In this document: piece by piece, positions 1 through 64,000 of the stretch
How the letters are laid out: each line of letters begins with the position of its first letter
Position numbering within the stretch: position 1 is the stretch's first letter
Origin: Sulfuricurvum sp.
Lineage (GTDB): Bacteria; Campylobacterota; Campylobacteria; Campylobacterales; Sulfurimonadaceae
Assembly (NCBI RefSeq): GCF_028710345.1
Contig: NZ_JAQTUH010000002.1
Span: 248,001-312,000 of the forward strand
Length of the DNA: 64,000 nt
Direction of reading: 5' to 3'
Made by a program: the position numbers and the translations under genes
The notes under the pieces: generated by a model
Database searches by the model: none
The model's input: only the letters and a program-made list of their open reading frames with translations
Told to the model about the DNA's origin: nothing

Positions 1-1013
1 TTGAGGGGTGGGTTGATCCGGAAAAAATGGTTTTAGAAGGCCCTTTTGGAGATCATACCGGTTACTATACGCTGGCAGAACACTATCCAGCACTAGAAGT
101 AAGTGCCATTACCCATACAAAAAAACCTCATTATTTGGCAACCGTTGTGGGGAAACCCCCGTTGGAAGACAAATACATGGGTTGGGCGACGGAACGGATT
201 TTCTTACCACTTTTGAAAACCAATGCAGCCGATCTTATAGATTATCATATGCCGGAAAACGGTGTTTTTCATAATCTTATTTTGGCAAAAATGAAACCGT
301 TGTACAAAGGGCACAGTAAACAATTTATGCACCTTTTTTGGGGTTCAGGGCAGATGAGTTTTGTCAAACACGCCCTTTTCTTTGGAGAAGATGCTCCAAA
401 GCTCACCAATTACGAAGCATTAGCAACGTTTGCACTTAATCGCTTTATCCCAAAATGTCTCTTTATCTCCGAGGGGATTAGTGATGCATTGGATCATTCG
501 AGCCCTGAGAGTTTGGTAGGGGGAAAATTGGGTGTTGATTTTACCGCTTCGTATGTTCTTAAAAAGCCTGAGATGATTGATAGTGAAGAGTTATTAAATC
601 GAATTCGACCATTGATTCCTGAAATTCAAGGGGTGACTCAGTATATGCGTCATACCGCTAATCCGATTACGGTAATTAGTGTAAAGAAAAATCGTTCGTT
701 TGGAAAAACAGCAATGATGTTGACTCCATTAGAATCTCTTTTGCGTATTGTTGTTATTGTTGATGAAGAGGATAATGATATCAACAACCCCTATATGCTG
801 TTGTGGCGGGTAGCCAACAACATTGATGCACTTAGAGATATCTGTATTCAAGGATCATTAGTTTCTATTGATGGGACAACTAAGGGTTCCGTTGATGGTT
901 TTGAGCGTGAATGGCCTGGAGATGTTTTATGTACTCAAACGGTTGTGCAAAAATTAAAAGAGTTGTCTCTTTGGGATTTAGAGTTAAGTTTTGAGAAAAA
1001 ATATCAACTTTAA
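1..1013 (+). CDS. UbiD-family menaquinone biosynthesis decarboxylase, C-terminal part
   Basis: The gene is cut by the left edge: codons run open from base 3, so about 336 C-terminal residues of a roughly 600-residue protein are present. The UbiD hallmark EGPFGDHTGYY lies near the start, followed by family-typical stretches (THTKKPHYLATVVGKPP, LWRVANNIDA near the end). UbiD enzymes are decarboxylases that use prenylated FMN. In Campylobacterota the members with this layout are assigned to a late decarboxylation step of the futalosine menaquinone pathway (MqnL-like). The family call is seen in sequence; the substrate is inferred from lineage. The gene ends 100 bp before the next and is probably transcribed from outside the window. 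Confidence 0.85.
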   Translation, partial: EGWVDPEKMVLEGPFGDHTGYYTLAEHYPALEVSAITHTKKPHYLATVVGKPPLEDKYMGWATERIFLPLLKTNAADLIDYHMPENGVFHNLILAKMKPLYKGHSKQFMHLFWGSGQMSFVKHALFFGEDAPKLTNYEALATFALNRFIPKCLFISEGISDALDHSSPESLVGGKLGVDFTASYVLKKPEMIDSEELLNRIRPLIPEIQGVTQYMRHTANPITVISVKKNRSFGKTAMMLTPLESLLRIVVIVDEEDNDINNPYMLLWRVANNIDALRDICIQGSLVSIDGTTKGSVDGFEREWPGDVLCTQTVVQKLKELSLWDLELSFEKKYQL

Positions 1014-1115
1014 AGCTCTTTTTAGAGCTCATTTGGATAGATATTAAGCTATATATTATATTTACTAATGTAATATCAATGATTAGATTTCAATAGTATA
1101 AGGGAAATTGTATTG

Positions 1116-1451
1116 ATGATAAAAATAAATATTTTTACAGTAGCGTTGCTGATTTCAGCATTCTCAACGTTGAATGCTGCAACCTATAAAGGGCAAAAAG
1201 TTTATATCGACTCATGTAAAGATTGTCACGGCGGTGGTCAAGCCATGGCAGGAGGTAAAAATACTCGCACATGGGAAAAAATTATGGATAAAAAAGGGGA
1301 ACAGCTTGCCTCTATCCATTTGAATTCCAAAAAAGCGCAACCTTCTTGGGAATATTTTCAAGACAAGAAATTTACTAAAGATGCTAAACATCTTGAAGAT
1401 TTTTTGACTGAGTATTCAAGAGATAGCGGTAATGTACCTGCTTGTAATTAG
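1116..1451 (+). CDS. Small periplasmic monohaem cytochrome c
   Basis: About 111 residues. A hydrophobic signal peptide (residues 1 to about 21, ending near LNAA) is followed by one haem-attachment motif CKDCH at about residues 34-38. The remainder is hydrophilic, with no second CxxCH. It is probably a soluble or loosely bound periplasmic electron carrier matured by the Ccs system encoded at 48.2 kb. The start could be TTG at 1113 or ATG at 1116; AGGGA at 1101-1105 is 7 and 10 bases upstream respectively. A perfect palindrome follows the stop. The redox partner cannot be told from sequence. Confidence 0.8.
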   Translation: MIKINIFTVALLISAFSTLNAATYKGQKVYIDSCKDCHGGGQAMAGGKNTRTWEKIMDKKGEQLASIHLNSKKAQPSWEYFQDKKFTKDAKHLEDFLTEYSRDSGNVPACN

Positions 1452-1463
1452 TATATCCTCTTT

Positions 1464-1482
1464 GTTACCGACTATCGGTAAC
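1464..1482. promoter_or_regulatory. Perfect 8-bp inverted repeat before argH
   Basis: GTTACCGA, a 3-base loop, then TCGGTAAC. It lies 13 bp after the cytochrome stop and about 22 bp before the argH -10 box. It may be a weak terminator (no strong T run follows) or an operator for argH. Confidence 0.4.
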
Positions 1483-1503
1483 ACTTTCTAAACCAAACTT
1501 CGC

Positions 1504-1509
1504 TAAAAT
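1504..1509 (+). promoter_or_regulatory. Likely -10 box of argH
   Basis: TAAAAT at 1504-1509, 29 bp before the argH ATG. A CGGAGAT ribosome binding site sits just upstream of that start. No clear -35 is seen, which is usual for sigma-70 promoters in this phylum. Confidence 0.4.
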
Positions 1510-1538
1510 CCCCTAAATAATTTATATTCGGAGATACC

Positions 1539-2927
1539 ATGGAAAAAATGTGGTCCGGACGTTTCACCCAAGATGCGTCAACACTTTTGGAAAAATTTAA
1601 TGCCTCGATCATGTTTGATCAAAAATTATATCGTGAGGATATCGAAGGTTCAATCGCTCATGCACAGATGTTGACTCATCAAGGTATTTTGAATCATGAA
1701 GAACTTTCACTGATCGAGTCAGGTATGGCTCAGGTATTAAACGAAATCGAATCGGGTATTTTTGAATGGAAAATCGGGGATGAAGATCTCCACATGGCGA
1801 TTGAAAAACGTCTTACCCATATCATCGGTGATGCAGGGAAAAAACTCCATACGGCGCGTAGCCGTAACGATCAGGTTGCTCTCGATTTCCGTCGCTATGT
1901 GCTTCGTAAAAACCGTGAAATTGTTGAGCAAATCAAAGCATTGATGACGGTAGTTGTGGATATTGCACGTGATCATACGACGACATTGCTTCCGGGGATG
2001 ACCCATTTACAACATGCACAGCCGATTAACTTTGCATTCCATCTCCTTGCCTATGCCTCTATGTTTAAACGTGATTGTGAACGTTTTGAGAGTTCAGCGG
2101 AACGTAGTAACATCTCTCCTATCGGGTGTGCCGCATTGGCAGGTACTCCGCACAATATCAACCGTGAAATGACGGCTCAGTTGCTTGGATTCGACTCTGT
2201 AAGTATCAATTGTCTCGATACCGTGAGTGATCGTGATTTTGCTTTGGAAATTTTGTTTAATATTTCGACGCTCATGATGCATATTTCCCGTTTGGCGGAA
2301 GAGATTATCCTTTGGTCGAGCTATGAGTTCCGATTCGTTGAACTCTCCGATCAATACTCCACCGGAAGCTCTATCATGCCGCAAAAGAAAAATCCCGATG
2401 TACCGGAGCTTCTACGCGGTAAAACGGGTCGTGTTTTTGGTAATTTGATGGGTCTTTTAACGGTGATGAAAGGGTTGCCACTCGCCTATAATAAAGATAC
2501 CCAAGAGGATAAAGAGGGGGTGTTTGACAGTATTGAAACGGCTGAAATCTCTCTTGAAATCTTGCGCGAAGCCCTTAAAACGATGACGATTAAACCTCAA
2601 AACATGGCTCGTGCTTGCAAGCTTGGGCATTTGAGTGCGACCGATTTGGCAGATTATTTGGTAGAACACTGTGACGTTCCGTTTCGTGAAGCGCACCACA
2701 TCACGGGACGTGCGGTTGCTCGTGCCGAAGTATTGGGAATCGATTTGAGTGATATTGCCTACAGTGAACTTCACGCTATCGACAGCCGTATCAAAGAGGA
2801 CGTTATCCCTTATTTAGCAATTGAACATTCGATGAATGCTCGCGTATCGCAAGGGGGAACAGCGGAAGTGCGCACACTAGAGCAAATTATCTATTTTGAT
2901 CACTTTTTAAAGGATGTAAAACTATGA
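1539..2927 (+). CDS. argH: Argininosuccinate lyase
   Basis: 462 residues, full length for the family. It splits argininosuccinate into arginine and fumarate, the last step of arginine synthesis, as a cytoplasmic homotetramer. The fumarase/aspartase superfamily signature [12 protein letters not shown] is present at about residue 280. Other family blocks are the N-terminal MWSGRF, the [13 protein letters not shown] segment near 107-119 and the THLQHAQP block near 155. An RBS, CGGAGA, precedes ATG. The stop overlaps the next gene's start by 4 bp (ATGA), implying co-translation with the OsmC-like gene. Confidence 0.97.
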
Positions 2928-3388
2928 AAATCACTGTAAGTCATCTAAATGAGATGAAGTTTGAGGCTAAAACTGAAAAAAGCAGTTTTATTATCGATTG
3001 TCCTCAAATCTCTCCGATTGAGTATTTTTTGAGCGGATTGATCGGATGTACTGCTACCGATATCGTTATGCTTCCTCAAAAGTCAGGTAATAGTGTTAAA
3101 AATCTGAGTGTATCGGGTGAAGTAGTTCGAAATGAAACCCCGCCGCGAAAGTTTAATACATTGCATTTGGAATACTCTTTTGATTCGGATGCGGATGATA
3201 CTACCGCTGCTCGTTGGGTAATGGCAAGTGTTGAAACCTATTGCTCAACGATCAATACGATCCGCGATACTACCACAATTACGTACACAATCATCCATAA
3301 TGGGGAGACCATTTGTGAAAATGAAGCGATGATTAGTGGTGGCGGAAGTGATGTTGATTTCGGCAATCTTCAAGGGTGTAATGCGTAA
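2924..3388 (+). CDS. OsmC/Ohr-family protein
   Basis: 154 residues. OsmC-like proteins are small cytoplasmic thiol peroxidases or related proteins whose two cysteines reduce organic hydroperoxides. Both expected cysteines are visible: one in the helix [10 protein letters not shown] (about residue 46) and one in VETYCSTI (about residue 106). The SGLIGC...DIVMLPQK arrangement is typical of the YhfA/OsmC subgroup. It begins inside the argH stop codon (ATGA overlap). The C-terminus has an extra Gly-rich tail. Family assignment is firm; whether it detoxifies peroxides here is inference. Confidence 0.85.
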
Positions 3389-3419
3389 GTAATTGATTTT
3401 ATACAGTCGGTTTATTACT

Positions 3420-3493
3420 CGTCATCCTCGGGCTTGACCCGGGGATCCATCCCTATTAAAGAAAGCTGGATTCCCGCCTACGCGGGAATGACG
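3420..3493. repeat. Composite dispersed palindromic repeat between convergent genes
   Basis: Two repeat modules in a row. 3420-3449 has the GTCATCCTCGGGCTTGACCC type with the internal palindrome CGGGcttgaCCCG. 3464-3493 is AGCTGGATTCCC...GGGAATGACG, the reverse orientation of copies at 22326, 23162 and 51417. It sits between the OsmC-like gene and the oppositely oriented HIT gene, where it could act as a bidirectional terminator. Confidence 0.75.
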
Positions 3494-3499
3494 ATTGGG

Positions 3500-3856
3500 T
3501 TAAAAGAAATCTTTCGGATCAGCATCCGCAAAATGCCCCCATTTGAGTTTTGCTCCGCCGAGGATATGGAAGTGGAGATGTCCTACCTCTTGCCCTCCGT
3601 TTTCACCGATATTGCTGATGATACGGTATCCGCTTTGATCTATTCCCAATTCACGAGCAACTTCTTGCATAAATGAGCCCATTTTCCCCATTAGCCCTTC
3701 CGGAATATCATTAAAACTGTTATAATGCGTTTTTGGAATAACCAATACATGCACCGGTGCTTTTGGATTGATGTCATGAAAAGCAAAGAAGTTTTCATCT
3801 TCTTTTACCAGATTAGATGGGATTTCACGATTGATTATTTTACAAAATATACACAT
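3500..3856 (-). CDS. HIT-family (HinT-like) nucleotide-binding protein
   Basis: About 118 residues from the start MCIFCKII. Histidine-triad proteins hydrolyse nucleoside phosphoramidates or similar purine nucleotide conjugates. The active-site motif HLHFHILGG is visible near residue 97, and the N-terminal CIFCKIINREIPS is typical of the HinT/PKCI branch. An upstream in-frame ATG adds eight residues, but AGAGG just before 3856 favours the shorter form. It is convergent with the OsmC-like gene across a palindromic repeat. Confidence 0.93.
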   Translation of the reverse strand: MCIFCKIINREIPSNLVKEDENFFAFHDINPKAPVHVLVIPKTHYNSFNDIPEGLMGKMGSFMQEVARELGIDQSGYRIISNIGENGGQEVGHLHFHILGGAKLKWGHFADADPKDFF

Positions 3857-3928
3857 AGTAAACCTCTTTTTTAACCACATTGTAGCATACAGCGCTCGCC
3901 TTGAAGCTTATTGTAAAAGAGATTTCAC

Positions 3929-3947
3929 TATAATAACCCTATATAAT
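3929..3947 (+). promoter_or_regulatory. Tandem -10 boxes upstream of pheS
   Basis: TATAAT occurs at 3929-3934 and again at 3942-3947. The second overlaps the first possible pheS ATG at 3946. If the second box is used, translation must begin at the downstream ATG (3961); if the first is used, the leader is very short. Confidence 0.45.
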
Positions 3948-4959
3948 GAATGATGGAGACATGGCTTTGGAAGAGTGGTACAACGCTATCAAAACAGCCG
4001 ATACAATTGATAAAATTGAAGAGATTCGGATTGCGATTTTTGGAAAAAAAGGGATTATGAACGCGGAATTTGCCCGTATGAAAGATATCCCCGATGCTGA
4101 AAAAGGGACATTTGCCAAAGAGCTCAATATCCATAAAGAGGGACTGAATGCATTGCTTGTTGACCGAAAACTTTTTTTGGCGATGGAGCATCTTAATGCA
4201 ACAATGAAAGCTGAAGCGGTAGATGTAAGTCTTTTTTCACCAACGAGTGAACGTGGAGCGCTGCATCCTGTGATGGAGACGATGGATAGAATCGTTGAAT
4301 ATTTCACTGCTATGAATTTTGCGGTTCATACCGGACCGATGGTGGAGGATGATTTTCATAATTTTGAAGCGTTAAATCTCCCTAAATACCATCCGGCACG
4401 TGATATGCAAGATACTTTTTATTTTGCTGATGGAAAGCTTTTGCGTACTCATACGTCACCGGTTCAAATCCGTACGATGATGGCAACAAAACCACCTATT
4501 CGTATGATTGCACCGGGTTCGGTATTTCGTCGCGATTATGATATTACCCATACACCGATGTTTCATCAAGTAGAGGGACTAGTGGTCGAAGATGAGGGTA
4601 AAGTTTCGTTTGCCAATCTCAAATTTATCCTCGAAGATTTTCTTAAAACGATGTTCGGTGATGTCGATGTCCGTTTCCGTCCGAGCTTTTTCCCTTTCAC
4701 GGAACCTTCTGCTGAAGTCGATATTAGCTGTATTTTTTGTGGCGGTGAAGGGTGTCGAGTATGTTCTCGAACCGGTTGGCTCGAAGTGCTTGGTTGTGGG
4801 ATTGTTGATCCCAATGTTTTTAAAGCGGTTGGGTATGAGAATGTGAGCGGATACGCGTTTGGATTGGGTGTTGAGCGGTTTGCAATGCTCATCCACCGTA
4901 TCGGCGATTTACGCTCACTGTTTGAAGGTGATGTTAGATTATTGGAGCAGTTTAGATGA
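3946..4959 (+). CDS. pheS: Phenylalanine-tRNA ligase alpha subunit
   Basis: 337 residues (332 if it starts at ATG 3961, which has GGAG close upstream). It is the catalytic alpha subunit of the cytoplasmic alpha2-beta2 enzyme that charges tRNA-Phe. Class II synthetase motifs are visible: [18 protein letters not shown] and [10 protein letters not shown] (motif 1/2 region), [12 protein letters not shown], and motif 3 [10 protein letters not shown] near the C-terminus. An N-terminal coiled-coil of about 80 residues precedes the catalytic core. The stop overlaps pheT by 4 bp. Tandem -10 boxes lie directly upstream. It heads the pheS-pheT-aroA-ispH unit. Confidence 0.97.
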
Positions 4960-7289
4960 TCGTTACAAAAAATTGGTTAAATGAGTGGATTGATCTTTCA
5001 TCCGTAACAACAGAACAGTTGCTCAAAACGTTTAACAGTATCGGACTCGAAGTTGATTCGCATGAGGCGATGAATGTTCCAAACGGTGTTGTTATCGGAT
5101 TTGTTGAGGGGTGTGAAAAGCATCCAGATGCTGATAAACTCAATGTTTGTCAAGTCAATGTCGGTAGTGAAGTACGTCAAATTGTGTGCGGAGCGTCCAA
5201 TGTTCGTGCCGGAATTTATGTTGCGGTTGCTACTGTTGGTGCTGAGCTTCCCGGTGGATTAACGATTAAAGAAGCAGTATTGCGCGGTGTCGATTCGCAT
5301 GGGATGATTTGCTCTTCCAAAGAGATTGGATTGCCGAGTACCGGTGAGGGGATTATGATTCTCGATGGTAGTATCGGTGAATTGGTATGCGGTAAAAATC
5401 TGAATACCTATGAGCCATTTTGCGATGATATTATCGAGATTGAACTTACCGCTAATCGTGGAGACTGTTTAAGTATACATGGAGTTGCACGTGATTTGGG
5501 TGCAGCATTAAATAAAGAGTTACGTGAGCGTAAAACAAAAGTTGAACCTGATGGACGTCTAGGAATAGGGCGTATTTTACAGTTGCAACATCAAGAGACC
5601 TATGATGTCGGATTATTGTATGGAGCGGTTGATGTAAAAGCGTTAAGTGTACCGTTTATTGTGGCACTTCGTATGGCGATTTTAGGTGAGAGTTATCCGA
5701 ATGTGATGATTACCTTACTCAAATATGCAACCCACAGTAGTGGAGTTATTTTACGCGCCTATCCTTTTAACGCTTTGGAAGAAACATCTGGCGGTAAATC
5801 GATGATTACCTTGAAACGTGATGAAAACGGTTATGCGGCACTCTATGGTAAAACAAATCTCTCTATTGTGGGTGTGTCTCAAAACCACGATACCCGTTTT
5901 GAAGAAACAGAAGGTTTGGCAATTATCGAAGCGAGTTATATCCCACCTGAAATTATTGCTAAAAAAATGTTTGAGACAAAAATAGAGAGTTGTCCCCACT
6001 ATTATCACACTTCACGCGGCTCTGAGCCATCTCTAAAATATGGTATACAATACGGTATGGAACTTTTAGAAAAGTATTCAAATTCAACCTTATACGGCGG
6101 TTATTTGGAACTTGAATCACCCCGTGAGACTCGTATTGTGACGATGGATGAAGAGGAGTTTGAATCGTTTATCGGAATGAAAATTGACAAAACAAAATTG
6201 ACCCAAATTTTGAAAAATCTTGGAATGAGTATTAGTAAACCGAAAACCTCTTCATTTGCGATTTCGATCCCTTCATTTCGACATGATATCGTGAATAAAC
6301 AAGACATTGTTGAAGAGATTGTCCGTATTGTCGGAATCGATAATATCCCCTCTAAACCGCTTTTATTTTCCGAAAGTAATCAACATACAGCTGATTTAGA
6401 GAGTTATAAAAAAGTTCGACTCTATCGTCAACGTTCAGCTCAAAGCGGCTTTTTTGAATCGGTCCATTTTGTCTTTAATGAACGAAGTGTGTGTGAACGT
6501 TTTGGTTTTGCGTGTACAGCACACAATCAAGAGCTTTTAAATCCTATTACAGCAAATTTTGATACCCTTCGTCCAACGCTTCTTATCGGGCTTTTGAATT
6601 CGGCAAGTGCGAATGTAAAAGTAAACCAAAAAAAGATTGCGCTATTTGAGAGTGGTATGGTATTCGATACTAATCGTGCTGAGAGTAAACGTATCGGTTT
6701 TATCCTTAGTGGTGCGTGTGAAGGGGATAAAATCTCGAACAGCGGTAAAGCATCTTCCGTCGATTTGGCCTATTTTGTCCAAAAGGTAGCCGATATTGTC
6801 GGTTCATTCGAGATGAAAGAAACTACCCCGACCCATTCGTTGGCACACCCTTATATGGCAGCAAAAGTGATGATTAACGGGAGTGTTGCCGGAGAGATAT
6901 TCCGTCTTCATCCGAGTATCGAAAGTGAATTTGACCTCTCTACGACGTTTATGTGTGAATTAGAGATGGATTGTTTGCCTTACGGACTTATCCAAGCACA
7001 ACCGTATTCAAAATATCAAGCCTCTTTTAGAGATTTGAGTTTGATGGTTCCAAAAACATTAACTTATGAAGCAATCAAAGAGGTTATTTCTAAACATTCG
7101 AGCGCTGATATTAAACGTTTTTATCCTGTAGATCGTTACAGTTCTGAAAGTTTAGGTGAGAGTGTTAGTCTGAGTTTACGTTTTGTATTGCAATCGGATG
7201 AAAAAACACTTGAAGAAGAAGAGATTACTACATCGATAGAGTGGATATTGACCGCTTTGAGAGAAGAGCTAGGGGTAAGTTTGCGATGA
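4956..7289 (+). CDS. pheT: Phenylalanine-tRNA ligase beta subunit
   Basis: 777 residues, the usual length. Order of parts: an N-terminal tRNA-binding EMAP-like domain (about 40-150, with [12 protein letters not shown] and GAELPGG), a B3/B4 editing region, a B5 domain (about 400-470, SIPSFRHDI), a catalytic-like core, and a C-terminal anticodon-binding FDX-ACB domain ([17 protein letters not shown] onward). The beta subunit binds tRNA-Phe and hydrolyses mischarged Tyr-tRNA. Its start overlaps the pheS stop and its stop overlaps the aroA start, so the three are probably translationally coupled. Confidence 0.97.
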
Positions 7290-8563
7290 TGCGTGCCAAG
7301 GTAACTGCCAGTGAATCTTTTGCATTAGTTACGGATGCTATTGCACCGGATAAGTCGATTTCGCACCGTTGTGCAATGTTCGCTGTTTTAGCAGAGGGGG
7401 AGAGCCGTATTGAAAATTTTCTTCGAGCGGAAGATACCCTTAACACGCTAAAGATTGTCGGTCATTTAGGGGCGAAAATCACTGATGACGGCTCTGTTAT
7501 CACTATCCAATCCAACGGGATTCAAGAGAGCCCTGAGATTCTCGATTGTGGCAATTCTGGGACAGGGATGCGCCTTTTTTGTGGGCTTCTTAGCTCTGCA
7601 AATGGTCATTTTATCCTTAGTGGAGATGAGTACCTCAAACGTCGTCCGATGAAGCGGGTAACCCAGCCGTTACGTTCTATCGGAGCACAGCTCGATGGAC
7701 GCAATAACGGTGATCTCGCCCCTCTCTCCATTCGCGGTGCGTCACTCAAAGCATTTGATTATACCTCCCCTATCGCGTCGGCACAGGTGAAAAGTGCGAT
7801 GATGTTAGCAGCACTCCGCTCTGATGGTATTTGTACGTTTCGTGAACCGGAATTGAGCCGTGATCATACGGAACGGATGCTTCGCGGAATGGGTGCTCGT
7901 GTAGAAGTAAACGGTTTAGAGACTAAGATTTGGCCTTTAGAAAAGCCCCTTCAACCATTAAAAATTCGTGTCCCTGCTGATCCCTCCAGTGCCTTTTTCT
8001 TTGCCGTTGCCGCAGCGATTACCCCTAATTCGAGTGTGGTGATTGAGGGAGTTACCCTCAATCCCACCCGTATCGAAGCATTTAAAGTTTTGGAGAAAAT
8101 GGGTGCGGATATTACCTATACTTTGAATGATGAGACCTATGAGCCTGTTGGAACAATCAGCGTGAAATACGCGCCACTCAAAGCGGTTGTGGTGGAAGAA
8201 AATATCTCATGGTTGATTGATGAACTTCCCGCACTCTCTATCGCTATGGCGTGTGCCGAGGGGAAAAGTATCATCAAAAACGCTGAGGAGTTGCGGGTCA
8301 AAGAATCAGACCGTATCAAAACGGTGGTGGATAATCTCAACCTTTGCGGTATTGAAACAGAAGAGTATAGCGATGGATATGCAGTTGTCGGTGGAACCTT
8401 ACAATCTGCCGTTGTGAACAGTTATGGGGATCACCGTATTGCGATGAGTTTTTTGATTGCCGGATTACGTTGCGGTATGGAAGTGGAAGATATTGAGTGT
8501 ATTAATACCTCTTTCCCAAACTTTTTTGAACTCTTAGGAGAATGTACTAAGGTTGAAAAATGA
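7286..8563 (+). CDS. aroA: 3-phosphoshikimate 1-carboxyvinyltransferase (EPSP synthase)
   Basis: About 425 residues. It joins shikimate-3-phosphate and phosphoenolpyruvate in the shikimate pathway. Visible motifs: [10 protein letters not shown] near the N-terminus, [12 protein letters not shown] (the LFLGNAG-type block) and RVKESDRI near the C-terminus. I place the start at ATG 7286, overlapping the pheT stop by 4 bp with AGGGG ten bases upstream; ATG 7289 is the alternative. The upstream extension to 7241 would overlap pheT heavily and is not conserved-looking. Placement beside pheST links aromatic synthesis and Phe charging. Confidence 0.96.
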
Positions 8564-9393
8564 AAATAGAGTTGGCGGAGAGTTATGGATTTTGTTTCGG
8601 AGTGAAACGGGCAATTAAGATTGCTGAGGAGAACAAAAATTCTGCAACCTATGGTCCACTCATCCATAATGCCAACGAGATTGAGAGGCTTAAACGTGAT
8701 TTTAACGTTGCGTTGAGTGAAAACTTAGATAGCTTTAAATCGGGAGATACTGCCGTTATACGGACGCACGGAATACCTAAAGAGGAGTTGTCTCTTTTAA
8801 AACAGCGTGAAGTCAATGTCATTGATGCTACATGCCCCTATGTGACCAAACCGCAGCAAATCTGCGAAGAGATGAGCTCACAAGGGTATGACATCGTCAT
8901 TTTCGGAGATGAGGCTCACCCTGAGATAAAAGGGGTAAAAAGCTACGGAGAAACACATGTTTATGTGGTCAACAGTGCGGATGAAGTAGATGCTCTCCGC
9001 TTGCGTGAAAAAGTGGCTACGGTTGCCCAAACGACCCGTAAAGTAGAAGATTATCAACAAATCGTTGCTAAATTAATGGCGAAGCATAAAGAGGTACGTG
9101 TTTTTAATACCATTTGTAATGCAACCTTTGATAATCAAGATGCGGCCTATAAACTTGCAAAAGAAGCAGATATTATGATTGTTATAGGTGGAAAGAATTC
9201 ATCGAATACCAAACAACTCCATTCGATTGCCAAAGATCAATGTTCTGACAGTTACCATATCGAAACACCTGAAGAGATTGATGTTGCATGGTTTGTCGGT
9301 AAAATTTTTTGCGGTATCAGTGCCGGTGCATCGACCCCTGATTGGATTATACAATCCGTTATTGAGCGAATTCAACAAATTTCTCACTCTTAA
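8560..9393 (+). CDS. ispH: 4-hydroxy-3-methylbut-2-enyl diphosphate reductase
   Basis: 277 residues. It performs the last step of the MEP isoprenoid pathway, giving IPP and DMAPP, with a 4Fe-4S cluster. The three cluster cysteines are visible: C12 (GFCFGVKRA), C92 (DATCPYV) and C186 ([11 protein letters not shown]). The conserved histidines lie in THGIP and the EAHPE segment. It overlaps the aroA stop by 4 bp. IspH products feed the menaquinone tail, consistent with the UbiD-type gene nearby. Confidence 0.97.
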
Positions 9394-9432
9394 TTTTTCT
9401 CCTTTTTTATCGAAAAAAAAGCATTTCTACGC

Positions 9433-9438
9433 TATAAT
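9433..9438 (+). promoter_or_regulatory. Likely -10 box of rpsA
   Basis: A consensus TATAAT 30 bp before the rpsA ATG, preceded by long T and A runs (9397-9420) and followed by an AAGGGAA ribosome binding site. This suggests rpsA has its own promoter despite the upstream operon. Confidence 0.55.
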
Positions 9439-9468
9439 CAACCAATTTTTAGTAACAAGGGAATAGGC

Positions 9469-11124
9469 ATGGCGTTCGATAACGAAGCGTATGAAGAAGA
9501 AAATTTTGCTGAAATGCTGGAGGCATCGTTCAAAGAGCAAGAATCCACACGCATTACAGAGGGTGAAGTTGTAGAGATTCAAGAGGGTGATAACCGTGCA
9601 TTAGTAGGTGTTGGCGAAAAACTTGAAGGGATTCTTCCACTCGATGAGATCCGTGATGCAGAGGGCAAACTTCTTTTTAACGTTGGTGATAAAATCACCG
9701 TTATGGTAATGGGACACTACAATGAGCGTCCAAAAATTTCATACAAAAAAGTGTTGGAACAAGAGAAAACTTTGGCATTTATCAATGCACACAAAGAAGA
9801 TTTTGAATCGGTTGTGATCGAAGCACTCGTGACCAAGAAAAATAAAGGTGGCTATTTGCTTGAAGCAGATGATGTTCACTTTTTCCTTCCACGCTCACTC
9901 GCAGCGTTCAAAGATACCGATCAAGTAGTCGGTAAAACGATCAAAGCACAAGTGGTTAAAGTAGACCCTGCTGAAGCATCGATTGTTGTTTCTCGTCGTA
10001 AACTTTTTAATGATGAGCGTAAACGTAAAAAAGAGGTTATTGATGCATTGATGGAAGAGGGTAAAATTATCCAAGGTACCGTCAAAAAAATCACTAGCTA
10101 CGGAATGTTCGTTGATGTTGGCGGCATTGACGGTTTGGTTCACTACAATGAAATCAGTTACAAAGGTCCTGTGAACCCATCAAAACTTTATAAAGAGGGT
10201 GATGCGGTTACCGTAAAAGCGATTGCGTATGATAAAGACAAACGTCACCTTTCACTCTCAATCAAAGCGGTTCAATCGGATCCATGGAAAGAGGTTGAAG
10301 AGGCATTGGAAGAGGGTGATACTATCACCGTTACCGTTAGCAACATCGAACCGTACGGTATTTTTGTCGATCTTGGAAACGATATCGAAGGTTTCTTACA
10401 TGTTTCAGAAATCACATGGGATAAAAATATTAAACACCCTAAAGATTATTTGACATTGGGTCAAGAGATTGACGTTGAAGTAATCGAAATCAACTCAAAT
10501 ACTCATAAATTACGTGTATCGTACAAACGTCTTCAACCGAAACCGTTTGAAGAGTTCATGAAAAAAACTCGTGAGGGTGATGTTGTTAAAGGGACGGTAA
10601 CGTCGTTGACCGATTTTGGTGCATTTATCAAAGTGGGTGGCGTTGAAGGGTTGTTGCACAACCAAGATCTCTCATGGGACAAAAACGCCAAATGTAAAGA
10701 GAGCCTCAAAGTAGGTGATGAGATTGAAGTTAAAATAGCTAAAATCAATACCGAAGATGAAAAAATTTCATTGAACCGTAAAGCATTGGATGAGAGCCCG
10801 ATCGATAAATTTGCTGCTACCCATAAAATGAATGAAGTTTTGAGTGCAACGGTACGTGATATTAAAGATTTCGGTGTATTCGTATCATTAGAGGGTGGTG
10901 TTGATGCATTAATCCGTAACGAAGATTTATTACCGATGACTCCGGAAGAACTTACTATTGGACAAGTAATCGATGCAGCTATCATGGTTATCGATGCTAA
11001 ACGTGACCGTATCCGTCTCTCTGTACGTAAATTGGAACGTTTAAAAGATCAAGAGATGCTCAATGAAATTAATGATGATGAGAGCAACAGTCTTGGTGAT
11101 TTGATTAAAGACAAATTGAAATAA
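9469..11124 (+). CDS. rpsA: 30S ribosomal protein S1
   Basis: 551 residues with six S1 RNA-binding repeats. The later repeats are clear: GTVKKITSYGMFVDVGGIDG, VSNIEPYGIFVDLG, GTVTSLTDFGAFIKVGG and VRDIKDFGVFVSLEGG. The first repeat is more divergent. S1 brings structured or weakly bound mRNA to the 30S subunit. Length and six-repeat layout match proteobacterial S1. It has its own likely promoter and is followed 4 bp later by a membrane-anchored unknown, then serA. Confidence 0.97.
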   Translation: MAFDNEAYEEENFAEMLEASFKEQESTRITEGEVVEIQEGDNRALVGVGEKLEGILPLDEIRDAEGKLLFNVGDKITVMVMGHYNERPKISYKKVLEQEKTLAFINAHKEDFESVVIEALVTKKNKGGYLLEADDVHFFLPRSLAAFKDTDQVVGKTIKAQVVKVDPAEASIVVSRRKLFNDERKRKKEVIDALMEEGKIIQGTVKKITSYGMFVDVGGIDGLVHYNEISYKGPVNPSKLYKEGDAVTVKAIAYDKDKRHLSLSIKAVQSDPWKEVEEALEEGDTITVTVSNIEPYGIFVDLGNDIEGFLHVSEITWDKNIKHPKDYLTLGQEIDVEVIEINSNTHKLRVSYKRLQPKPFEEFMKKTREGDVVKGTVTSLTDFGAFIKVGGVEGLLHNQDLSWDKNAKCKESLKVGDEIEVKIAKINTEDEKISLNRKALDESPIDKFAATHKMNEVLSATVRDIKDFGVFVSLEGGVDALIRNEDLLPMTPEELTIGQVIDAAIMVIDAKRDRIRLSVRKLERLKDQEMLNEINDDESNSLGDLIKDKLK

Positions 11125-11128
11125 TTTT

Positions 11129-11611
11129 ATGCGACGCGCTGCTTATTGGCTGTTTCCTATAATAGCTATAGCGGTTGCCATTTTTATTGTCGTTTTTATG
11201 GTTCAAATTAATCCCTCTTCATCTTTGGAGAGTGAAACTGCTCATGAAAACGACACTAATGTTTCAGTCTCTACCAATGAAGAAGCTCCGGGTTGGCTGA
11301 AACGTTTAAAGCTAACTACGGATACGGGATATGCTTATCCGGTTAATGATGTTTCACTTGAAACTGATTCCGGTTCTCTCGATTCAAAAGTTAAAAGATA
11401 TCGTCTTATTGTAAATTTAAAAGACTCTTATGAGTTTTTTTGTTTAAAGCAAGAGCTTAAAAACACCACATTCTCCTATCTCTTAAATCAGAATGGTGAA
11501 TCTATGAGTGTTGTAATCGATTCCAATGACGATACAGGACTTACCAATCTTGTATCAAAACTCAAAACCTATCAAATCACGGCAACACTTTCGCCGTATA
11601 AAGAGGATTAA
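11129..11611 (+). CDS. Membrane-anchored hypothetical protein
   Basis: 160 residues, no family recognised. Residues 6-27 form one strong transmembrane segment with an Arg-rich N-terminus, so the protein is probably anchored with its C-terminal part outside the cytoplasm. A Ser/Glu/Asn-rich linker (about 30-55) follows, then a compact region (about 80-160). That C-terminal region, with a KSYEFFCLKQEL-like segment and repeated short strands, resembles in size a SPOR-type domain, but I see no decisive motif. It lies between rpsA (4 bp) and serA (4 bp) and is surely co-transcribed. Confidence 0.7.
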   Translation: MRRAAYWLFPIIAIAVAIFIVVFMVQINPSSSLESETAHENDTNVSVSTNEEAPGWLKRLKLTTDTGYAYPVNDVSLETDSGSLDSKVKRYRLIVNLKDSYEFFCLKQELKNTTFSYLLNQNGESMSVVIDSNDDTGLTNLVSKLKTYQITATLSPYKED

Positions 11612-11615
11612 CCCG

Positions 11616-13205
11616 ATGGAAAAATTAAAAATTGTCGTATGTGATCACATTCATGAAGAGGGTTTGAATCTTCTTCGTCGTGACGATAAAATTGAAATGA
11701 TTTTTGCTGCCGATATGGATAAAACGGCTCTACTCGATGTTATTGCAACAGCCGATGTTGCGATTACACGAAGCTCTACCGATGTTGATGAAAAATTTAT
11801 CAATGCCGTTAAAGGGAAAATGAAAGCAATCGTTCGTGCCGGTGTCGGTGTCGATAATGTTGATATTCCGGGATGTTCAAAAGAGGGAATTATCGTGATG
11901 AACGTCCCTACGGCGAATACTATTGCAGCGGTCGAACTTACTATGACTCACATGCTCTCTTGTATGCGTATGTTCCCGTACTCTCACGATCATTTGAAAA
12001 ATCAACGTATCTGGAAACGTGAAAAATGGTACGGATATGAGTTAAAAGGGAAAAAACTCGGTGTTATCGGTTTCGGTAATATCGGTAGTCGTGTCGGTAT
12101 CCGCTCGAAAGCATTTGAGATGGATGTTATCGCGTATGACCCCTATATCCACCCATCAAAAGCAACCGATGTTGGTGTTAAATATACCACTAATTTTGAT
12201 GATATTTTGGCGTGTGACATCATCACTATCCATACTCCGAAAAATAAAGAGACTATTGGAATGATCGGAGAAGATCAAATCGCAAAAATGAAAGACGGTG
12301 TTGTTCTTATCAACTGTGCTCGTGGTGGATTGTATGATGAAGATGCCCTCTATAACGGTCTAAAATCAGGAAAAATCCGTTTTGCTGGGATTGATGTATT
12401 TAACAAAGAGCCTGCTACTAGCAACAAACTTCTCGATTTGGATAACATTTGTGTTTCTCCACATTTGGGTGCGAATACGTTTGAATCTCAACTCGGTATC
12501 GCTCTTGAAGCGGCGCAGCAAGCGATTGAAGCGGCAAAAGGTATCGCTTATCCTCATGCATTGAATCTCCCTATCGATGAGACAAAGATTCCATCGTTTG
12601 TGAAACCGTTTTTAGAAATGGGTCAAAAAGTGGGCTTCTTGGCATCACAAATTAACAAAGCACCTATCGTCTCTATCAAAGTAAGCGGTCGCGGTGATAT
12701 CGCTGAGTACGTGAACTCATTGGCAACGTTCGTCACCGTAGGGGCATTGGCTGAAACATCAGGTGAGACCATCAACTACGTTAATGCCGATTTCGTAGCA
12801 TCTGAGCGCGGTATCAAAATAGAAACAGAAGAGCTTCCGGAAAGCCCTGTGTATAAAAATCTTGTAACGGTTCGTTTGACTACCGATAAAGACGTTATCG
12901 AAATCAGCGCAACGATGTTTGGTGATGATGTCCAACGTATCGTGGATATCAACGGTTTTGGTGTAGATGTTGAACCGAAAGGGAACATGATTCTTTTCAA
13001 AAATACCGATGTTCCTGGGGTTATCGGACAAGTAGGGACAATGCTTGGCGCTCATAACGTCAACATCGCCGATTTTCGTTTGGGACGTAACAAAAGTGGT
13101 GAAGCGTTAGCGGTTATCATGGTCGATTCTGCCGTTAGCGATAAAACTCTTAAAGAACTTTCAGCCCTTAACGCGTGTATTAGCGTCTCTTACGCTCGCA
13201 TTTAA
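11616..13205 (+). CDS. serA: D-3-phosphoglycerate dehydrogenase
   Basis: 529 residues from ATG 11616, which has AAGAGGA 9 bases upstream; the longer open frame back to 11526 overlaps the previous gene and lacks conserved sequence. It oxidises 3-phosphoglycerate to 3-phosphohydroxypyruvate, opening serine synthesis. Visible: the NAD-binding motif GVIGFGNIGSRVG (about 145-157), the catalytic Arg in NCARGGLYDE, the catalytic His in SPHLGANT, an intervening ASB-type domain and a C-terminal ACT domain (NTDVPGVIGQVGTMLG) that usually binds serine. This is the long type-1 form. Confidence 0.96.
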   Translation: MEKLKIVVCDHIHEEGLNLLRRDDKIEMIFAADMDKTALLDVIATADVAITRSSTDVDEKFINAVKGKMKAIVRAGVGVDNVDIPGCSKEGIIVMNVPTANTIAAVELTMTHMLSCMRMFPYSHDHLKNQRIWKREKWYGYELKGKKLGVIGFGNIGSRVGIRSKAFEMDVIAYDPYIHPSKATDVGVKYTTNFDDILACDIITIHTPKNKETIGMIGEDQIAKMKDGVVLINCARGGLYDEDALYNGLKSGKIRFAGIDVFNKEPATSNKLLDLDNICVSPHLGANTFESQLGIALEAAQQAIEAAKGIAYPHALNLPIDETKIPSFVKPFLEMGQKVGFLASQINKAPIVSIKVSGRGDIAEYVNSLATFVTVGALAETSGETINYVNADFVASERGIKIETEELPESPVYKNLVTVRLTTDKDVIEISATMFGDDVQRIVDINGFGVDVEPKGNMILFKNTDVPGVIGQVGTMLGAHNVNIADFRLGRNKSGEALAVIMVDSAVSDKTLKELSALNACISVSYARI

Positions 13206-13367
13206 ATCTTTCCTCTTTGAGGAAAAGATTCTTCATAATATCCATATCTATCAGCAACCAAACAGCAAAACACTAGTAAAATTAAATAATGTCTTATCTT
13301 TTTGTTTTCTCTATTAACAATTTAAAGATTGCACCTCTTAAAATAATGGGCAGAAGTGGAGAAACGT

Positions 13368-15977
13368 ATGGCAAAACGACAAGTTGTGAAAGTTCCTGCA
13401 CAAATAAAAGACTCAACTCCTCAATTTCCTATCGTCGGTATCGGTGCCTCAGCAGGGGGGTTGGCGGCGTTTGAAAATTTCTTTTCCGGCATGCCTTTAG
13501 AAGATAATCCGAATATGGCTTTTGTCTTGGTACAGCACCTCTCACCTGATCATGTCAGTATCCTCGCTGAGATTATACGTCGTTATACCCGTATGGCGGT
13601 TTTCGAAGTGGAAGAGGGGATGAAGGTGGAGATTAATTGTGTTTATGTCATCCCTCCGGGGTATGATATGGCTTTTTTAAACGGTAAGCTCCAGTTACTT
13701 GAACCCTCACTATCACGTTCTCCCCATCTTCCTATCGATTTTTTCTTTCACTCTTTAGCTCAAGATCAGCATGAACACTCTATCGGGATTATCCTCTCCG
13801 GTAGCGGAAGTGATGGGACACAAGGGATAAAGGCGATTAAAGAAGTGGGAGGATTGGTGCTTGTCCAAACTCCTGAAACGACCGAATATGATAGTATGCC
13901 ACGCAGTGCGATAGCAACCGATTTGGTCGATTATATCCTCCCTCCCTCAGCAATGCCGAATCAATTGATAGCTTATAGGGCACATACGGCTCGACATAGT
14001 ATGCTCAATGAATCCCTCCCAAAATCGCAAAATATACTCGATAAGATTTTTATATTATTGCGCGCTCAGACGGGGCATGATTTTTCCCAATACAAGCCTA
14101 ATACTATCCTACGGCGTATTGAGCGACGGCTTGTTATTTGTCAGATTGATGAGATGGGAAAATACGTCAAATATTTGCAGCAATCACCCGATGAAGTCAA
14201 AGCATTATTTCATGATTTGTTGATTGGAGTCACTAACTTTTTTCGCGATTCAGAGGCTTTTGTAGCGTTAAGAGAGGAGATTATCCCCAAGCTTTTTATC
14301 TCCGGAAAAGTGATTCGTGTGTGGAGTGTCGCGTGTTCATCGGGGGAAGAGGCATATTCTATCGCTATATTAATCAAAGAGTATATGGAAGAGACGAAAC
14401 ACAACGTTGCAGTGCAGATATTTGCGACCGATATTGATATCCGTTCCATAGAGATAGCGCGTGCAGGCTTCTATCCTGAGAGCATTGCTTCTAACATTTC
14501 GCCTGAGCGATTATCCCGTTTTTTTGTCCCTGAATCTGGAGGATACCGTATCCATAAAAGTATTCGCGATATGTTGATATTTTCCGAACACAGTGTCATT
14601 AAAGACCCTCCGTTTTCGAAGCTAGATCTCATTTGTTGCCGTAATCTTTTGATTTACATGAATTTTGATCTCCAAAGAAGATTGATACCGTTGTTTCATT
14701 ATGCGCTAAATCCTGGTGGAACTCTTTTTTTAGGTTCATCTGAGACTATTGGTGAATTTAGTGATCTCTTTAGTATCGTAGATCAGAAATCCAAACTCTA
14801 TCAACGTAAAATCGGTTCTATCCGAGGAGAGTATATATCAGTGAGTCGTCCATTTCCGAGTTCGATACACGTAACGCTTCCAGCTGGAATCGACAATGCG
14901 CCTAAACATACAAAAGTATCGATGCGTGAGATGATGGAACAGGCACTTTTGTCTCATATTCCTCTCTCAGGTGCTATCATAAAAGAGGATGGTGATATTC
15001 TCTATCTACATGGTCGTACTGGAAGGTATTTGGAACCGCAAGCGGGTGAAGCAGGCGCTATGAACATCTTTAAAATGGCACGTGAAGAGTTACGTCGTGA
15101 ACTCTCTATGGCACTTCATAAAGCAATAGTGAGCCATGAAAATATCCATTATCCGAATCTATGCGTACAAAATAACGGTCTATTTAGTTCAGTGAATCTT
15201 ACCGTCCGTTTTCTCTCAACATACGGTGAAAATGACCTCTCTCTCTATCTTGTCGTGTTTGAGGAGATTCCCTTTGTATCGATAGAGATTGGTAATGAAC
15301 CAGAGAACAAAGAGGAGAGCAGACGTATTTCTCTTCTTACACAAGAGCTTTATGATCAAGAGACATTTCTAAAAATTGCCAATCAAAAACTGCAAACCTC
15401 CAATGAGGAGTTAAAATCGTTTAATGAAGAGATGCAATCACTCAATGAGGAGTTGCAATCGACGAACGAAGAGTTGGAAACCTCCAAAGAGGAGCTTCAA
15501 TCGGTCAATGAAGAACTCTCTACCGTCAATGCCGAACTGCAAAGCAAAGTTGCCGATCTCTCACGAGCCAATAATGATATGAACAACCTCTTAGCCGGTA
15601 CGAATGTCGGTACGGTTTTTGTCGATCATCAACTTTGCATTATGCGTTTTACCCCTGCTATTACCAAAATCATCCATCTGATTTTAAGTGATATTGGACG
15701 ACCGGTAGGGCATATTGTCTCGAATTTGATTGGTTATAATAGTTTGGTGAGCGATACGAGGAATGTTTTGGATACACTGATTCCTAAAGAGGTAGAGGTG
15801 TGTACCACAGAGGGTGGGTGCTATTCGATGCGGATTCAGCCTTATCGTACATTGGAAAATGTTATCGAGGGTGCGGTTATCACTTTTATCGATATCACCG
15901 AGATTGTGAAGCTACGAGAGGCTCTTAAAATAGCCAATGAACTCTCCAGTTTAACGAATAAGGAACACCTAAGATAG
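13368..15977 (+). CDS. CheB-CheR-PAS fusion protein
   Basis: About 869 residues; start at ATG 13368 with GGAG six bases upstream (a GTG at 13356 is possible). Residues about 20-200 are a CheB methylesterase domain without a receiver: Ser in GIGASAGG, His in VQHLSPDH and Asp in SGSGSDGTQG. Residues about 220-480 are a CheR methyltransferase: TNFFRDSEAF, VWSVACSSGEEAYS (SAM binding), FATDID and CCRNLLIYM. A long Glu/Gln/Ser-rich coiled coil (about 650-720) and one PAS domain (about 730-850) follow. Related proteins often end in a histidine kinase; none is seen here. The next gene starts 8 bp later, so signal output may pass to the c-di-GMP enzyme. Partner receptor unknown. Confidence 0.92.
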   Translation: MAKRQVVKVPAQIKDSTPQFPIVGIGASAGGLAAFENFFSGMPLEDNPNMAFVLVQHLSPDHVSILAEIIRRYTRMAVFEVEEGMKVEINCVYVIPPGYDMAFLNGKLQLLEPSLSRSPHLPIDFFFHSLAQDQHEHSIGIILSGSGSDGTQGIKAIKEVGGLVLVQTPETTEYDSMPRSAIATDLVDYILPPSAMPNQLIAYRAHTARHSMLNESLPKSQNILDKIFILLRAQTGHDFSQYKPNTILRRIERRLVICQIDEMGKYVKYLQQSPDEVKALFHDLLIGVTNFFRDSEAFVALREEIIPKLFISGKVIRVWSVACSSGEEAYSIAILIKEYMEETKHNVAVQIFATDIDIRSIEIARAGFYPESIASNISPERLSRFFVPESGGYRIHKSIRDMLIFSEHSVIKDPPFSKLDLICCRNLLIYMNFDLQRRLIPLFHYALNPGGTLFLGSSETIGEFSDLFSIVDQKSKLYQRKIGSIRGEYISVSRPFPSSIHVTLPAGIDNAPKHTKVSMREMMEQALLSHIPLSGAIIKEDGDILYLHGRTGRYLEPQAGEAGAMNIFKMAREELRRELSMALHKAIVSHENIHYPNLCVQNNGLFSSVNLTVRFLSTYGENDLSLYLVVFEEIPFVSIEIGNEPENKEESRRISLLTQELYDQETFLKIANQKLQTSNEELKSFNEEMQSLNEELQSTNEELETSKEELQSVNEELSTVNAELQSKVADLSRANNDMNNLLAGTNVGTVFVDHQLCIMRFTPAITKIIHLILSDIGRPVGHIVSNLIGYNSLVSDTRNVLDTLIPKEVEVCTTEGGCYSMRIQPYRTLENVIEGAVITFIDITEIVKLREALKIANELSSLTNKEHLR

Positions 15978-15985
15978 GAGTTGTA

Positions 15986-17884
15986 ATGGCAAAAGAGACG
16001 TTAACGAAAGCGCAACTATTACGACAAAAAGCTGAAGCTATCGTATCGGCATATCCCGTTGATTTGAATGAGTCGTTTTCGCCCGAAAAAACGGCACAAA
16101 TAGTTCATGAACTCCAAGTACATCAGATCGAATTGGAGATGCAAAATGATGAACTGCGCAGTGTTCACAATGAGCTTATAGAGCAGAAGGAACGTTATTT
16201 CGATCTTTATGATTTAGCACCGGTCGGATATGTGACCCTAAGTAAAGAGTGGCAGATTATTGAAGCCAATTTGACGGCATCATCATTATTAGGAAGTGGT
16301 CGTAATCAGCTGATACACCAACCATTTTCCCGTTATATTTATGCAGAAGATCAAGATAATTTTTATCTGTGCAGACAAAAGTTTTTGGAAACACGGATAA
16401 AGCACTCTTGCGATATACGTCTTTTGCGAAAAGGGGCAAATTACTTTTGGGCACTCATCATTGTAGATTCGGATAATCATGATGACAGTGGTGGTGCTAG
16501 AATTCGTATGGCGATTAGTGATATTACCGATAAAAAAAGCTATGAGGATAGGTTGTATCGTATCGGTCAATACGATTCACTCACCAATCTACCCAATCGC
16601 CTTTTGTTATCGGATCGTCTCCATCAGGCCATGGGGCAAGCCCTGCGATACGAGCGTAAATTAGCGGTTATTTACCTCGATTTGGATGGTTTTAAAGAGA
16701 TCAATGATACTTACGGTCACGATATCGGGGATCAGGTTTTGATTATGCTCGCTGAGAAGATGCATAATATTCTTCGTGAAGGTGATACGATAGCCAGACT
16801 CGGTGGAGATGAATTTGTTGCCCTTTTGCTGAACTTGGGGCGGATAGAAGAAGCTATACCGATGTTGAAGCGCTTTTTGGATATTACGAATGAGCCGTTG
16901 GAAATAGAGACTCATATTTTGCAAGTAAGTGCAAGTTTGGGGGTCACTTTTTTTCCGCAAGCGGAAAATGTAGATGCTGATTTATTACTTCGTCAAGCCG
17001 ATCAAGCGATGTATCAAGCAAAGATATCGGGGAGAAATCGTTACCATACTTTTGATATTCAACAAGATAGTGTTCTTAGAGAGCGGTATGAATTGATTGA
17101 AATTATCCGTTATGCGATTCAAACACACCAATTTATCCTCTACTATCAACCCAAAGTCAATATGAAAACGGGAGCAGTTATCGGTACCGAAGCCCTGATA
17201 CGATGGAACCATCCCAGTAGAGGTCTTTTAGAACCATCCTCTTTTTTACCTATTATAGAAGGTACTTCTCTTTGTGTTGAGATGGGAGAGTGGGTTATCG
17301 ATGCTACCTTGACCCAAATAGAGCTCTGGCAGAGCGAGGGGCTTAGTATTGAAGTGAGTGTTAATATCGGTGCACAACAACTGCAAGAAGATAATTTTTT
17401 ACAGCGATTACAAGAGATTTTAGAACAACATCCTAAGGTTAGCCCCAGCTGTTTAACACTGGAGATTTTAGAGACCAGTAAAATAGAGAATCTCCATCGA
17501 ACGACTGAAATTATTCAAGCGTGTCGAGCGTTTGGGATACTTTTTTCCCTCGATGATTTCGGTACGGGGTACTCCTCTCTCACCTATCTTCAACGTCTCC
17601 CTATTTCTACGATTAAAATAGATCAAAGTTTTATACGAGATATGCTCAATAATGTAGACGATATAACTATTCTCTCAGGAATCATCAGCTTAGGGAAAGC
17701 TTTTCATCTCGATATTATCGCTGAGGGGGTAGAGACGATGGAACATGGAGAACTTTTGTTATCTATGGGGTGTGAACTTGCCCAAGGGTATGCTATCGCT
17801 CATCCTATGCCTCCCGATGAGTTTGTACGATGGTTTGCTACTTGGCAACCCTATCCATCATGGAGAGAAATATCGAAAAAATGA
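15986..17884 (+). CDS. PAS-GGDEF-EAL c-di-GMP signalling protein
   Basis: 632 residues, no transmembrane segment. An N-terminal helical region with LQVHQIELEMQNDELR (residues about 44-60) is the short coiled coil often found before PAS domains in such proteins. The PAS domain is about 70-190, followed by GGDEF (about 200-360, with intact RLGGDEF) and EAL (about 375-625, with EALIRW and DDFGTGYSS). Both catalytic signatures look intact, so it may make and degrade c-di-GMP. Its 8-bp distance from the CheB-CheR-PAS gene indicates one operon. Confidence 0.93.
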   Translation: MAKETLTKAQLLRQKAEAIVSAYPVDLNESFSPEKTAQIVHELQVHQIELEMQNDELRSVHNELIEQKERYFDLYDLAPVGYVTLSKEWQIIEANLTASSLLGSGRNQLIHQPFSRYIYAEDQDNFYLCRQKFLETRIKHSCDIRLLRKGANYFWALIIVDSDNHDDSGGARIRMAISDITDKKSYEDRLYRIGQYDSLTNLPNRLLLSDRLHQAMGQALRYERKLAVIYLDLDGFKEINDTYGHDIGDQVLIMLAEKMHNILREGDTIARLGGDEFVALLLNLGRIEEAIPMLKRFLDITNEPLEIETHILQVSASLGVTFFPQAENVDADLLLRQADQAMYQAKISGRNRYHTFDIQQDSVLRERYELIEIIRYAIQTHQFILYYQPKVNMKTGAVIGTEALIRWNHPSRGLLEPSSFLPIIEGTSLCVEMGEWVIDATLTQIELWQSEGLSIEVSVNIGAQQLQEDNFLQRLQEILEQHPKVSPSCLTLEILETSKIENLHRTTEIIQACRAFGILFSLDDFGTGYSSLTYLQRLPISTIKIDQSFIRDMLNNVDDITILSGIISLGKAFHLDIIAEGVETMEHGELLLSMGCELAQGYAIAHPMPPDEFVRWFATWQPYPSWREISKK

Positions 17885-17947
17885 GTTCTTTATACTTTCT
17901 TGATACCTCTTGGTACTATCTTGAGACTTCACTGATAAAAATCAACC

Positions 17948-17953
17948 TATAAT
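17948..17953 (+). promoter_or_regulatory. Likely -10 box of kup
   Basis: Consensus TATAAT 34 bp before the kup ATG, with AAAGGGA as ribosome binding site. No -35 at normal spacing is evident (TTGAGA lies 21 bp upstream). Confidence 0.45.
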
Positions 17954-17987
17954 CTATGTCATAGAAATCCTAATCTAAAGGGACGTT

Positions 17988-19808
17988 ATGACGTTACAAG
18001 AACGAATTAAAAGTGAGATGATGGTAATCAAATCACTCGGCGTTGTGTATGGAGATATCGGAACCAGTCCGATTTATACCTTTGCTGTTATTTTATTGTT
18101 GGTTCAACCGACAACCGAAACTATCTTTCAAATCTTATCGATGGTATTTTGGACGATGCTGATGTTGGTTACTGTCCAATACGCATGGTTAGCCACCAGC
18201 CTCTCCAAACGGGGTGAAGGGGGGACGGTTGTGTTAGTACAGCTCTTGCTCCCCTACCTCAAAGGGACGCGTGTTATCGCTTTGGTCGGAGCATTGGGCT
18301 TTTTGGGCATCTCATTGCTAATCGGGGATGGGGTTATCACCCCCGCCATCAGTATTCTCAGCTCCGTTGAGGGGATAGCACTCATCCCCGGATACGAAGA
18401 TACCCCCAAAATTACATTACTCCTCATCGCAGCGGGGATCGCATTTGCCCTCTTTGCCGTTCAGAAAAAAGGGGTCGAAAAGGTCGCCAGTGCATTCGGT
18501 CCCATCATGGTCGTGTGGTTTTTTGCCCTTGCCTTAGGGGGTGGGTATTATCTACTGCAATCTCCCGAAGTGTTAAAGGCGATCTCACCGTTGTATGCAA
18601 TTGAATTTATCGCTCAACACCCTTATATCGCTTTTGTGGTGTTAGCCGATGTCCTCTTATGTGCGACGGGTGGTGAAGCGTTATATGCCGATATGGGGCA
18701 TTTGGGTCGTCTTCCGATTCTCAAGGGGTGGTTGTTTGCCTCAGTAGCATTGCTCATCTCCTATTATGGTCAAGGGGCATTTTTGCTCTCCCATCCCGAA
18801 GCGGCAAAAGCGCCGTTTTTCGAACTCTATCACACTCTCGTTCCGAACTTATACGTTCCGATGCTTCTCTTAACCGTTATTGCCACGATTATCGCTTCTC
18901 AGGCGATGATAAGCGGTATTTTCTCCGTTCTCTATCAGGCGATGACCACCCGTATTTTCCCCCATTTCAATGTGAACTACACCTCCAATGAACTACGCAG
19001 TCAAATCTATGTCGGCTCAATCAACTGGTTTTTATTTATCTGCGTCGTCGCGATGCTCTTTATCTTCGGAGAATCGGGGAAACTGGCGGCGGCATACGGT
19101 CTCTCGGTTGCGGGGGCGATGAGTATTACGGGAGTGCTGATGAGTATGATTTTCATGTTTAAACGTCAATACTTCAAAATGGCTGTTTCCATTATCGCGG
19201 GACTTACGAGCTTAGTATTCTTCATCTCCTGTTGGCTCAAAATCCCACACGGCGGGTACTGGTCGCTCATTATCGCATCGGTTCCCCTCTTTATCGTAAT
19301 CCTCTATACCCAAGGACAAAAACGGCTCTATGCCTCATTTGTCCCTATCGATAAAGAGCTTTTTTTGAGTGAATACCTCAAACGCTATGCACAAGGATTC
19401 CATATCGAGGGGACGGCGCTCTTTTTTGCCCGCAATGCCGATGCTATCCCCGCTTATATCTCGAAAACGATGTTTCAAAACGGAATCATCTATGAGCGCA
19501 ACATCATCGTAACGGTTCACCCCTCGTATGAACCTCACGGAGTTATCAGTGAACTCTCTCCGATAGGAGAAGGGTTGGATTTGCTCAGTATCCGTCCGGG
19601 ATATATGGAGACGTTGAACGTCGAAGCCCTTTTGCGGGAACGAAACATTGACGAGCGGACGATTTTTTACGGAGATGAAGAGATAGTCTCCGATAGCTTC
19701 CTATGGAAAATCTTTGCCTTTATCAAAGATGTTTCCCCTAATTTTGTCAGCTTCTACCATTTCCCGCATGAGAAATTGATTGGAGTAGCCCGTCGAGCGG
19801 AGATTTAG
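17988..19808 (+). CDS. kup: Potassium uptake protein Kup (KUP/HAK/KT family)
   Basis: 606 residues with about twelve predicted membrane segments and a C-terminal cytoplasmic region (about 460-606). The family signature VVYGDIGTSPIYT is at the N-terminus (about 18-30), with GEGGTVVLVQLLLPYLKG and GDGVITPAISILSS following. Kup proteins are K+/H+ symporters of the inner membrane. The next genes are a small DUF1566 protein and a KdpD-like/KdpE pair, so potassium supply and potassium-type sensing are clustered without kdpFABC in view. Confidence 0.95.
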   Translation: MTLQERIKSEMMVIKSLGVVYGDIGTSPIYTFAVILLLVQPTTETIFQILSMVFWTMLMLVTVQYAWLATSLSKRGEGGTVVLVQLLLPYLKGTRVIALVGALGFLGISLLIGDGVITPAISILSSVEGIALIPGYEDTPKITLLLIAAGIAFALFAVQKKGVEKVASAFGPIMVVWFFALALGGGYYLLQSPEVLKAISPLYAIEFIAQHPYIAFVVLADVLLCATGGEALYADMGHLGRLPILKGWLFASVALLISYYGQGAFLLSHPEAAKAPFFELYHTLVPNLYVPMLLLTVIATIIASQAMISGIFSVLYQAMTTRIFPHFNVNYTSNELRSQIYVGSINWFLFICVVAMLFIFGESGKLAAAYGLSVAGAMSITGVLMSMIFMFKRQYFKMAVSIIAGLTSLVFFISCWLKIPHGGYWSLIIASVPLFIVILYTQGQKRLYASFVPIDKELFLSEYLKRYAQGFHIEGTALFFARNADAIPAYISKTMFQNGIIYERNIIVTVHPSYEPHGVISELSPIGEGLDLLSIRPGYMETLNVEALLRERNIDERTIFYGDEEIVSDSFLWKIFAFIKDVSPNFVSFYHFPHEKLIGVARRAEI

Positions 19809-19810
19809 CG

Positions 19811-20230
19811 ATGAGAGTATTAGCTTGTATTTTTCTAGGTGTGTCACTTTTTGGATCGGATTTTATCGCTGAAAGGTCAATGCAAACGGTTACACAAACA
19901 CCTGAGGCTTTGATGTGGCAAGATGATGGGCAAGTTTCAGAACACAAAATGAGTTATAAAAGTGCCCTGAGCTATTGTGAATCACTTGGTCTAAATGATA
20001 TGAATGATTGGCGCATGCCAACGCAACAAGAGTTATTTCGCCTTGTTGACACGCAACGTACACCGACAATTTTTCCGGTGTTTGCCCATACCGCAACAGA
20101 GTGTTATTGGAACATCTCTAAAGATCAAAATAACCGTATAGGTTCTATTGATTTTTCGACAGGAAAAAGTTTGAATACGGTGGGGATAGATCATACATGC
20201 TTTATTCGATGCGTCCGTAAGATAAAATAG
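19811..20230 (+). CDS. Small exported DUF1566 (Lcl-type) domain protein
   Basis: 139 residues. A short signal peptide (about 1-16) is followed by a single DUF1566-like domain: ALMWQDD, SALSYCESLGLNDMNDWRMP, QELFRLVD, CYWNIS and the terminal IRCVRK. Four cysteines in the mature part could form disulphides. DUF1566 domains appear in exported or surface proteins; their function is mostly unknown. It starts 2 bp after the kup stop and is likely co-transcribed with it. Confidence 0.75.
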   Translation: MRVLACIFLGVSLFGSDFIAERSMQTVTQTPEALMWQDDGQVSEHKMSYKSALSYCESLGLNDMNDWRMPTQQELFRLVDTQRTPTIFPVFAHTATECYWNISKDQNNRIGSIDFSTGKSLNTVGIDHTCFIRCVRKIK

Positions 20231-20232
20231 AA

Positions 20233-20238
20233 TATAAT
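20233..20238 (+). promoter_or_regulatory. -10 box giving a possibly leaderless kdpD-like mRNA
   Basis: Consensus TATAAT ends exactly 6 bases before the ATG of the KdpD-like gene, so transcription would begin at or next to the start codon. No ribosome binding site is seen upstream of that ATG. Confidence 0.45.
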
Positions 20239-20244
20239 TGACGT

Positions 20245-21234
20245 ATGTACCCGATTATCCCCCCATTTTTACTTTTACTATCTCTTTCCTTGATCTCCAA
20301 ACTCTTTAATGAGGAGCTTCAACTGGTCAATATCGGGATGATTCATCTCATCCCTATCCTCTATGCCGCGATGATATTAGGGCGGAGAGACACTTTAATC
20401 GTCTCACTTGTTTCGGTACTATCCTTTAACTTTTTTTTTATCCCACCAACGTTTACGTTTACGGTACATGATATTCGCTATGTTTTCAGTTTTGCCATTA
20501 TGATTACCGTCGGGCAAATCGTTTCATGGTTGAGCGAACGTGCCTCTATTGCCAAAGAATTAGAGACTTCTGAACGGCTTCAAGAGACTCTTTTAGGCTC
20601 ATTATCGCATGAGCTACGAACACCTCTTGCCGCGATTATGGGGGCATCATCAGGGTTGCTCACCGAAGAGCTGGATTTAAATACGGAACAAAAAAAGGAG
20701 CTTTACCGTACGATTGATGAGGGGGCGAGTCGAATGCGACGGCTGATAGATAACCTCCTCGATACTGCCCGACTCCAAAGCGGTATGCTTAAACTCAAAC
20801 TCCAAGAGTGCGATATACGTGAACTTTTAGGGAGTGCGTTATCGAAAACAGAACATATTTTTCCCGCAATGCTAACGATGAGTGACAATCTTAATTCACT
20901 GCAAGGGGACGCGATTCTAATCGAACAGGCTCTTTTTAATCTCCTTGAAAATGCCTTTAAATACGGTGATGCGGTCAATGTAGCAGTAGAACATCATCCG
21001 CAAGAGATAGTGATTCGTATCTGTAATACCGGCTCTATCCCCCCTGCACATGAAGCCTCTATGGCATGGAGAGCGTTTTCAAGACTGAGTAATGTCCGTG
21101 GCGAAGAGGGGATTGGATTGGGTCTGTATGTAGCGTATCGAATTGCTGCGATGCACGGCGGGAGTGTGGAGACGATGAGTGATGGAATACAATTTTGCGC
21201 GACGATGAAACTTCCATACAGGGGTGAGGGATGA
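20245..21234 (+). CDS. KdpD-like sensor histidine kinase lacking the N-terminal KdpD/Usp region
   Basis: 329 residues. It starts directly with the DUF4118 four-helix membrane region of KdpD (about 5-97), then HisKA with the phospho-accepting His122 in SLSHELRTP, and HATPase_c (LLENAFKY, GIGLGLYVA). Full KdpD has about 900 residues with ATP-binding and Usp domains in front, which are absent here. The start is supported only by the membrane topology and the -10 box six bases upstream. It overlaps the response regulator by 4 bp. Potassium or turgor sensing is inferred from domain type and from kup upstream. Confidence 0.85.
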   Translation: MYPIIPPFLLLLSLSLISKLFNEELQLVNIGMIHLIPILYAAMILGRRDTLIVSLVSVLSFNFFFIPPTFTFTVHDIRYVFSFAIMITVGQIVSWLSERASIAKELETSERLQETLLGSLSHELRTPLAAIMGASSGLLTEELDLNTEQKKELYRTIDEGASRMRRLIDNLLDTARLQSGMLKLKLQECDIRELLGSALSKTEHIFPAMLTMSDNLNSLQGDAILIEQALFNLLENAFKYGDAVNVAVEHHPQEIVIRICNTGSIPPAHEASMAWRAFSRLSNVRGEEGIGLGLYVAYRIAAMHGGSVETMSDGIQFCATMKLPYRGEG

Positions 21235-21914
21235 AAGAGACGATTTTAATCATCGATGATGACAGTGCTATTCGCAAACTGCTCGAAGTGGCACTGGGTG
21301 CGGCTGGGTATCATCCGATAGCAATCGCGTCGGGTAAAGAGGCGCTCAATCGTGCGGCAATCGATGCACCCGCTCTCGTATTGCTCGATTTGGGATTGAG
21401 CGATATGGACGGCAAAGAGTTTCTCTCACGATTTCGAGAATGGAGTCAATCTCCCGTAATCGTCCTCTCTGCACGCTCTCATGAGAGTGAAAAAATAGCG
21501 GCACTAGAAGGGGGATGTGATGATTATCTTACTAAACCTTTCGGTACGGGTGAACTACTGGCTCGTATCAAAGCGGCACTTCGACGGCGCGGTATGGGGA
21601 TGGGTGAGAGTGTATCAGGGCTGATAAGCGATAATCTCTCTTTGGACATCTCCTCACATACCGTGATGTTGGACAATCAAGAGTTAAAACTAACCCCCAA
21701 AGAGTTCGACCTCCTCAAAATCTTGATGCAAAATAGCGGAAAAGTCCTCACCCATGCATGGTTGCTCAAAGAGATATGGGGAATCGGATACCAAAACGAG
21801 ACCCACTATCTACGGGTTTTTATCAACCAACTCCGTCAAAAGATTGAAACAGATTCGACCCGTCCGAAACGGATTATTACTGAGACAGGTATCGGGTATC
21901 GGTTTGTGGGGTAA
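21231..21914 (+). CDS. kdpE: KdpE-like OmpR-family response regulator
   Basis: 227 residues. Receiver domain about 4-115 with acidic pocket IDDD and phospho-acceptor Asp53 in LLDLGLSDMDG and Lys in YLTKPFG; winged-helix DNA-binding domain about 130-227 (LTPKEFDLLKIL, LRVFINQLRQKIE, TGIGYRF). The partner kinase overlaps its start. In other bacteria KdpE drives kdpFABC; here the nearest potassium gene is kup, so the target is an open question. Confidence 0.85.
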   Translation: MKETILIIDDDSAIRKLLEVALGAAGYHPIAIASGKEALNRAAIDAPALVLLDLGLSDMDGKEFLSRFREWSQSPVIVLSARSHESEKIAALEGGCDDYLTKPFGTGELLARIKAALRRRGMGMGESVSGLISDNLSLDISSHTVMLDNQELKLTPKEFDLLKILMQNSGKVLTHAWLLKEIWGIGYQNETHYLRVFINQLRQKIETDSTRPKRIITETGIGYRFVG

Positions 21915-22042
21915 GCTGATAAAGCCTTATTCACTTTACATTTTTCGACAGGCTCAGCGTGAATGGTGTTGCATTTTCTAAATGTGGGTGTATAGCGACT
22001 GTCTGCATTCCACCTCAGGAGAGCTAGAACGAGAGAAAAAGC

Positions 22043-22082
22043 AATGTGCAAAATTTGCACATACCACTAAATATGTTATACT
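22043..22082 (+). promoter_or_regulatory. Operator/promoter copy A (orphan)
   Basis: Inverted repeat AATGTGCA-5-TGCACATA with an overlapping -35 TTGCAC (22055-22060), 16-bp spacer and extended -10 TGTTATACT (box 22077-22082). It is nearly identical to the copy before the DUF4160 gene at 22561, but here no intact gene follows. Confidence 0.65.
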
Positions 22083-22122
22083 AATTTGCATTGTTGATTT
22101 GATGCAATTTGAAAGGATATAG

Positions 22123-22277
22123 GATGATAAAAGAGGCAGATTTTGAACTTGTCAAACTGAAAGGATTGTTGGGATTTTAGGAGTTTTCTCCCCTTGCAGA
22201 ACAAGGGGCATCCCGAAGGACAATTAGAGCGTTATTATAGTCCATATATGTTAAAAGTATTAAAGGATATTGGATGA
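22123..22277 (+). pseudogene. Decayed small reading frame after orphan promoter A
   Basis: An ATG with an AAAGGAT ribosome binding site opens an 18-codon frame (MIKEADFELVKLKGLLGF, stop). A one-base shift near 22162 would continue as about 34 more codons (including GQLERYYSPYMLKVLKDIG) to TGA at 22275. It may be the remnant of a small gene once driven by promoter copy A. No family is recognised and the frameshift is inference. Confidence 0.3.
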
Positions 22278-22355
22278 GAAAAATCGGAAATTCCGAATTT
22301 TCTATCAAACCTACCAACTTTTTCCCGTCATTCCCGCGAAGGCGGGAATCCAGCT
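22273..22355. repeat. 83-bp direct repeat, copy 1
   Basis: Matches 23109-23191 with a single base difference (CCGAATTTT versus CCGATTTTT). It contains an AAATCGGAATTCCGA-like palindrome, the linker CTATCAAACCTACCAAC, and ends in the GTCATTCCCGCGAAGGCGGG palindrome. Confidence 0.9.
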
Positions 22356-22399
22356 CTCTCTTTTGAATAAACTTCTTGCATAACTCTACTATATAATCC

Positions 22400-22460
22400 C
22401 GTTCGCCCTGAGCTCAAGGAAACATCGCTTAGCGAGCGGTACCCTTGTTTTGTCGAAGGG
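22400..22460. repeat. CGTTCGCCCTGAGC-type dispersed repeat
   Basis: CGTTCGCCCTGAGCTC at its left and TTTTGTCGAAGGG at its right, with an internal AAACATCGCTTAGCGAGCGG insert. A compact copy lies at 41816-41841 and a partial reverse copy at 21943-21962. Confidence 0.65.
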
Positions 22461-22560
22461 TGTTTCATTCATGGTTCGATAAACTCATCACGAACGAAAA
22501 AGCATGTTCTGAAAAAGTTTAATATATATTTTCGCTCAATTTGAAATCGATTCAAAAAGC

Positions 22561-22600
22561 AATGTGCAGAATTTGCACATTCCACTAAATATGTTATACT
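22561..22600 (+). promoter_or_regulatory. Operator/promoter copy B driving the DUF4160-DUF2442 pair
   Basis: A perfect 8-bp inverted repeat AATGTGCA (22561-22568), 5-base spacer, TGCACATT (22574-22581). It overlaps the -35 TTGCAC at 22573-22578. A 16-bp spacer leads to the extended -10 TGTTATACT (box 22595-22600). The geometry fits an autorepressed promoter, as is common in toxin-antitoxin operons. Confidence 0.65.
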
Positions 22601-22628
22601 ATTGCACATTTATAGGGATGGAGATTGC

Positions 22629-22856
22629 TTGCCAACGCTATTGAATCAAGACGGTTTCAAGTTCTTCTTTTACGCTAATGAACATGAACCAAAGCACATT
22701 CATGTAATGAAAAATGATGCGTTTGCCAAAATCGAGTTGGAAAATTTACGTATCGTCCAAAATTATTTAAAACCCAAAGAACTCAAAAGAGTGCTTGAAA
22801 TTATTGAAGAGAATAAAAATGAATTTGAAAGGATATGGGATGAGTGGTTTAATTAA
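22629..22856 (+). CDS. DUF4160 protein of a putative toxin-antitoxin-like pair
   Basis: 75 residues from TTG 22629, read as MPTLLNQDGFKFFFYANEHEP. This matches the MPT...GYRFFFYSNDHEP opening of DUF4160 proteins, with a GGAG ribosome binding site five bases upstream. The TTG at 22602 cannot be the start because it lies 2 bp from the -10 box. The motif EHEPKHIHV (about 18-26) is the family hallmark. DUF4160 genes are usually paired with DUF2442 genes, as here, and are suspected toxin-antitoxin modules; the activity is unproven. It overlaps the next gene by 17 bp. Confidence 0.8.
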   Translation: MPTLLNQDGFKFFFYANEHEPKHIHVMKNDAFAKIELENLRIVQNYLKPKELKRVLEIIEENKNEFERIWDEWFN

Positions 22857-23082
22857 AGGGAAAGAAGTCCATTTTGATGAGTCATATTTACACGTTAAAC
22901 TTGAAGATGATAGGATTATATCGACTCCGATTGAGTGGTATCAGCCTTTGAAAAAAGCAACACTTTCTCAACTTAAAAACTATAAACTTATTTGTATGAA
23001 TACTGGTATAGAGTGGGAAGAGTTAGATTACCACCTAAATATTGAGAGTATGTTGGAACTATCAGATAGTAAAGTAGCTTAA
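22840..23082 (+). CDS. DUF2442 protein, partner of the DUF4160 protein
   Basis: 80 residues from ATG 22840, with AAAGGA seven bases upstream. DUF2442 features are visible: VHFDESYLHVKLEDDRIISTP, IEWYQPLKKAT and IEWEELDYHLNIESML. The family is small, often described as an antitoxin-like or DNA-binding partner of DUF4160; roles are not established. An in-frame upstream start at 22795 lies inside the preceding gene and is unlikely. It is the second gene of the operon with operator B. Confidence 0.8.
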   Translation: MSGLIKGKEVHFDESYLHVKLEDDRIISTPIEWYQPLKKATLSQLKNYKLICMNTGIEWEELDYHLNIESMLELSDSKVA

Positions 23083-23402
23083 ATCATTTTTTTCCGTCAT
23101 ACTCTTTAGATGAGAAAAATCGGAAATTCCGATTTTTCTATCAAACCTACCAACTTTTTCCCGTCATTCCCGCGAAGGCGGGAATCCAGCTTTTCGCGTA
23201 TATCTTTCAGTTTGCCATATAATTTCCTCAATGATTGAAAAAATGGTACAATAAATCTTATTTTATAATTGATTTTATTATAAAAAATAAAAATGGAAGT
23301 GTATAACATCAGTTTACATTCCACCTCAAGAGAGGTGGAACGAGAGAAGATGAGCGTATTATATCATTGGCTAAGAAAATCAATGAGATGAAAGGTATGT
23401 AA
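23083..23402. other. Intergenic repeats between the DUF2442 gene and the AT-rich operon
   Basis: About 320 bp. It contains 83-bp repeat copy 2 (23109-23191), an AT-rich stretch, a hairpin CCACCTC-AAGA-GAGGTGG (23321-23338), and an open stretch of about 31 codons (23307-23399) ending ERIISLAKKINEMKGM and a stop just before the next gene. That stretch could be the tail of a lost gene. Confidence 0.55.
23109..23191. repeat. 83-bp direct repeat, copy 2
   Basis: Differs from 22273-22355 by one base. Such near-identity indicates a recent duplication. It lies just downstream of the DUF2442 stop and carries a GTCATTCCCGCG palindrome at its right end. Confidence 0.9.
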
Positions 23403-24245
23403 GTGATAGTAAAATTAAATGGTGGTTCAACAGATATACATATGATTTCATTAAATGATATGCGAAAACTTTCTGATAGTATTCAAAAAATATCTTATAA
23501 CTATGAATTACAAAAATATGGAACTAAAAATCAAAATATTTATATCAAAGCCAATAGAGAAGGAAGCTTCGAAATACTTTTAGGGCTCATTGAACCTACG
23601 CATTTAAAAGGCATAATTGATAGTCTTCAAGGTGCTTTTCTTTATGAACTGATAACAAAAATGCGTGAATATCTTGATTCTGATACTAAAAAAGAGGATA
23701 TCAAAAAGCTTGTTGATGAAACTTTTCAATTAGCATTAGAGTTAGCTGAGGCTGAATATTTTGATGTTAGGTTTGAAAAGAAAAAACAAACTATCGAAAA
23801 AAATACTAAACTGATAAATGCTGAATTAGCTAATTATCAAGCTATGAAACAAATCGCTTCCATCGTTGGAAAAACCGATGAAGAGCATTCTTTAAAGCCG
23901 ACCTCCATAACATTCACATCTGAAATCGAAGATACTATTGAATTATTGGAGATAAACAACTCAACAAAAGAATTATTGAGTAATAATGAGTTAGATGCTA
24001 TTAAAATTGAAAATATTATCATCTCTGGTGTTCCTGATGGATTAACAAGAGCAAGTATGTCATTTATGATGGAAATCGCCTTTATTGGTAAGTTGAAGGT
24101 TCATGCTACGAATAAACAGTTGAATGAAGTGAGTGATTATTTTAAAAGTTCAAAACCCATTAGAATAGAAGTAGAGCCTATTGTCAAGATGGGTGATTTA
24201 ATTGAAACAAGAGATGCGAAGCTGATTAAAATTTTCAAGGATTGA
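23403..24245 (+). CDS. Uncharacterised protein A of an AT-rich two-gene operon
   Basis: 280 residues from GTG 23403, with AAAGG seven bases upstream. No confident family. The N-terminus (KLNGGSTDIHMISLNDM, then KANREGSFEILLGLIEP) has the layout of conserved hypothetical proteins that open with a GG...H strand-helix unit and a REGSFE-type motif (I am reminded of DUF7946-like proteins; unverified). A hydrophobic helix (about 75-100), a Lys/Glu-rich coiled-coil stretch (about 95-150) and a strand-rich C-terminus follow. Base composition is clearly AT-richer than flanking core genes. The next gene starts 1 bp after its stop, so the two almost certainly work together. Function unknown. Confidence 0.6.
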   Translation: MIVKLNGGSTDIHMISLNDMRKLSDSIQKISYNYELQKYGTKNQNIYIKANREGSFEILLGLIEPTHLKGIIDSLQGAFLYELITKMREYLDSDTKKEDIKKLVDETFQLALELAEAEYFDVRFEKKKQTIEKNTKLINAELANYQAMKQIASIVGKTDEEHSLKPTSITFTSEIEDTIELLEINNSTKELLSNNELDAIKIENIIISGVPDGLTRASMSFMMEIAFIGKLKVHATNKQLNEVSDYFKSSKPIRIEVEPIVKMGDLIETRDAKLIKIFKD

Positions 24246-24246
24246 A

Positions 24247-25164
24247 ATGCGTATATCACAAAGTAAAATTCATAATGTTGATAAATTCTTACTGGAATTT
24301 AAGAAAGATGAAAATTTATATATTGTTTTAGATGATATTGACAGCTATAAAGATAGATTGATACAAGTAGGCTTTAGTAGTCTTTTGCCGACTGGTGAGA
24401 AAGTTTTACCTTCTGCACTATTTGGTAATGTATCAGAATTTAATGCTAATGGAAAATATGAAAAATTAAGAGACTTGCCAAAAGAAACATACTATAAAAC
24501 TCAAAGTGCAACAATAAAAGCTTATGGTAAGCATGATGTGTATATTACAAAACAACAGCCATATGAAAAATTTCAAGTAGGGCTTACAGAAATTGCACCA
24601 TCAATAGAGTTAGTAATTTTACTTGATGATAATAATGAGAAAATTGTCTCCTCTGATAAACTCGTCTATAATGAAAATAACAAAAATCTAATCAAACATA
24701 CAATAAATTTATTTTTAGAAATTTTTGGAGAATGCGTTGTTGTAGATAATGAATTTCTTTCTAGGCAAAAGACAAAAATCAAAAAAGTAAGTTGGAATAT
24801 TTTACCTAAAGGTGTGATGCCATGGGCAAAATTGAGAGAACCACTAATCGATTTACTTGATAAAACAGCAGTAGAAGATAAAGAAGATACACTAAGAAGA
24901 TTTGAATTTATTAATAGCTTTAGTCCAGATTTTGTAGCAACAGGTAATGGTGGTTTCAACGACTATGTTGTATTTGGCTTTGAAGATAGAAATTTATATG
25001 TATTAGAAAATTCATTTGCAGGAAATGCTACCTATATATTTAATAATGACTGGGAAACCCTTTCTCAATTATCAAAAGCAGAAATATTAGCTGAAAAGTT
25101 ACAGGAACATAGGCTTATTCATAAAAAATACTGGAAGAGAAGTATGAAAGACATTCTGAAATAG
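24247..25164 (+). CDS. Uncharacterised protein B of an AT-rich two-gene operon
   Basis: 305 residues, soluble, no recognised domain. The C-terminal third is the most distinctive and likely conserved: RRFEFINSFSPDFVATGNGG, then FGFEDRNLYVLEN, NATYIFNNDWETLSQLSKAE and LIHKKYWKRSM. A middle part has INLFLEIFGECVVV. I have an impression of similar uncharacterised proteins elsewhere but cannot confirm one. No nuclease, NTPase or membrane motif is seen. It follows protein A by 1 bp and shares its AT-rich composition, pointing to joint horizontal acquisition. Possible defence or accessory function is speculation. Confidence 0.6.
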   Translation: MRISQSKIHNVDKFLLEFKKDENLYIVLDDIDSYKDRLIQVGFSSLLPTGEKVLPSALFGNVSEFNANGKYEKLRDLPKETYYKTQSATIKAYGKHDVYITKQQPYEKFQVGLTEIAPSIELVILLDDNNEKIVSSDKLVYNENNKNLIKHTINLFLEIFGECVVVDNEFLSRQKTKIKKVSWNILPKGVMPWAKLREPLIDLLDKTAVEDKEDTLRRFEFINSFSPDFVATGNGGFNDYVVFGFEDRNLYVLENSFAGNATYIFNNDWETLSQLSKAEILAEKLQEHRLIHKKYWKRSMKDILK

Positions 25165-25347
25165 CCAAGTTGAAGACAGGATTCATCATCACCATGCTAT
25201 TAAGACTAAAACTCCATAATTTTTAAAATAAAAAAGAAATTCGGCAAAAGATTTCAAAAGCTGATTTTCTTTTATAGAAATTTTTTTACGGATATGTCTA
25301 ATATAGCCTCCTTTTAGCCCCCCTTCGTTATAATAAAACCAAAATAG

Positions 25348-25408
25348 AGCTGGATTCCCAATCGAGTTGGGAACCTCATAAGAGGTTCTTGTGCCCTTGG
25401 GTATGACG
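25348..25408. repeat. Variant dispersed palindrome at the right edge of the island
   Basis: AGCTGGATTCCC at the left and GGGTATGACG at the right, with two inserted small hairpins (CCCAATCGAGTTGGG and AACCTCATAAGAGGTT). It is a diverged member of the GTCATTCCC...GGGAATCCAGCT family, and lies between protein B and mutS. Confidence 0.65.
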
Positions 25409-25426
25409 AAATAATGCGGAGAGATG

Positions 25427-28372
25427 ATGAATACGGAAGAGATAGGGGCGTTATTACAAAATAAAAATAAGCTCCTCTCGGAAATCTATTTCGAACTTCA
25501 AGCGGCGTGTGAAGCGAAATATGGTCCCGATACCCTCGTCATCATCGAAGTAGGATCGTTTTTCGAGGTGTATGAGGTCAATAATGCGGAGATGAAACTC
25601 GGTAAGGCGAAAGAAGTCGCCGAATTTCTCAATATTCAGCTTACCCGTAAAAACAAAACCATTTTAGAAAACTCCATCCAAAACCCTCTCCTCGCAGGGG
25701 TTCCGACCGTCTCTATCGAACGCTATCTCAGCCGATTGGTACAGTCGAAAAAATACACCATCGTCCTCGTAAAACAGTTGGGTGAACCTCCCCATATCCG
25801 TCGCTATATCTCCAATATCATCTCTCCGGGGACAAATTTCGATTACATCGCTGAAGCGAGTGAGAACTATATCGCGTCACTCCTAATCGATCAAAACAAC
25901 GGGGTTTATTCGGTAGGGTATTCGGCTATCGATGTCGGGACGGGAAAAACCCTTATCAATGAGATACACGGTACACGAGAAGACAAAACATACGCACTCG
26001 ATGAGGTGTTTACACTGCTTCAAAGTTATCAGACCTCTGAGGTGGTGGTAACGTTTTGTGATTCTCTAATCGATGAGGATGAGGTCAACCGATACTTGGA
26101 ACTCAAAAGTCATCATCGAAGCCACAAAAATGAAAAACGGCTCCGAATCGATTATCAAAACGAACTTTTTGGGCGGATTTATCAGATACGCTCTCTCCTC
26201 AGCCCCATCGAATACCTCGATATGGAGCGTTACCCTTATACCTCTGAATCGTTGGCGGTGTTGATCCATACAATCATCGATCATGACCCCGCGATTATCG
26301 AGAAGATGAACCGCCCTACGTTTTTAGGGACGGCGCGTTATATGTATTTGGGGAACAATGCGAGCGAGCAGTTGGGGATTATCTCACGCGATGCGGATGA
26401 GATGACGGTGTTAAAACTGATCGACAAAACCTCTACGGCGATGGGAAAACGACTTTTGCGCGAGCGGTTGCTCAACCCTATTTGTGATTCGAAACTTCTC
26501 GAAGAGCGGTACGATTTAATCGAGAAAATGGGGGAACATATCGATGTTTTAGAAAGTAAGCTCAAAGAGGTTTATGATCTGGAGCGGATATTGCGTCGTC
26601 TGAAATTGGGGAAACTGCACCCGTATGAACTCGCTTATTTTCATGCTTCGTTGGAAGCGGCGGAGAAGCTGTTTGAGGATGCGGATCGTTTTGGAATCCG
26701 TTATGATAAACCCAGTGCGCAAGAATGTGCATTGTGCGCGAGTGAACTGCGACGGATATTTGTCATCGAGTCGTGTGCCAAATTTCGTCGTGATCAGGTG
26801 GATGAAAACCTCTTTAACGAGGGGATTGACCCCGCTATCGATGCCTTAGCACAGCTTCAAAGTGATAATGAGGGGAAAGTACAAACGATTATAGATCATA
26901 TCGATACTTTTTTCGAAAGTGGAAGTGCTTATGCCTCTATCGGTTGGTTGGAGAGTGAGGGGTATCATCTCCTCATGACCCGTAACCGTTATGTGAGCGT
27001 CGAAGAATCACTCCACAACAGCTTTTTTACGTTGGACAATCAGCACTACTTTTTCCGTGATTTTCAGGTACGCAAACTCAAAACAACCGTCAAACTCTCT
27101 TCCTCATTGCTCGATGAACTCTCTATCGAAAATGCGGGGGCAAAATCGCGGATGATTGCCCAAGTACGTGAACGTTATAATGAACATTTAGAGCAGATTG
27201 AGAAACGTTTTTCTCACGCTATCGAGCATCTTATCTCTTTTTTAGCCGTTATCGATGTGAGTTTGAGCGGTGCGAAATGTGCCCAGAAGTTTCGCTATAC
27301 CCGTCCAACCATCGTCGCTTCATCGGGCAAAGCATTTATCGAAACTATCGGACTGCGTCACCCTTTGATCGAGTCGCGTGAAGAGAACGGTATTTTTGTC
27401 CCGAACGACCTTTTTTTAGGGGTGGCAGATCAGCACTTGAGCGAAGAGCATACGACCCTCGAAGCATCGGGTGGAGAGGATGTCAAAGGGGTATTACTCT
27501 ATGGGATTAACTCCAGTGGGAAGTCTTCGCTGATGAAAAGTATCGGGCTCTCTGTTGTTATGGCACAAGCGGGATTTTTTGTCCCGTGCGCCTCGATGCG
27601 GTTCGCCCCCGTCGATAAACTCCTCACCCGTATTGTGAGTAAAGACAACCTCTATAAAGGGCTCTCTACTTTCGCCGTAGAGATGTTGGAACTGCGTAAT
27701 ATCTTTAACCGTGCGAGTGAAAATACCCTCATCCTCGGAGATGAAATCAGTCACGGAACGGAGACCGAATCAGCCCTCGCTATCGTCGCGAGTGCAATAT
27801 TAAAGCTCCAAGAGCTGGGGAGTATGTTTATTTTTGCCACCCATTTGCATCAACTCTCATCATTGCGTGAGATTGAGCAGGCGCGCGGGATTGTACTGCT
27901 CCATTTGGGGGTGTATTATGATGAGGTTGCCGATCAGTTGGTGTATGATCGAAAACTCAAAACGGGGAGCGGCAGTACCCTCTATGGATTGGAGTTTGCT
28001 AAATCACTCCATATGGATGAGACTTTTTTAAAGAGGGCTTATGAAATCCGAGGACGAATCACCGATAAAAGCCATGATGCCTCGATGTTAAAGCGAGAGA
28101 AAAAGAGTCGCTATAACAGTAAACTCTACCTTACTAAATGTGCGCTGTGCGATGAAGCGGTCGATGATGTCCATCACATCGTTCCACAGGCATCTGCTGA
28201 TGATGGAGGCGGGGTAGGGCATTTCGGTGTTAACCATCGCTACAATTTGATTCCGTTGTGTGCCAACCATCACCGCCTCGTCCATGAGGGGAAAATCGCC
28301 ATTCATGGGTTTGTTATGAGTGAAGAGGGGTTACGGCTGAGTTATAGTGAGAGCACTACGACGAACAACTAA
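25427..28372 (+). CDS. mutS: MutS-family protein with C-terminal HNH nuclease (MutS7-like)
   Basis: About 981 residues; ATG 25427 has GGAG five bases upstream (ATG 25424 also possible). The N-terminal mismatch-recognition region includes [11 protein letters not shown], the MutS Phe-x-Glu type contact. Lever/clamp regions follow, then an ATPase with Walker [14 protein letters not shown] and GDEISHGTE. The last about 80 residues form an HNH domain: [32 protein letters not shown]. MutS with fused HNH matches the MutS7 subfamily known from Campylobacterota, octocoral mitochondria and giant viruses. Fusion suggests recognition and incision in one protein, fitting genomes without MutL. Its 3' end overlaps the convergent selO by 17 bp. 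Confidence 0.93.
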
Positions 28373-29792
28373 GTTTTAGATTGGTGTGTTGAGGAGGGGT
28401 CACCCCTGCATAGCGTTCGAAATCACTATGTTCATCATAGGGGTTTTGGGCGATACGGAGCAGATCGTTTACACGTGTATAATTCCCCCCCTCCGCTTCA
28501 TCGATAGCCTCTTGGAGGATGTAGTTTTTGAGGACGTATTTGGGATTGGTACGGAGCATTTGTCTATGACGTTCATCCACAGATGAGCTGTTATCGGTTA
28601 ACCTCACGTCGTATCGTTCAAGCCATTCATTGAGTTGATTTGGGGCGAGAGTCAATGCTAATAGTGCATCCCGATTACCCTCATAACGGCTAAGAGTACG
28701 GAAGAACGGGGTCATATCGATACGCCCGTTTTCCATGACGGAAAAGAGGGCTCTCAACAGATCACTATCGTTTTCTTGTGTCGTGTCAAGACCGAGTTTG
28801 GCACGTAAAAGTTGCATAAGTTGGTTTGTGAAATAGTTGCCGTATTGTTCTAACTCGCTTTGGAGCTTTTCGTGGGTAACTAGAGGAGAAAGGGCATGGG
28901 CAAGACGTTCAAGATTCCAATACCCGATACGTGGCTGGTTATCGTAGCTGTATCGTCCTTGAGCATCAGTATGATTGCAGATGTAACCACTTTCAAATGT
29001 ATCCATAAATGCGAAGGGACCGTAATCGATGGTGATACCGATGGCGGACATATTATCGGTGTTCATTACCCCGTGGTTAAATCCAACCGATTGCCAAGAA
29101 GCAATCAGTTCTGCGGTTCGTTTCACGATTTCAGCGAACATTTTGAGATAGGCATCTTCACTGCCTATAAATTGTGGAAATGATTCTTGGAGACAAAAGT
29201 CGGCTAAGCTTTCAAGCTCTTTGTGTTTATTGGTATGGAAAAAATACTCAAAACTTCCAAACCGTATCCAAGACGGTGCTAAACGCAACACGATAGCACC
29301 TCTCTCCCATCGCTCACGCGCTACTTTTTCATCAGAACTGATCAGTGCCAGCGCACGGCTTGTGGGAATTCCAAGGGCGTTCATCGCTTCACTTATCAAA
29401 TATTCGCGAATGGAGGAGCGTAATACGGCTCGTCCGTCACCTTGACGGGAATAGCGGGTCACTCCTGAGCCCTTTAGCTGTAAGTTCCATCCGTTTAGGG
29501 CTCCTAGATTGATTGCCCGACCATCACCGAGTCGCTGTACGTAATACCCGAACTGATGACCGGCATAGCACATTGCATAGGGGCGTGAACCTTCTAATAG
29601 TAAGGTTCCATTGAGAAGATTTTCGAGTTCTTTATCATTAAGATGGGCTGGATTAAGCCCTAAAAGTTGTGCTACTTCAGGATTGACGCTGACAAGTAGA
29701 GGATTTTTTAGTGGTGTAGGGGAGACTTCATGGTAGAAGATAGTACTTAGATCGAGATAGGGTGTTGTGAGGATTACGTCAGTTAGTTTCAT
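28356..29792 (-). CDS. selO: Protein adenylyltransferase SelO (YdiU/UPF0061)
   Basis: 478 residues, full length. SelO is a pseudokinase-fold enzyme that transfers AMP from ATP to protein hydroxyls and is linked to redox stress. Visible: [59 protein letters not shown], and [20 protein letters not shown] with the metal-binding Asn/Asp. It ends in SCSS, with Cys where animal SelO has selenocysteine. It is convergent with mutS; the 3' ends overlap by 17 bp. Confidence 0.95.
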
Positions 29793-29875
29793 ACCAAGAG
29801 TTTTACCTCAAAAAGATAAAACCTTTAGGTGCTTTTAAAAGCAGTTTATTTTTTTTAGGATTATGACTGAGTTAT

Positions 29876-31600
29876 CTATTGACATATCCCTTCGCTATTA
29901 GGGGAACAAACGGGGATGTTAAGGTTGATATTCGCTGAACGGTTGTTGGCAGATTTGGCATGAAAGGTGTAAGTCCCCCCGCCCGTAGGGAATCCGAAAT
30001 TGGTCGCAAAGTGGGGGTATCCTAGATAATCGGTGTAATTCAAAGATATGGCTTGTGTAGTCCCGTCGGTTAAATCAAACGATAGAGAGATGACATCTTT
30101 GTCTTTTGCGGCTATTTCGACCCAATGTGTTCCGGTACGACTAATATCAAATTGAGGAGTCCATTCAACGTTGGTAATGGTCATGTTTGCATCGGCGATT
30201 TGAGTTGAATCCGCTGTAGAAACGGCACGAACACTACAGGTTTTTTCAGTTGCGGGTGCGGTATAAAGCCCATTAGCGGTTATCGAACCGCAATTGGGCG
30301 TGGTGATCGACCAGATGAGTGATTTGTTGCTCGTTCCGGTGATGAGTGCTCTGAGTTGCATGGTGGATGAGGTTTTTAGCCACGAATTTCCTTGCATAAT
30401 GGAGATACCGACTTTACGTTGGAAGTTAGGCTCGATAAACCCTTTTCGTAGTGCTTGAAAGAGAAAATTGGGTTGAGAATGGGATCTCACGTGCCCTTGA
30501 TTGATCGTCCAGATGATAATCCCACCGTATTTGTTATTTCGTGTAAAATCCCCTTTGGCTATGAGAGATTCTTCATCTTCAAAAGATACATAACGACATC
30601 CGTGACGTTCAGATTGGCTCAAAGAGAGATAGGAAGCTTTTGCATCGTTATCCCAAAATCGTGAGGTTTCATCATACGCACCGTTAGTTCCAAAAAGCTC
30701 GGAAAGGGGGTACTCATGATCACCTCCTACGATGCTAACACCGTTTTCGGTGCTTTGGTTAGGGGCAGTTATACCGCCGTTATAGCAAATGGTGTAGAAA
30801 CCTACCCCCATCCCTAGTTTTTCTTTGGGGACACCTGCTTTAACATAACGATCCAATGAGTCATCGATACTGACAGGAGTGGTGGGTTTTACACCTGAAA
30901 GGGGTGAGTTATGCCATGAATACCATCCAGAACCGCTCCAAGAGGTGGTTGGGTAGTAGGACATAAGGTTGAACTGATCGATGTATTGAATCACTTCGAC
31001 AAGTTTGGGATCGACAGTATCGTAATTGATATTTAGAGGTCCTCCGGGGAGGGTAAGGATGGCATTTGGGGCAGCTTGTCGGAGCTCTTTGGCAAAGAGG
31101 ATAAAGAGATCCATATCGATATTGTCTTCCCAGTCTAAATCTAAACCATCATAACCGTACGTATTCATGGCACTAATCAGATTGGAAATAAATTGAGTAC
31201 GATGATTGGTTAGAGCATCGCGAATTTGAACACCGTTACCGGCTCCTCCCAACATTAAAATCGCTTTTTTCCCTGCTGTGTGAGCACGAACAGCAATATC
31301 TTTTGCAAGGGCAGGTCCGTTTGTCGGATCATAATCGAAGTTGGTGTTAAGTGTACCGTCTGAATTGGCAAGGACGCGAGCTACAACAATATGGGTTAAA
31401 CCGCTCCAGTCGATCTCTTCAGGAGGTAACATATCACGCTCATACATGACGTAGTAGCCGGTTACCCATGTTCCTGATGCAGTGTTAGAGATATTGGTCT
31501 CTGATTGTTGCTGTGTTGATGGGTTATCTCCATTGGAACAACCGTTTGAGCCTAGCATAATTAGCAAACTTATTATGAATAGAAAAATAATCTCTTTCAT
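29876..31600 (-). CDS. Exported glycoside hydrolase family 18 protein (chitinase-like)
   Basis: 574 residues. The N-terminus is a signal peptide with a Cys at about residue 21 (LGSNGCSN), an imperfect lipobox, so it may be a lipoprotein. The GH18 barrel spans about 45-390 with the catalytic motif DGLDLDWED (all three Asp and the Glu of DxxDxDxE present), LPGGP, and QFNLMSYYP. The C-terminal part (about 400-574) is beta-rich and Ig-like, with an AMTITN-like strand pattern. GH18 enzymes act on chitin, peptidoglycan-like glycans or GlcNAc polymers; the substrate here is unknown. Confidence 0.88.
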   Translation of the reverse strand: MKEIIFLFIISLLIMLGSNGCSNGDNPSTQQQSETNISNTASGTWVTGYYVMYERDMLPPEEIDWSGLTHIVVARVLANSDGTLNTNFDYDPTNGPALAKDIAVRAHTAGKKAILMLGGAGNGVQIRDALTNHRTQFISNLISAMNTYGYDGLDLDWEDNIDMDLFILFAKELRQAAPNAILTLPGGPLNINYDTVDPKLVEVIQYIDQFNLMSYYPTTSWSGSGWYSWHNSPLSGVKPTTPVSIDDSLDRYVKAGVPKEKLGMGVGFYTICYNGGITAPNQSTENGVSIVGGDHEYPLSELFGTNGAYDETSRFWDNDAKASYLSLSQSERHGCRYVSFEDEESLIAKGDFTRNNKYGGIIIWTINQGHVRSHSQPNFLFQALRKGFIEPNFQRKVGISIMQGNSWLKTSSTMQLRALITGTSNKSLIWSITTPNCGSITANGLYTAPATEKTCSVRAVSTADSTQIADANMTITNVEWTPQFDISRTGTHWVEIAAKDKDVISLSFDLTDGTTQAISLNYTDYLGYPHFATNFGFPTGGGTYTFHAKSANNRSANINLNIPVCSPNSEGICQ

Positions 31601-31688
31601 CCATCTACCTTATAGTTATAAGTAATTATAGATATTTTATATTGATATATTTTATTGTTAATTAGCTTAAGTTAATAGTAAAATTCAT

Positions 31689-32951
31689 TTAAGACAATGG
31701 AGATTTTGCGAGTGGATTGTGACAAAAAATTTCAAAACAGTGCTCTCCATCGGTGTAACTGTAAGAGAGGGTAAAATTATGGGCATCAATAATCGATTTG
31801 ACAATATAGAGCCCCAAACCAAAACTGTGCGGATTTTGATGATGGTGAAAAAACGGCTCGCTTAATGTTTCGAGAGTACACTCAGCAGGCCACGGTTCCC
31901 CTTTATTATAGAAATAGAGTGATTCATTTTTTTGGATAATTCGAACTTTACCATCATTGCTGTATTTGATACCGTTATCGATCAAATTCTTAAATACGGT
32001 TACGAAAACATCACAATCGACATAAAAGAGCGTACCATCATAAGAACTCTCAATACTCTCTTTGGTAAGGAATAAGAAGCTAATTGCTTTTTCACTTAAT
32101 TGTTCGGGTTCGCACCATTCCAAATGGGGGACGAGCGCTCCTGAAGTAATCTGCTCAACACGAACCAGTTCGGCTATGAGATTCTCCATACGAAAAAATG
32201 CCCGTTCTAAAATAGATTTTTCTTCCCCTTTTTTGAGAAAAGGGAGGGAAAGTTTCCCTACAGTAATAGGTGTTTTCAGTTCATGCATGATATTTCGTAA
32301 AAAGAGTCTACGAGCCTCTAAAAGAGTTTGATTCTTATGCATTGCATTATCAAGTGCTTGAGCTACTAGAGCTATTTCATCTTTTTGAGTACTCTTTATG
32401 GGGATATAGGTTCCCTCATTAGCATAGTTATGAATCGAATGGATTAGTCTCTTTAGAGGAAATAGGGTTTTAATAATAAGCCAATATAGGAGTAAAAGGG
32501 CAACTATTAGGGAGATAAAAATCATTTCTGGCCAAAGTGAGCGTTGAGCAGCATCGGTTTTGATGACAAGTAGAGGAGGGGTTGCTTTGGTGAGATAGAC
32601 ATAGAGGTGATTTTCATCTTTTAGTATTTGTATTTTTCCCTCTTTAATGGAATCTTGTATCTCCGGTGGATAGCTTTTAGGGGGTGAGTTAAAAACTGTA
32701 TGCAGTGTTTTTATCAGATCAGGATGGGGCTGGACACTGCTGTAGCCATGTTCTTGTAAAAAATTGTGGCGCTGTGCTGAAGGGAGAAAGATACTTTGTC
32801 GTAATATCAAGAGCAGTTCACCTGCTTCTATCTCAAGTTTATGGGTATGTTCTTGATGAATCTTTTGGTGGATTGAATAGAAGCCAATAATCATGGCAGT
32901 CAGCGTAACCATAAAAAAGAGGGTAATTCTTAGAAAAATACTATGTGCCAT
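31689..32951 (-). CDS. ArsS-like sensor histidine kinase
   Basis: 420 residues. Two membrane segments (about 7-25 and 143-162) enclose a periplasmic sensor of about 115 residues. A HAMP-like linker follows, then HisKA with His223 in NIMHELKTPI, and HATPase_c with NLIDNGIKYS and FGLGLYIVKS. Layout and HisKA sequence resemble ArsS of Helicobacter pylori, which senses acid; the signal here is unknown. The response regulator lies 3 bp upstream in the same operon. Confidence 0.88.
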   Translation of the reverse strand: MAHSIFLRITLFFMVTLTAMIIGFYSIHQKIHQEHTHKLEIEAGELLLILRQSIFLPSAQRHNFLQEHGYSSVQPHPDLIKTLHTVFNSPPKSYPPEIQDSIKEGKIQILKDENHLYVYLTKATPPLLVIKTDAAQRSLWPEMIFISLIVALLLLYWLIIKTLFPLKRLIHSIHNYANEGTYIPIKSTQKDEIALVAQALDNAMHKNQTLLEARRLFLRNIMHELKTPITVGKLSLPFLKKGEEKSILERAFFRMENLIAELVRVEQITSGALVPHLEWCEPEQLSEKAISFLFLTKESIESSYDGTLFYVDCDVFVTVFKNLIDNGIKYSNDGKVRIIQKNESLYFYNKGEPWPAECTLETLSEPFFHHHQNPHSFGLGLYIVKSIIDAHNFTLSYSYTDGEHCFEIFCHNPLAKSPLS

Positions 32952-32954
32952 TAA

Positions 32955-33620
32955 TTAGCCTGAGAAACGATAGCCGCTTCCACGAATAGAGTGGATGAAA
33001 CGGGGGTTTTTAGGATCTTTTTCTATTTTTTGACGTAAACGTCGAATGATAACGTCAATGGTACGTTCAGAACTCTCTTCGGAGATAGAGTCCGATGCGC
33101 TAGCTAGAAAATTACGGCTAAGCGTTTGGTTATTGTGAAGGATAAAAAGAGTGAGAATTTCGTATTCAGCACGTGTGAGAGAGAGACTAGAGCCGTTAAA
33201 AGTAATATTATGTTTTTCTTTATCGAGTGTGAATTGGAGATTTTGTCTCTCTACACTTGGTTTATAGCGACGTAAAACACTTTTAATACGGGCAATGAGT
33301 TCACGCGGCTCATACGGTTTTGAGAGATAATCATCAGCACCGTATTTTAGACCGATCACTTTATCATTGGTATCACTGCGGGCGCTGGATATGATGATGG
33401 GTATATCGGTTTTGAGTCGAATCTCTTTGCACAACTCTAATCCATCCATTTGGGGGAGGGTTAAATCGACAATAATAAGATTAAAGTGTTCATTATCTAA
33501 GAGTTCCAACCCCTCAGATGGGGTTGAAACACCGTGAAGTGCTATCCCGTAGTTTTTGAGATAGTTGACGAGCAGTGTCGTAATATCCGGATCATCTTCG
33601 ACCATGAGGGCTTGAAGCAT
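32955..33620 (-). CDS. OmpR-family response regulator, partner of the ArsS-like kinase
   Basis: 221 residues. Receiver domain with EDD pocket (8-10), phospho-acceptor Asp52 in IIVDLTLPQMDG and Lys in YLSKPYEP; winged-helix effector domain (LTRAEYEILTLF, RTIDVIIRRLRQKIE, IRGSGYRF). It is first in a two-gene operon with the kinase (3-bp gap). Targets cannot be read from sequence; the neighbouring GH18 gene on the same strand is a possible one. Confidence 0.9.
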   Translation of the reverse strand: MLQALMVEDDPDITTLLVNYLKNYGIALHGVSTPSEGLELLDNEHFNLIIVDLTLPQMDGLELCKEIRLKTDIPIIISSARSDTNDKVIGLKYGADDYLSKPYEPRELIARIKSVLRRYKPSVERQNLQFTLDKEKHNITFNGSSLSLTRAEYEILTLFILHNNQTLSRNFLASASDSISEESSERTIDVIIRRLRQKIEKDPKNPRFIHSIRGSGYRFSG

Positions 33621-33740
33621 TATTCTCTCTTTTAGTGGGGATTAGATAATTTTTAAAAAAAGATGTACATCTTAAGTATGACGTAGTGATGTTAATAATA
33701 GGCAAACAAAATATAATTAATATAATGAAAGTTTGATTTT

Positions 33741-35540
33741 TTACACTTCTAATACTATTTTTTTATCTTCACCTTCACGTCGTAGAGTGATGAGTTTTAC
33801 ATATTTTTGAGGAGATATTGCATATTTTTGAGAGTTTTTTGGATCGATAAAATGGATACGTGTATGACCATTATAACTTGTATGGTGGGTTATAGTCGCA
33901 TGTAAATCAGCATCGAGTAGTTTTTCAAGTTCATGCCCTTTTGTACGCATTTCCTCTTCATATGCGTGTATATCCTGTTGCTCTTTATGGAGATCAGATA
34001 GGGCAGATTTAAATTGTTGTACCCGAACAATATCTGCTTTTAGCGGTTGTTCATTTCTTTCGTTAGCGGCTTTTATTTTTAATTGGGTTTGTTTAATCCG
34101 ATTCATCTGCCCCTTGAGAGAGAGCTCTTTGGCTAATAACTCTTTCCCTTTTTGTTGGAGGTAGTGAGCAGAGGCGTGTAACTCATTTTCTAAGAGGGTG
34201 ATCTGCTCCTGATACGATGCGATAGCTCTGGGGTCTATGATGAGGTTGTTTCCCTCTCCAAGAATCGTATGAATTTCAATCGATTTAAGGGCAGTGATAC
34301 GCGCATTGGAATAGAGAGTATCGATTATTACATTTTCCGCAATAATTTCTCCCCCCATCATCTTGGTAACATGGACAGTTACTGCTTCCACTTTGCCAGC
34401 TTCTAGAATCTCTATAGTGGCATTTTTAGCCTTCAAATCGCCACGATGGAGATGAATAGTTGCATTTTCTTGAACTTCAATGAGTGATTTTTTATGAGTT
34501 TGCGCACCTATAGTGACATCACACGCTTGGATTTTGGTATTGCTTCCGACAGTACCGTTAACATCAAGGGTTTGAACATCAATGTTCACCCCTGACCCGA
34601 CGGCATCTTTTGAATTATCTTTATGATCTATTTTAACATGTATCTCTTTATCCGCACCCGCTTCGATGGAACCTGTCTCTTTAAAGCCAGCTTTTTTGAG
34701 TCTCAGTTCATGCCCTATGGCAAAAATACCGTTTGTTCGCTCGACAAAACCGGATTGGGTTGCGTAAAATTTGATAGAGTAGGAATCTTCATGGGCGCGT
34801 AAACTATTATGATCTATATTCAAAGCTGTTGCATAGCGAATCTTCGGCTCGTCAACACCGATGTATTCACCACTGCAACTTCTTCCTGAACGTCCCGGTG
34901 CTGCATAAATATATTCAAAGATTAAATCATCTACTTTTGCCCCTTCGATTAAGACATTACTATTTTTTTTGTAGTGGAGGATGATGGCATCATCGGTTGG
35001 CTGTAATGGGGGGAAATAGTCCGTAATAGCCATCCTGTAGGGGGCTTGAAGAGGACCTTCTTTTTGAATTTTGAGAAGTAATTGATTGATCTGGGTATCA
35101 AAATCGTTGTCGGTAATACCGATGTGCAATCCTGCCTGGAGTTTTTTGCGGTGAAGTTCTTGCTTGATGTACTCTTGTATCCCTTTTTTAAGAGGTATTT
35201 TAGAGGAGGGGTCGATGATAGCTATTGCTTTTGAACGGTATTTGTCCATTGCTAAAGTGAGTCGAAGATCAAAAACAGGGTGAGGTTGAGGGGAATGGAG
35301 GATAAACTCGTATTCTTGACGTACTTCAAATGGAGAAGATCGAATCTCTACTTCGGTAGTAACCGCTTCAAGTCGTGTATTATTTTCGAGCAAGCGCCAC
35401 TCTTCATCCACAGTTCCACGATAATAGGTGCGATAGGTAAGGAGATCAAAATCGATTTTATCACTCTCGACCCCTGATGTGAGAGATCCCTGCTTTAGTG
35501 CCTCTTGGAGAGAAGAGGCGACGATTTTCATAGCTTGCAC
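33741..35540 (-). CDS. DUF342 / FapA-family protein
   Basis: 599 residues, start GTG 35540 with AAGGA nine bases upstream (ATG at 35531 lacks spacing). The N-terminal half contains the DUF342/FapA layout with a Gly/Asp-rich right-handed beta-helix-like region (about 320-430: VGSGVNIDVQTLDVNGTVGS and following turns). A Lys/Glu/Gln coiled coil (about 445-530) comes next and a small C-terminal domain follows. FapA-like proteins occur in flagellar or surface-associated loci and can bind membranes or oligomerise; the function is not settled. It starts 20 bp after an RND pump gene, so it sits at the end of that operon. Confidence 0.75.
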   Translation of the reverse strand: MQAMKIVASSLQEALKQGSLTSGVESDKIDFDLLTYRTYYRGTVDEEWRLLENNTRLEAVTTEVEIRSSPFEVRQEYEFILHSPQPHPVFDLRLTLAMDKYRSKAIAIIDPSSKIPLKKGIQEYIKQELHRKKLQAGLHIGITDNDFDTQINQLLLKIQKEGPLQAPYRMAITDYFPPLQPTDDAIILHYKKNSNVLIEGAKVDDLIFEYIYAAPGRSGRSCSGEYIGVDEPKIRYATALNIDHNSLRAHEDSYSIKFYATQSGFVERTNGIFAIGHELRLKKAGFKETGSIEAGADKEIHVKIDHKDNSKDAVGSGVNIDVQTLDVNGTVGSNTKIQACDVTIGAQTHKKSLIEVQENATIHLHRGDLKAKNATIEILEAGKVEAVTVHVTKMMGGEIIAENVIIDTLYSNARITALKSIEIHTILGEGNNLIIDPRAIASYQEQITLLENELHASAHYLQQKGKELLAKELSLKGQMNRIKQTQLKIKAANERNEQPLKADIVRVQQFKSALSDLHKEQQDIHAYEEEMRTKGHELEKLLDADLHATITHHTSYNGHTRIHFIDPKNSQKYAISPQKYVKLITLRREGEDKKIVLEV

Positions 35541-35559
35541 AGAGTTTTATCCTTATCTT

Positions 35560-37269
35560 TTAAGGCTCTATGATGGATACAGCCTTACGTGGATGAAAAT
35601 TGAAATGTTGCTCTAAGTTCGAATTATCCAATAAAATAGGGACAACTACCAAAGAGGCGACAACTGCTGCTATTGTACCAAAAATAAGTGAAACTCCAAG
35701 CCCTCCGAAAACCGCGTCACTCGCAAGCAATGTTGAAGCGAGTATAATCGCAGCAGCGGTGAGAAAAATCGGTTTCGCACGGGTTGCCGCTGCGTAGGCT
35801 ATCGCCTCTTTTTTCTCCATCCCTTTATCCACCATCAGTGATTTGGTAAAATCGATGAGGAGGAGAGAATTACGCGAGCTAATTCCGATGAGGGCGATAA
35901 ATCCGATCAATGACGTTGCCGTTAAGAAAAAAGTATCTGCGGTAAACACATCCATGATGAAATGACCGACAATAACCCCGACGATAGAGAGAAAACTACC
36001 CAACAGTACGATACCGCTTAGAACAAAGCTTTTGTAATAAACAACCATCAACAAGAAAATGAGGATTAGCGCAGCGATAAATGCCCCTCCGAGATCGACG
36101 AATGTATCCAACGTGACCTTCATCTCACCATCCCATTTAAGATCATAGATATTTTTGCTCTTTTTATCAACAAGTTGAAGATTGAACAAACCGGTTTTGG
36201 TAATCTCGTACTCATCACTGAAGGTATCGAGAATCATATTACGTGCATCCATCAGAGGATAAACCTGAGAGACCATATCGGTTTCAGCGAGGACATTACT
36301 CATTTGGTGAAGGTTTTTACTCACGATCATCGGATTCGATTTTACCGCAACGATATCCACCACCTCAGTGAGGGGAACCATCATCCCCATACCGTTGAGC
36401 AGTTTCAGACTGGAGAGTTTCATTTGAATTGCTCCCAAATCTTTAGAACTAAATTTTTTCCCTGCGGAGTCAAGAACCAAAAAGATAGGGATTTGTTCGG
36501 AAACTTTGCTTGAGTTTTTAACCGCGATATCCATCCCCTCGTACGCGAGATAAAGAATATCGTTGACATGTTTAATATTTAAACCTGCACGAGCAATCTT
36601 ATCGCTGTTAACGCGTACTTCAAATTTATCATAAATCTCATCTTGCATGATATCGATATCAACAAGACCATTTGTTTTTTGGAATACCCCTTTGATACGT
36701 TCACTTAAATGACGAATACCGGAAGCATCGCTACCGTATACTTCCGCTACGATAGCCGCCATTGTCGGAGGACCGGCAGGTGGCTCGACAAATTTGATAC
36801 TGGTTTGCGGGTAGAGGATTTCACACTGTTTTTGAATCACAGGACGGAGACGTTGCACCATCATGTAAGATGGCTCGCTTCGATCATGTTTTTTGGTGAG
36901 GTTGAGAACCACTTCGGCAACATTTTCAGAATTTTTAAAATGGCTCCCTTTGATGAGACCTGCAAAATCGAGTGGTGAACCCGAACCTAAAAATACTTCC
37001 ATATCGAGAGCTTCAGGCTCTTTCTGAAGAATTTTCGTGACGCATTCACTAACGTGTGTGGTTTGCTCGATAGAACTTCCGGTAGGGAGATCGATATAGA
37101 CCGAGTAGGTATCATTATTTTTGCCGGGAAGCATTTTTGCCATGACTAGTTTTGTCGGAATCATGGCAACCGAGAGGATGAACCCTACTAAAGTTAACCA
37201 TAAAAAGAGCCTTTTTTTTGCGGGAGAAGCAAGGACACTGAAGAGATAATTTTCAAACTTTTGATACAT
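35560..37269 (-). CDS. RND efflux permease, C-terminal half
   Basis: 569 residues corresponding to the second half of an AcrB-like pump: one membrane segment (about 20-40), a large periplasmic porter/docking loop (about 55-380), then five more membrane segments, including GFIALIGISSRNSLLLIDF and IFLTAAAIILAST. Its ATG overlaps the stop of the N-terminal-half gene as TAATG, in another frame. Together the halves give about 1100 residues, the normal RND length. This could be a naturally split pump or a recent frameshift in the loop between the halves. Confidence 0.9.
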   Translation of the reverse strand: MYQKFENYLFSVLASPAKKRLFLWLTLVGFILSVAMIPTKLVMAKMLPGKNNDTYSVYIDLPTGSSIEQTTHVSECVTKILQKEPEALDMEVFLGSGSPLDFAGLIKGSHFKNSENVAEVVLNLTKKHDRSEPSYMMVQRLRPVIQKQCEILYPQTSIKFVEPPAGPPTMAAIVAEVYGSDASGIRHLSERIKGVFQKTNGLVDIDIMQDEIYDKFEVRVNSDKIARAGLNIKHVNDILYLAYEGMDIAVKNSSKVSEQIPIFLVLDSAGKKFSSKDLGAIQMKLSSLKLLNGMGMMVPLTEVVDIVAVKSNPMIVSKNLHQMSNVLAETDMVSQVYPLMDARNMILDTFSDEYEITKTGLFNLQLVDKKSKNIYDLKWDGEMKVTLDTFVDLGGAFIAALILIFLLMVVYYKSFVLSGIVLLGSFLSIVGVIVGHFIMDVFTADTFFLTATSLIGFIALIGISSRNSLLLIDFTKSLMVDKGMEKKEAIAYAAATRAKPIFLTAAAIILASTLLASDAVFGGLGVSLIFGTIAAVVASLVVVPILLDNSNLEQHFNFHPRKAVSIIEP

Positions 37270-38876
37270 TAGTGCGCCTTTCCATGGTGGTCATCGGTAT
37301 GAGGTTCAGGTTTTTTAAGAAGTCGTATTGCGAGATACGGCGTAAAAATGTAGGCAACAAAAAGTGATGCTACAAGAGAAACGGGGACATTGGCAGGAAT
37401 CGGTTTCATAAACTGTCCCATCATTTGTCCAACAAACGCCATTGGAACCATGGTGAGAATGATCGCGAGAGTAGCAATATTGGTCGGTGCACCAATCTCA
37501 TCGGTTGCCTCTACCATTAGTTGGTCAGCGTCTTTTGTATGGGCATCGGGTGCATGAAAATGGCGATGAATATTTTCGATAACAATAATCGCAGCATCAA
37601 CCAGTAATCCTAGACTCAGTAGAAAAGCAAAGAGGGTGATTCGATTAATCGTTTGTCCAGTGAGATAGGCGATAAAGAGGGTAATCGCCAAAATAGCCGG
37701 AACGGTAAAGGTGACGATAAGCGATTCTCTCCACCCGAGAACGAAGATGAGCAAAATAGCGATAATAACGATTGAGAGGAGGAGGTGAAATACGAGTTCA
37801 TTAACCGCTTCGTTTGCCCGTTCACCGTCATTTCGGGTGATGACGTAGTTGATCCCCTGAGATTTCATTTGCTCTTTGTATTTTTCAAGTTCCGTTTTAA
37901 CCGCTTCAGCGATGATAACTGAGTTTGTCCCTTGGAGTTTAGAGACGGTGAGGGTGACTTGATCTTTGAGGGGAGCAAAAGTTCCTTTCTCATTTTTCAC
38001 ACTCACCAATGCGGATTTAAAGTTTTGGATATCTTGACCATCGGTTACTGTAGCGACATCACGCAGATAGATTGCCGAACCGCCGTATTGGGCGATGATG
38101 ATATTTCCGACATCTTCGACACTCTCGATAGCGTTGCGCACACCAATCATAACGATTTCATTAGACTCTGTTTTCCCTTTGATTTCAGGGACATTATAGG
38201 AGAGAGCTTGAACCGCTTGAACGATTTGTCCGAGGGAGAGATTATAACCGCTGAGACGGTTGATATCAACTTGGACATTAAACTGATGTTTTTTTGCCCC
38301 CTTAATATCGGTTACGGCGACGTTAGGCAAACCGTTGATGTGGTGTTGAATCTCTTTGACACGATCATAAAGTTGTGTTGGATCCATTTTCGGATTGTTG
38401 GAATAAAACGCAACGGAGACGATAGGGATATCGACATCGATATCGAGGGGTTTAATAATCGGTTGCATCGCCCCTTTTGGGAGGATAGAGATGTTTTGCA
38501 TGATTTTGTCATAAATCTTGAGGTTAGAGTCCTCTTTTGCTTCACCGATAAAAAAGGCGGCATTGATAACGGCGACATTATCCATTGCCATACCGTGGAG
38601 ATTTTCAATCCCCTTAACCTCTTTGAGTTTACGCTCTAACGGTTTGACGATAACATTTTCTATCTCTTTGGCGGTAGCTCCCGGCATTGCGATGATGACG
38701 GTTGAACCACTGACCACCATTTGGGGATTCTCTTCACGTGGCATCATGATGAGTGCAATATAGCCGATTACAAGGAGAAATATCCCTAAAATAGGGGTGA
38801 GTGGATTACGTAAAAACCCCTTGGCTAGTTTTCCGGCAGAATCTTTAGGATGATACGGTGCAGTGTGAAAAGACAT
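37269..38876 (-). CDS. RND efflux permease, N-terminal half
   Basis: 535 residues: first membrane segment (about 28-46), a periplasmic loop with PREENPQMVVSGSTVIIAMPGA and VKPLERKLKEVKGI, and five membrane segments, including LSLGLLVDAAIIVIENI. That segment corresponds to TM4, where many pumps have two acidic residues (VDDA); here only the first Asp is present. It ends in a His/Asp-rich cytoplasmic tail (HTDDHHGKAH) at the natural midpoint. Second-half gene overlaps by one base. Proton-driven export with the adjacent MFP and TolC-like proteins is inferred; substrate unknown. Confidence 0.9.
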   Translation of the reverse strand: MSFHTAPYHPKDSAGKLAKGFLRNPLTPILGIFLLVIGYIALIMMPREENPQMVVSGSTVIIAMPGATAKEIENVIVKPLERKLKEVKGIENLHGMAMDNVAVINAAFFIGEAKEDSNLKIYDKIMQNISILPKGAMQPIIKPLDIDVDIPIVSVAFYSNNPKMDPTQLYDRVKEIQHHINGLPNVAVTDIKGAKKHQFNVQVDINRLSGYNLSLGQIVQAVQALSYNVPEIKGKTESNEIVMIGVRNAIESVEDVGNIIIAQYGGSAIYLRDVATVTDGQDIQNFKSALVSVKNEKGTFAPLKDQVTLTVSKLQGTNSVIIAEAVKTELEKYKEQMKSQGINYVITRNDGERANEAVNELVFHLLLSIVIIAILLIFVLGWRESLIVTFTVPAILAITLFIAYLTGQTINRITLFAFLLSLGLLVDAAIIVIENIHRHFHAPDAHTKDADQLMVEATDEIGAPTNIATLAIILTMVPMAFVGQMMGQFMKPIPANVPVSLVASLFVAYIFTPYLAIRLLKKPEPHTDDHHGKAH

Positions 38877-38885
38877 CCTAACCCC

Positions 38886-39671
38886 TTAGTTGAGCTCAAC
38901 TGTAGCGTACATTCCTGGGTAGACGGTTTGTTTGGCGCTAAAGGAGACTTTGACTTTGAACGTATGGGTCATCGGGTTGGAACTTGGGATGACGGAGCTG
39001 ACCGTTCCGATTCCTACATAGCCCATTGAGGGGATAGTGATTTTTACTTTTTTACCGACAGGAGCGAGTTTGAGATTACTTTCCGCCACTTCCACTTCGA
39101 TTTTTAGGGTGCTTAAATCTGAGAGGACAATCGCGGGCATCCCCGGCATTGCCATCTCACCCACTTTGATATTTTTAGAGATAACGACTCCGCTATTAGG
39201 GGCAACAATCCGTAAATATTGGTATTGGTTGGTCACTTCGCTTTGGCGTGCTTTGGCTTGGCTCACTTGACGTTCAGAAATTTTAATGGTGTTTTTGAGG
39301 TTTTTTTCAGCCAATTCCAGATTTTCGACTTCATATCGACTTACCATGTCTTGTGCGAGCAAACGTCGGTTACGTTCGAGATTGACTTTGACGTTTTCAT
39401 ATTGGTTTTGGTACATTTGCAGGGATAATTCCGCTTGAGCAATCCCCATATCGACTTGTGTTTTAGCCGAATCGATTTCGCGTGAATCGATGGTGTAGAG
39501 AAGATCGCCTTTACGTACTTGGGAACCTTCAGAGACATTAACACTGGTAACAAATCCCATGTTACGACTGGTAATCATTTTTTGATTATCGGAAATTATA
39601 ACACCTGAGAGGCTTAGACCGGCTGCACTGAGGGCAGAACTGAGTGTGAGTAGTGATAAAAGTAGTTTCAT
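38886..39671 (-). CDS. RND periplasmic adaptor (membrane fusion protein)
   Basis: 261 residues, short for the family. Signal peptide (about 1-17), a beta-barrel/lipoyl half (NMGFVTSVNVSEGSQVRKGDLLYTID), a helical hairpin (about 60-130) and the second lipoyl half with IVAPNSGVVISKNIKVGE, followed by a barrel (LKIEVEVAESNLKLAPVG). It bridges the inner membrane pump and the outer membrane channel. The start overlaps the TolC-like stop by 4 bp and the RND gene follows after 9 bp. Confidence 0.92.
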   Translation of the reverse strand: MKLLLSLLTLSSALSAAGLSLSGVIISDNQKMITSRNMGFVTSVNVSEGSQVRKGDLLYTIDSREIDSAKTQVDMGIAQAELSLQMYQNQYENVKVNLERNRRLLAQDMVSRYEVENLELAEKNLKNTIKISERQVSQAKARQSEVTNQYQYLRIVAPNSGVVISKNIKVGEMAMPGMPAIVLSDLSTLKIEVEVAESNLKLAPVGKKVKITIPSMGYVGIGTVSSVIPSSNPMTHTFKVKVSFSAKQTVYPGMYATVELN

Positions 39672-41035
39672 TGTTTAGCTCCGTTGCTAAGTTTTTCTAA
39701 CGCGAAAATGCGCTCATTTCGTTTGTTTTTAATCATTTGCAGATTAATAATTTTTTCTATTTGCTCCGATTGTTTGATAATGAGATCACTCATAGAAGCG
39801 AGATGTTCACGATAACGTCCCTCATAGTTTTGGTAAATTTGGGTTGAGAACTCCAACTCTTTTTCCAAAGAGGTTATTTGGATATCGAGAGTATCGATTT
39901 CGGTACGGGTTTTATCGTATTGGAGGGCAATCCCTTTTTTGGCTAGCTCTACTTCCGTTGCGGTTTTAAGATGATCGATTCGAGCTTTTTCAAGTGCGTA
40001 ATGATCTACCCCTCCGTTAAAAAGATTCCAGCTTAAGCGTGCTCCGACAGTATACGCGGCATGATCTTTGAAATTTCCTAAAAAGGTATTATCAGCACTG
40101 GAAGCTTCGGCAAATGCTCCGAGTGTCGGAAGAAGCGGTGCATAGGCAACATCGACCATGGATGAGCGTACTTCTAACCCGTGTGCCGCTTTTTTGAGAT
40201 CGTTATTGTTGGCGATAACGTCGGCTTCGGTGACAGTTGAGGTGGCACGATCATTGGTCGGGACTGTAATCTCACTCACATTTTGATTAAGTAAAAAACT
40301 GATGTAATGGTAGAGGAGTTTTTTATTCCCCTCCATCTCAGCGATCATCCGATCAACATTCGATTTTTTCGCCTCTACTTCGAGGAGATCCACTTTTTTG
40401 GCATACCCCTCTTTGAGCATCTCTTCGGTCGTTGTCTCTAAAGTAGCAATGTTTTTTTGGATAACTTTGAGTTTTTGGATTGAGTGTTCGAGCAGTGCCA
40501 TATCGTAATAGCTTTTACGGGTTTCATAGATTTTCTCTGCGGTTACATTGGCTGTATCGAGTTGTTTGATTTTCTCCATTTCAGTAGCAATCTTGGAATA
40601 ACTACTTAACTTCCCACCCGTATAGAGGGGAACCATATAAGTGAGTTTGCTTTGGAAATAGTTTTGGTAACCGGGGTAATTGAGGTTGTTCGGAGGAGTG
40701 ACATAGTCTGGTGATCCAGCCATAAAATTGTTCATGAACTCTTGTGCTCCGAAGTCACCGAAATTGGCTTCGCGTGAACTGAGTTTAAATCCAAATACGT
40801 TGCCGGCATCATTGGATCGGACAACATTTTCGGTAAAATCGAGCGAACCGAAATTATATCCTTGGGCAAGAGAGACATCATTAGAAGCATTTTTTGCCTC
40901 TAATGACGAAGCTTTAATCTCCAAATTTTGTTCTTTGAGAAGCGTTATAGCCTCATCCAGCGAGAGGGAAGAACCACTAAGATTGAGAGCACCGAGGAGG
41001 AGTGTAAGAGCAAGACTTTGCGTGGGAGATGCCAT
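39668..41035 (-). CDS. TolC-family outer membrane efflux protein
   Basis: 455 residues with a signal peptide (about 1-20) and two TolC repeats rich in long helices (LSLDEAITLLKEQNLEIKAS, and a second repeat with LSWNLFNGGVDHYAL). The VPLYTGGKLSSYSKI segment and LFNGG turns are characteristic of beta-barrel-flanking parts. First gene of the efflux operon; AAGGAT precedes the start. It supplies the outer membrane exit duct for the adaptor and RND genes that follow. Confidence 0.92.
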   Translation of the reverse strand: MASPTQSLALTLLLGALNLSGSSLSLDEAITLLKEQNLEIKASSLEAKNASNDVSLAQGYNFGSLDFTENVVRSNDAGNVFGFKLSSREANFGDFGAQEFMNNFMAGSPDYVTPPNNLNYPGYQNYFQSKLTYMVPLYTGGKLSSYSKIATEMEKIKQLDTANVTAEKIYETRKSYYDMALLEHSIQKLKVIQKNIATLETTTEEMLKEGYAKKVDLLEVEAKKSNVDRMIAEMEGNKKLLYHYISFLLNQNVSEITVPTNDRATSTVTEADVIANNNDLKKAAHGLEVRSSMVDVAYAPLLPTLGAFAEASSADNTFLGNFKDHAAYTVGARLSWNLFNGGVDHYALEKARIDHLKTATEVELAKKGIALQYDKTRTEIDTLDIQITSLEKELEFSTQIYQNYEGRYREHLASMSDLIIKQSEQIEKIINLQMIKNKRNERIFALEKLSNGAKQ

Positions 41036-41189
41036 TCGTAAAGACCATCCTTGTGATATATTTATGATACTTATATTTTAAATAAGGGCGATTATACAAT
41101 TTATAAGTTTAAAAAATACAAAAAGGTTATCTAGGCAGTAAGACAATACCATAAAAGTGTGTCAGTTTGAAATTCAAAGGGAATTCGGG

Positions 41190-41195
41190 TAAAAT
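41190..41195 (+). promoter_or_regulatory. Likely -10 box of efp
   Basis: TAAAAT within the small palindrome GGGTAAAATTCACCC, 37 bp upstream of the efp start; AAAAGG is the ribosome binding site. Confidence 0.4.
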
Positions 41196-41232
41196 TCACC
41201 CAAATAAAGTTTTTCATTAAAAAGGTTTCCTG

Positions 41233-41799
41233 ATGGCAACAATCGGTATGGGTGATATTAAAAAGGGTGTACGTCTTGAGATTGACGGTAATCCGTTTAA
41301 AGTGGTAGAGTTTCAACACGTTAAACCGGGTAAAGGTGCGGCGTTCGTCCGTTGTAAAGTAAAAAGTTTTAAAAACGGTAAAGTTATCGAAAAAACTGTT
41401 CATGCGGGTGATAAATTCGAAGTACCGAATATGGCACACAAAACCATGCAATTTTTGTATGACGATGGCGAAATGCTTCAGTTTATGGACAACGAGAGCT
41501 ATGAGCAATTAGGTCTTACCTACGATCAATGTGAAGATGCGATGAAATGGATCAAAGACGGTACTAACGTACAAATGATTTTTCATAACAACGAAGCAAT
41601 CAGCGTAGATGCTCCTGAAATTATGGAACTTAAAATCGTTGAAACACCGCCAAACTTCAAAGGTGATACTTCAAGTGCTTCTAAAAAACCGGCTACTCTT
41701 GAAACCGGCGCAGTGGTACAAGTCCCTTACCACGTCCTCGAAGGTGATATGATCAAAGTAAACACTGTTGATGGTGAATACTTGGAAAAAGTGAAATAA
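41233..41799 (+). CDS. efp: Elongation factor P
   Basis: 188 residues, full length with three beta-barrel domains. It relieves ribosome stalling at consecutive prolines. The conserved loop carrying the modified residue is [14 protein letters not shown] with Lys at about position 34, the form that is lysylated by EpmA in many bacteria. The C-terminal signature ([13 protein letters not shown]-like, here [20 protein letters not shown]) is present. It is divergent from the efflux operon. Confidence 0.97.
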
Positions 41800-41815
41800 T
41801 TCACACTCATTCCCC

Positions 41816-41841
41816 CGTTCGCCCTGAGCTAGTCGAAGGGC
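41816..41841. repeat. CGTTCGCCCTGAGC...TCGAAGGGC dispersed repeat
   Basis: Compact copy of the element at 22400-22460. The GCCCT...AGGGC ends pair as a small hairpin just after efp, so it may help terminate efp transcripts. Confidence 0.6.
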
Positions 41842-41976
41842 AACATCTCCTGTTTTTCTTTCAAAATGACATATTTTTCATTGCTTTTGGTTTTTTGCGT
41901 ATAATTAATCATATTTAATTGTCACAAGTTGAAAAAGTTGCAAAAGTAAGTAGGAATGCTTATTTAATCTCACTTT

Positions 41977-42031
41977 GTCATTCCCTCGAAGGCGGGAATC
42001 CAGCTAGACTCCCGCCTTCGAGGGAGTGACG
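41977..42031. repeat. Dispersed palindrome, paired-arm form
   Basis: GTCATTCCCTCGAAGGCGGG on the left and CCCGCCTTCGAGGGAGTGAC on the right, separated by about 14 bases with CCAGCTAGA. The two arms are long and nearly perfectly complementary. The form is the same as at 51417-51470 except that CTCGA replaces CGCGA in both arms, a compensatory change. Confidence 0.8.
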
Positions 42032-42066
42032 GAATATGAAATTATATTTGCCTCATTACTTATCAA

Positions 42067-42094
42067 ACCATTTTCGTGATCTCACGAAAATGGT
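42067..42094 (-). terminator. Perfect 13-bp inverted repeat downstream of the MgtC-like gene
   Basis: ACCATTTTCGTGA, TC, TCACGAAAATGGT. It lies about 60 bp beyond the MgtC-like stop (minus strand). No strong T run follows, so termination is a guess; it could also be a binding site. Confidence 0.4.
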
Positions 42095-42152
42095 ATAAAA
42101 GAAACTTCAATGAACGAAGTTCCTGCTTGTCCCCAGATAGAAATGATGACAC

Positions 42153-43412
42153 CTAACTTATTCTTAGTGTCAACAACAGTGTCACCGTAAATGCACTGAT
42201 AGAGACAAGGTAATAGATAGAAACAAAACGAAAAAGTTGGATGTTCCCTAAAAAGAAAACCAATCCCATCTTGGCGATGCTGTTAGAAAGTACCGCGATG
42301 AGGATAGCGTAATGGGCGATAGAGGGGGATAAACCATTTTTCGCGAGTGATGATAGCGACAAGATAATGGCATCAACATCCGCTACTCCGGAAACTGCGG
42401 CAACAGCATAAACTCCAGAACCTCCGAGGTAACGATTGGCTAGTGCTATAAGAGCGAGAGTCGCGCCAAATAATAACCCCATAAGAAGTGCTTCTTTGAG
42501 ATCAAACGGATTTTTTAGTTCTATGTTTTGGGGGATATTTTCTCGTTTGGAGGTGAGGTAAAGGTAGCCGATGTATCCGTATCCAAAAACCGATCCCATA
42601 ATTATCGGGAGTATAAGGGGGTGTATGAGATCGGGGTTGATGACCCATATTTCAATACCGATACGGATTAACATCAAAGAGGAGGCGAGGGAGATACCGA
42701 TGGCAAAATTTTTGGTTAAAAATCCATTTTCGTGAACCCGTCGCGCCATACTCATCGCAACGGCAGTGGAGGATACCAGTCCGCCGAAGAGTCCTGCTAC
42801 GCCGATACCGTGAGTGGAGCCCAAAAGGCGGATGGTAATGTAGCCGAAAAACGAGATTCCTGCTACGAGTACCACCATCAACCAAATTCGATAAAGGTTA
42901 AATAATCCCATAGGATCAATGGCTTTATCCGGTAAGATGGGGAGGATGACAAAGGTCATGACGAGAAATAAAATTGCCGCACCTAAATCTTGTTTTGTAA
43001 TCGTTTGTTGGTACACTTGAATCGTCTCTTTTAGATTGAGAATCGACAAGACGACAATAGCGATAAAGACGGGAAAGATAGGGGGGACAATGTTGAGCAT
43101 TGCGCCAATGATAAAGGTGACGAGGGCGGCAAATTCGGTAGTAGAACCTTTTTCTGAGACGGAAATACTGTTGACAATATAAGCGGCGATGAGCAAGAGT
43201 CCCAAGAGCAGTGACGCAATCAAAAAGAAATAGGGATAAAAGGGTGTTAGCCACGAGGATAAAAATCCAAAAAGGGCAATCATTGAGAAGGTTCGAGCCC
43301 CTCCAAAATCTTGGTTTTTATGGGAATAAATCGTGTGCATTTCCCGCTGTAGACCTATAAGAAAGCCTAGTACTAAAGATAGTGCGCTGTTTTGAATAAA
43401 TAACGGATCCAT
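42153..43412 (-). CDS. MgtC/SapB-DUF4010 membrane protein
   Basis: 419 residues, about twelve membrane segments. The N-terminal part (about 1-145) is MgtC-like: LGFLIGLQREMH, GARTFSMIALFG. The C-terminal part (about 165-415) is the DUF4010 region. MgtC domains are linked to magnesium limitation and modulation of membrane ATPases, but proteins of this double-domain form are uncharacterised. It is convergent with efp across several palindromes. Confidence 0.85.
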   Translation of the reverse strand: MDPLFIQNSALSLVLGFLIGLQREMHTIYSHKNQDFGGARTFSMIALFGFLSSWLTPFYPYFFLIASLLLGLLLIAAYIVNSISVSEKGSTTEFAALVTFIIGAMLNIVPPIFPVFIAIVVLSILNLKETIQVYQQTITKQDLGAAILFLVMTFVILPILPDKAIDPMGLFNLYRIWLMVVLVAGISFFGYITIRLLGSTHGIGVAGLFGGLVSSTAVAMSMARRVHENGFLTKNFAIGISLASSLMLIRIGIEIWVINPDLIHPLILPIIMGSVFGYGYIGYLYLTSKRENIPQNIELKNPFDLKEALLMGLLFGATLALIALANRYLGGSGVYAVAAVSGVADVDAIILSLSSLAKNGLSPSIAHYAILIAVLSNSIAKMGLVFFLGNIQLFRFVSIYYLVSISAFTVTLLLTLRIS

Positions 43413-43595
43413 AAATCCTCCTCACCGCTTGGCTCGTGTACGGGTATTATTATAGCACTTGATTTAGAATATACGATTGCGGATTGAACGACCGCTTTTA
43501 TCGAAGGGAAATCGATAAAACCAAAGTATTTTAAGGTTTCAATAACGCATTATGTATTACGCTATTAGTAACCCCATTATGAGCGAGAGTGCACT

Positions 43596-44678
43596 ATGAG
43601 CAATGCGATTGCCTTACCATCTAACCGTCTTATCCGTTTTGAATCGTTTGAAAAATATTTCGGTGATCGGATATTTAAAAATTTTCTCCTTTTTAGTTAC
43701 ATTGGTCTTTTTTTGGCTCTTGTTTATATCCCATTTGACTATAAAATGTATGGTGCGACAAATGAATTTTTATATGTTCTTGGAGGGAGGCTTACGGCGG
43801 TATTTTTTGCGATTATGGTCATTATCGCTGTAGCCCATCCGTATTTTGAGAATCGTCGTATCGAAGCGATTACAACATTTGGAACGATGGGCTTTAGTTC
43901 TGTTGCACTAACTTATCTGTTGTTTGGAAACCCTGTCCATTTTGTTGGTTATTCATGGATGTTTTATCTCACTGCGACGATGATGCTCGCCCCTTTGGTT
44001 ACTAAAAAACTCTATTTTATAATGGAAAGTTTTCAGATTTTATTTGTCCTATTGGTTATGGGATGGATCGGCAAAGGTGATGATGAGATAGTTACGTATC
44101 TCTTTTTTTCGATCCCTCTTGCAGGCTATGTTTTTGCTGTTGTCATTCTTAACCGTAAAAACGGGGTTGAGGCATACAAAAACGCTTATGAAAATCACAT
44201 TCTTATGTCGCTGGATGGGCTTTCTAATCTTTTGAATCGTCGAACATGGTATGAAGTCTCCAGTCGGCACTGGGACGATGATAAGGGGGTATCGTTTATT
44301 ATGCTTGATATTGACCATTTTAAACGTGTGAATGATACCTATGGACATGAGTGTGGTGATCGTGTTATCGAGACGGTGTCGGGAGTATTGCTTGATCAGA
44401 CCAGAGAACAAGATCTCGTAGGGCGACTAGGAGGGGAAGAATTTGGGGTGATACTACCGCAAACCGATCTGAACGAAGCGACAAGGATTGCGGAGAGGAT
44501 ACGCCAAAAAATTGAAGAAACACCAATCACGTATAATGATGAAATAATTCGGGTTACAGCCAGTATTGGCATTATCGAAAACAGTGAACACATTAATGAC
44601 TTTAATACACTAGTGAGTCTTGGAGATAAACATCTTTACAGTGCAAAAGAGCAGGGACGTAATCGAATTTGTTATTAG
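43596..44678 (+). CDS. Membrane-bound diguanylate cyclase
   Basis: 360 residues. Residues about 25-195 form five to six membrane segments (a MASE-like sensor). A GGDEF domain (about 200-358) follows with LSNLLNRRTWYE, MLDIDHFKRVNDTYGHECGD and intact RLGGEEFGVI; an inhibitory RxxD site (RTREQDL-like, here TREQDLVGRLGG) is near but not clear. It makes c-di-GMP at the inner membrane. No EAL domain. Upstream GAGCGAGAG is a possible ribosome binding site. Confidence 0.92.
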   Translation: MSNAIALPSNRLIRFESFEKYFGDRIFKNFLLFSYIGLFLALVYIPFDYKMYGATNEFLYVLGGRLTAVFFAIMVIIAVAHPYFENRRIEAITTFGTMGFSSVALTYLLFGNPVHFVGYSWMFYLTATMMLAPLVTKKLYFIMESFQILFVLLVMGWIGKGDDEIVTYLFFSIPLAGYVFAVVILNRKNGVEAYKNAYENHILMSLDGLSNLLNRRTWYEVSSRHWDDDKGVSFIMLDIDHFKRVNDTYGHECGDRVIETVSGVLLDQTREQDLVGRLGGEEFGVILPQTDLNEATRIAERIRQKIEETPITYNDEIIRVTASIGIIENSEHINDFNTLVSLGDKHLYSAKEQGRNRICY

Positions 44679-44735
44679 TTGAGTGTACAATAGCGCAATA
44701 AAATTACTAAAAATTATAGGAAATAAGGATTTTTT

Positions 44736-45299
44736 ATGCCACGTGTTCTAGTGCCGATAGCGACAGGTTTTGAAGAGATTGAGGCGGTAAGTATTATCGA
44801 TGTATTGCGTCGTGCGGGTATCGATGTGATTATGGGGGCTTTGGATGAGACGTTAGCGGTTCAAGGTGCTCACGGTATCACGATGCTTTGTGATGGTTTG
44901 GTAGGTGAGATTGGGGTAGATGAGATTGATATGATAGTTCTCCCCGGCGGATGGGGAGCTACTAAAACTCTTGCACATGATGTGAATGTTCAAAATCTCC
45001 TGAAAGCGATGGATAATATGGGGAAAAATATCGGTGCGATATGCGCTGCTCCCTATGCTCTTGAGGCTGCCGGAGTTCTCAAAGAGGGGTACACCTGCTA
45101 TCCGAGTATCGAAAATAAAATCACTACTGGGGGATTTAGAGGGGATGAAAACGCGGTTGTCGAAAGCGGTAATATTATCACTTCACGCGGGCCGGGAAGT
45201 GCAATTTGTTTTGCACTCACTCTCGTTAAGCGATTAACCGATAGAGCAACGTATGAAGCATTAAAAACAGACTTGTTGGCGGAGTGTTGTGATCGTTAA
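44736..45299 (+). CDS. DJ-1/PfpI-family protein (YajL-like)
   Basis: 187 residues. Opening MPRVLVPIATGFEEIEAV is the DJ-1 signature; the nucleophile Cys is in GAICAAPYAL at about residue 106 and the conserved Glu is about residue 15. The nearest known relatives (YajL, ThiJ, DJ-1) act in oxidative or glyoxal stress and protein quality control. AAGGA lies 8 bases before ATG. Single-gene unit by appearance. Confidence 0.93.
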   Translation: MPRVLVPIATGFEEIEAVSIIDVLRRAGIDVIMGALDETLAVQGAHGITMLCDGLVGEIGVDEIDMIVLPGGWGATKTLAHDVNVQNLLKAMDNMGKNIGAICAAPYALEAAGVLKEGYTCYPSIENKITTGGFRGDENAVVESGNIITSRGPGSAICFALTLVKRLTDRATYEALKTDLLAECCDR

Positions 45300-45335
45300 A
45301 TCTACACTATGGTAGTTGTGGTGATTAAAACTCGC

Positions 45336-45436
45336 TATAATACGGCTATTAAAACGGAAAAATCCGTTAAGCCGCTCACTATATGCACTCTCTTTTCCCG
45401 CACAGTTTGTCTGCTTAAACCAAAGGAACCTTATCA
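45336..45436 (+). promoter_or_regulatory. Promoter and long 5' leader of the first DEAD-box gene
   Basis: Consensus TATAAT at 45336-45341, with a predicted start near 45348, leaves a leader of about 89 bases. The leader begins with a hairpin AACGGA-AAAA-TCCGTT (45353-45368). Long leaders are typical of cold- or auto-regulated RNA helicase genes; regulation here is inference. AAAGGAA precedes the ATG. Confidence 0.45.
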
Positions 45437-46777
45437 ATGTTATTTAGCGATTTAAACCTCTCAGCTCCGATTTTAAAAGCGGTACACGAAGAGGGATATA
45501 CCACCCCGACCCCTGTTCAGGCACAAGCCATCCCTTATATCTTGGAGGGGCGTGATATGCTCGCCGGTGCTCAAACGGGTACCGGAAAAACGGCTGGATT
45601 TACCCTGCCGATGTTGGAGATACTCTCCCGTAAAGTCCATAACCCAAAAGCACCCCGCAATGTGCGCGTGTTGATTTTGACCCCAACCCGTGAACTTGCG
45701 GCGCAAGTGGGTGAGAGTGTAAAAACGTACGGGAAACACCTGAAATTTAAAAGTTCGATTATCTTCGGTGGTGTCGGTATGCAACCGCAAGTTGCCGCAT
45801 TGCGTCAAGGGGTGGATATCGTTATCGCTACTCCGGGACGTTTACTCGATCATATGTCTCAGGGGACGGTTGATTTGCGTCATGTTGAGATGCTGATTCT
45901 CGATGAAGCGGATCGTATGCTCGATATGGGATTTATCAAAGATATCCGCCGTGTAATCTCGATATTGCCACAAAAACGACAAAACCTCCTCTTTTCTGCA
46001 ACCTATAGCGATGAGATTAAAACATTATGCGAATCGATTTTGCGTAATCCTGCCGTCGTCGAAGTAGCGCGTCGCAATACGTCGAGTGAACTGGTAACGC
46101 AACGGGTCATTTTGGTCGATTGTGCCCGTAAAAGTGCTCTGTTCGGTCATTTGGTCAAAGAGAACAAATGGGAGCAAGTATTGGTCTTTACACGTACCAA
46201 ACATCAAGCCAATAAGCTCTCCGATTATCTCCAAAAAATCGGTGTCTCTGCTGCCGCAATCCATGGAAATAAAAGCCAAGCTGCCCGTACCAAAGCGTTG
46301 TCGGATTTCAAATCAGGGGCGGTTAAAATCCTCGTGGCGACCGATATTGCAGCTCGTGGACTCGATATCGATCAGCTCCCTCATGTCGTTAATCTCGAAC
46401 TCCCTAATATCCCTGAAGATTATGTCCACCGAATAGGGCGTACCGGGCGTGCGGGTAATGAGGGGGAAGCAATTTCTCTCGTGTGTGTCGATGAATATGA
46501 TTATCTCAAAGGGATTGAGAAATTAATCAACCGTAAACTGGATCGTGATATTATTGCAGGGTTTGAGCCTGATCCATCTATCCCTGCTATGCCGATTCTT
46601 CAAGGACGTGGCGGCGGTGGAAATAGCCGTGGAAACAGCCCTCGTCCTAGTGGTGGAGGAGGATCATCAAAGCCTCAAGGACAAAAACGTGAGGGGTCAA
46701 CAAAGCGAAATGAATCCCACTCTCGTGAGGGGAAAAACAACAATCAGCGACGAGAAGATCGAGGTCGCAATAGATAA
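45437..46777 (+). CDS. DEAD-box RNA helicase (RhlE-like)
   Basis: 446 residues. Q motif ([11 protein letters not shown]), motif [12 protein letters not shown], Ia PTRELAAQV, motif [14 protein letters not shown], motif III FSATY, motif [12 protein letters not shown] are all in order (about 1-370). The C-terminal 70 residues are Gly/Arg/Ser/Lys-rich and probably bind RNA non-specifically. It unwinds RNA in ribosome assembly or degradation, often in the cold. A long structured leader precedes it; gdhA follows after 15 bp. Confidence 0.95.
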
Positions 46778-46792
46778 ATAGTAGGGAGTGTA

Positions 46793-48148
46793 ATGGTTGA
46801 ATCTGTTTTAAAAAAATTGGGACAAACCGATAATTGTGTTTTGGATGATGTATTTGTCCAAGCGGTAAGTGAAGTGCTCACTTCGCTAGAACTGACGATA
46901 CGAAGCGACTCTCGTTATGAACAATTTGCGATTATAGAACGACTCGTTACCCCTGATCGAATTATTCAGTTTAAAGTGCAATGGCTTGATGATCATAACA
47001 ATGTTCATGTCAATAATGGCTATCGTGTGCAGTTTAATAACTCTCTTGGACCCTATAAAGGGGGATTGCGTTTTCACCCCAGCGTAACAGTAGATGTACT
47101 CAAATTTTTAGCGTTTGAACAGATTTTCAAAAATTCACTCACAGGTCTTCCTATCGGTGGAGCTAAGGGGGGATCTGATTTTGATCCCAAAGGGAAGAGC
47201 GATTTTGAGATTATGAAATTTTGTCACGCATTTATGCGTGAACTTCACCCCTATATTGGTGCTCGTATCGATGTCCCTGCGGGGGATATTGGGGTAGGTA
47301 GCCGTGAAATCGGTTATCTCTTTGGTGAGTATAAACATATCACCCGTAACTATGACGGTGTTCTTAGCGGCAAACCTTATGCATTTGGCGGTTCGCTCAT
47401 GCGTCCTCAAGCGACGGGATACGGTGTTGTCTATTTCGCCCGTGAGATGCTAAAAGAGGAGCTTCAAGAGTCATTAGAAGAGAAAGTCTGTACCGTAAGC
47501 GGTGCGGGAAATGTTGCCATCCATACGATAGAGAAGCTTCAGCAATTAGGGGCGATTGTGGTGACGTGCAGTGACAGTGATGGAACGATTTATGACCCAA
47601 AAGGGATTGATTTAGCACTTTTGCGTCATCTTAAAGATGAGGGGAGACGCCTCTCGTTAGTAGAGTATATTAATACCCATCCTCATGCACTCTATACTCC
47701 CAAAACAGAGTATCCCGATGGTGGACATACGGTTTGGCATATCCCCTGTTTTGCCGCTTTCCCGTGTGCAACCCAAAACGAGTTAACCCTTATCGATGCT
47801 CAAAAATTGGTTGAAAACGGATGCGTTGCGGTGGTAGAGGGGGCAAATATGCCGACACTCCCCGATGCAATAGAGCTGTTTTTGCGCGAAGGGGTCCTTT
47901 TTTCACCGGGAAAAGCCTCCAATGCCGGAGGGGTTGCGGTAAGTGAGTTTGAGATGAGCCAAAATGCTTCGATGGAGAAATGGGAGTTTGAAAAAGTAGA
48001 TCGTAAACTCGATGAGCTGATGCGTCAAATCTACAAACGTGTTTCACTTACGGCAAAAGAGTACGGTGTTGAGCGAAACTTTGTCGATGGGGCAAATATC
48101 GCCGCATTTAAACGCCTCTCAGAGGCGATGATTTTGGAAGGAGTATAG
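46793..48148 (+). CDS. gdhA: NADP-type glutamate dehydrogenase
   Basis: 451 residues, the length of hexameric bacterial enzymes. It links 2-oxoglutarate, ammonia and NAD(P)H with glutamate. Visible: VQFNNSLGPYKGGLRFHPSV, the active-site Lys in GGAKGGSDFDPKGKSD, PAGDIGVG, and the nucleotide-binding SGAGNVAIH (about 233-241). The Ser in the coenzyme loop (CSDSDGTIYDP) agrees with NADP use in biosynthesis. GTAGGGAG is the ribosome binding site. Confidence 0.96.
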   Translation: MVESVLKKLGQTDNCVLDDVFVQAVSEVLTSLELTIRSDSRYEQFAIIERLVTPDRIIQFKVQWLDDHNNVHVNNGYRVQFNNSLGPYKGGLRFHPSVTVDVLKFLAFEQIFKNSLTGLPIGGAKGGSDFDPKGKSDFEIMKFCHAFMRELHPYIGARIDVPAGDIGVGSREIGYLFGEYKHITRNYDGVLSGKPYAFGGSLMRPQATGYGVVYFAREMLKEELQESLEEKVCTVSGAGNVAIHTIEKLQQLGAIVVTCSDSDGTIYDPKGIDLALLRHLKDEGRRLSLVEYINTHPHALYTPKTEYPDGGHTVWHIPCFAAFPCATQNELTLIDAQKLVENGCVAVVEGANMPTLPDAIELFLREGVLFSPGKASNAGGVAVSEFEMSQNASMEKWEFEKVDRKLDELMRQIYKRVSLTAKEYGVERNFVDGANIAAFKRLSEAMILEGV

Positions 48149-48152
48149 GTGT

Positions 48153-48169
48153 GTTAACGATGAGTTAAC
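48153..48169. promoter_or_regulatory. Inverted repeat upstream of ccsBA
   Basis: GTTAAC-GATGA-GTTAAC: a palindrome repeated either side of five bases, right after gdhA. A likely -10 (TTATAT near 48203) lies downstream, so this may be a terminator remnant or operator. Weakly supported. Confidence 0.25.
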
Positions 48170-48224
48170 ATTTCTTTACCTTCAACGCACTACAATTGCA
48201 TTATATTTTTCACATAGGTACCCC

Positions 48225-51200
48225 ATGAACAAACTACACTCACTTTTGAGCTCCATGAAAACGATGGCAGCTCTTATGCTAATCTTTGCTGTATCGATCG
48301 GATACGCTACCTTTATAGAAAACGATTATGGTACGATGAGTGCCAAAGCCGATATCTACAATGCCCGTTGGTTTGAGATATTGATGGCTCTTTTGGCGAT
48401 TAATCTTGTATTAAACATCGTCAAATTTAATATGGCACGTAAAGGAAAATGGCTTGTATTTTTATTTCACGTTGCTTTTTTAGTTATTTTAGTCGGTGCC
48501 GCGGTAACTCGCTACATGGGATATGAGGGGGTCATGCACATTCGCGAGGGTGAAAGCAGTGATTTTATTATGAGCGCTGAGCCGTATGTGAGCTTTGAGG
48601 TTGAAAAAGGGGGAAAAACGGCAACATTTAAAGAACCTCTTTTCCTCTCAAAACGCTCATCTAACCATTTTAATCGAACATTAGCATTTGAGAATGAAAA
48701 AATCGATGTCAAGCTGGATAACTATATGGGGGATGCCAGTTTTGAACCAGTAGCTGATCCCAAAGGTTCTCCGATATTAAAAATGATGATTACCACAAGT
48801 GGCGGTGGAGAACCGGTGATTCTCAAAGAGGGGGATTCATTTGAGGCAAATGATGTGGTTATCGATTTTGGTTCACACAAAAAATTTGATAAACCGGTGG
48901 TTTCACTCAGTGTTGTAGAGGGCAAAGTGGTGATGAACCATACCATCGATTTTAACACGTTGAGTATGGATACTCAGCAAACGGGTGTAGCGCACGCTGG
49001 GTCAACCGAGCTCGCGACCAGAACACTTTTCCAAACCTCACAAAGTGGATTCGTATTGCGTGAATTTGTCCCTAAAGGGGTGATGAAGCTGGTCTCTGCC
49101 CCTACCAAAGGGGCAAAAGGGCCTATGATGAAGATGGCGGGCGGAAAAGATGCCCTTACCCTTAATCTCTCAAATGGTGAACAAAAAGAGTCTGTTACCG
49201 TTATGGGTAGTACAGGAGAAGCGGGAGAAGCAAAAGCTGTCCGTTTGGGCGATACACTTATTAAAGTATCCTACGGCTCTATCGAGCGAAAGTTACCGTT
49301 TAGCATTTCTTTGAATGATTTTCAATTAGAGCGTTATCCGGGTTCTATGTCACCGGCATCGTATGCAAGTAAAGTGACTCTTATCGATCAAAGTGCAGGA
49401 GTTAATATGCCGTTTCGTATCTATATGAACCATATTTTAGATTACAAAGGATTCCGTTTTTTCCAATCCTCTTATGACCAAGATGAGATGGGAACGGTGT
49501 TATCGGTTAACAATGATCCGGGGACGATTATCACCTACATCGGTTATATCCTTTTATCCATCGGTATGTTCGGGGTGTTGATTGTTAAAAACGGTCGTTT
49601 TAACGGCTTGAGTGAAAAACTCAAAAAACTTGATGCTCAAAAAGCAGTTGCATCATTAGCACTTGCCGTATTGATGGTAAGCGGAGTAAATCTACATGCT
49701 GCCGATGATGAGAACCCTGTCATCAAAATGGCAAAAAGTTTTGATGCAGCTCATGCAGAGAAATTCGGTCATTTGGTAATCCAAGATACCAGTGGGCGGA
49801 TGAAGCCGATGGATACCCTCTCTAATGAGATTGTAGCAAAGCTGAGTCGTAGTAATGAAATATTAGGACTTACACCTAATCAGGTAATTTTAGGGATGAT
49901 GCTTCGTCCTGATGCATGGCGTGAGATTGCGATGATCCGTACCGGCGACAAAGAGGTTAATAAACTTCTTGGACTTTCACCAGAGACCAAAACAGCGGCT
50001 TTTTCACAGTTTTTCCAAGCACCCGATGAGATGACTGGATATAAGCTTGCTCAGTTGGTTGATGAAGCGACTCGAAAAGCTCCGGGAAAACGGGATAAAT
50101 TTGATAAAACACTGTTACAAGTAGATGAACGTGTCAATGTAGCCTATATGGTTTATACAGGTACATTAATGCGTATGTGGCCACGCCCGAATGATGTGAA
50201 TCATAAATGGGATGCAACGATTGAAGCGTTACAAACACTTCCTCCAAAAGAGTCAGAAATGGTTCGTATGATGGCAGTGAGCTATTTTGGTTCCGTAGAT
50301 GCAGCGCTTAAAAGTGGAAATTGGAGTGAAGCGGATAAAGCGCTCGGTTTGATTGAAAAATATCAGCGTTTTGCAGGAGCAAGTGTCTATCCAAGCGAAA
50401 GTAAACTGAATATTGAGATTTTTTACAATAAAACTAATATTTTTGAGCAATTATGGCCGCTCTATTTTCTGATAGGGTTTATCTTGCTTGTATTGTCGTT
50501 TGTCAAAATTTTAAAACCTGATTTTAAATTAGCATTTTACAGCAATGCGACATTAGGACTTTTGATCCTCTTTTTTATTGCGCATACCGCAGGTTTGGCA
50601 ATGCGTTGGTACATCTCAGGACACGCACCGTGGTCAAATGGTTATGAGTCGATGATCTACATCGGATGGGCGACTGTATTGGCTGGTTTTATCTTCTCTC
50701 GTAAATCGGCGATTACCCTCGCCGCGACGGGGATTATGACGGGGCTTATCCTTTTTGTTGCTCATCTTAATTGGATGGATCCGCAAGTGACCAATCTCGT
50801 TCCGGTTCTTCAATCGTACTGGCTTAGTATCCACGTCTCGATGATTACGGCGAGTTACGGCTTCTTGGGACTTGGTGCATTGCTTGGGATGATTACACTC
50901 ATCCTCTTTATTATGAAAAACAGTGCTAATGAAGGGCGTTTAAACCTCGCGATCAAAGAGCTTAATGCGATCAATGAGATGAGTCTCCTTATCGGTTTGG
51001 TTCTTCTCACTGTCGGGAATTTCTTGGGCGGTGTTTGGGCAAATGAGAGTTGGGGACGTTACTGGGGATGGGATCCAAAAGAGACATGGGCTTTGGTAAC
51101 GATCCTCGTCTATGCCGTCGTAGTTCATTTGCGGATGATCAAAGGGGCATACAGCGATTACATCTTTAGTGTCGTATCGCTTTTAGCATTTACGGCAGTT

Positions 51201-51353
51201 CTTATGACCTATTTCGGAGTAAACTATTATCTCGCAGGTATGCACTCGTATGCGAAAGGTGATCCTGTACCTGTACCTGATTTTGTACCGTGGAGTTACG
51301 CTGTCGTCGCTATTGTCATCGCGATGGCATATCCGAAACGCTCTACCAATTAA
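48225..51353 (+). CDS. ccsBA: Fused ResB-ResC cytochrome c synthase
   Basis: 1042 residues, the fused form of CcsB (ResB) and CcsA (ResC) characteristic of Campylobacterota. The N-terminal half has membrane segments at about 13-30, 45-62, 80-97 and about 440-460 and a large periplasmic part. A signal-like linker follows (near 480-492), then a second periplasmic part (about 495-740). The C-terminal half has eight or so membrane segments with the WWD haem-handling motif WGRYWGWDPKETWAL. It moves haem across the membrane and attaches it to CxxCH proteins, such as the small cytochrome at 1.1 kb and the haem-motif sensor downstream. Confidence 0.95.
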   Translation: MNKLHSLLSSMKTMAALMLIFAVSIGYATFIENDYGTMSAKADIYNARWFEILMALLAINLVLNIVKFNMARKGKWLVFLFHVAFLVILVGAAVTRYMGYEGVMHIREGESSDFIMSAEPYVSFEVEKGGKTATFKEPLFLSKRSSNHFNRTLAFENEKIDVKLDNYMGDASFEPVADPKGSPILKMMITTSGGGEPVILKEGDSFEANDVVIDFGSHKKFDKPVVSLSVVEGKVVMNHTIDFNTLSMDTQQTGVAHAGSTELATRTLFQTSQSGFVLREFVPKGVMKLVSAPTKGAKGPMMKMAGGKDALTLNLSNGEQKESVTVMGSTGEAGEAKAVRLGDTLIKVSYGSIERKLPFSISLNDFQLERYPGSMSPASYASKVTLIDQSAGVNMPFRIYMNHILDYKGFRFFQSSYDQDEMGTVLSVNNDPGTIITYIGYILLSIGMFGVLIVKNGRFNGLSEKLKKLDAQKAVASLALAVLMVSGVNLHAADDENPVIKMAKSFDAAHAEKFGHLVIQDTSGRMKPMDTLSNEIVAKLSRSNEILGLTPNQVILGMMLRPDAWREIAMIRTGDKEVNKLLGLSPETKTAAFSQFFQAPDEMTGYKLAQLVDEATRKAPGKRDKFDKTLLQVDERVNVAYMVYTGTLMRMWPRPNDVNHKWDATIEALQTLPPKESEMVRMMAVSYFGSVDAALKSGNWSEADKALGLIEKYQRFAGASVYPSESKLNIEIFYNKTNIFEQLWPLYFLIGFILLVLSFVKILKPDFKLAFYSNATLGLLILFFIAHTAGLAMRWYISGHAPWSNGYESMIYIGWATVLAGFIFSRKSAITLAATGIMTGLILFVAHLNWMDPQVTNLVPVLQSYWLSIHVSMITASYGFLGLGALLGMITLILFIMKNSANEGRLNLAIKELNAINEMSLLIGLVLLTVGNFLGGVWANESWGRYWGWDPKETWALVTILVYAVVVHLRMIKGAYSDYIFSVVSLLAFTAVLMTYFGVNYYLAGMHSYAKGDPVPVPDFVPWSYAVVAIVIAMAYPKRSTN

Positions 51354-51416
51354 TGCAGTAACTGATGTTAAGCACTTTATATCTTAAGTATATCTTCTAG
51401 GTTGTATTTGAGTTTC

Positions 51417-51470
51417 GTCATTCCCGCGAAGGCGGGAATCCAGCTAGACTCCCGCCTTCGCGGGAGTGAC
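51417..51470. repeat. Dispersed palindrome between ccsBA and the HD-GYP gene
   Basis: GTCATTCCCGCGAAGGCGGG on the left and CCCGCCTTCGCGGGAGTGAC on the right with about 14 bases between. It lies between convergent stops (63 bp after ccsBA and 5 bp beyond the HD-GYP stop). A stable stem this close to both 3' ends may serve as a two-way terminator. Confidence 0.8.
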
Positions 51471-51475
51471 AGTTA

Positions 51476-53200
51476 CTACTTTTTATTTAATTGCGCTCGC
51501 AAACTATCTAAACTTTTGGTTGTCTCATCATCGAGCGGGACAACCGATATACTCACACTAATCCCCACCTCTTTTAGCCAATCAACATAGAGATTATCGA
51601 TAATCGGTTTTTGTTCGTCTTTTCGAAAGAGGATAAAATCATCCCCTTGAAAACGGATAATCGGTAAGTGTGGATAGTGCTCTTGTAGCATCTGCGCGTA
51701 ATGTTTGAGGAGATCATCCCCTTTATCCCAACCGTATGCTTTGTTAAATTGGCTGATATTACCCAAATTAATGAGCCATAATTGTTTGTATTTTGAAAAA
51801 TCTGGCTCTAAAAAAAGAAAATTGAGGTAGGTAGAGGTGTAGACACCGGTGAGTTGATCTTTGTAAAAATAAGAAAATCGCTCCATCTCCATAGCCGTGG
51901 TAGGGCGTTGAGAATGATGAACTTCAAGTGAAACACTGGCTAGTGCAGTTAATGCAGCTTTGAGGACATCATAACGAAATTGCGTTTTGCAACTGAAGTT
52001 GAGTTCATGAACTGCTTCTTCTAATGTTTTTCTTGCTTTATAGATGCGATTGGTCGTCATTGCATCAAAACAATCGGCTATGGCTAAGATTTGTGACATG
52101 ATTGGAATTTCATCACCAATCAATCCCAGAGGATAACCTGTTCCATCTGCACGTTCATGATGATAACGGATTATTTCAGCAATAGAAGCAAATATCTCCA
52201 CTTTACTCAAAAGCTCATAACTCGCATTTACATGTTCTTCGATTAACTTTTTCTCTATCGGCTCTAACCTACCGGGTTTGAGTAATATGGAATCAGGTAT
52301 CGCCACTTTTCCGATATCGTGGAGTGCCCCCGCACGGTAAATCTCCTCTTGTTGCTCTTCGCTCATCCCCATCTCTTTAGCGATCAGTCGTGAGTACTCT
52401 CCTACCCGTCTTCCATGTCCGGCAGTATAGTTATCACGTTGTTCGATCAACGATACGAGGGAGTAAAGATTTTGCTCATAAAGATCAATTTTTTCACTGA
52501 TACGTCCATGTGCATTGCGATATCCCCAATATAAGCCGATTAGTCCGATTATCCAAATACAAATTACGAGGATTACATTAGGGCGGATTCCAGAGGCAAA
52601 AATTTCTTCGTATCGATCGAGTGGAATTTCAACCGACAATCCTCCACGAATATCACCGAGTTTATACCCTTGATTGGCGTGGCATTTCATACATTGTTGA
52701 TCGATAAAAAACGGTTGCATGTAGTAGAGATTTCTTTTTGAAATCTCATAATGTTCTTTACGAGTAGTTTCGATCAGTTCTAGGGCATTTTTTTCCCATT
52801 TTTTTGGTTGGTTATTAGGATTGAGAAGCTTGAGACTGGTTAGATGCCCTTGGATACCGGAGTTTTGTGTATAGAGTTCTGAGATTTGTCGTAGCGCGTA
52901 AGCGGGGTTAAAGAGGGTAAGTTGTAAACCGTTAGTGGTATTGAGATCACGATTGGGGATAGTGAGATAGGGATTAGGTTGAGAATTGTTGTGATCGGCA
53001 ACAACATAGACTCCCCCCTTGGAGGCTATCCATGAACGTAATGCAAGGTCTTTATTGATGCCGGTACGAGCTTCTAGAAGTGCCAATGACTCTATAAGAC
53101 GATGCTTTTGGTAAACCATTATGGCAATAAAAATTGCTATTAAGACAGTCCATATAATGGATAATAAGATAAAAACCTTAGCAAGCTGTCGCTTTTCCAA
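51476..53200 (-). CDS. Membrane HD-GYP protein with haem-motif sensor and degenerate GGDEF
   Basis: 574 residues from TTG, with AAGG upstream. Membrane segment about 8-29, then a periplasmic DUF3365/Tll0287-like sensor (about 35-205) holding a haem-binding motif CMKCH (Cys170, Cys173, His174). A second membrane segment is about 208-226. The HD-GYP domain is about 240-420 with HDIGKVAIP (His294, Asp295) and HHERADGTGYP (347-357), so c-di-GMP hydrolysis is expected. The C-terminal part (about 440-570) is GGDEF-like but carries QGDDF where GGDEF is expected, so is probably not a cyclase. It could sense redox or gases through haem and lower c-di-GMP. Confidence 0.9.
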   Translation of the reverse strand: MEKRQLAKVFILLSIIWTVLIAIFIAIMVYQKHRLIESLALLEARTGINKDLALRSWIASKGGVYVVADHNNSQPNPYLTIPNRDLNTTNGLQLTLFNPAYALRQISELYTQNSGIQGHLTSLKLLNPNNQPKKWEKNALELIETTRKEHYEISKRNLYYMQPFFIDQQCMKCHANQGYKLGDIRGGLSVEIPLDRYEEIFASGIRPNVILVICIWIIGLIGLYWGYRNAHGRISEKIDLYEQNLYSLVSLIEQRDNYTAGHGRRVGEYSRLIAKEMGMSEEQQEEIYRAGALHDIGKVAIPDSILLKPGRLEPIEKKLIEEHVNASYELLSKVEIFASIAEIIRYHHERADGTGYPLGLIGDEIPIMSQILAIADCFDAMTTNRIYKARKTLEEAVHELNFSCKTQFRYDVLKAALTALASVSLEVHHSQRPTTAMEMERFSYFYKDQLTGVYTSTYLNFLFLEPDFSKYKQLWLINLGNISQFNKAYGWDKGDDLLKHYAQMLQEHYPHLPIIRFQGDDFILFRKDEQKPIIDNLYVDWLKEVGISVSISVVPLDDETTKSLDSLRAQLNKK

Positions 53201-53243
53201 TAAAACTACCTTATACTATTAAGTATACGATAGTAACGCGATA

Positions 53244-54365
53244 TTATTTAAACCACCCTTTGACTTTTTCAAAGGTTGATTCAAATAAAGATTCATGGGG
53301 TTTGGATTCAATCCCGAAACTCTCTTGAAGTTTTTGGAGAAGCTCCTCTTGTTCTCCTGTGAGACGATCTGGGTAGGTAAGGGTGATTTGGGCGATTAAA
53401 TCCCCTTTGGCTCCTCTGCCGTGAACATCAGTGATTCCTTCGCCACGGAAGCGGTACTGTTGTTTATCTTTTGTCCCTCGCTCTAATTCTAGGGTCACCT
53501 CGCCATTGAGCGAGGGGATGGTGATATCTTCACCCAAAACTGCTTGGGTAAAAAATACCGGAACTTCGAGATAGACGTCATTGCCGTTACGGATAAAGTG
53601 GCTATCTTCTTCGACTTCAAATGTCACGTAGAGATCACCGCGTACACCGCTTTTACCTGTATTTCCACGACCTGAAACACGTAAACGGTTGCCGTTATCG
53701 ATACCGGCAGGGACTTTTACGGTTACTTTTTCTTTGGCTTCAGTGTAGCTTTTACCTTTACAATCGGTACATTTTTCACTCGCCATTGTCCCTTCACCAT
53801 GACATGCAGGACAGGTTTGGGAGAAGGTCATAAACCCTTGGCGCATGTAGACTTGCCCTTTACCGCCACATTGGCTACAAGTGGTTACTTTGCCATCTTT
53901 TGCCCCCGTACCTTTACACGTTTTACACGATGTTTTAGCGCTAAATGAGACCTCTTTTTCGCATCCGAAAACTGCCTCTTTAAAGCTGATACGCATCTCC
54001 ACACCCATATCGAGCGGGAATTTGTCGCTTGGTGCGCGTGATTGACGACCTCGTCCACCACCCCCAAATCCATTAAACATCTCTTCGAAAATAGAGCCTA
54101 GATCATCAAATCCACCACTACTTCGACGACCACCGCCCCCTTGGAGACCCTCTTTCCCGTAGCGATCATAAATCGAGCGTTGTTGATCATCGCTGAGAAC
54201 TTGGTAGGCTTCGTTACAGAGTTTAAACTTATGCTCTGCACTCTCATCACCTGGATTACGGTCGGGGTGGTAGAGTTTCGCCATACGGCGGTACGCTTTT
54301 TTAATCTCATCACCATTAGCATTTTTAGTGACTTCTAAAATTTCATAATAACTCAAATTTTCCAC
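53244..54365 (-). CDS. dnaJ: Chaperone protein DnaJ
   Basis: 373 residues, start GTG 54365 with GGAG eight bases upstream. J domain (1-70) with the HPD triad in [11 protein letters not shown], a Gly/Arg-rich linker, four zinc-binding repeats ([32 protein letters not shown]; the last lacks its final Gly) and the C-terminal substrate-binding domains. It stimulates DnaK ATP hydrolysis. dnaK is not in the window. A -10 box lies upstream at 54398-54403. Confidence 0.96.
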
Positions 54366-54774
54366 GAATTTACTCCGAAAAGACTATTTTTTTTGGAATT
54401 ATACCATGAGAAAAAGAGTGTTAGCTTAATTGAGTCAAAGAGCATCAAGTTTTGATAAAAGAAGCAGAGAAATTTCGATAATCAAGAAGATAATTTTATG
54501 TAAAGAGATTTAAAATCGTAAATTATGGTAGTGTAGTACTAGAATTTATGGGAGTATAGGGTAGGAAATTAATTTTATCAATAGGCTATTTATTACAAGA
54601 TCAAAAAATTATTTGATGTATCAATGCAATTTTATTGTATGAGTTTTGAGATTATTAGAGTACTCATAAAATGAAATTTTTAGTCTCATTGGCGTAGAAT
54701 ATACAACACTAAACATTTACGTGTTAATAAAGAAATAAAATGAAATACCGAATAATTAATTAAAGAGAAGCGAT
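54366..54774. other. AT-rich intergenic region upstream of the RhuM-like gene
   Basis: About 400 bp separating the divergent dnaJ and RhuM-like genes. Apart from the dnaJ -10 and an AAAGAGAAG ribosome binding site just before 54775, I see no gene or repeat in it. Confidence 0.6.
54398..54403 (-). promoter_or_regulatory. Likely -10 box of dnaJ
   Basis: TATAAT on the minus strand, 33 bp upstream of the dnaJ GTG start. No CIRCE- or HAIR-type heat-shock operator is evident nearby. Confidence 0.4.
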
Positions 54775-55776
54775 ATGGAAGAAGAAAGTAATATTATCAT
54801 CTACAATACCGCTGACGGCAAAGCTTCTGTTTCGCTCCTTACTAAAGATGGAACGGCATGGCTAAATCAAAATCAACTTGCCGAACTTTTTGTAACCTCT
54901 AAACAAAATATTAGTCTGCATATCATTAATATATTTGAAGAGGGAGAACTCGACGCGAATTCAGTTGTCAAGGATTACTTGACAACTGCCGCTGATGGCA
55001 AAAATTACTCCGTTTCTCATTATTCCCTTGAAATGATTTTGGCTATCGGATTTCGGGTGCGAAGTAAACGGGGAACACAGTTTCGACAATGGGCAGGTAA
55101 AAATCTAAGCGAGTATATGATTAAGGGCTTCGTGATGGATGATGAACGGCTCAAAAATCCTGACGGAAAACCAGACTATTTCGATGAACTTTTGGCACGT
55201 ATCCGAGATATACGAGCTTCCGAAAAACGGTTCTATCAAAAAGTTAGAGACCTTTTTATGATTAGCCGTGATTATGATGCCAGCGACAAAGCAACTCAAC
55301 TGTTTTACGCTGATGCTCAAAATAAACTCTTATTTGCCATTACGGGGCAAACTGCTGCCGAAATTATTGTCAATCGTGCGAATGCATCAGAAGCGAATAT
55401 GGCACTTACCAGTTTCAAAGGTTCCATAGTCCGTAAGCAAGACATTTATACCGCAAAAAATTATCTCACAGAGGATGAAATCGATAGTTTGAACCGTTTT
55501 GTAGTGGTCTTTCTCGAAACCGCAGAACTCCGAGCAAAAAACCGTCAAGATGTGACAATGGATTTTTGGCGGGAAAATATCGACCGTATTATCGAATTTA
55601 ATGACAAAGAAGTGCTCCAAGGGTATGGAAGTATCGGACATGAACAGATGAAAAAAATGGTTGAAAAAGTCTATGAGACCTTCAATGCAAAACGCAAAGC
55701 TATTGAGGCTATTGAAGCTGATGAACAAGACCTTGCCGAATTGAAACAGATTGAAGAGAAAGTAAAATCGCGATGA
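54775..55776 (+). CDS. RhuM-family protein
   Basis: 333 residues. N-terminal region (about 5-115) is the RhuM/virulence_RhuM domain: LNQNQLAELFVTSKQNIS, HYSLEMILAIGFRVRSKRGTQF and FRQWAGKNLSEYMIKGF; a helical and possibly Fic/DOC-like region follows, ending in a Glu-rich coiled coil. RhuM genes are scattered in genomic islands and phages; the name comes from a Salmonella pathogenicity island gene and the function is unknown. It stands alone, flanked by a long AT-rich spacer upstream, and probably arrived by transfer. Confidence 0.85.
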   Translation: MEEESNIIIYNTADGKASVSLLTKDGTAWLNQNQLAELFVTSKQNISLHIINIFEEGELDANSVVKDYLTTAADGKNYSVSHYSLEMILAIGFRVRSKRGTQFRQWAGKNLSEYMIKGFVMDDERLKNPDGKPDYFDELLARIRDIRASEKRFYQKVRDLFMISRDYDASDKATQLFYADAQNKLLFAITGQTAAEIIVNRANASEANMALTSFKGSIVRKQDIYTAKNYLTEDEIDSLNRFVVVFLETAELRAKNRQDVTMDFWRENIDRIIEFNDKEVLQGYGSIGHEQMKKMVEKVYETFNAKRKAIEAIEADEQDLAELKQIEEKVKSR

Positions 55777-55855
55777 GTATCCAATCCGAAACAATCCCCG
55801 AAGGAAACTTTCTCATATAAATTGTATCGTATAGATGGTTTGGAACATCCTTTGC

Positions 55856-55861
55856 TACAAT
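55856..55861 (+). promoter_or_regulatory. -10 box giving a possibly leaderless recR mRNA
   Basis: TACAAT ends 6 bases before ATG 55868 and no ribosome binding site lies between, the same geometry as before the KdpD-like and TetR genes. Confidence 0.4.
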
Positions 55862-55867
55862 ACGACT

Positions 55868-56437
55868 ATGAAACGTTCCTTAGAGAAATTTAACACCCTT
55901 GTGGATGCATTGCAACAACTCCCCTCCATCGGTCAGAAATCGGCGACCCGTCTCGCGTACCATTTGGTAATGCACGATACGTTTGGTGCATTAAAACTCG
56001 CTCATGCTATCGAAAATGCGATTACCAGTCTCAAAAAATGCCGTTCATGCGGTGGGATTAGTGAGGATGAGATTTGCGAAATATGCAGTGATGAGCATCG
56101 TAATCATGAAATACTCTGTATTGTCGAGAATGCCAAAGAGATTTTGATGTTCGAGGAGAACGGACTTTTCGACGGTCGTTATTTTGTGCTTGGGTCTATC
56201 GAGGAGCTCGATATTGCCCATCTGCGCTCTATCGTCCAAAGCGGTATCAAAGAGGTGATTTTTGCTCTCACCCCCTCTATTTCGAACCAAGGGGTGATGC
56301 TTTACATCGAGGATAAATTACTCGATTGTGATGTTCGCTTTAGCCGTATCGCTCAGGGGGTTCCGACGGGGGTGAGTTTGGAAAATGTCGATATCCTCTC
56401 GCTTATAAAAGCGTTAGAAGATCGGGTGAGTATCTAA
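55868..56437 (+). CDS. recR: Recombination mediator RecR
   Basis: 189 residues from ATG 55868; the open frame reaches back to 55835, but the homologous part begins here (FNTLVDALQQLPSIGQKSATRLA). A C4 zinc finger has Cys58, Cys61, Cys70 and Cys73, followed by a Toprim domain (ILCIVENAKEILMFEENG, RYFVLG). RecR with RecO loads RecA on gapped DNA. Its stop overlaps the convergent GGDEF/EAL gene. A second, partial recR tail lies at 58598-58684. Confidence 0.95.
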   Translation: MKRSLEKFNTLVDALQQLPSIGQKSATRLAYHLVMHDTFGALKLAHAIENAITSLKKCRSCGGISEDEICEICSDEHRNHEILCIVENAKEILMFEENGLFDGRYFVLGSIEELDIAHLRSIVQSGIKEVIFALTPSISNQGVMLYIEDKLLDCDVRFSRIAQGVPTGVSLENVDILSLIKALEDRVSI

Positions 56438-58377
56438 AGATTATCGGGTTTTCCGATGTGAAAGCCTTGGGCATAATCGATACCGAGTTGTTTGCATTTT
56501 GTGTATACCGCTTCATTACAGACGTATTCAGCTACTGTTTTAACATGAATTTTTTTCGCAAAATCGATAATCGTTTCTACGACAATAGCATGTTTCTCTT
56601 CGGTATCGATATTTTTGATCAACGAACCGTCAATTTTGATGTAATCAATGTTGAGTTTTAAAATATTTTCGAAACTCGAATATCCTGTACCAAAATCATC
56701 AATAGCTATTTTGGCTCCCATGGATTTCACTTGTTCAATAAAATGGGATACGATATCAAAATTCTCAATTCCTTCTGATTCTAATATTTCAAAAACTACC
56801 CTTTTTGCCGTCTTTGTCTCTTGAATGGAGTGTAAAATGAAGTTAACGGTAGATGGATTGGTTATGTCACTAATGGAAAGATTGATAGAGAAACTCTCGG
56901 AGCGGTTGGCAAACGCTTCACAGGATTGTTTGACAACACTTCGGGTGATTTCGGGGTAATGTTTGGTTTTTTGAGAAAGTTTAAGAAATGTGTTGGGATA
57001 AACAATCTTATGATCTTTGGTTTTTAATCGAACTAAGCTTTCGTATTTCGTAATCTCATTGGTCTCAAATGAGGCGATAGGCTGATAGTGACAAATAACA
57101 TTTCCGGTTGCAACAGCATATTTAATCGTATTAGCCATTATGATATTATTTTCAAAATTTGTTTTTATTTGCTCATTTTCTTCGAAAAGAGATAGTGGTA
57201 TTTTTTTCTCTTTTGACTGATGCAGGGCAATATCTGCAGAGATTAAATTTGCATGATTTCCATAAGCTAAACCGATAGAGGGGCGAATACTGATGGTTTG
57301 TTCATTAATGCTAAACGATTCGTCTTCTATTTTTAAAATCAGTAATTCCAGATGTTTGACGATATCTTCTAAACTAAATGATTTGTCGTAAATAAGTGCA
57401 AATTCATCACCGCTTAGGCGATACGTTAGATGATATTCATTTATAAAATTGGCAAATTGAATTAATATTTCATCTCCTGCTTTAATACCAAAAAAATCAT
57501 TTATCTCTTTGAAATCATCAATATTGACGATGGCAATAGCGTTGATCAGTTGTGTTTGTAAATCTTCTTTGAGCTGATTGCGGTTTGGAAGATTGGTTAG
57601 AGAGTCATGATAAAATTGTTCTAACAACTCATTGGTTTTGTCACACACTTTTTCTTGGAGAAGGGAGTTAATCTCTTGTAGCTCTTTTGTAGCTTCATCA
57701 ATTTTTGTTTGAAGGATGGAGTTGTCTTTTTTAAACATTTTTAGAAGATAGAGAATCGGAGAAAGCGATAGTAAAATAAGAAGTGCACCGGTCACTTCTT
57801 TGAGAGCAGCATTAAAAGATAGTGAACGTATAAGGGACAAATCAACATCTACTCCGATAACATACACTTTTCCTTTGTATGTTGTGTAGGGAATATAAAT
57901 ACTTCTAAATTCTCCCCATGCATCTTCAGTGAAGTCTTCATAAACAACATGTTTGGTGGTCAATGCTCTAAAAATGTGTTGGTTAGGTTCATAGATATCA
58001 TAATATCGTGTGAGTTTCTTTCCTGTTTCAATCTCATCATCTGTGCCACTACTGGAGATAAAACGTAAATTTTTTTTCTGATCGAGTATCATCAGATAGA
58101 TGTATTTAACACCAGACGCTTTTGCAAATTTGGAGAGAGCAATGATATTGTTCATATCTTCTGTTGCAGAAATTGAGGTTAGTGCTTGAGCACGATCGAT
58201 GAAATCATCCCCAATAATTACCTGTGCTGCTATAGCAGTAGAGATAAGCTTTTCATCAATCGATTTTATAATGTTGTATTTTTGATTTTCGTAACTAAAA
58301 AACCCGTATCCGAAAATGACAAAAAAAGAAAAAACAATGGAGACGATGATTCTGTTTTTATGTAAAAATTGGAACAA
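56434..58377 (-). CDS. Membrane GGDEF-EAL protein with altered GGDEF motif
   Basis: 647 residues, start TTG 58377 with a strong GAGGAG ribosome binding site. Membrane segments at about 8-27 and 190-208 enclose a Cache-like periplasmic sensor. A GGDEF domain (about 245-390) has SGDEF in place of GGDEF. The EAL domain (about 405-645) has ESLVRLK in place of EALIRW and DDFGTGYSS intact, so phosphodiesterase action is plausible and cyclase action doubtful. A consensus promoter (58429-58457) drives it. It is inserted between recR and a recR remnant. Confidence 0.9.
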   Translation of the reverse strand: MFQFLHKNRIIVSIVFSFFVIFGYGFFSYENQKYNIIKSIDEKLISTAIAAQVIIGDDFIDRAQALTSISATEDMNNIIALSKFAKASGVKYIYLMILDQKKNLRFISSSGTDDEIETGKKLTRYYDIYEPNQHIFRALTTKHVVYEDFTEDAWGEFRSIYIPYTTYKGKVYVIGVDVDLSLIRSLSFNAALKEVTGALLILLSLSPILYLLKMFKKDNSILQTKIDEATKELQEINSLLQEKVCDKTNELLEQFYHDSLTNLPNRNQLKEDLQTQLINAIAIVNIDDFKEINDFFGIKAGDEILIQFANFINEYHLTYRLSGDEFALIYDKSFSLEDIVKHLELLILKIEDESFSINEQTISIRPSIGLAYGNHANLISADIALHQSKEKKIPLSLFEENEQIKTNFENNIIMANTIKYAVATGNVICHYQPIASFETNEITKYESLVRLKTKDHKIVYPNTFLKLSQKTKHYPEITRSVVKQSCEAFANRSESFSINLSISDITNPSTVNFILHSIQETKTAKRVVFEILESEGIENFDIVSHFIEQVKSMGAKIAIDDFGTGYSSFENILKLNIDYIKIDGSLIKNIDTEEKHAIVVETIIDFAKKIHVKTVAEYVCNEAVYTKCKQLGIDYAQGFHIGKPDNL

Positions 58378-58428
58378 GAATATCTCCTCACATCTATGAA
58401 ATAAAATTAATTTTAATAAATCTTAATG

Positions 58429-58457
58429 ATTATAATATGTTGGAGTAATGATGTCAA
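58429..58457 (-). promoter_or_regulatory. Full-consensus sigma-70 promoter of the GGDEF-EAL gene
   Basis: On the minus strand TTGACA (58452-58457), a 17-bp spacer and TATAAT (58429-58434). A perfect -35 with ideal spacing is unusual in Campylobacterota, where -35 boxes are mostly absent. Confidence 0.7.
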
Positions 58458-58469
58458 GCGGATTAAAAA

Positions 58470-58597
58470 TTATTTTTTCCACGGTAGCATAAAGCGTTGC
58501 TCTTCAACTCCATGTATGACAAAATAAAGTTCATAATAGTGGTTGACGATAGTGGTAAAGATTTCCAAACTGTGTTGTGTCGTAGCAAATAAAATAC
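58470..58597 (-). pseudogene. Orphan C-terminal coding fragment
   Basis: On the minus strand an open stretch of about 42 codons reads like protein (ATTQHSLEIFTTIVNHYYEL, then FVIHGVEEQRFMLPWKK) and ends with TAA at 58470-58472. No start codon with a ribosome binding site is present and it runs into the recR remnant. Likely the tail of a gene truncated in the same rearrangement. No family recognised. Confidence 0.35.
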
Positions 58598-58684
58598 ACT
58601 CAGGGGGTTCTGATGGGGGTGAGTTTGGAAAATGTGGATGTTCTATCGCTCATACGAGCGTTAGAAGATAGAGTAAGTATTTAG
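58598..58684 (+). pseudogene. recR: 3' remnant of a second recR gene
   Basis: 29 codons, in frame, decode as TQGVLMGVSLENVDVLSLIR then ALEDRVSI and a stop, matching the intact recR tail (AQGVPTGVSLENVDILSLIK...ALEDRVSI). Fifteen of 87 bases differ; most changed codons are synonymous or conservative (I/V, K/R). It lacks everything upstream and cannot be functional. Its stop overlaps the convergent DUF4015 gene by 4 bases, just as the intact recR overlaps the GGDEF-EAL gene. Confidence 0.85.
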
Positions 58685-59934
58685 GATGCAGGTTTTTCGA
58701 TAATTTTCTCAGCTGTTCGTTGCAGTTTTATGAGTCCCGCACCAGTATAAACGTTACGAGGATTCCATAAAATCCATCCACAGCTTCCGAAATCTTCACT
58801 TGCGCGGATTTGGTCACGAATCTCTTTATCTCCGTAGATACGGCGATCAAAAGCGTAGTCTTTAAACGCTTGGAGCCAAGGTCGATAACACAATGGCGAG
58901 TTTGCCGATTTTGTTAATGCTTTATCGAGCGAATTTTTGACAATCTCATAGTTTGCTTTTACAGGATTCGGATAACCTGGGATTCCTGCGTTAAATCCTG
59001 ATGGATAAAGCATCGGTGAGAGATAATCGACGAACGGAGCGAGGGCATCAACGCGTTGACCGATGTCGATGTCGGCATCATGCCAGCTGACGTAACCGAA
59101 AATATCGGCAGAGACAAAGACGTTATACGGTGTTAAGCGGGTACGCGCTGCTTCGAGGAATCCTGCGATTGCTTTTACACGGTTTGCTTGGGTGTTTTCA
59201 ACCGAAAATTTGATTCCTTTGCGATCAGGGAAACGGACGTAGTCAAATTGCACTTCATCAAATCCTGCGGTTGCGGCATCAGCGGCGATATCGATTATGT
59301 ATTTGTGTGCATCGGTACGGGAAGCATCAATCCAATAAAGTCCCTCTTTGTCTTTAAAGAGTGTTCCATCATCTTTTTTAACACCGTATTGAGGATATGC
59401 CGTAACAAATGGGGTGTCTTTAAAAGAGACGATACGCGCGATTACGTAAATCCCCTCTTTATGCAAGTCTGCAATAAAGCTTTTCATATCTTTGAATAAG
59501 ATGATTTGTTGCGCACCGATTTTGTTAGCGATAGGGTTGGCTGTTTTAAAAGCGATTTGACCGCGATCCATTTTAACGTCGATAACGAGGGCATTGATTT
59601 CGGTAGAGCGGATAAGATTTTTAGCATTTCCCATAATTTTTCCACTGGTTGCACCGAAGCTGGATAGGTAGAGCGCTTTTGGGATAAAACGGTTCAAATA
59701 CATTTTTCCGCCACTGGTATAAAATTTTCGTTCATACCCGACAGCGCGCACACCGATAAGTGATGCAGGTGGGACGCTAAAGCTTCCGTTGCTATCGGTG
59801 CGGTACTCTTTGTTTCCAGAGATAATTATGGCATCTTGGATAGGTTTAGAAGTGGCTTTGTCATAGACGGTGCCGGTAGTCATTGCACCCCAGCTTAAGC
59901 TTAGAGTGAGAGCCAATATTGCGAGTGCTTTCAA
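58681..59934 (-). CDS. Exported DUF4015 (glycoside-hydrolase-like) protein
   Basis: 417 residues. Signal peptide about 1-16, a short carboxypeptidase-regulatory-like beta domain (about 18-80, TGTVYDKATSKPIQDA, DSNGSFSVP), then a DUF4015 TIM-barrel (about 90-405): LVIDVKMDRGQI, EVQFDYVRFP, SADIFGYVS, LSPMLYPSGF and CGWILWNP. DUF4015 proteins are putative glycoside hydrolases with unknown substrate. The Asp/Glu positions in VQFDYVRFP and the barrel are compatible with catalysis. Convergent with the recR remnant. Confidence 0.9.
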   Translation of the reverse strand: MKALAILALTLSLSWGAMTTGTVYDKATSKPIQDAIIISGNKEYRTDSNGSFSVPPASLIGVRAVGYERKFYTSGGKMYLNRFIPKALYLSSFGATSGKIMGNAKNLIRSTEINALVIDVKMDRGQIAFKTANPIANKIGAQQIILFKDMKSFIADLHKEGIYVIARIVSFKDTPFVTAYPQYGVKKDDGTLFKDKEGLYWIDASRTDAHKYIIDIAADAATAGFDEVQFDYVRFPDRKGIKFSVENTQANRVKAIAGFLEAARTRLTPYNVFVSADIFGYVSWHDADIDIGQRVDALAPFVDYLSPMLYPSGFNAGIPGYPNPVKANYEIVKNSLDKALTKSANSPLCYRPWLQAFKDYAFDRRIYGDKEIRDQIRASEDFGSCGWILWNPRNVYTGAGLIKLQRTAEKIIEKPAS

Positions 59935-60054
59935 TAGGTTTTCCTTGTGGAGTTTCAGTTGCGCAATAGTAGCAAAAAAAATGCCAAAAATGGGAGGTCT
60001 GAAGCGATTAAATGCTATTATTAATCTATCAATACCAAAAAGGTAATTATAAAT

Positions 60055-61434
60055 ATGTCATTTACGACTTTAGGGCTTAGCCCGCACCTTCTCGACACCC
60101 TAAATGAGATCGGATATACCGAACCGACACCGATCCAAAAAGAGGTGATTCCGATTGTATTACGAGGACGCGATATTCTCGGAGCGGCACAAACGGGGAC
60201 AGGAAAAACGGCAGCGTTCGCCCTCCCGATACTCCATAAACTCATCAGTGCTAGTGATACAAAACAAAGCAGTGCCAGAGCATTGGTAATCGTCCCTACG
60301 AGAGAACTCGCCTCCCAAGTCGCCTCCGCGATTGAAACCTATGCGCAAGGGTTGGAGATTACAACAATTGCCCTCTATGGCGGAGCCAATATGGCACGTC
60401 AAGCCAAAGAGCTAGGGGAGGGGGTTGATATTATCGTTGCTACTCCGGGTCGTCTTATTGAGCTGAACAAACAAGGGCATATTCCGTTGTCTCGTATCGA
60501 GTTTTTGGTGTTTGATGAAGCCGATACCATTTTCGATATGGGCTTTATCCGCGAAGTGGGACAGATTATCGATCTTCTCCCCCTTAACCGTCAAAACATG
60601 CTTTTTTCAGCGACGATGACCCCTGCGGTGAAACAGTTGAGTGAAAAGATTCTTAAAAAACCGTTGTTAATCGAAATCGACAACCTCAAAGCTGCCGATA
60701 TGACACTGCGTCAAGTGGTTCATCCAGTCGAAAAAGAGCGTAAAAAAGAGCTGTTGTCGTTTCTCATCGGTTCCAACAACTATCCTCAAGTCCTCGTCTT
60801 TACCCGTACCAAAGTTGAAGCCGATGAGGTAAGTGCCGATTTAGCGGCAAGTGGACTTAAAAACGTCGTCATCCACGGCGATAAAAAACACGGAGCGCGT
60901 GATCGTGCCCTCAGTGAGTTTAGAGAAGGGTCCGCCCGTATCCTCGTCGCTACCGATATCGCCGCACGAGGACTAGATATCGAGGGGCTAGACGTCGTTA
61001 TCAATTACGATATCCCCCATATCAGTACCGATTATCTCCACCGTATCGGACGGACGGGTCGTGCAGGGAATGACGGACTCGCCATCACCCTTCTCTCCTC
61101 ACAAGAGCATATCTCGTGGTCAAAAATTATCGCGATGCTCGGTAAAAACGTTGAGACTATTTTAGTTCCCGGATTCGAACCGCCAGCTGATAACGCACTC
61201 GTTAAAACACGAGGAAAAAGCCTCTCTAAAGATGCAGAGAAAAAGGGTAAAACAGAAGGTGCGTTCGGAAACAAACGTAAAAAAGCTCCCGTTCAGTCAA
61301 AATTTGCCACTAAACGTGGTCCTCGCATTGCGCGTGACGAACTTCCAGCTAAAAGCGACTCTTCAGCCAGAAGCAGTGCCTTCGGCAATGCTAAAAAACC
61401 TTCTCCTAAAAAATCGGGTGGACGGGGGAGATAA
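60055..61434 (+). CDS. DEAD-box RNA helicase (RhlE-like), second copy
   Basis: 459 residues. Q motif ([11 protein letters not shown]), motif [21 protein letters not shown], motif [14 protein letters not shown], motif III FSATMT, and [10 protein letters not shown]. The C-terminal 75 residues are Lys/Arg/Ser/Pro-rich. Only partly similar in tail to the helicase at 45.4 kb, so the two are paralogues with probably distinct RNA targets. The next gene begins 11 bp later and codes for ribosome rescue factor ArfB, consistent with an RNA/ribosome operon. Confidence 0.95.
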
Positions 61435-61445
61435 CCCTCTCAACT

Positions 61446-61868
61446 ATGATACAAATCTCCCACACCGTTAGTATCCAAGACTCTGAAATCGAGATAACCG
61501 CTATCCGCTCCCAAGGAGCTGGCGGGCAAAATGTCAATAAAGTCTCCACCGCGATCCACCTCCGTTTCGACATCAACTCCTCATCACTCCCTGATTTTTA
61601 CAAAGAACGGCTCCTAGAGATCACCGATCACCGTATCACCAAAGAGGGTATCATCAACATCAAATCCCAAGAGTCACGCTCTCAAGAAGAGAATAAAGAA
61701 GCGGCATTGGAGCGGCTCAAGGAGCTTATCAAAAGCGTCACTATTGTTCAAAAAAAGCGTAAACCGACCAAACCGACTCGTAACTCACAGAAACGTCGGA
61801 TGGACAGTAAGACGAAGCATGGGAATATTAAGAAGATGCGTGGGAAAGTTGATAAGGGGGAGGGGTAA
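61446..61868 (+). CDS. arfB: Alternative ribosome-rescue factor ArfB (YaeJ)
   Basis: 140 residues. The release-factor-like domain contains the catalytic GGQ in [20 protein letters not shown] (about 20-39), and the Lys/Arg-rich C-terminal tail ([18 protein letters not shown]) that enters the mRNA channel. ArfB hydrolyses peptidyl-tRNA on ribosomes stalled without a stop codon. No codon-recognition domain is present, which separates it from RF1/RF2. Likely co-transcribed with the DEAD-box gene. Confidence 0.93.
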
Positions 61869-61874
61869 GTAGCC

Positions 61875-62078
61875 TCACCACTTAAAAACATTACGCGGAT
61901 AGAGCATTCTCCCCATCACAACCACACCAAATAGTATTCCGACATGACTCCAATCAAATGTGGCTCCGATTATCATAATAACTAAACAATAGAGTGCCAT
62001 TACCGCTAAAAACCATCCGATGAGTAAAAGTATTAACAACGCTACGACACGGTATATCGTTCCGAGTGTATTGCTCAT
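61875..62078 (-). CDS. Small two-helix membrane protein
   Basis: 67 residues from ATG 62078 (longer frames overlap the upstream gene). Two hydrophobic segments (about 8-36 and 42-57) and almost no soluble part. No family recognised. The start overlaps the preceding DinB-like stop by 4 bp (ATGA), so the pair is an operon. Confidence 0.6.
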   Translation of the reverse strand: MSNTLGTIYRVVALLILLLIGWFLAVMALYCLVIMIIGATFDWSHVGILFGVVVMGRMLYPRNVFKW

Positions 62079-62647
62079 CGTTGCTCCTTTAACGCTGCTA
62101 TGATTGCTTGGATTTGACGGCGGTGGATGAAGGTGTGCATGTACATAAACGAGTTCCAGTCGAAGTTGTTGAATGAGTAGAACCACGGATGGGATTTGGT
62201 CATTTTGGAGTGATGTTTTGGTAAATCGTTGAAAAAGGTTTTGTATTCATCGATAAAGGCTTTGAAATCATCGAGTGTACCGGAACGGTTGGCGAACGGT
62301 TTTACCCCTGCTATCGTAACTATTTCACTGTATTCTCTCTCCTGTGAGAGGGCGGTGATAACCTCCATCACTTTGCGTCCCGTGATGCAGAGGTGCTCGA
62401 TCACCATGTTAAGGGAAAACTGGCGGGAATGATCTTCGATGGCGAAGGTTTTGTCGATAACGACTTGTTGTAGACGCTCCTCTTCACGCAACTTCTCCAA
62501 AAGAGAAATGATGATACGTGCTTCGCGCTTGAAAAGCCAAAAAGCGATTTGCCATGTAAAAAATGTCCTTACAAGTGGAATCAACAACAGCCGTATGAGT
62601 AAAAATTCTCCTCGCGGTAATCCGTCCCCCGGTTTTCCCTGTACCAT
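62075..62647 (-). CDS. DinB-like four-helix protein
   Basis: 190 residues. An N-terminal extension (about 1-50) with a hydrophobic stretch is followed by a helical bundle containing LNMVIEHLCITGRKV and, near the end, HTFIHRRQIQAII. The paired His residues (EHL and HTFIH) match the metal site of the DinB/YfiT-like superfamily. Members are metal-binding proteins of varied or unknown role, some using bacillithiol or other thiols. Substrate unknown. It precedes a two-helix membrane gene and is divergent from the TetR gene. Confidence 0.65.
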   Translation of the reverse strand: MVQGKPGDGLPRGEFLLIRLLLIPLVRTFFTWQIAFWLFKREARIIISLLEKLREEERLQQVVIDKTFAIEDHSRQFSLNMVIEHLCITGRKVMEVITALSQEREYSEIVTIAGVKPFANRSGTLDDFKAFIDEYKTFFNDLPKHHSKMTKSHPWFYSFNNFDWNSFMYMHTFIHRRQIQAIIAALKEQR

Positions 62648-62767
62648 ATTAGCTCCTTACCCAATCAGATAGGTGCATGGTAGTATCAATCTTCTAAATT
62701 AAATCTTAAAATTAGTGTAAATACTCTAATTTATAAAATATTATTCGTATATGTACTCTAAATATGG

Positions 62768-62773
62768 TAGAAT
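62768..62773 (+). promoter_or_regulatory. -10 box giving a possibly leaderless tetR-family mRNA
   Basis: TAGAAT ends 6 bases before the ATG of the TetR-type gene, with no ribosome binding site between them. The upstream region is AT-rich and lies between divergent genes, a good place for a TetR operator. Confidence 0.4.
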
Positions 62774-62779
62774 TTTCCC

Positions 62780-63427
62780 ATGACAAAACCAAAAAAGATA
62801 ACGACAAAAGAGCGGATTAAAAGGGCGGCAATAGAGCTGTTTAATGCCTATGACTCACTCTCTATCACGACCAACCATATCGCTAAAGCAGCGGGAATGT
62901 CTGCTGGAAATCTCTACTACCATTACCGTAATAAAGAGGAGATTATCCGAGAAATTTATTCGGATATATCACAGCAAATGGAATTATCAAAAAGTTTTGA
63001 AAAAATGGTTAGTTCCGATAACCCTTTGAGGGTATTGGATGAATCGCAAGAGCATTTTGGCGATCTGTTTTGGGAATACCGATTTTTTATGCGGGATGCT
63101 CCTGTGTTGATGGCTCTCGATAGTGAGTTAAAAAAGGTGTTCGTTGCTAATCAAGAGAAACGGATTATTCAGATAACAGGGCTAATTCGATTTCTTATCA
63201 GCGAAGAGATTTTAGAAAACATCGCTAAAGAGGATATTCCTCTGCGTGCTAAGCTCTATTGGTTCGTTACGGCATACTGGCAAGTGTTTGCCTCGATGGA
63301 TGGTGAAGTGAGCCGTGAGTCGATACGGGAGACAAAAGAGACAATGTTTAAAATCCATATTGCCCCGTTTTTATCGGAGAAAGGGCGGGGGATGATTGGT
63401 GGATTGGAAGTCATCAACTCCATTTAG
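62780..63427 (+). CDS. TetR-family transcriptional regulator
   Basis: 215 residues. N-terminal helix-turn-helix (about 8-55): RIKRAAIELFNAYDSLSITT, HIAKAAGMSAGNLYYHYRNK. The C-terminal part (about 60-205) is all-helical ligand-binding, with EYRFFMRDAPVLMALD resembling the TetR_C family of Campylobacterota regulators. Probably a repressor of itself or the divergent DinB-like/membrane gene pair; ligand unknown. Leaderless start geometry. Confidence 0.93.
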   Translation: MTKPKKITTKERIKRAAIELFNAYDSLSITTNHIAKAAGMSAGNLYYHYRNKEEIIREIYSDISQQMELSKSFEKMVSSDNPLRVLDESQEHFGDLFWEYRFFMRDAPVLMALDSELKKVFVANQEKRIIQITGLIRFLISEEILENIAKEDIPLRAKLYWFVTAYWQVFASMDGEVSRESIRETKETMFKIHIAPFLSEKGRGMIGGLEVINSI

Positions 63428-63483
63428 CTTTTTTAAACAAAAAAAAGTTACAATTTATCATTATCAATAATAAAAGGGTGTGT

Positions 63484-64000
63484 ATGAAAGCAATAGGCGG
63501 AATTTTAGCGGCAGTTATCATTGGAGCAATCGTGATGATGTTCGCGGGGCATATGAACAGTGTCCCAACATTGGATGAGTCGGCAAAAGCCTCATGGGCG
63601 CAGGTACAAAACCAGTATCAACGTCGTGCCGATTTGATTCCGAATATTGTCGCTACGGTCAAAGGGTACGCCTCACATGAAAAAGAGGTTCTCGTCGGTG
63701 TTACTGAAGCGCGTGCCAAAGTGGGACAAATGAACATCACTCCGGCCGTTTTGAATGACCCTAAAGCATTTGCTGCGTTTGATAAGGCTCAGGGGGAACT
63801 TAGCAGTGCACTCTCACGGCTGATGGTGGTAAGTGAGCGTTATCCAGAGCTAAAAGCCGATAAAAATTTTATGGCGTTGCAGGTGCAGTTGGAGGGGACG
63901 GAAAATCGTATCACCGTTGCCCGTCGTGATTACATCCAGAGAGTACAAGTCTACAATCTTGAACTTCGTACGGTTCCGGGGCGTTGGGTAGCCGCAATCC
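63484..64000 (+). CDS. lemA: LemA-family protein, N-terminal part
   Basis: The gene is cut by the right edge after about 172 codons. One N-terminal membrane helix (about 4-21) is followed by the LemA signature: WAQVQNQYQRRADLIPNIVA, TVKGYASHEKEVL and ARRDYIQRVQVYN. LemA proteins are small membrane-anchored coiled-coil proteins of unknown biochemical role, often next to TPM-domain genes. A GGGTG ribosome binding site lies 6 bases upstream. The missing C-terminus should be short. Confidence 0.9.
   Translation, partial: MKAIGGILAAVIIGAIVMMFAGHMNSVPTLDESAKASWAQVQNQYQRRADLIPNIVATVKGYASHEKEVLVGVTEARAKVGQMNITPAVLNDPKAFAAFDKAQGELSSALSRLMVVSERYPELKADKNFMALQVQLEGTENRITVARRDYIQRVQVYNLELRTVPGRWVAAI

Follow-up and report, generated by a model that had tools for sequence, protein, structure and literature searches.

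The locus of the DNA-repair gene recR in Sulfuricurvum sp. carries the remains of two truncated genes joined to each other. We read this arrangement, with a probability of about 0.55, as the scar of a one-sided integration, in which DNA from a close relative would have recombined homologously in or upstream of recR and been joined illegitimately at its other end. In the window (the whole stretch of 64,000 nucleotides that was analysed), the gene order at the locus is recR, GGDEF-EAL gene, TrkA-N stub, recR stub, and DUF4015 gene. The intact recR (55868..56437, + strand, 189 aa) has an ATG start as in relatives and shares 74-82% DNA identity with the recR genes found in 39 genomes of the genus. 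It is followed by a full-length inserted GGDEF-EAL signalling gene (56434..58377, - strand, 647 aa; Pfam EAL 5e-59, GGDEF 1e-19), the stop of which overlaps that of the intact recR. Beyond the two stubs lies the native neighbour, the DUF4015 gene (58681..59934, - strand; Pfam 2e-105), whose stop overlaps the TAG of the recR stub and whose C-terminus (..KPAS) is complete, as in relatives, according to a C-terminal alignment. The DUF6394 gene that is usual in the locus is absent here.

The recR 3' stub (58598..58684, + strand, 28 codons and a stop) translates to TQGVLMGVSLENVDVLSLIRALEDRVSI followed by the stop, and the tail of the intact recR (56351-56437) to AQGVPTGVSLENVDILSLIKALEDRVSI, also followed by its stop. 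These 87 bases are an in-frame recR C-terminus, as the initial annotation had claimed: 72/87 are the same as in the intact tail, in frame to the stop and far beyond chance. A genome search with the whole recR recovers the stub at E=2e-20, and in a repeat search no other repeat of the region comes near the length of that formed by the stub and the intact tail (85 nt, 85%). An assembly artefact, such as a collapsed or duplicated read end, was rejected because the stub differs too much from the intact copy (83-85% identity) and lies deep inside a 416-kb contig. The 15 base differences had been described as largely synonymous or conservative. Ten of them are indeed silent and five change an amino acid, but in three replacements (P to L, T to M, and A to T) the changed codon base is invariant in 38 other recR genes, so the stub is not a working recR end and is decaying. 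The further proposal was that divergence took place in a working gene and truncation came later. A simulation gives a weak hint of this and no proof: a copy dead from birth acquired at most five amino-acid changes in 3.5-6.6% of cases (P=0.035-0.066).

The 125 bases to the left of the recR stub, overlooked at first, come from the C-terminal end of another truncated gene. This segment (58470..58594, - strand) encodes the last ~40 residues and the stop of a TrkA-N (potassium-channel-like) protein. Its DNA is 79% identical over 122 bp to the intact gene of a relative (E=2e-22), and its peptide is matched in 24/41 Sulfuricurvum genomes, including this one, with at most 78% amino acid identity. In this genome, the peptide search returned only the stub and no intact gene. 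The TrkA-N homology ends at 58594 and the recR homology begins at 58598/58599, with ~4 bases at the joint (58595..58598, no strand) clearly of neither gene; the two genes are unrelated. In many relatives the TrkA-N gene and recR lie tail to tail, some with overlapping stops; the joint unites, in swapped order, the ends of two genes that normally face each other. Judged by its sequence, it shows no homology between the putative incoming and resident DNA, as would be expected of a product of homology-facilitated illegitimate recombination.

The GGDEF-EAL gene had rightly been taken to have inserted between recR and the genes that used to adjoin it, since it is absent from that place in all 38 relatives with a located recR that made up the synteny sample. 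Full-length homologues (648 aa) are found elsewhere, none adjoining recR, and the GC content of the gene is 0.338 against about 0.45. Both its place and its GC content mark it as non-native DNA that was carried in. The gene lies precisely between the stops of recR and TrkA-N, which would fit an insertion made while the TrkA-N gene was intact, that is, in a donor. On its right-hand side, recR is most often bordered in these relatives by the TrkA-N gene (13 genomes) or by an HrpB helicase gene (11 genomes within 90 bases). The order in which recR is directly followed by DUF4015 had been assumed to be ancestral. It occurs in only 3/38 relatives (G005, G008, and G051), most of the others having TrkA-N or HrpB after recR, and is apparently a minority, derived state. 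The TrkA-N and DUF6394 genes are commonly missing at the locus within the genus. In G007, about 95 kb of a single contig (C2, L091-L096) separate recR from the DUF4015 gene, which implies a large insertion or rearrangement between them.

The flanks of recR are insertion-prone on both sides. The gap between dnaJ and recR exceeds 1 kb in 7/37 genomes; its cargo includes RhuM, Phd/RelE, an AAA ATPase, a zeta-toxin-like protein, and an RdrA-like/adenosine-deaminase pair. Several genomes carry islands 3' of recR. In the window, this gap holds a RhuM-family cargo segment (54745..55803, + strand) that is 94% identical to that of G050, where it also lies 5' of recR, compared with 82% for recR itself. 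The downstream partner ORF of this segment is broken off here after a few codons; its G050 version resembles the C-terminus of a Phd-like antitoxin in the dnaJ-recR gap of G008.

Under one-sided integration, the resident order before the event would have been recR, DUF4015. A donor segment from a close relative, carrying recR, GGDEF-EAL, and TrkA-N in this order, would have entered the cell and paired with homologous sequence in recR or upstream of it, and the 3' part of the incoming recR (or all of it) would have replaced that of the resident. The far end, inside the incoming TrkA-N gene, would then have become attached, without any homology, to the final 87 bases of the resident recR. The outcome would have been a cell with the GGDEF-EAL gene, one working recR, and two dead stubs that have since decayed. 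A single incoming end accounts for the TrkA-N stub touching the recR stub. The initial annotation had suggested that an incoming segment with recR and the GGDEF-EAL gene replaced the resident recR. This model stands in spirit but needs change, since an incoming piece that ended inside the TrkA-N gene gives a joint of TrkA-N to recR and not of EAL to recR. One-sided integration is supported by the existence of the recR-DUF4015 state in the three genomes named above, by G046, which repeats the pattern, and by G008, which mirrors it. The donor order recR, EAL, TrkA-N was not found in any genome examined. We infer the direction of the transfer, its donor, and transformation as its route; comEC and dprA homologues are present, as both also are in control genomes not known for competence, for example, E. 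coli.

Several observations count against a transfer. In a maximum likelihood tree of recR and the stub, the stub and the intact recR of its own genome are sisters (support 95/93), with branch lengths of 0 on the intact side and 0.31 on the stub side. No recR of another genome matches the stub at more than 68/87 bases, and the stub and its own intact recR share an Ile codon, ATA, found in no other genome. The initial annotation had itself named nearness of the remnant to the recR of the same genome as contrary to its model, and this is what the best tree gives; a stub forced into the neighbouring clade was not rejected on these 87 bases (AU p=0.275). A tree of the recR tail alone gave no resolution. 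The intact recR is placed in its tree as dnaJ is in the dnaJ tree and therefore does not look imported from afar. It is also seamless, and a single-breakpoint test within it gave no significant crossover (p=0.30). On 87 bases, the counts of silent and replacement changes, the single-breakpoint test, and the tail tree are too weak to name a donor. Homologous recombination needs similar sequence, so a close donor is expected under a transfer; the donor had to be a close relative, and the nearness of the stub to its own recR does not alone exclude a transfer.

The same trees bear on the earlier version of the model, in which recR was replaced from a distant clade and the old native tail was left behind. 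At several silent sites, the stub has bases commoner in the G002/G005/G008 clade and the intact tail has bases commoner in the G021/G050 clade, and the neighbouring DEAD-box helicase gene (60055-61434) groups with G050 (99/97), both of which would suit a distant source. The DUF4015 gene adjoining the helicase gene groups elsewhere, and this disagreement between the two trees puts a recombination breakpoint probably near 59934-60055. However, the supported pairing of the stub with the intact recR, their unique Ile codon, and the dnaJ-like placement of the whole recR make a distant replacement very unlikely.

An internal duplication fits the trees as well as a transfer or better. In this case, a stretch beginning with the last 87 bases of recR and reaching ~40 codons into TrkA-N would have been copied in place as a tandem duplication, whether or not it included the EAL gene. 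A deletion up to the DUF4015 stop would later have removed the complete TrkA-N gene together with DUF6394 and any additional EAL copy. A TrkA-N end joined to a recR tail is exactly the new joint that such a copy would create, and a stub that is sister to its own recR, with a zero-length intact branch, is what would be expected. The TTAG common to the stops of the stub and DUF4015 could be a microhomology used in the deletion, and the absence of TrkA-N and DUF6394 is frequent in the genus. Yet the duplication needs two events after the EAL insertion, one step more than a transfer. If the duplication came first, the EAL gene must have inserted within a few bases of the recR stop despite ~220 bases of free junk. 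The rest of the second copy was not found, there being no second EAL or complete TrkA-N gene and DUF4015 coming at once after the stub, although a later deletion could explain this. The 10/15 silent differences are slightly above the expectation for a copy dead from birth (P=0.035-0.066), and the scars in G046 and G008 are harder to account for. We consider an internal duplication less likely than a transfer but a strong rival to it.

When recR loci were checked for partial recR copies, two further firm cases were found. In G046, recR is followed by a gene for a PtuA-like ATPase that breaks off after ~residue 385 and continues in frame into a 54-base recR tail; the chimeric ORF (L077:9828-11030) encodes a PtuA-like (Septu-type) ATPase ending in 17 recR codons. 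The homologue of this ATPase in the sister genome G007 has an open frame of 432 residues and extends beyond the G046 truncation point. After the recR tail, G046 has a spacer and a response-regulator/GGDEF gene that are 78% identical to those directly after recR in G007. G008 shows the mirror image, in which a 53-base recR 5' stub with its upstream sequence lies by dnaJ and is followed by a Phd/RelE toxin-antitoxin pair and the intact recR. Screening for dnaJ, ccs, and DUF6394 in this way turned up no stubs of this kind; one 5' piece of the HrpB gene is present in G021. The numbers are small and at most suggest a special status of recR. A literature search yielded no specific account of recR as a hotspot of integration.

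Fragments of recR were also seen in G023. A 72-base recR tail lies by a TrkA-N gene on contig C14 (L051:5834-5929), with the contig edge 24 non-recR bases beyond it. This is a possible fourth scar that was not counted because of the contig edge and because the bin holds two DUF4015 types. On contig C79 (L039, about 7579-7606), a 28-base recR-tail fragment (89%) lies ~0.8 kb 3' of the intact recR, after an inserted gene. In G055, contig ends sharing recR and TrkA-N sequence at 100% were judged to be an assembly overlap and no scar.

Repeated insertions at the same gene edges within the genus, with a complete recR restored each time, could also point to a site-specific or transposon insertion at the recR 3' end, the stub being the distal attachment site or a target duplication. 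However, no integrase or transposase was found between dnaJ and DUF4015 in the window, where only RhuM, recR, and GGDEF-EAL are present, and the repeat search detected no inverted repeats flanking the insert. The stubs vary in length (87 bases here, 54 in G046, and, from the opposite end of the gene, 53 in G008), and no constant core was seen. The joint lies inside another gene, and its partners differ among the three genomes. An insertion of this kind is extremely unlikely. Tentatively, we suggest that recR may be a recurrent anchor for one-sided gene capture in Sulfuricurvum, with cargo arriving on an incoming recR that recombines with the resident one. The stubs (3' here and in G046, 5' in G008, and possibly in G023) would each record a delivery.

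One-sided events of this type are already known; of interest here are the double stub and the repeated occurrence of scars at recR. Homology-facilitated illegitimate recombination is known in the transformable bacteria Streptococcus pneumoniae, Acinetobacter baylyi, and Pseudomonas stutzeri (PMC3240628). It shares with our model one homologous end, one illegitimate end, and foreign DNA between them, but here the event would be read from an old scar that does not show the homologous end and in which part of the anchor gene itself is present twice. In the T6SS clusters of Vibrio cholerae, displaced effector ends and orphan immunity genes occur, as do Rhs orphan 3' ends, and one-sided integration has been proposed for the displaced effector ends (PMC5361080). 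There too, a module anchored on one side shoves the 3' end of the old gene downstream as a stub. However, those stubs come from the competing cargo, whereas here a housekeeping gene was stubbed, one that has no relation to the cargo (GGDEF-EAL, PtuA-like ATPase, Phd/RelE). In S. pneumoniae, the tandem duplications driven by transformation (merodiploids) likewise duplicate part of the chromosomal genes and create a new joint (PMC3784515), but they are about 100-900 kb long and repeat-dependent, while the Sulfuricurvum case is less than 3 kb and without visible repeats.

Scars of one-sided integration in which both truncated partners can still be read are rarely caught. If our reading is true, a housekeeping gene stubbed repeatedly at either edge and yet intact would show an integrase-free entry of accessory genes into the chromosome, including defence-like genes and toxin-antitoxin pairs, and would supply joints for studying the process in environmental Campylobacterota.
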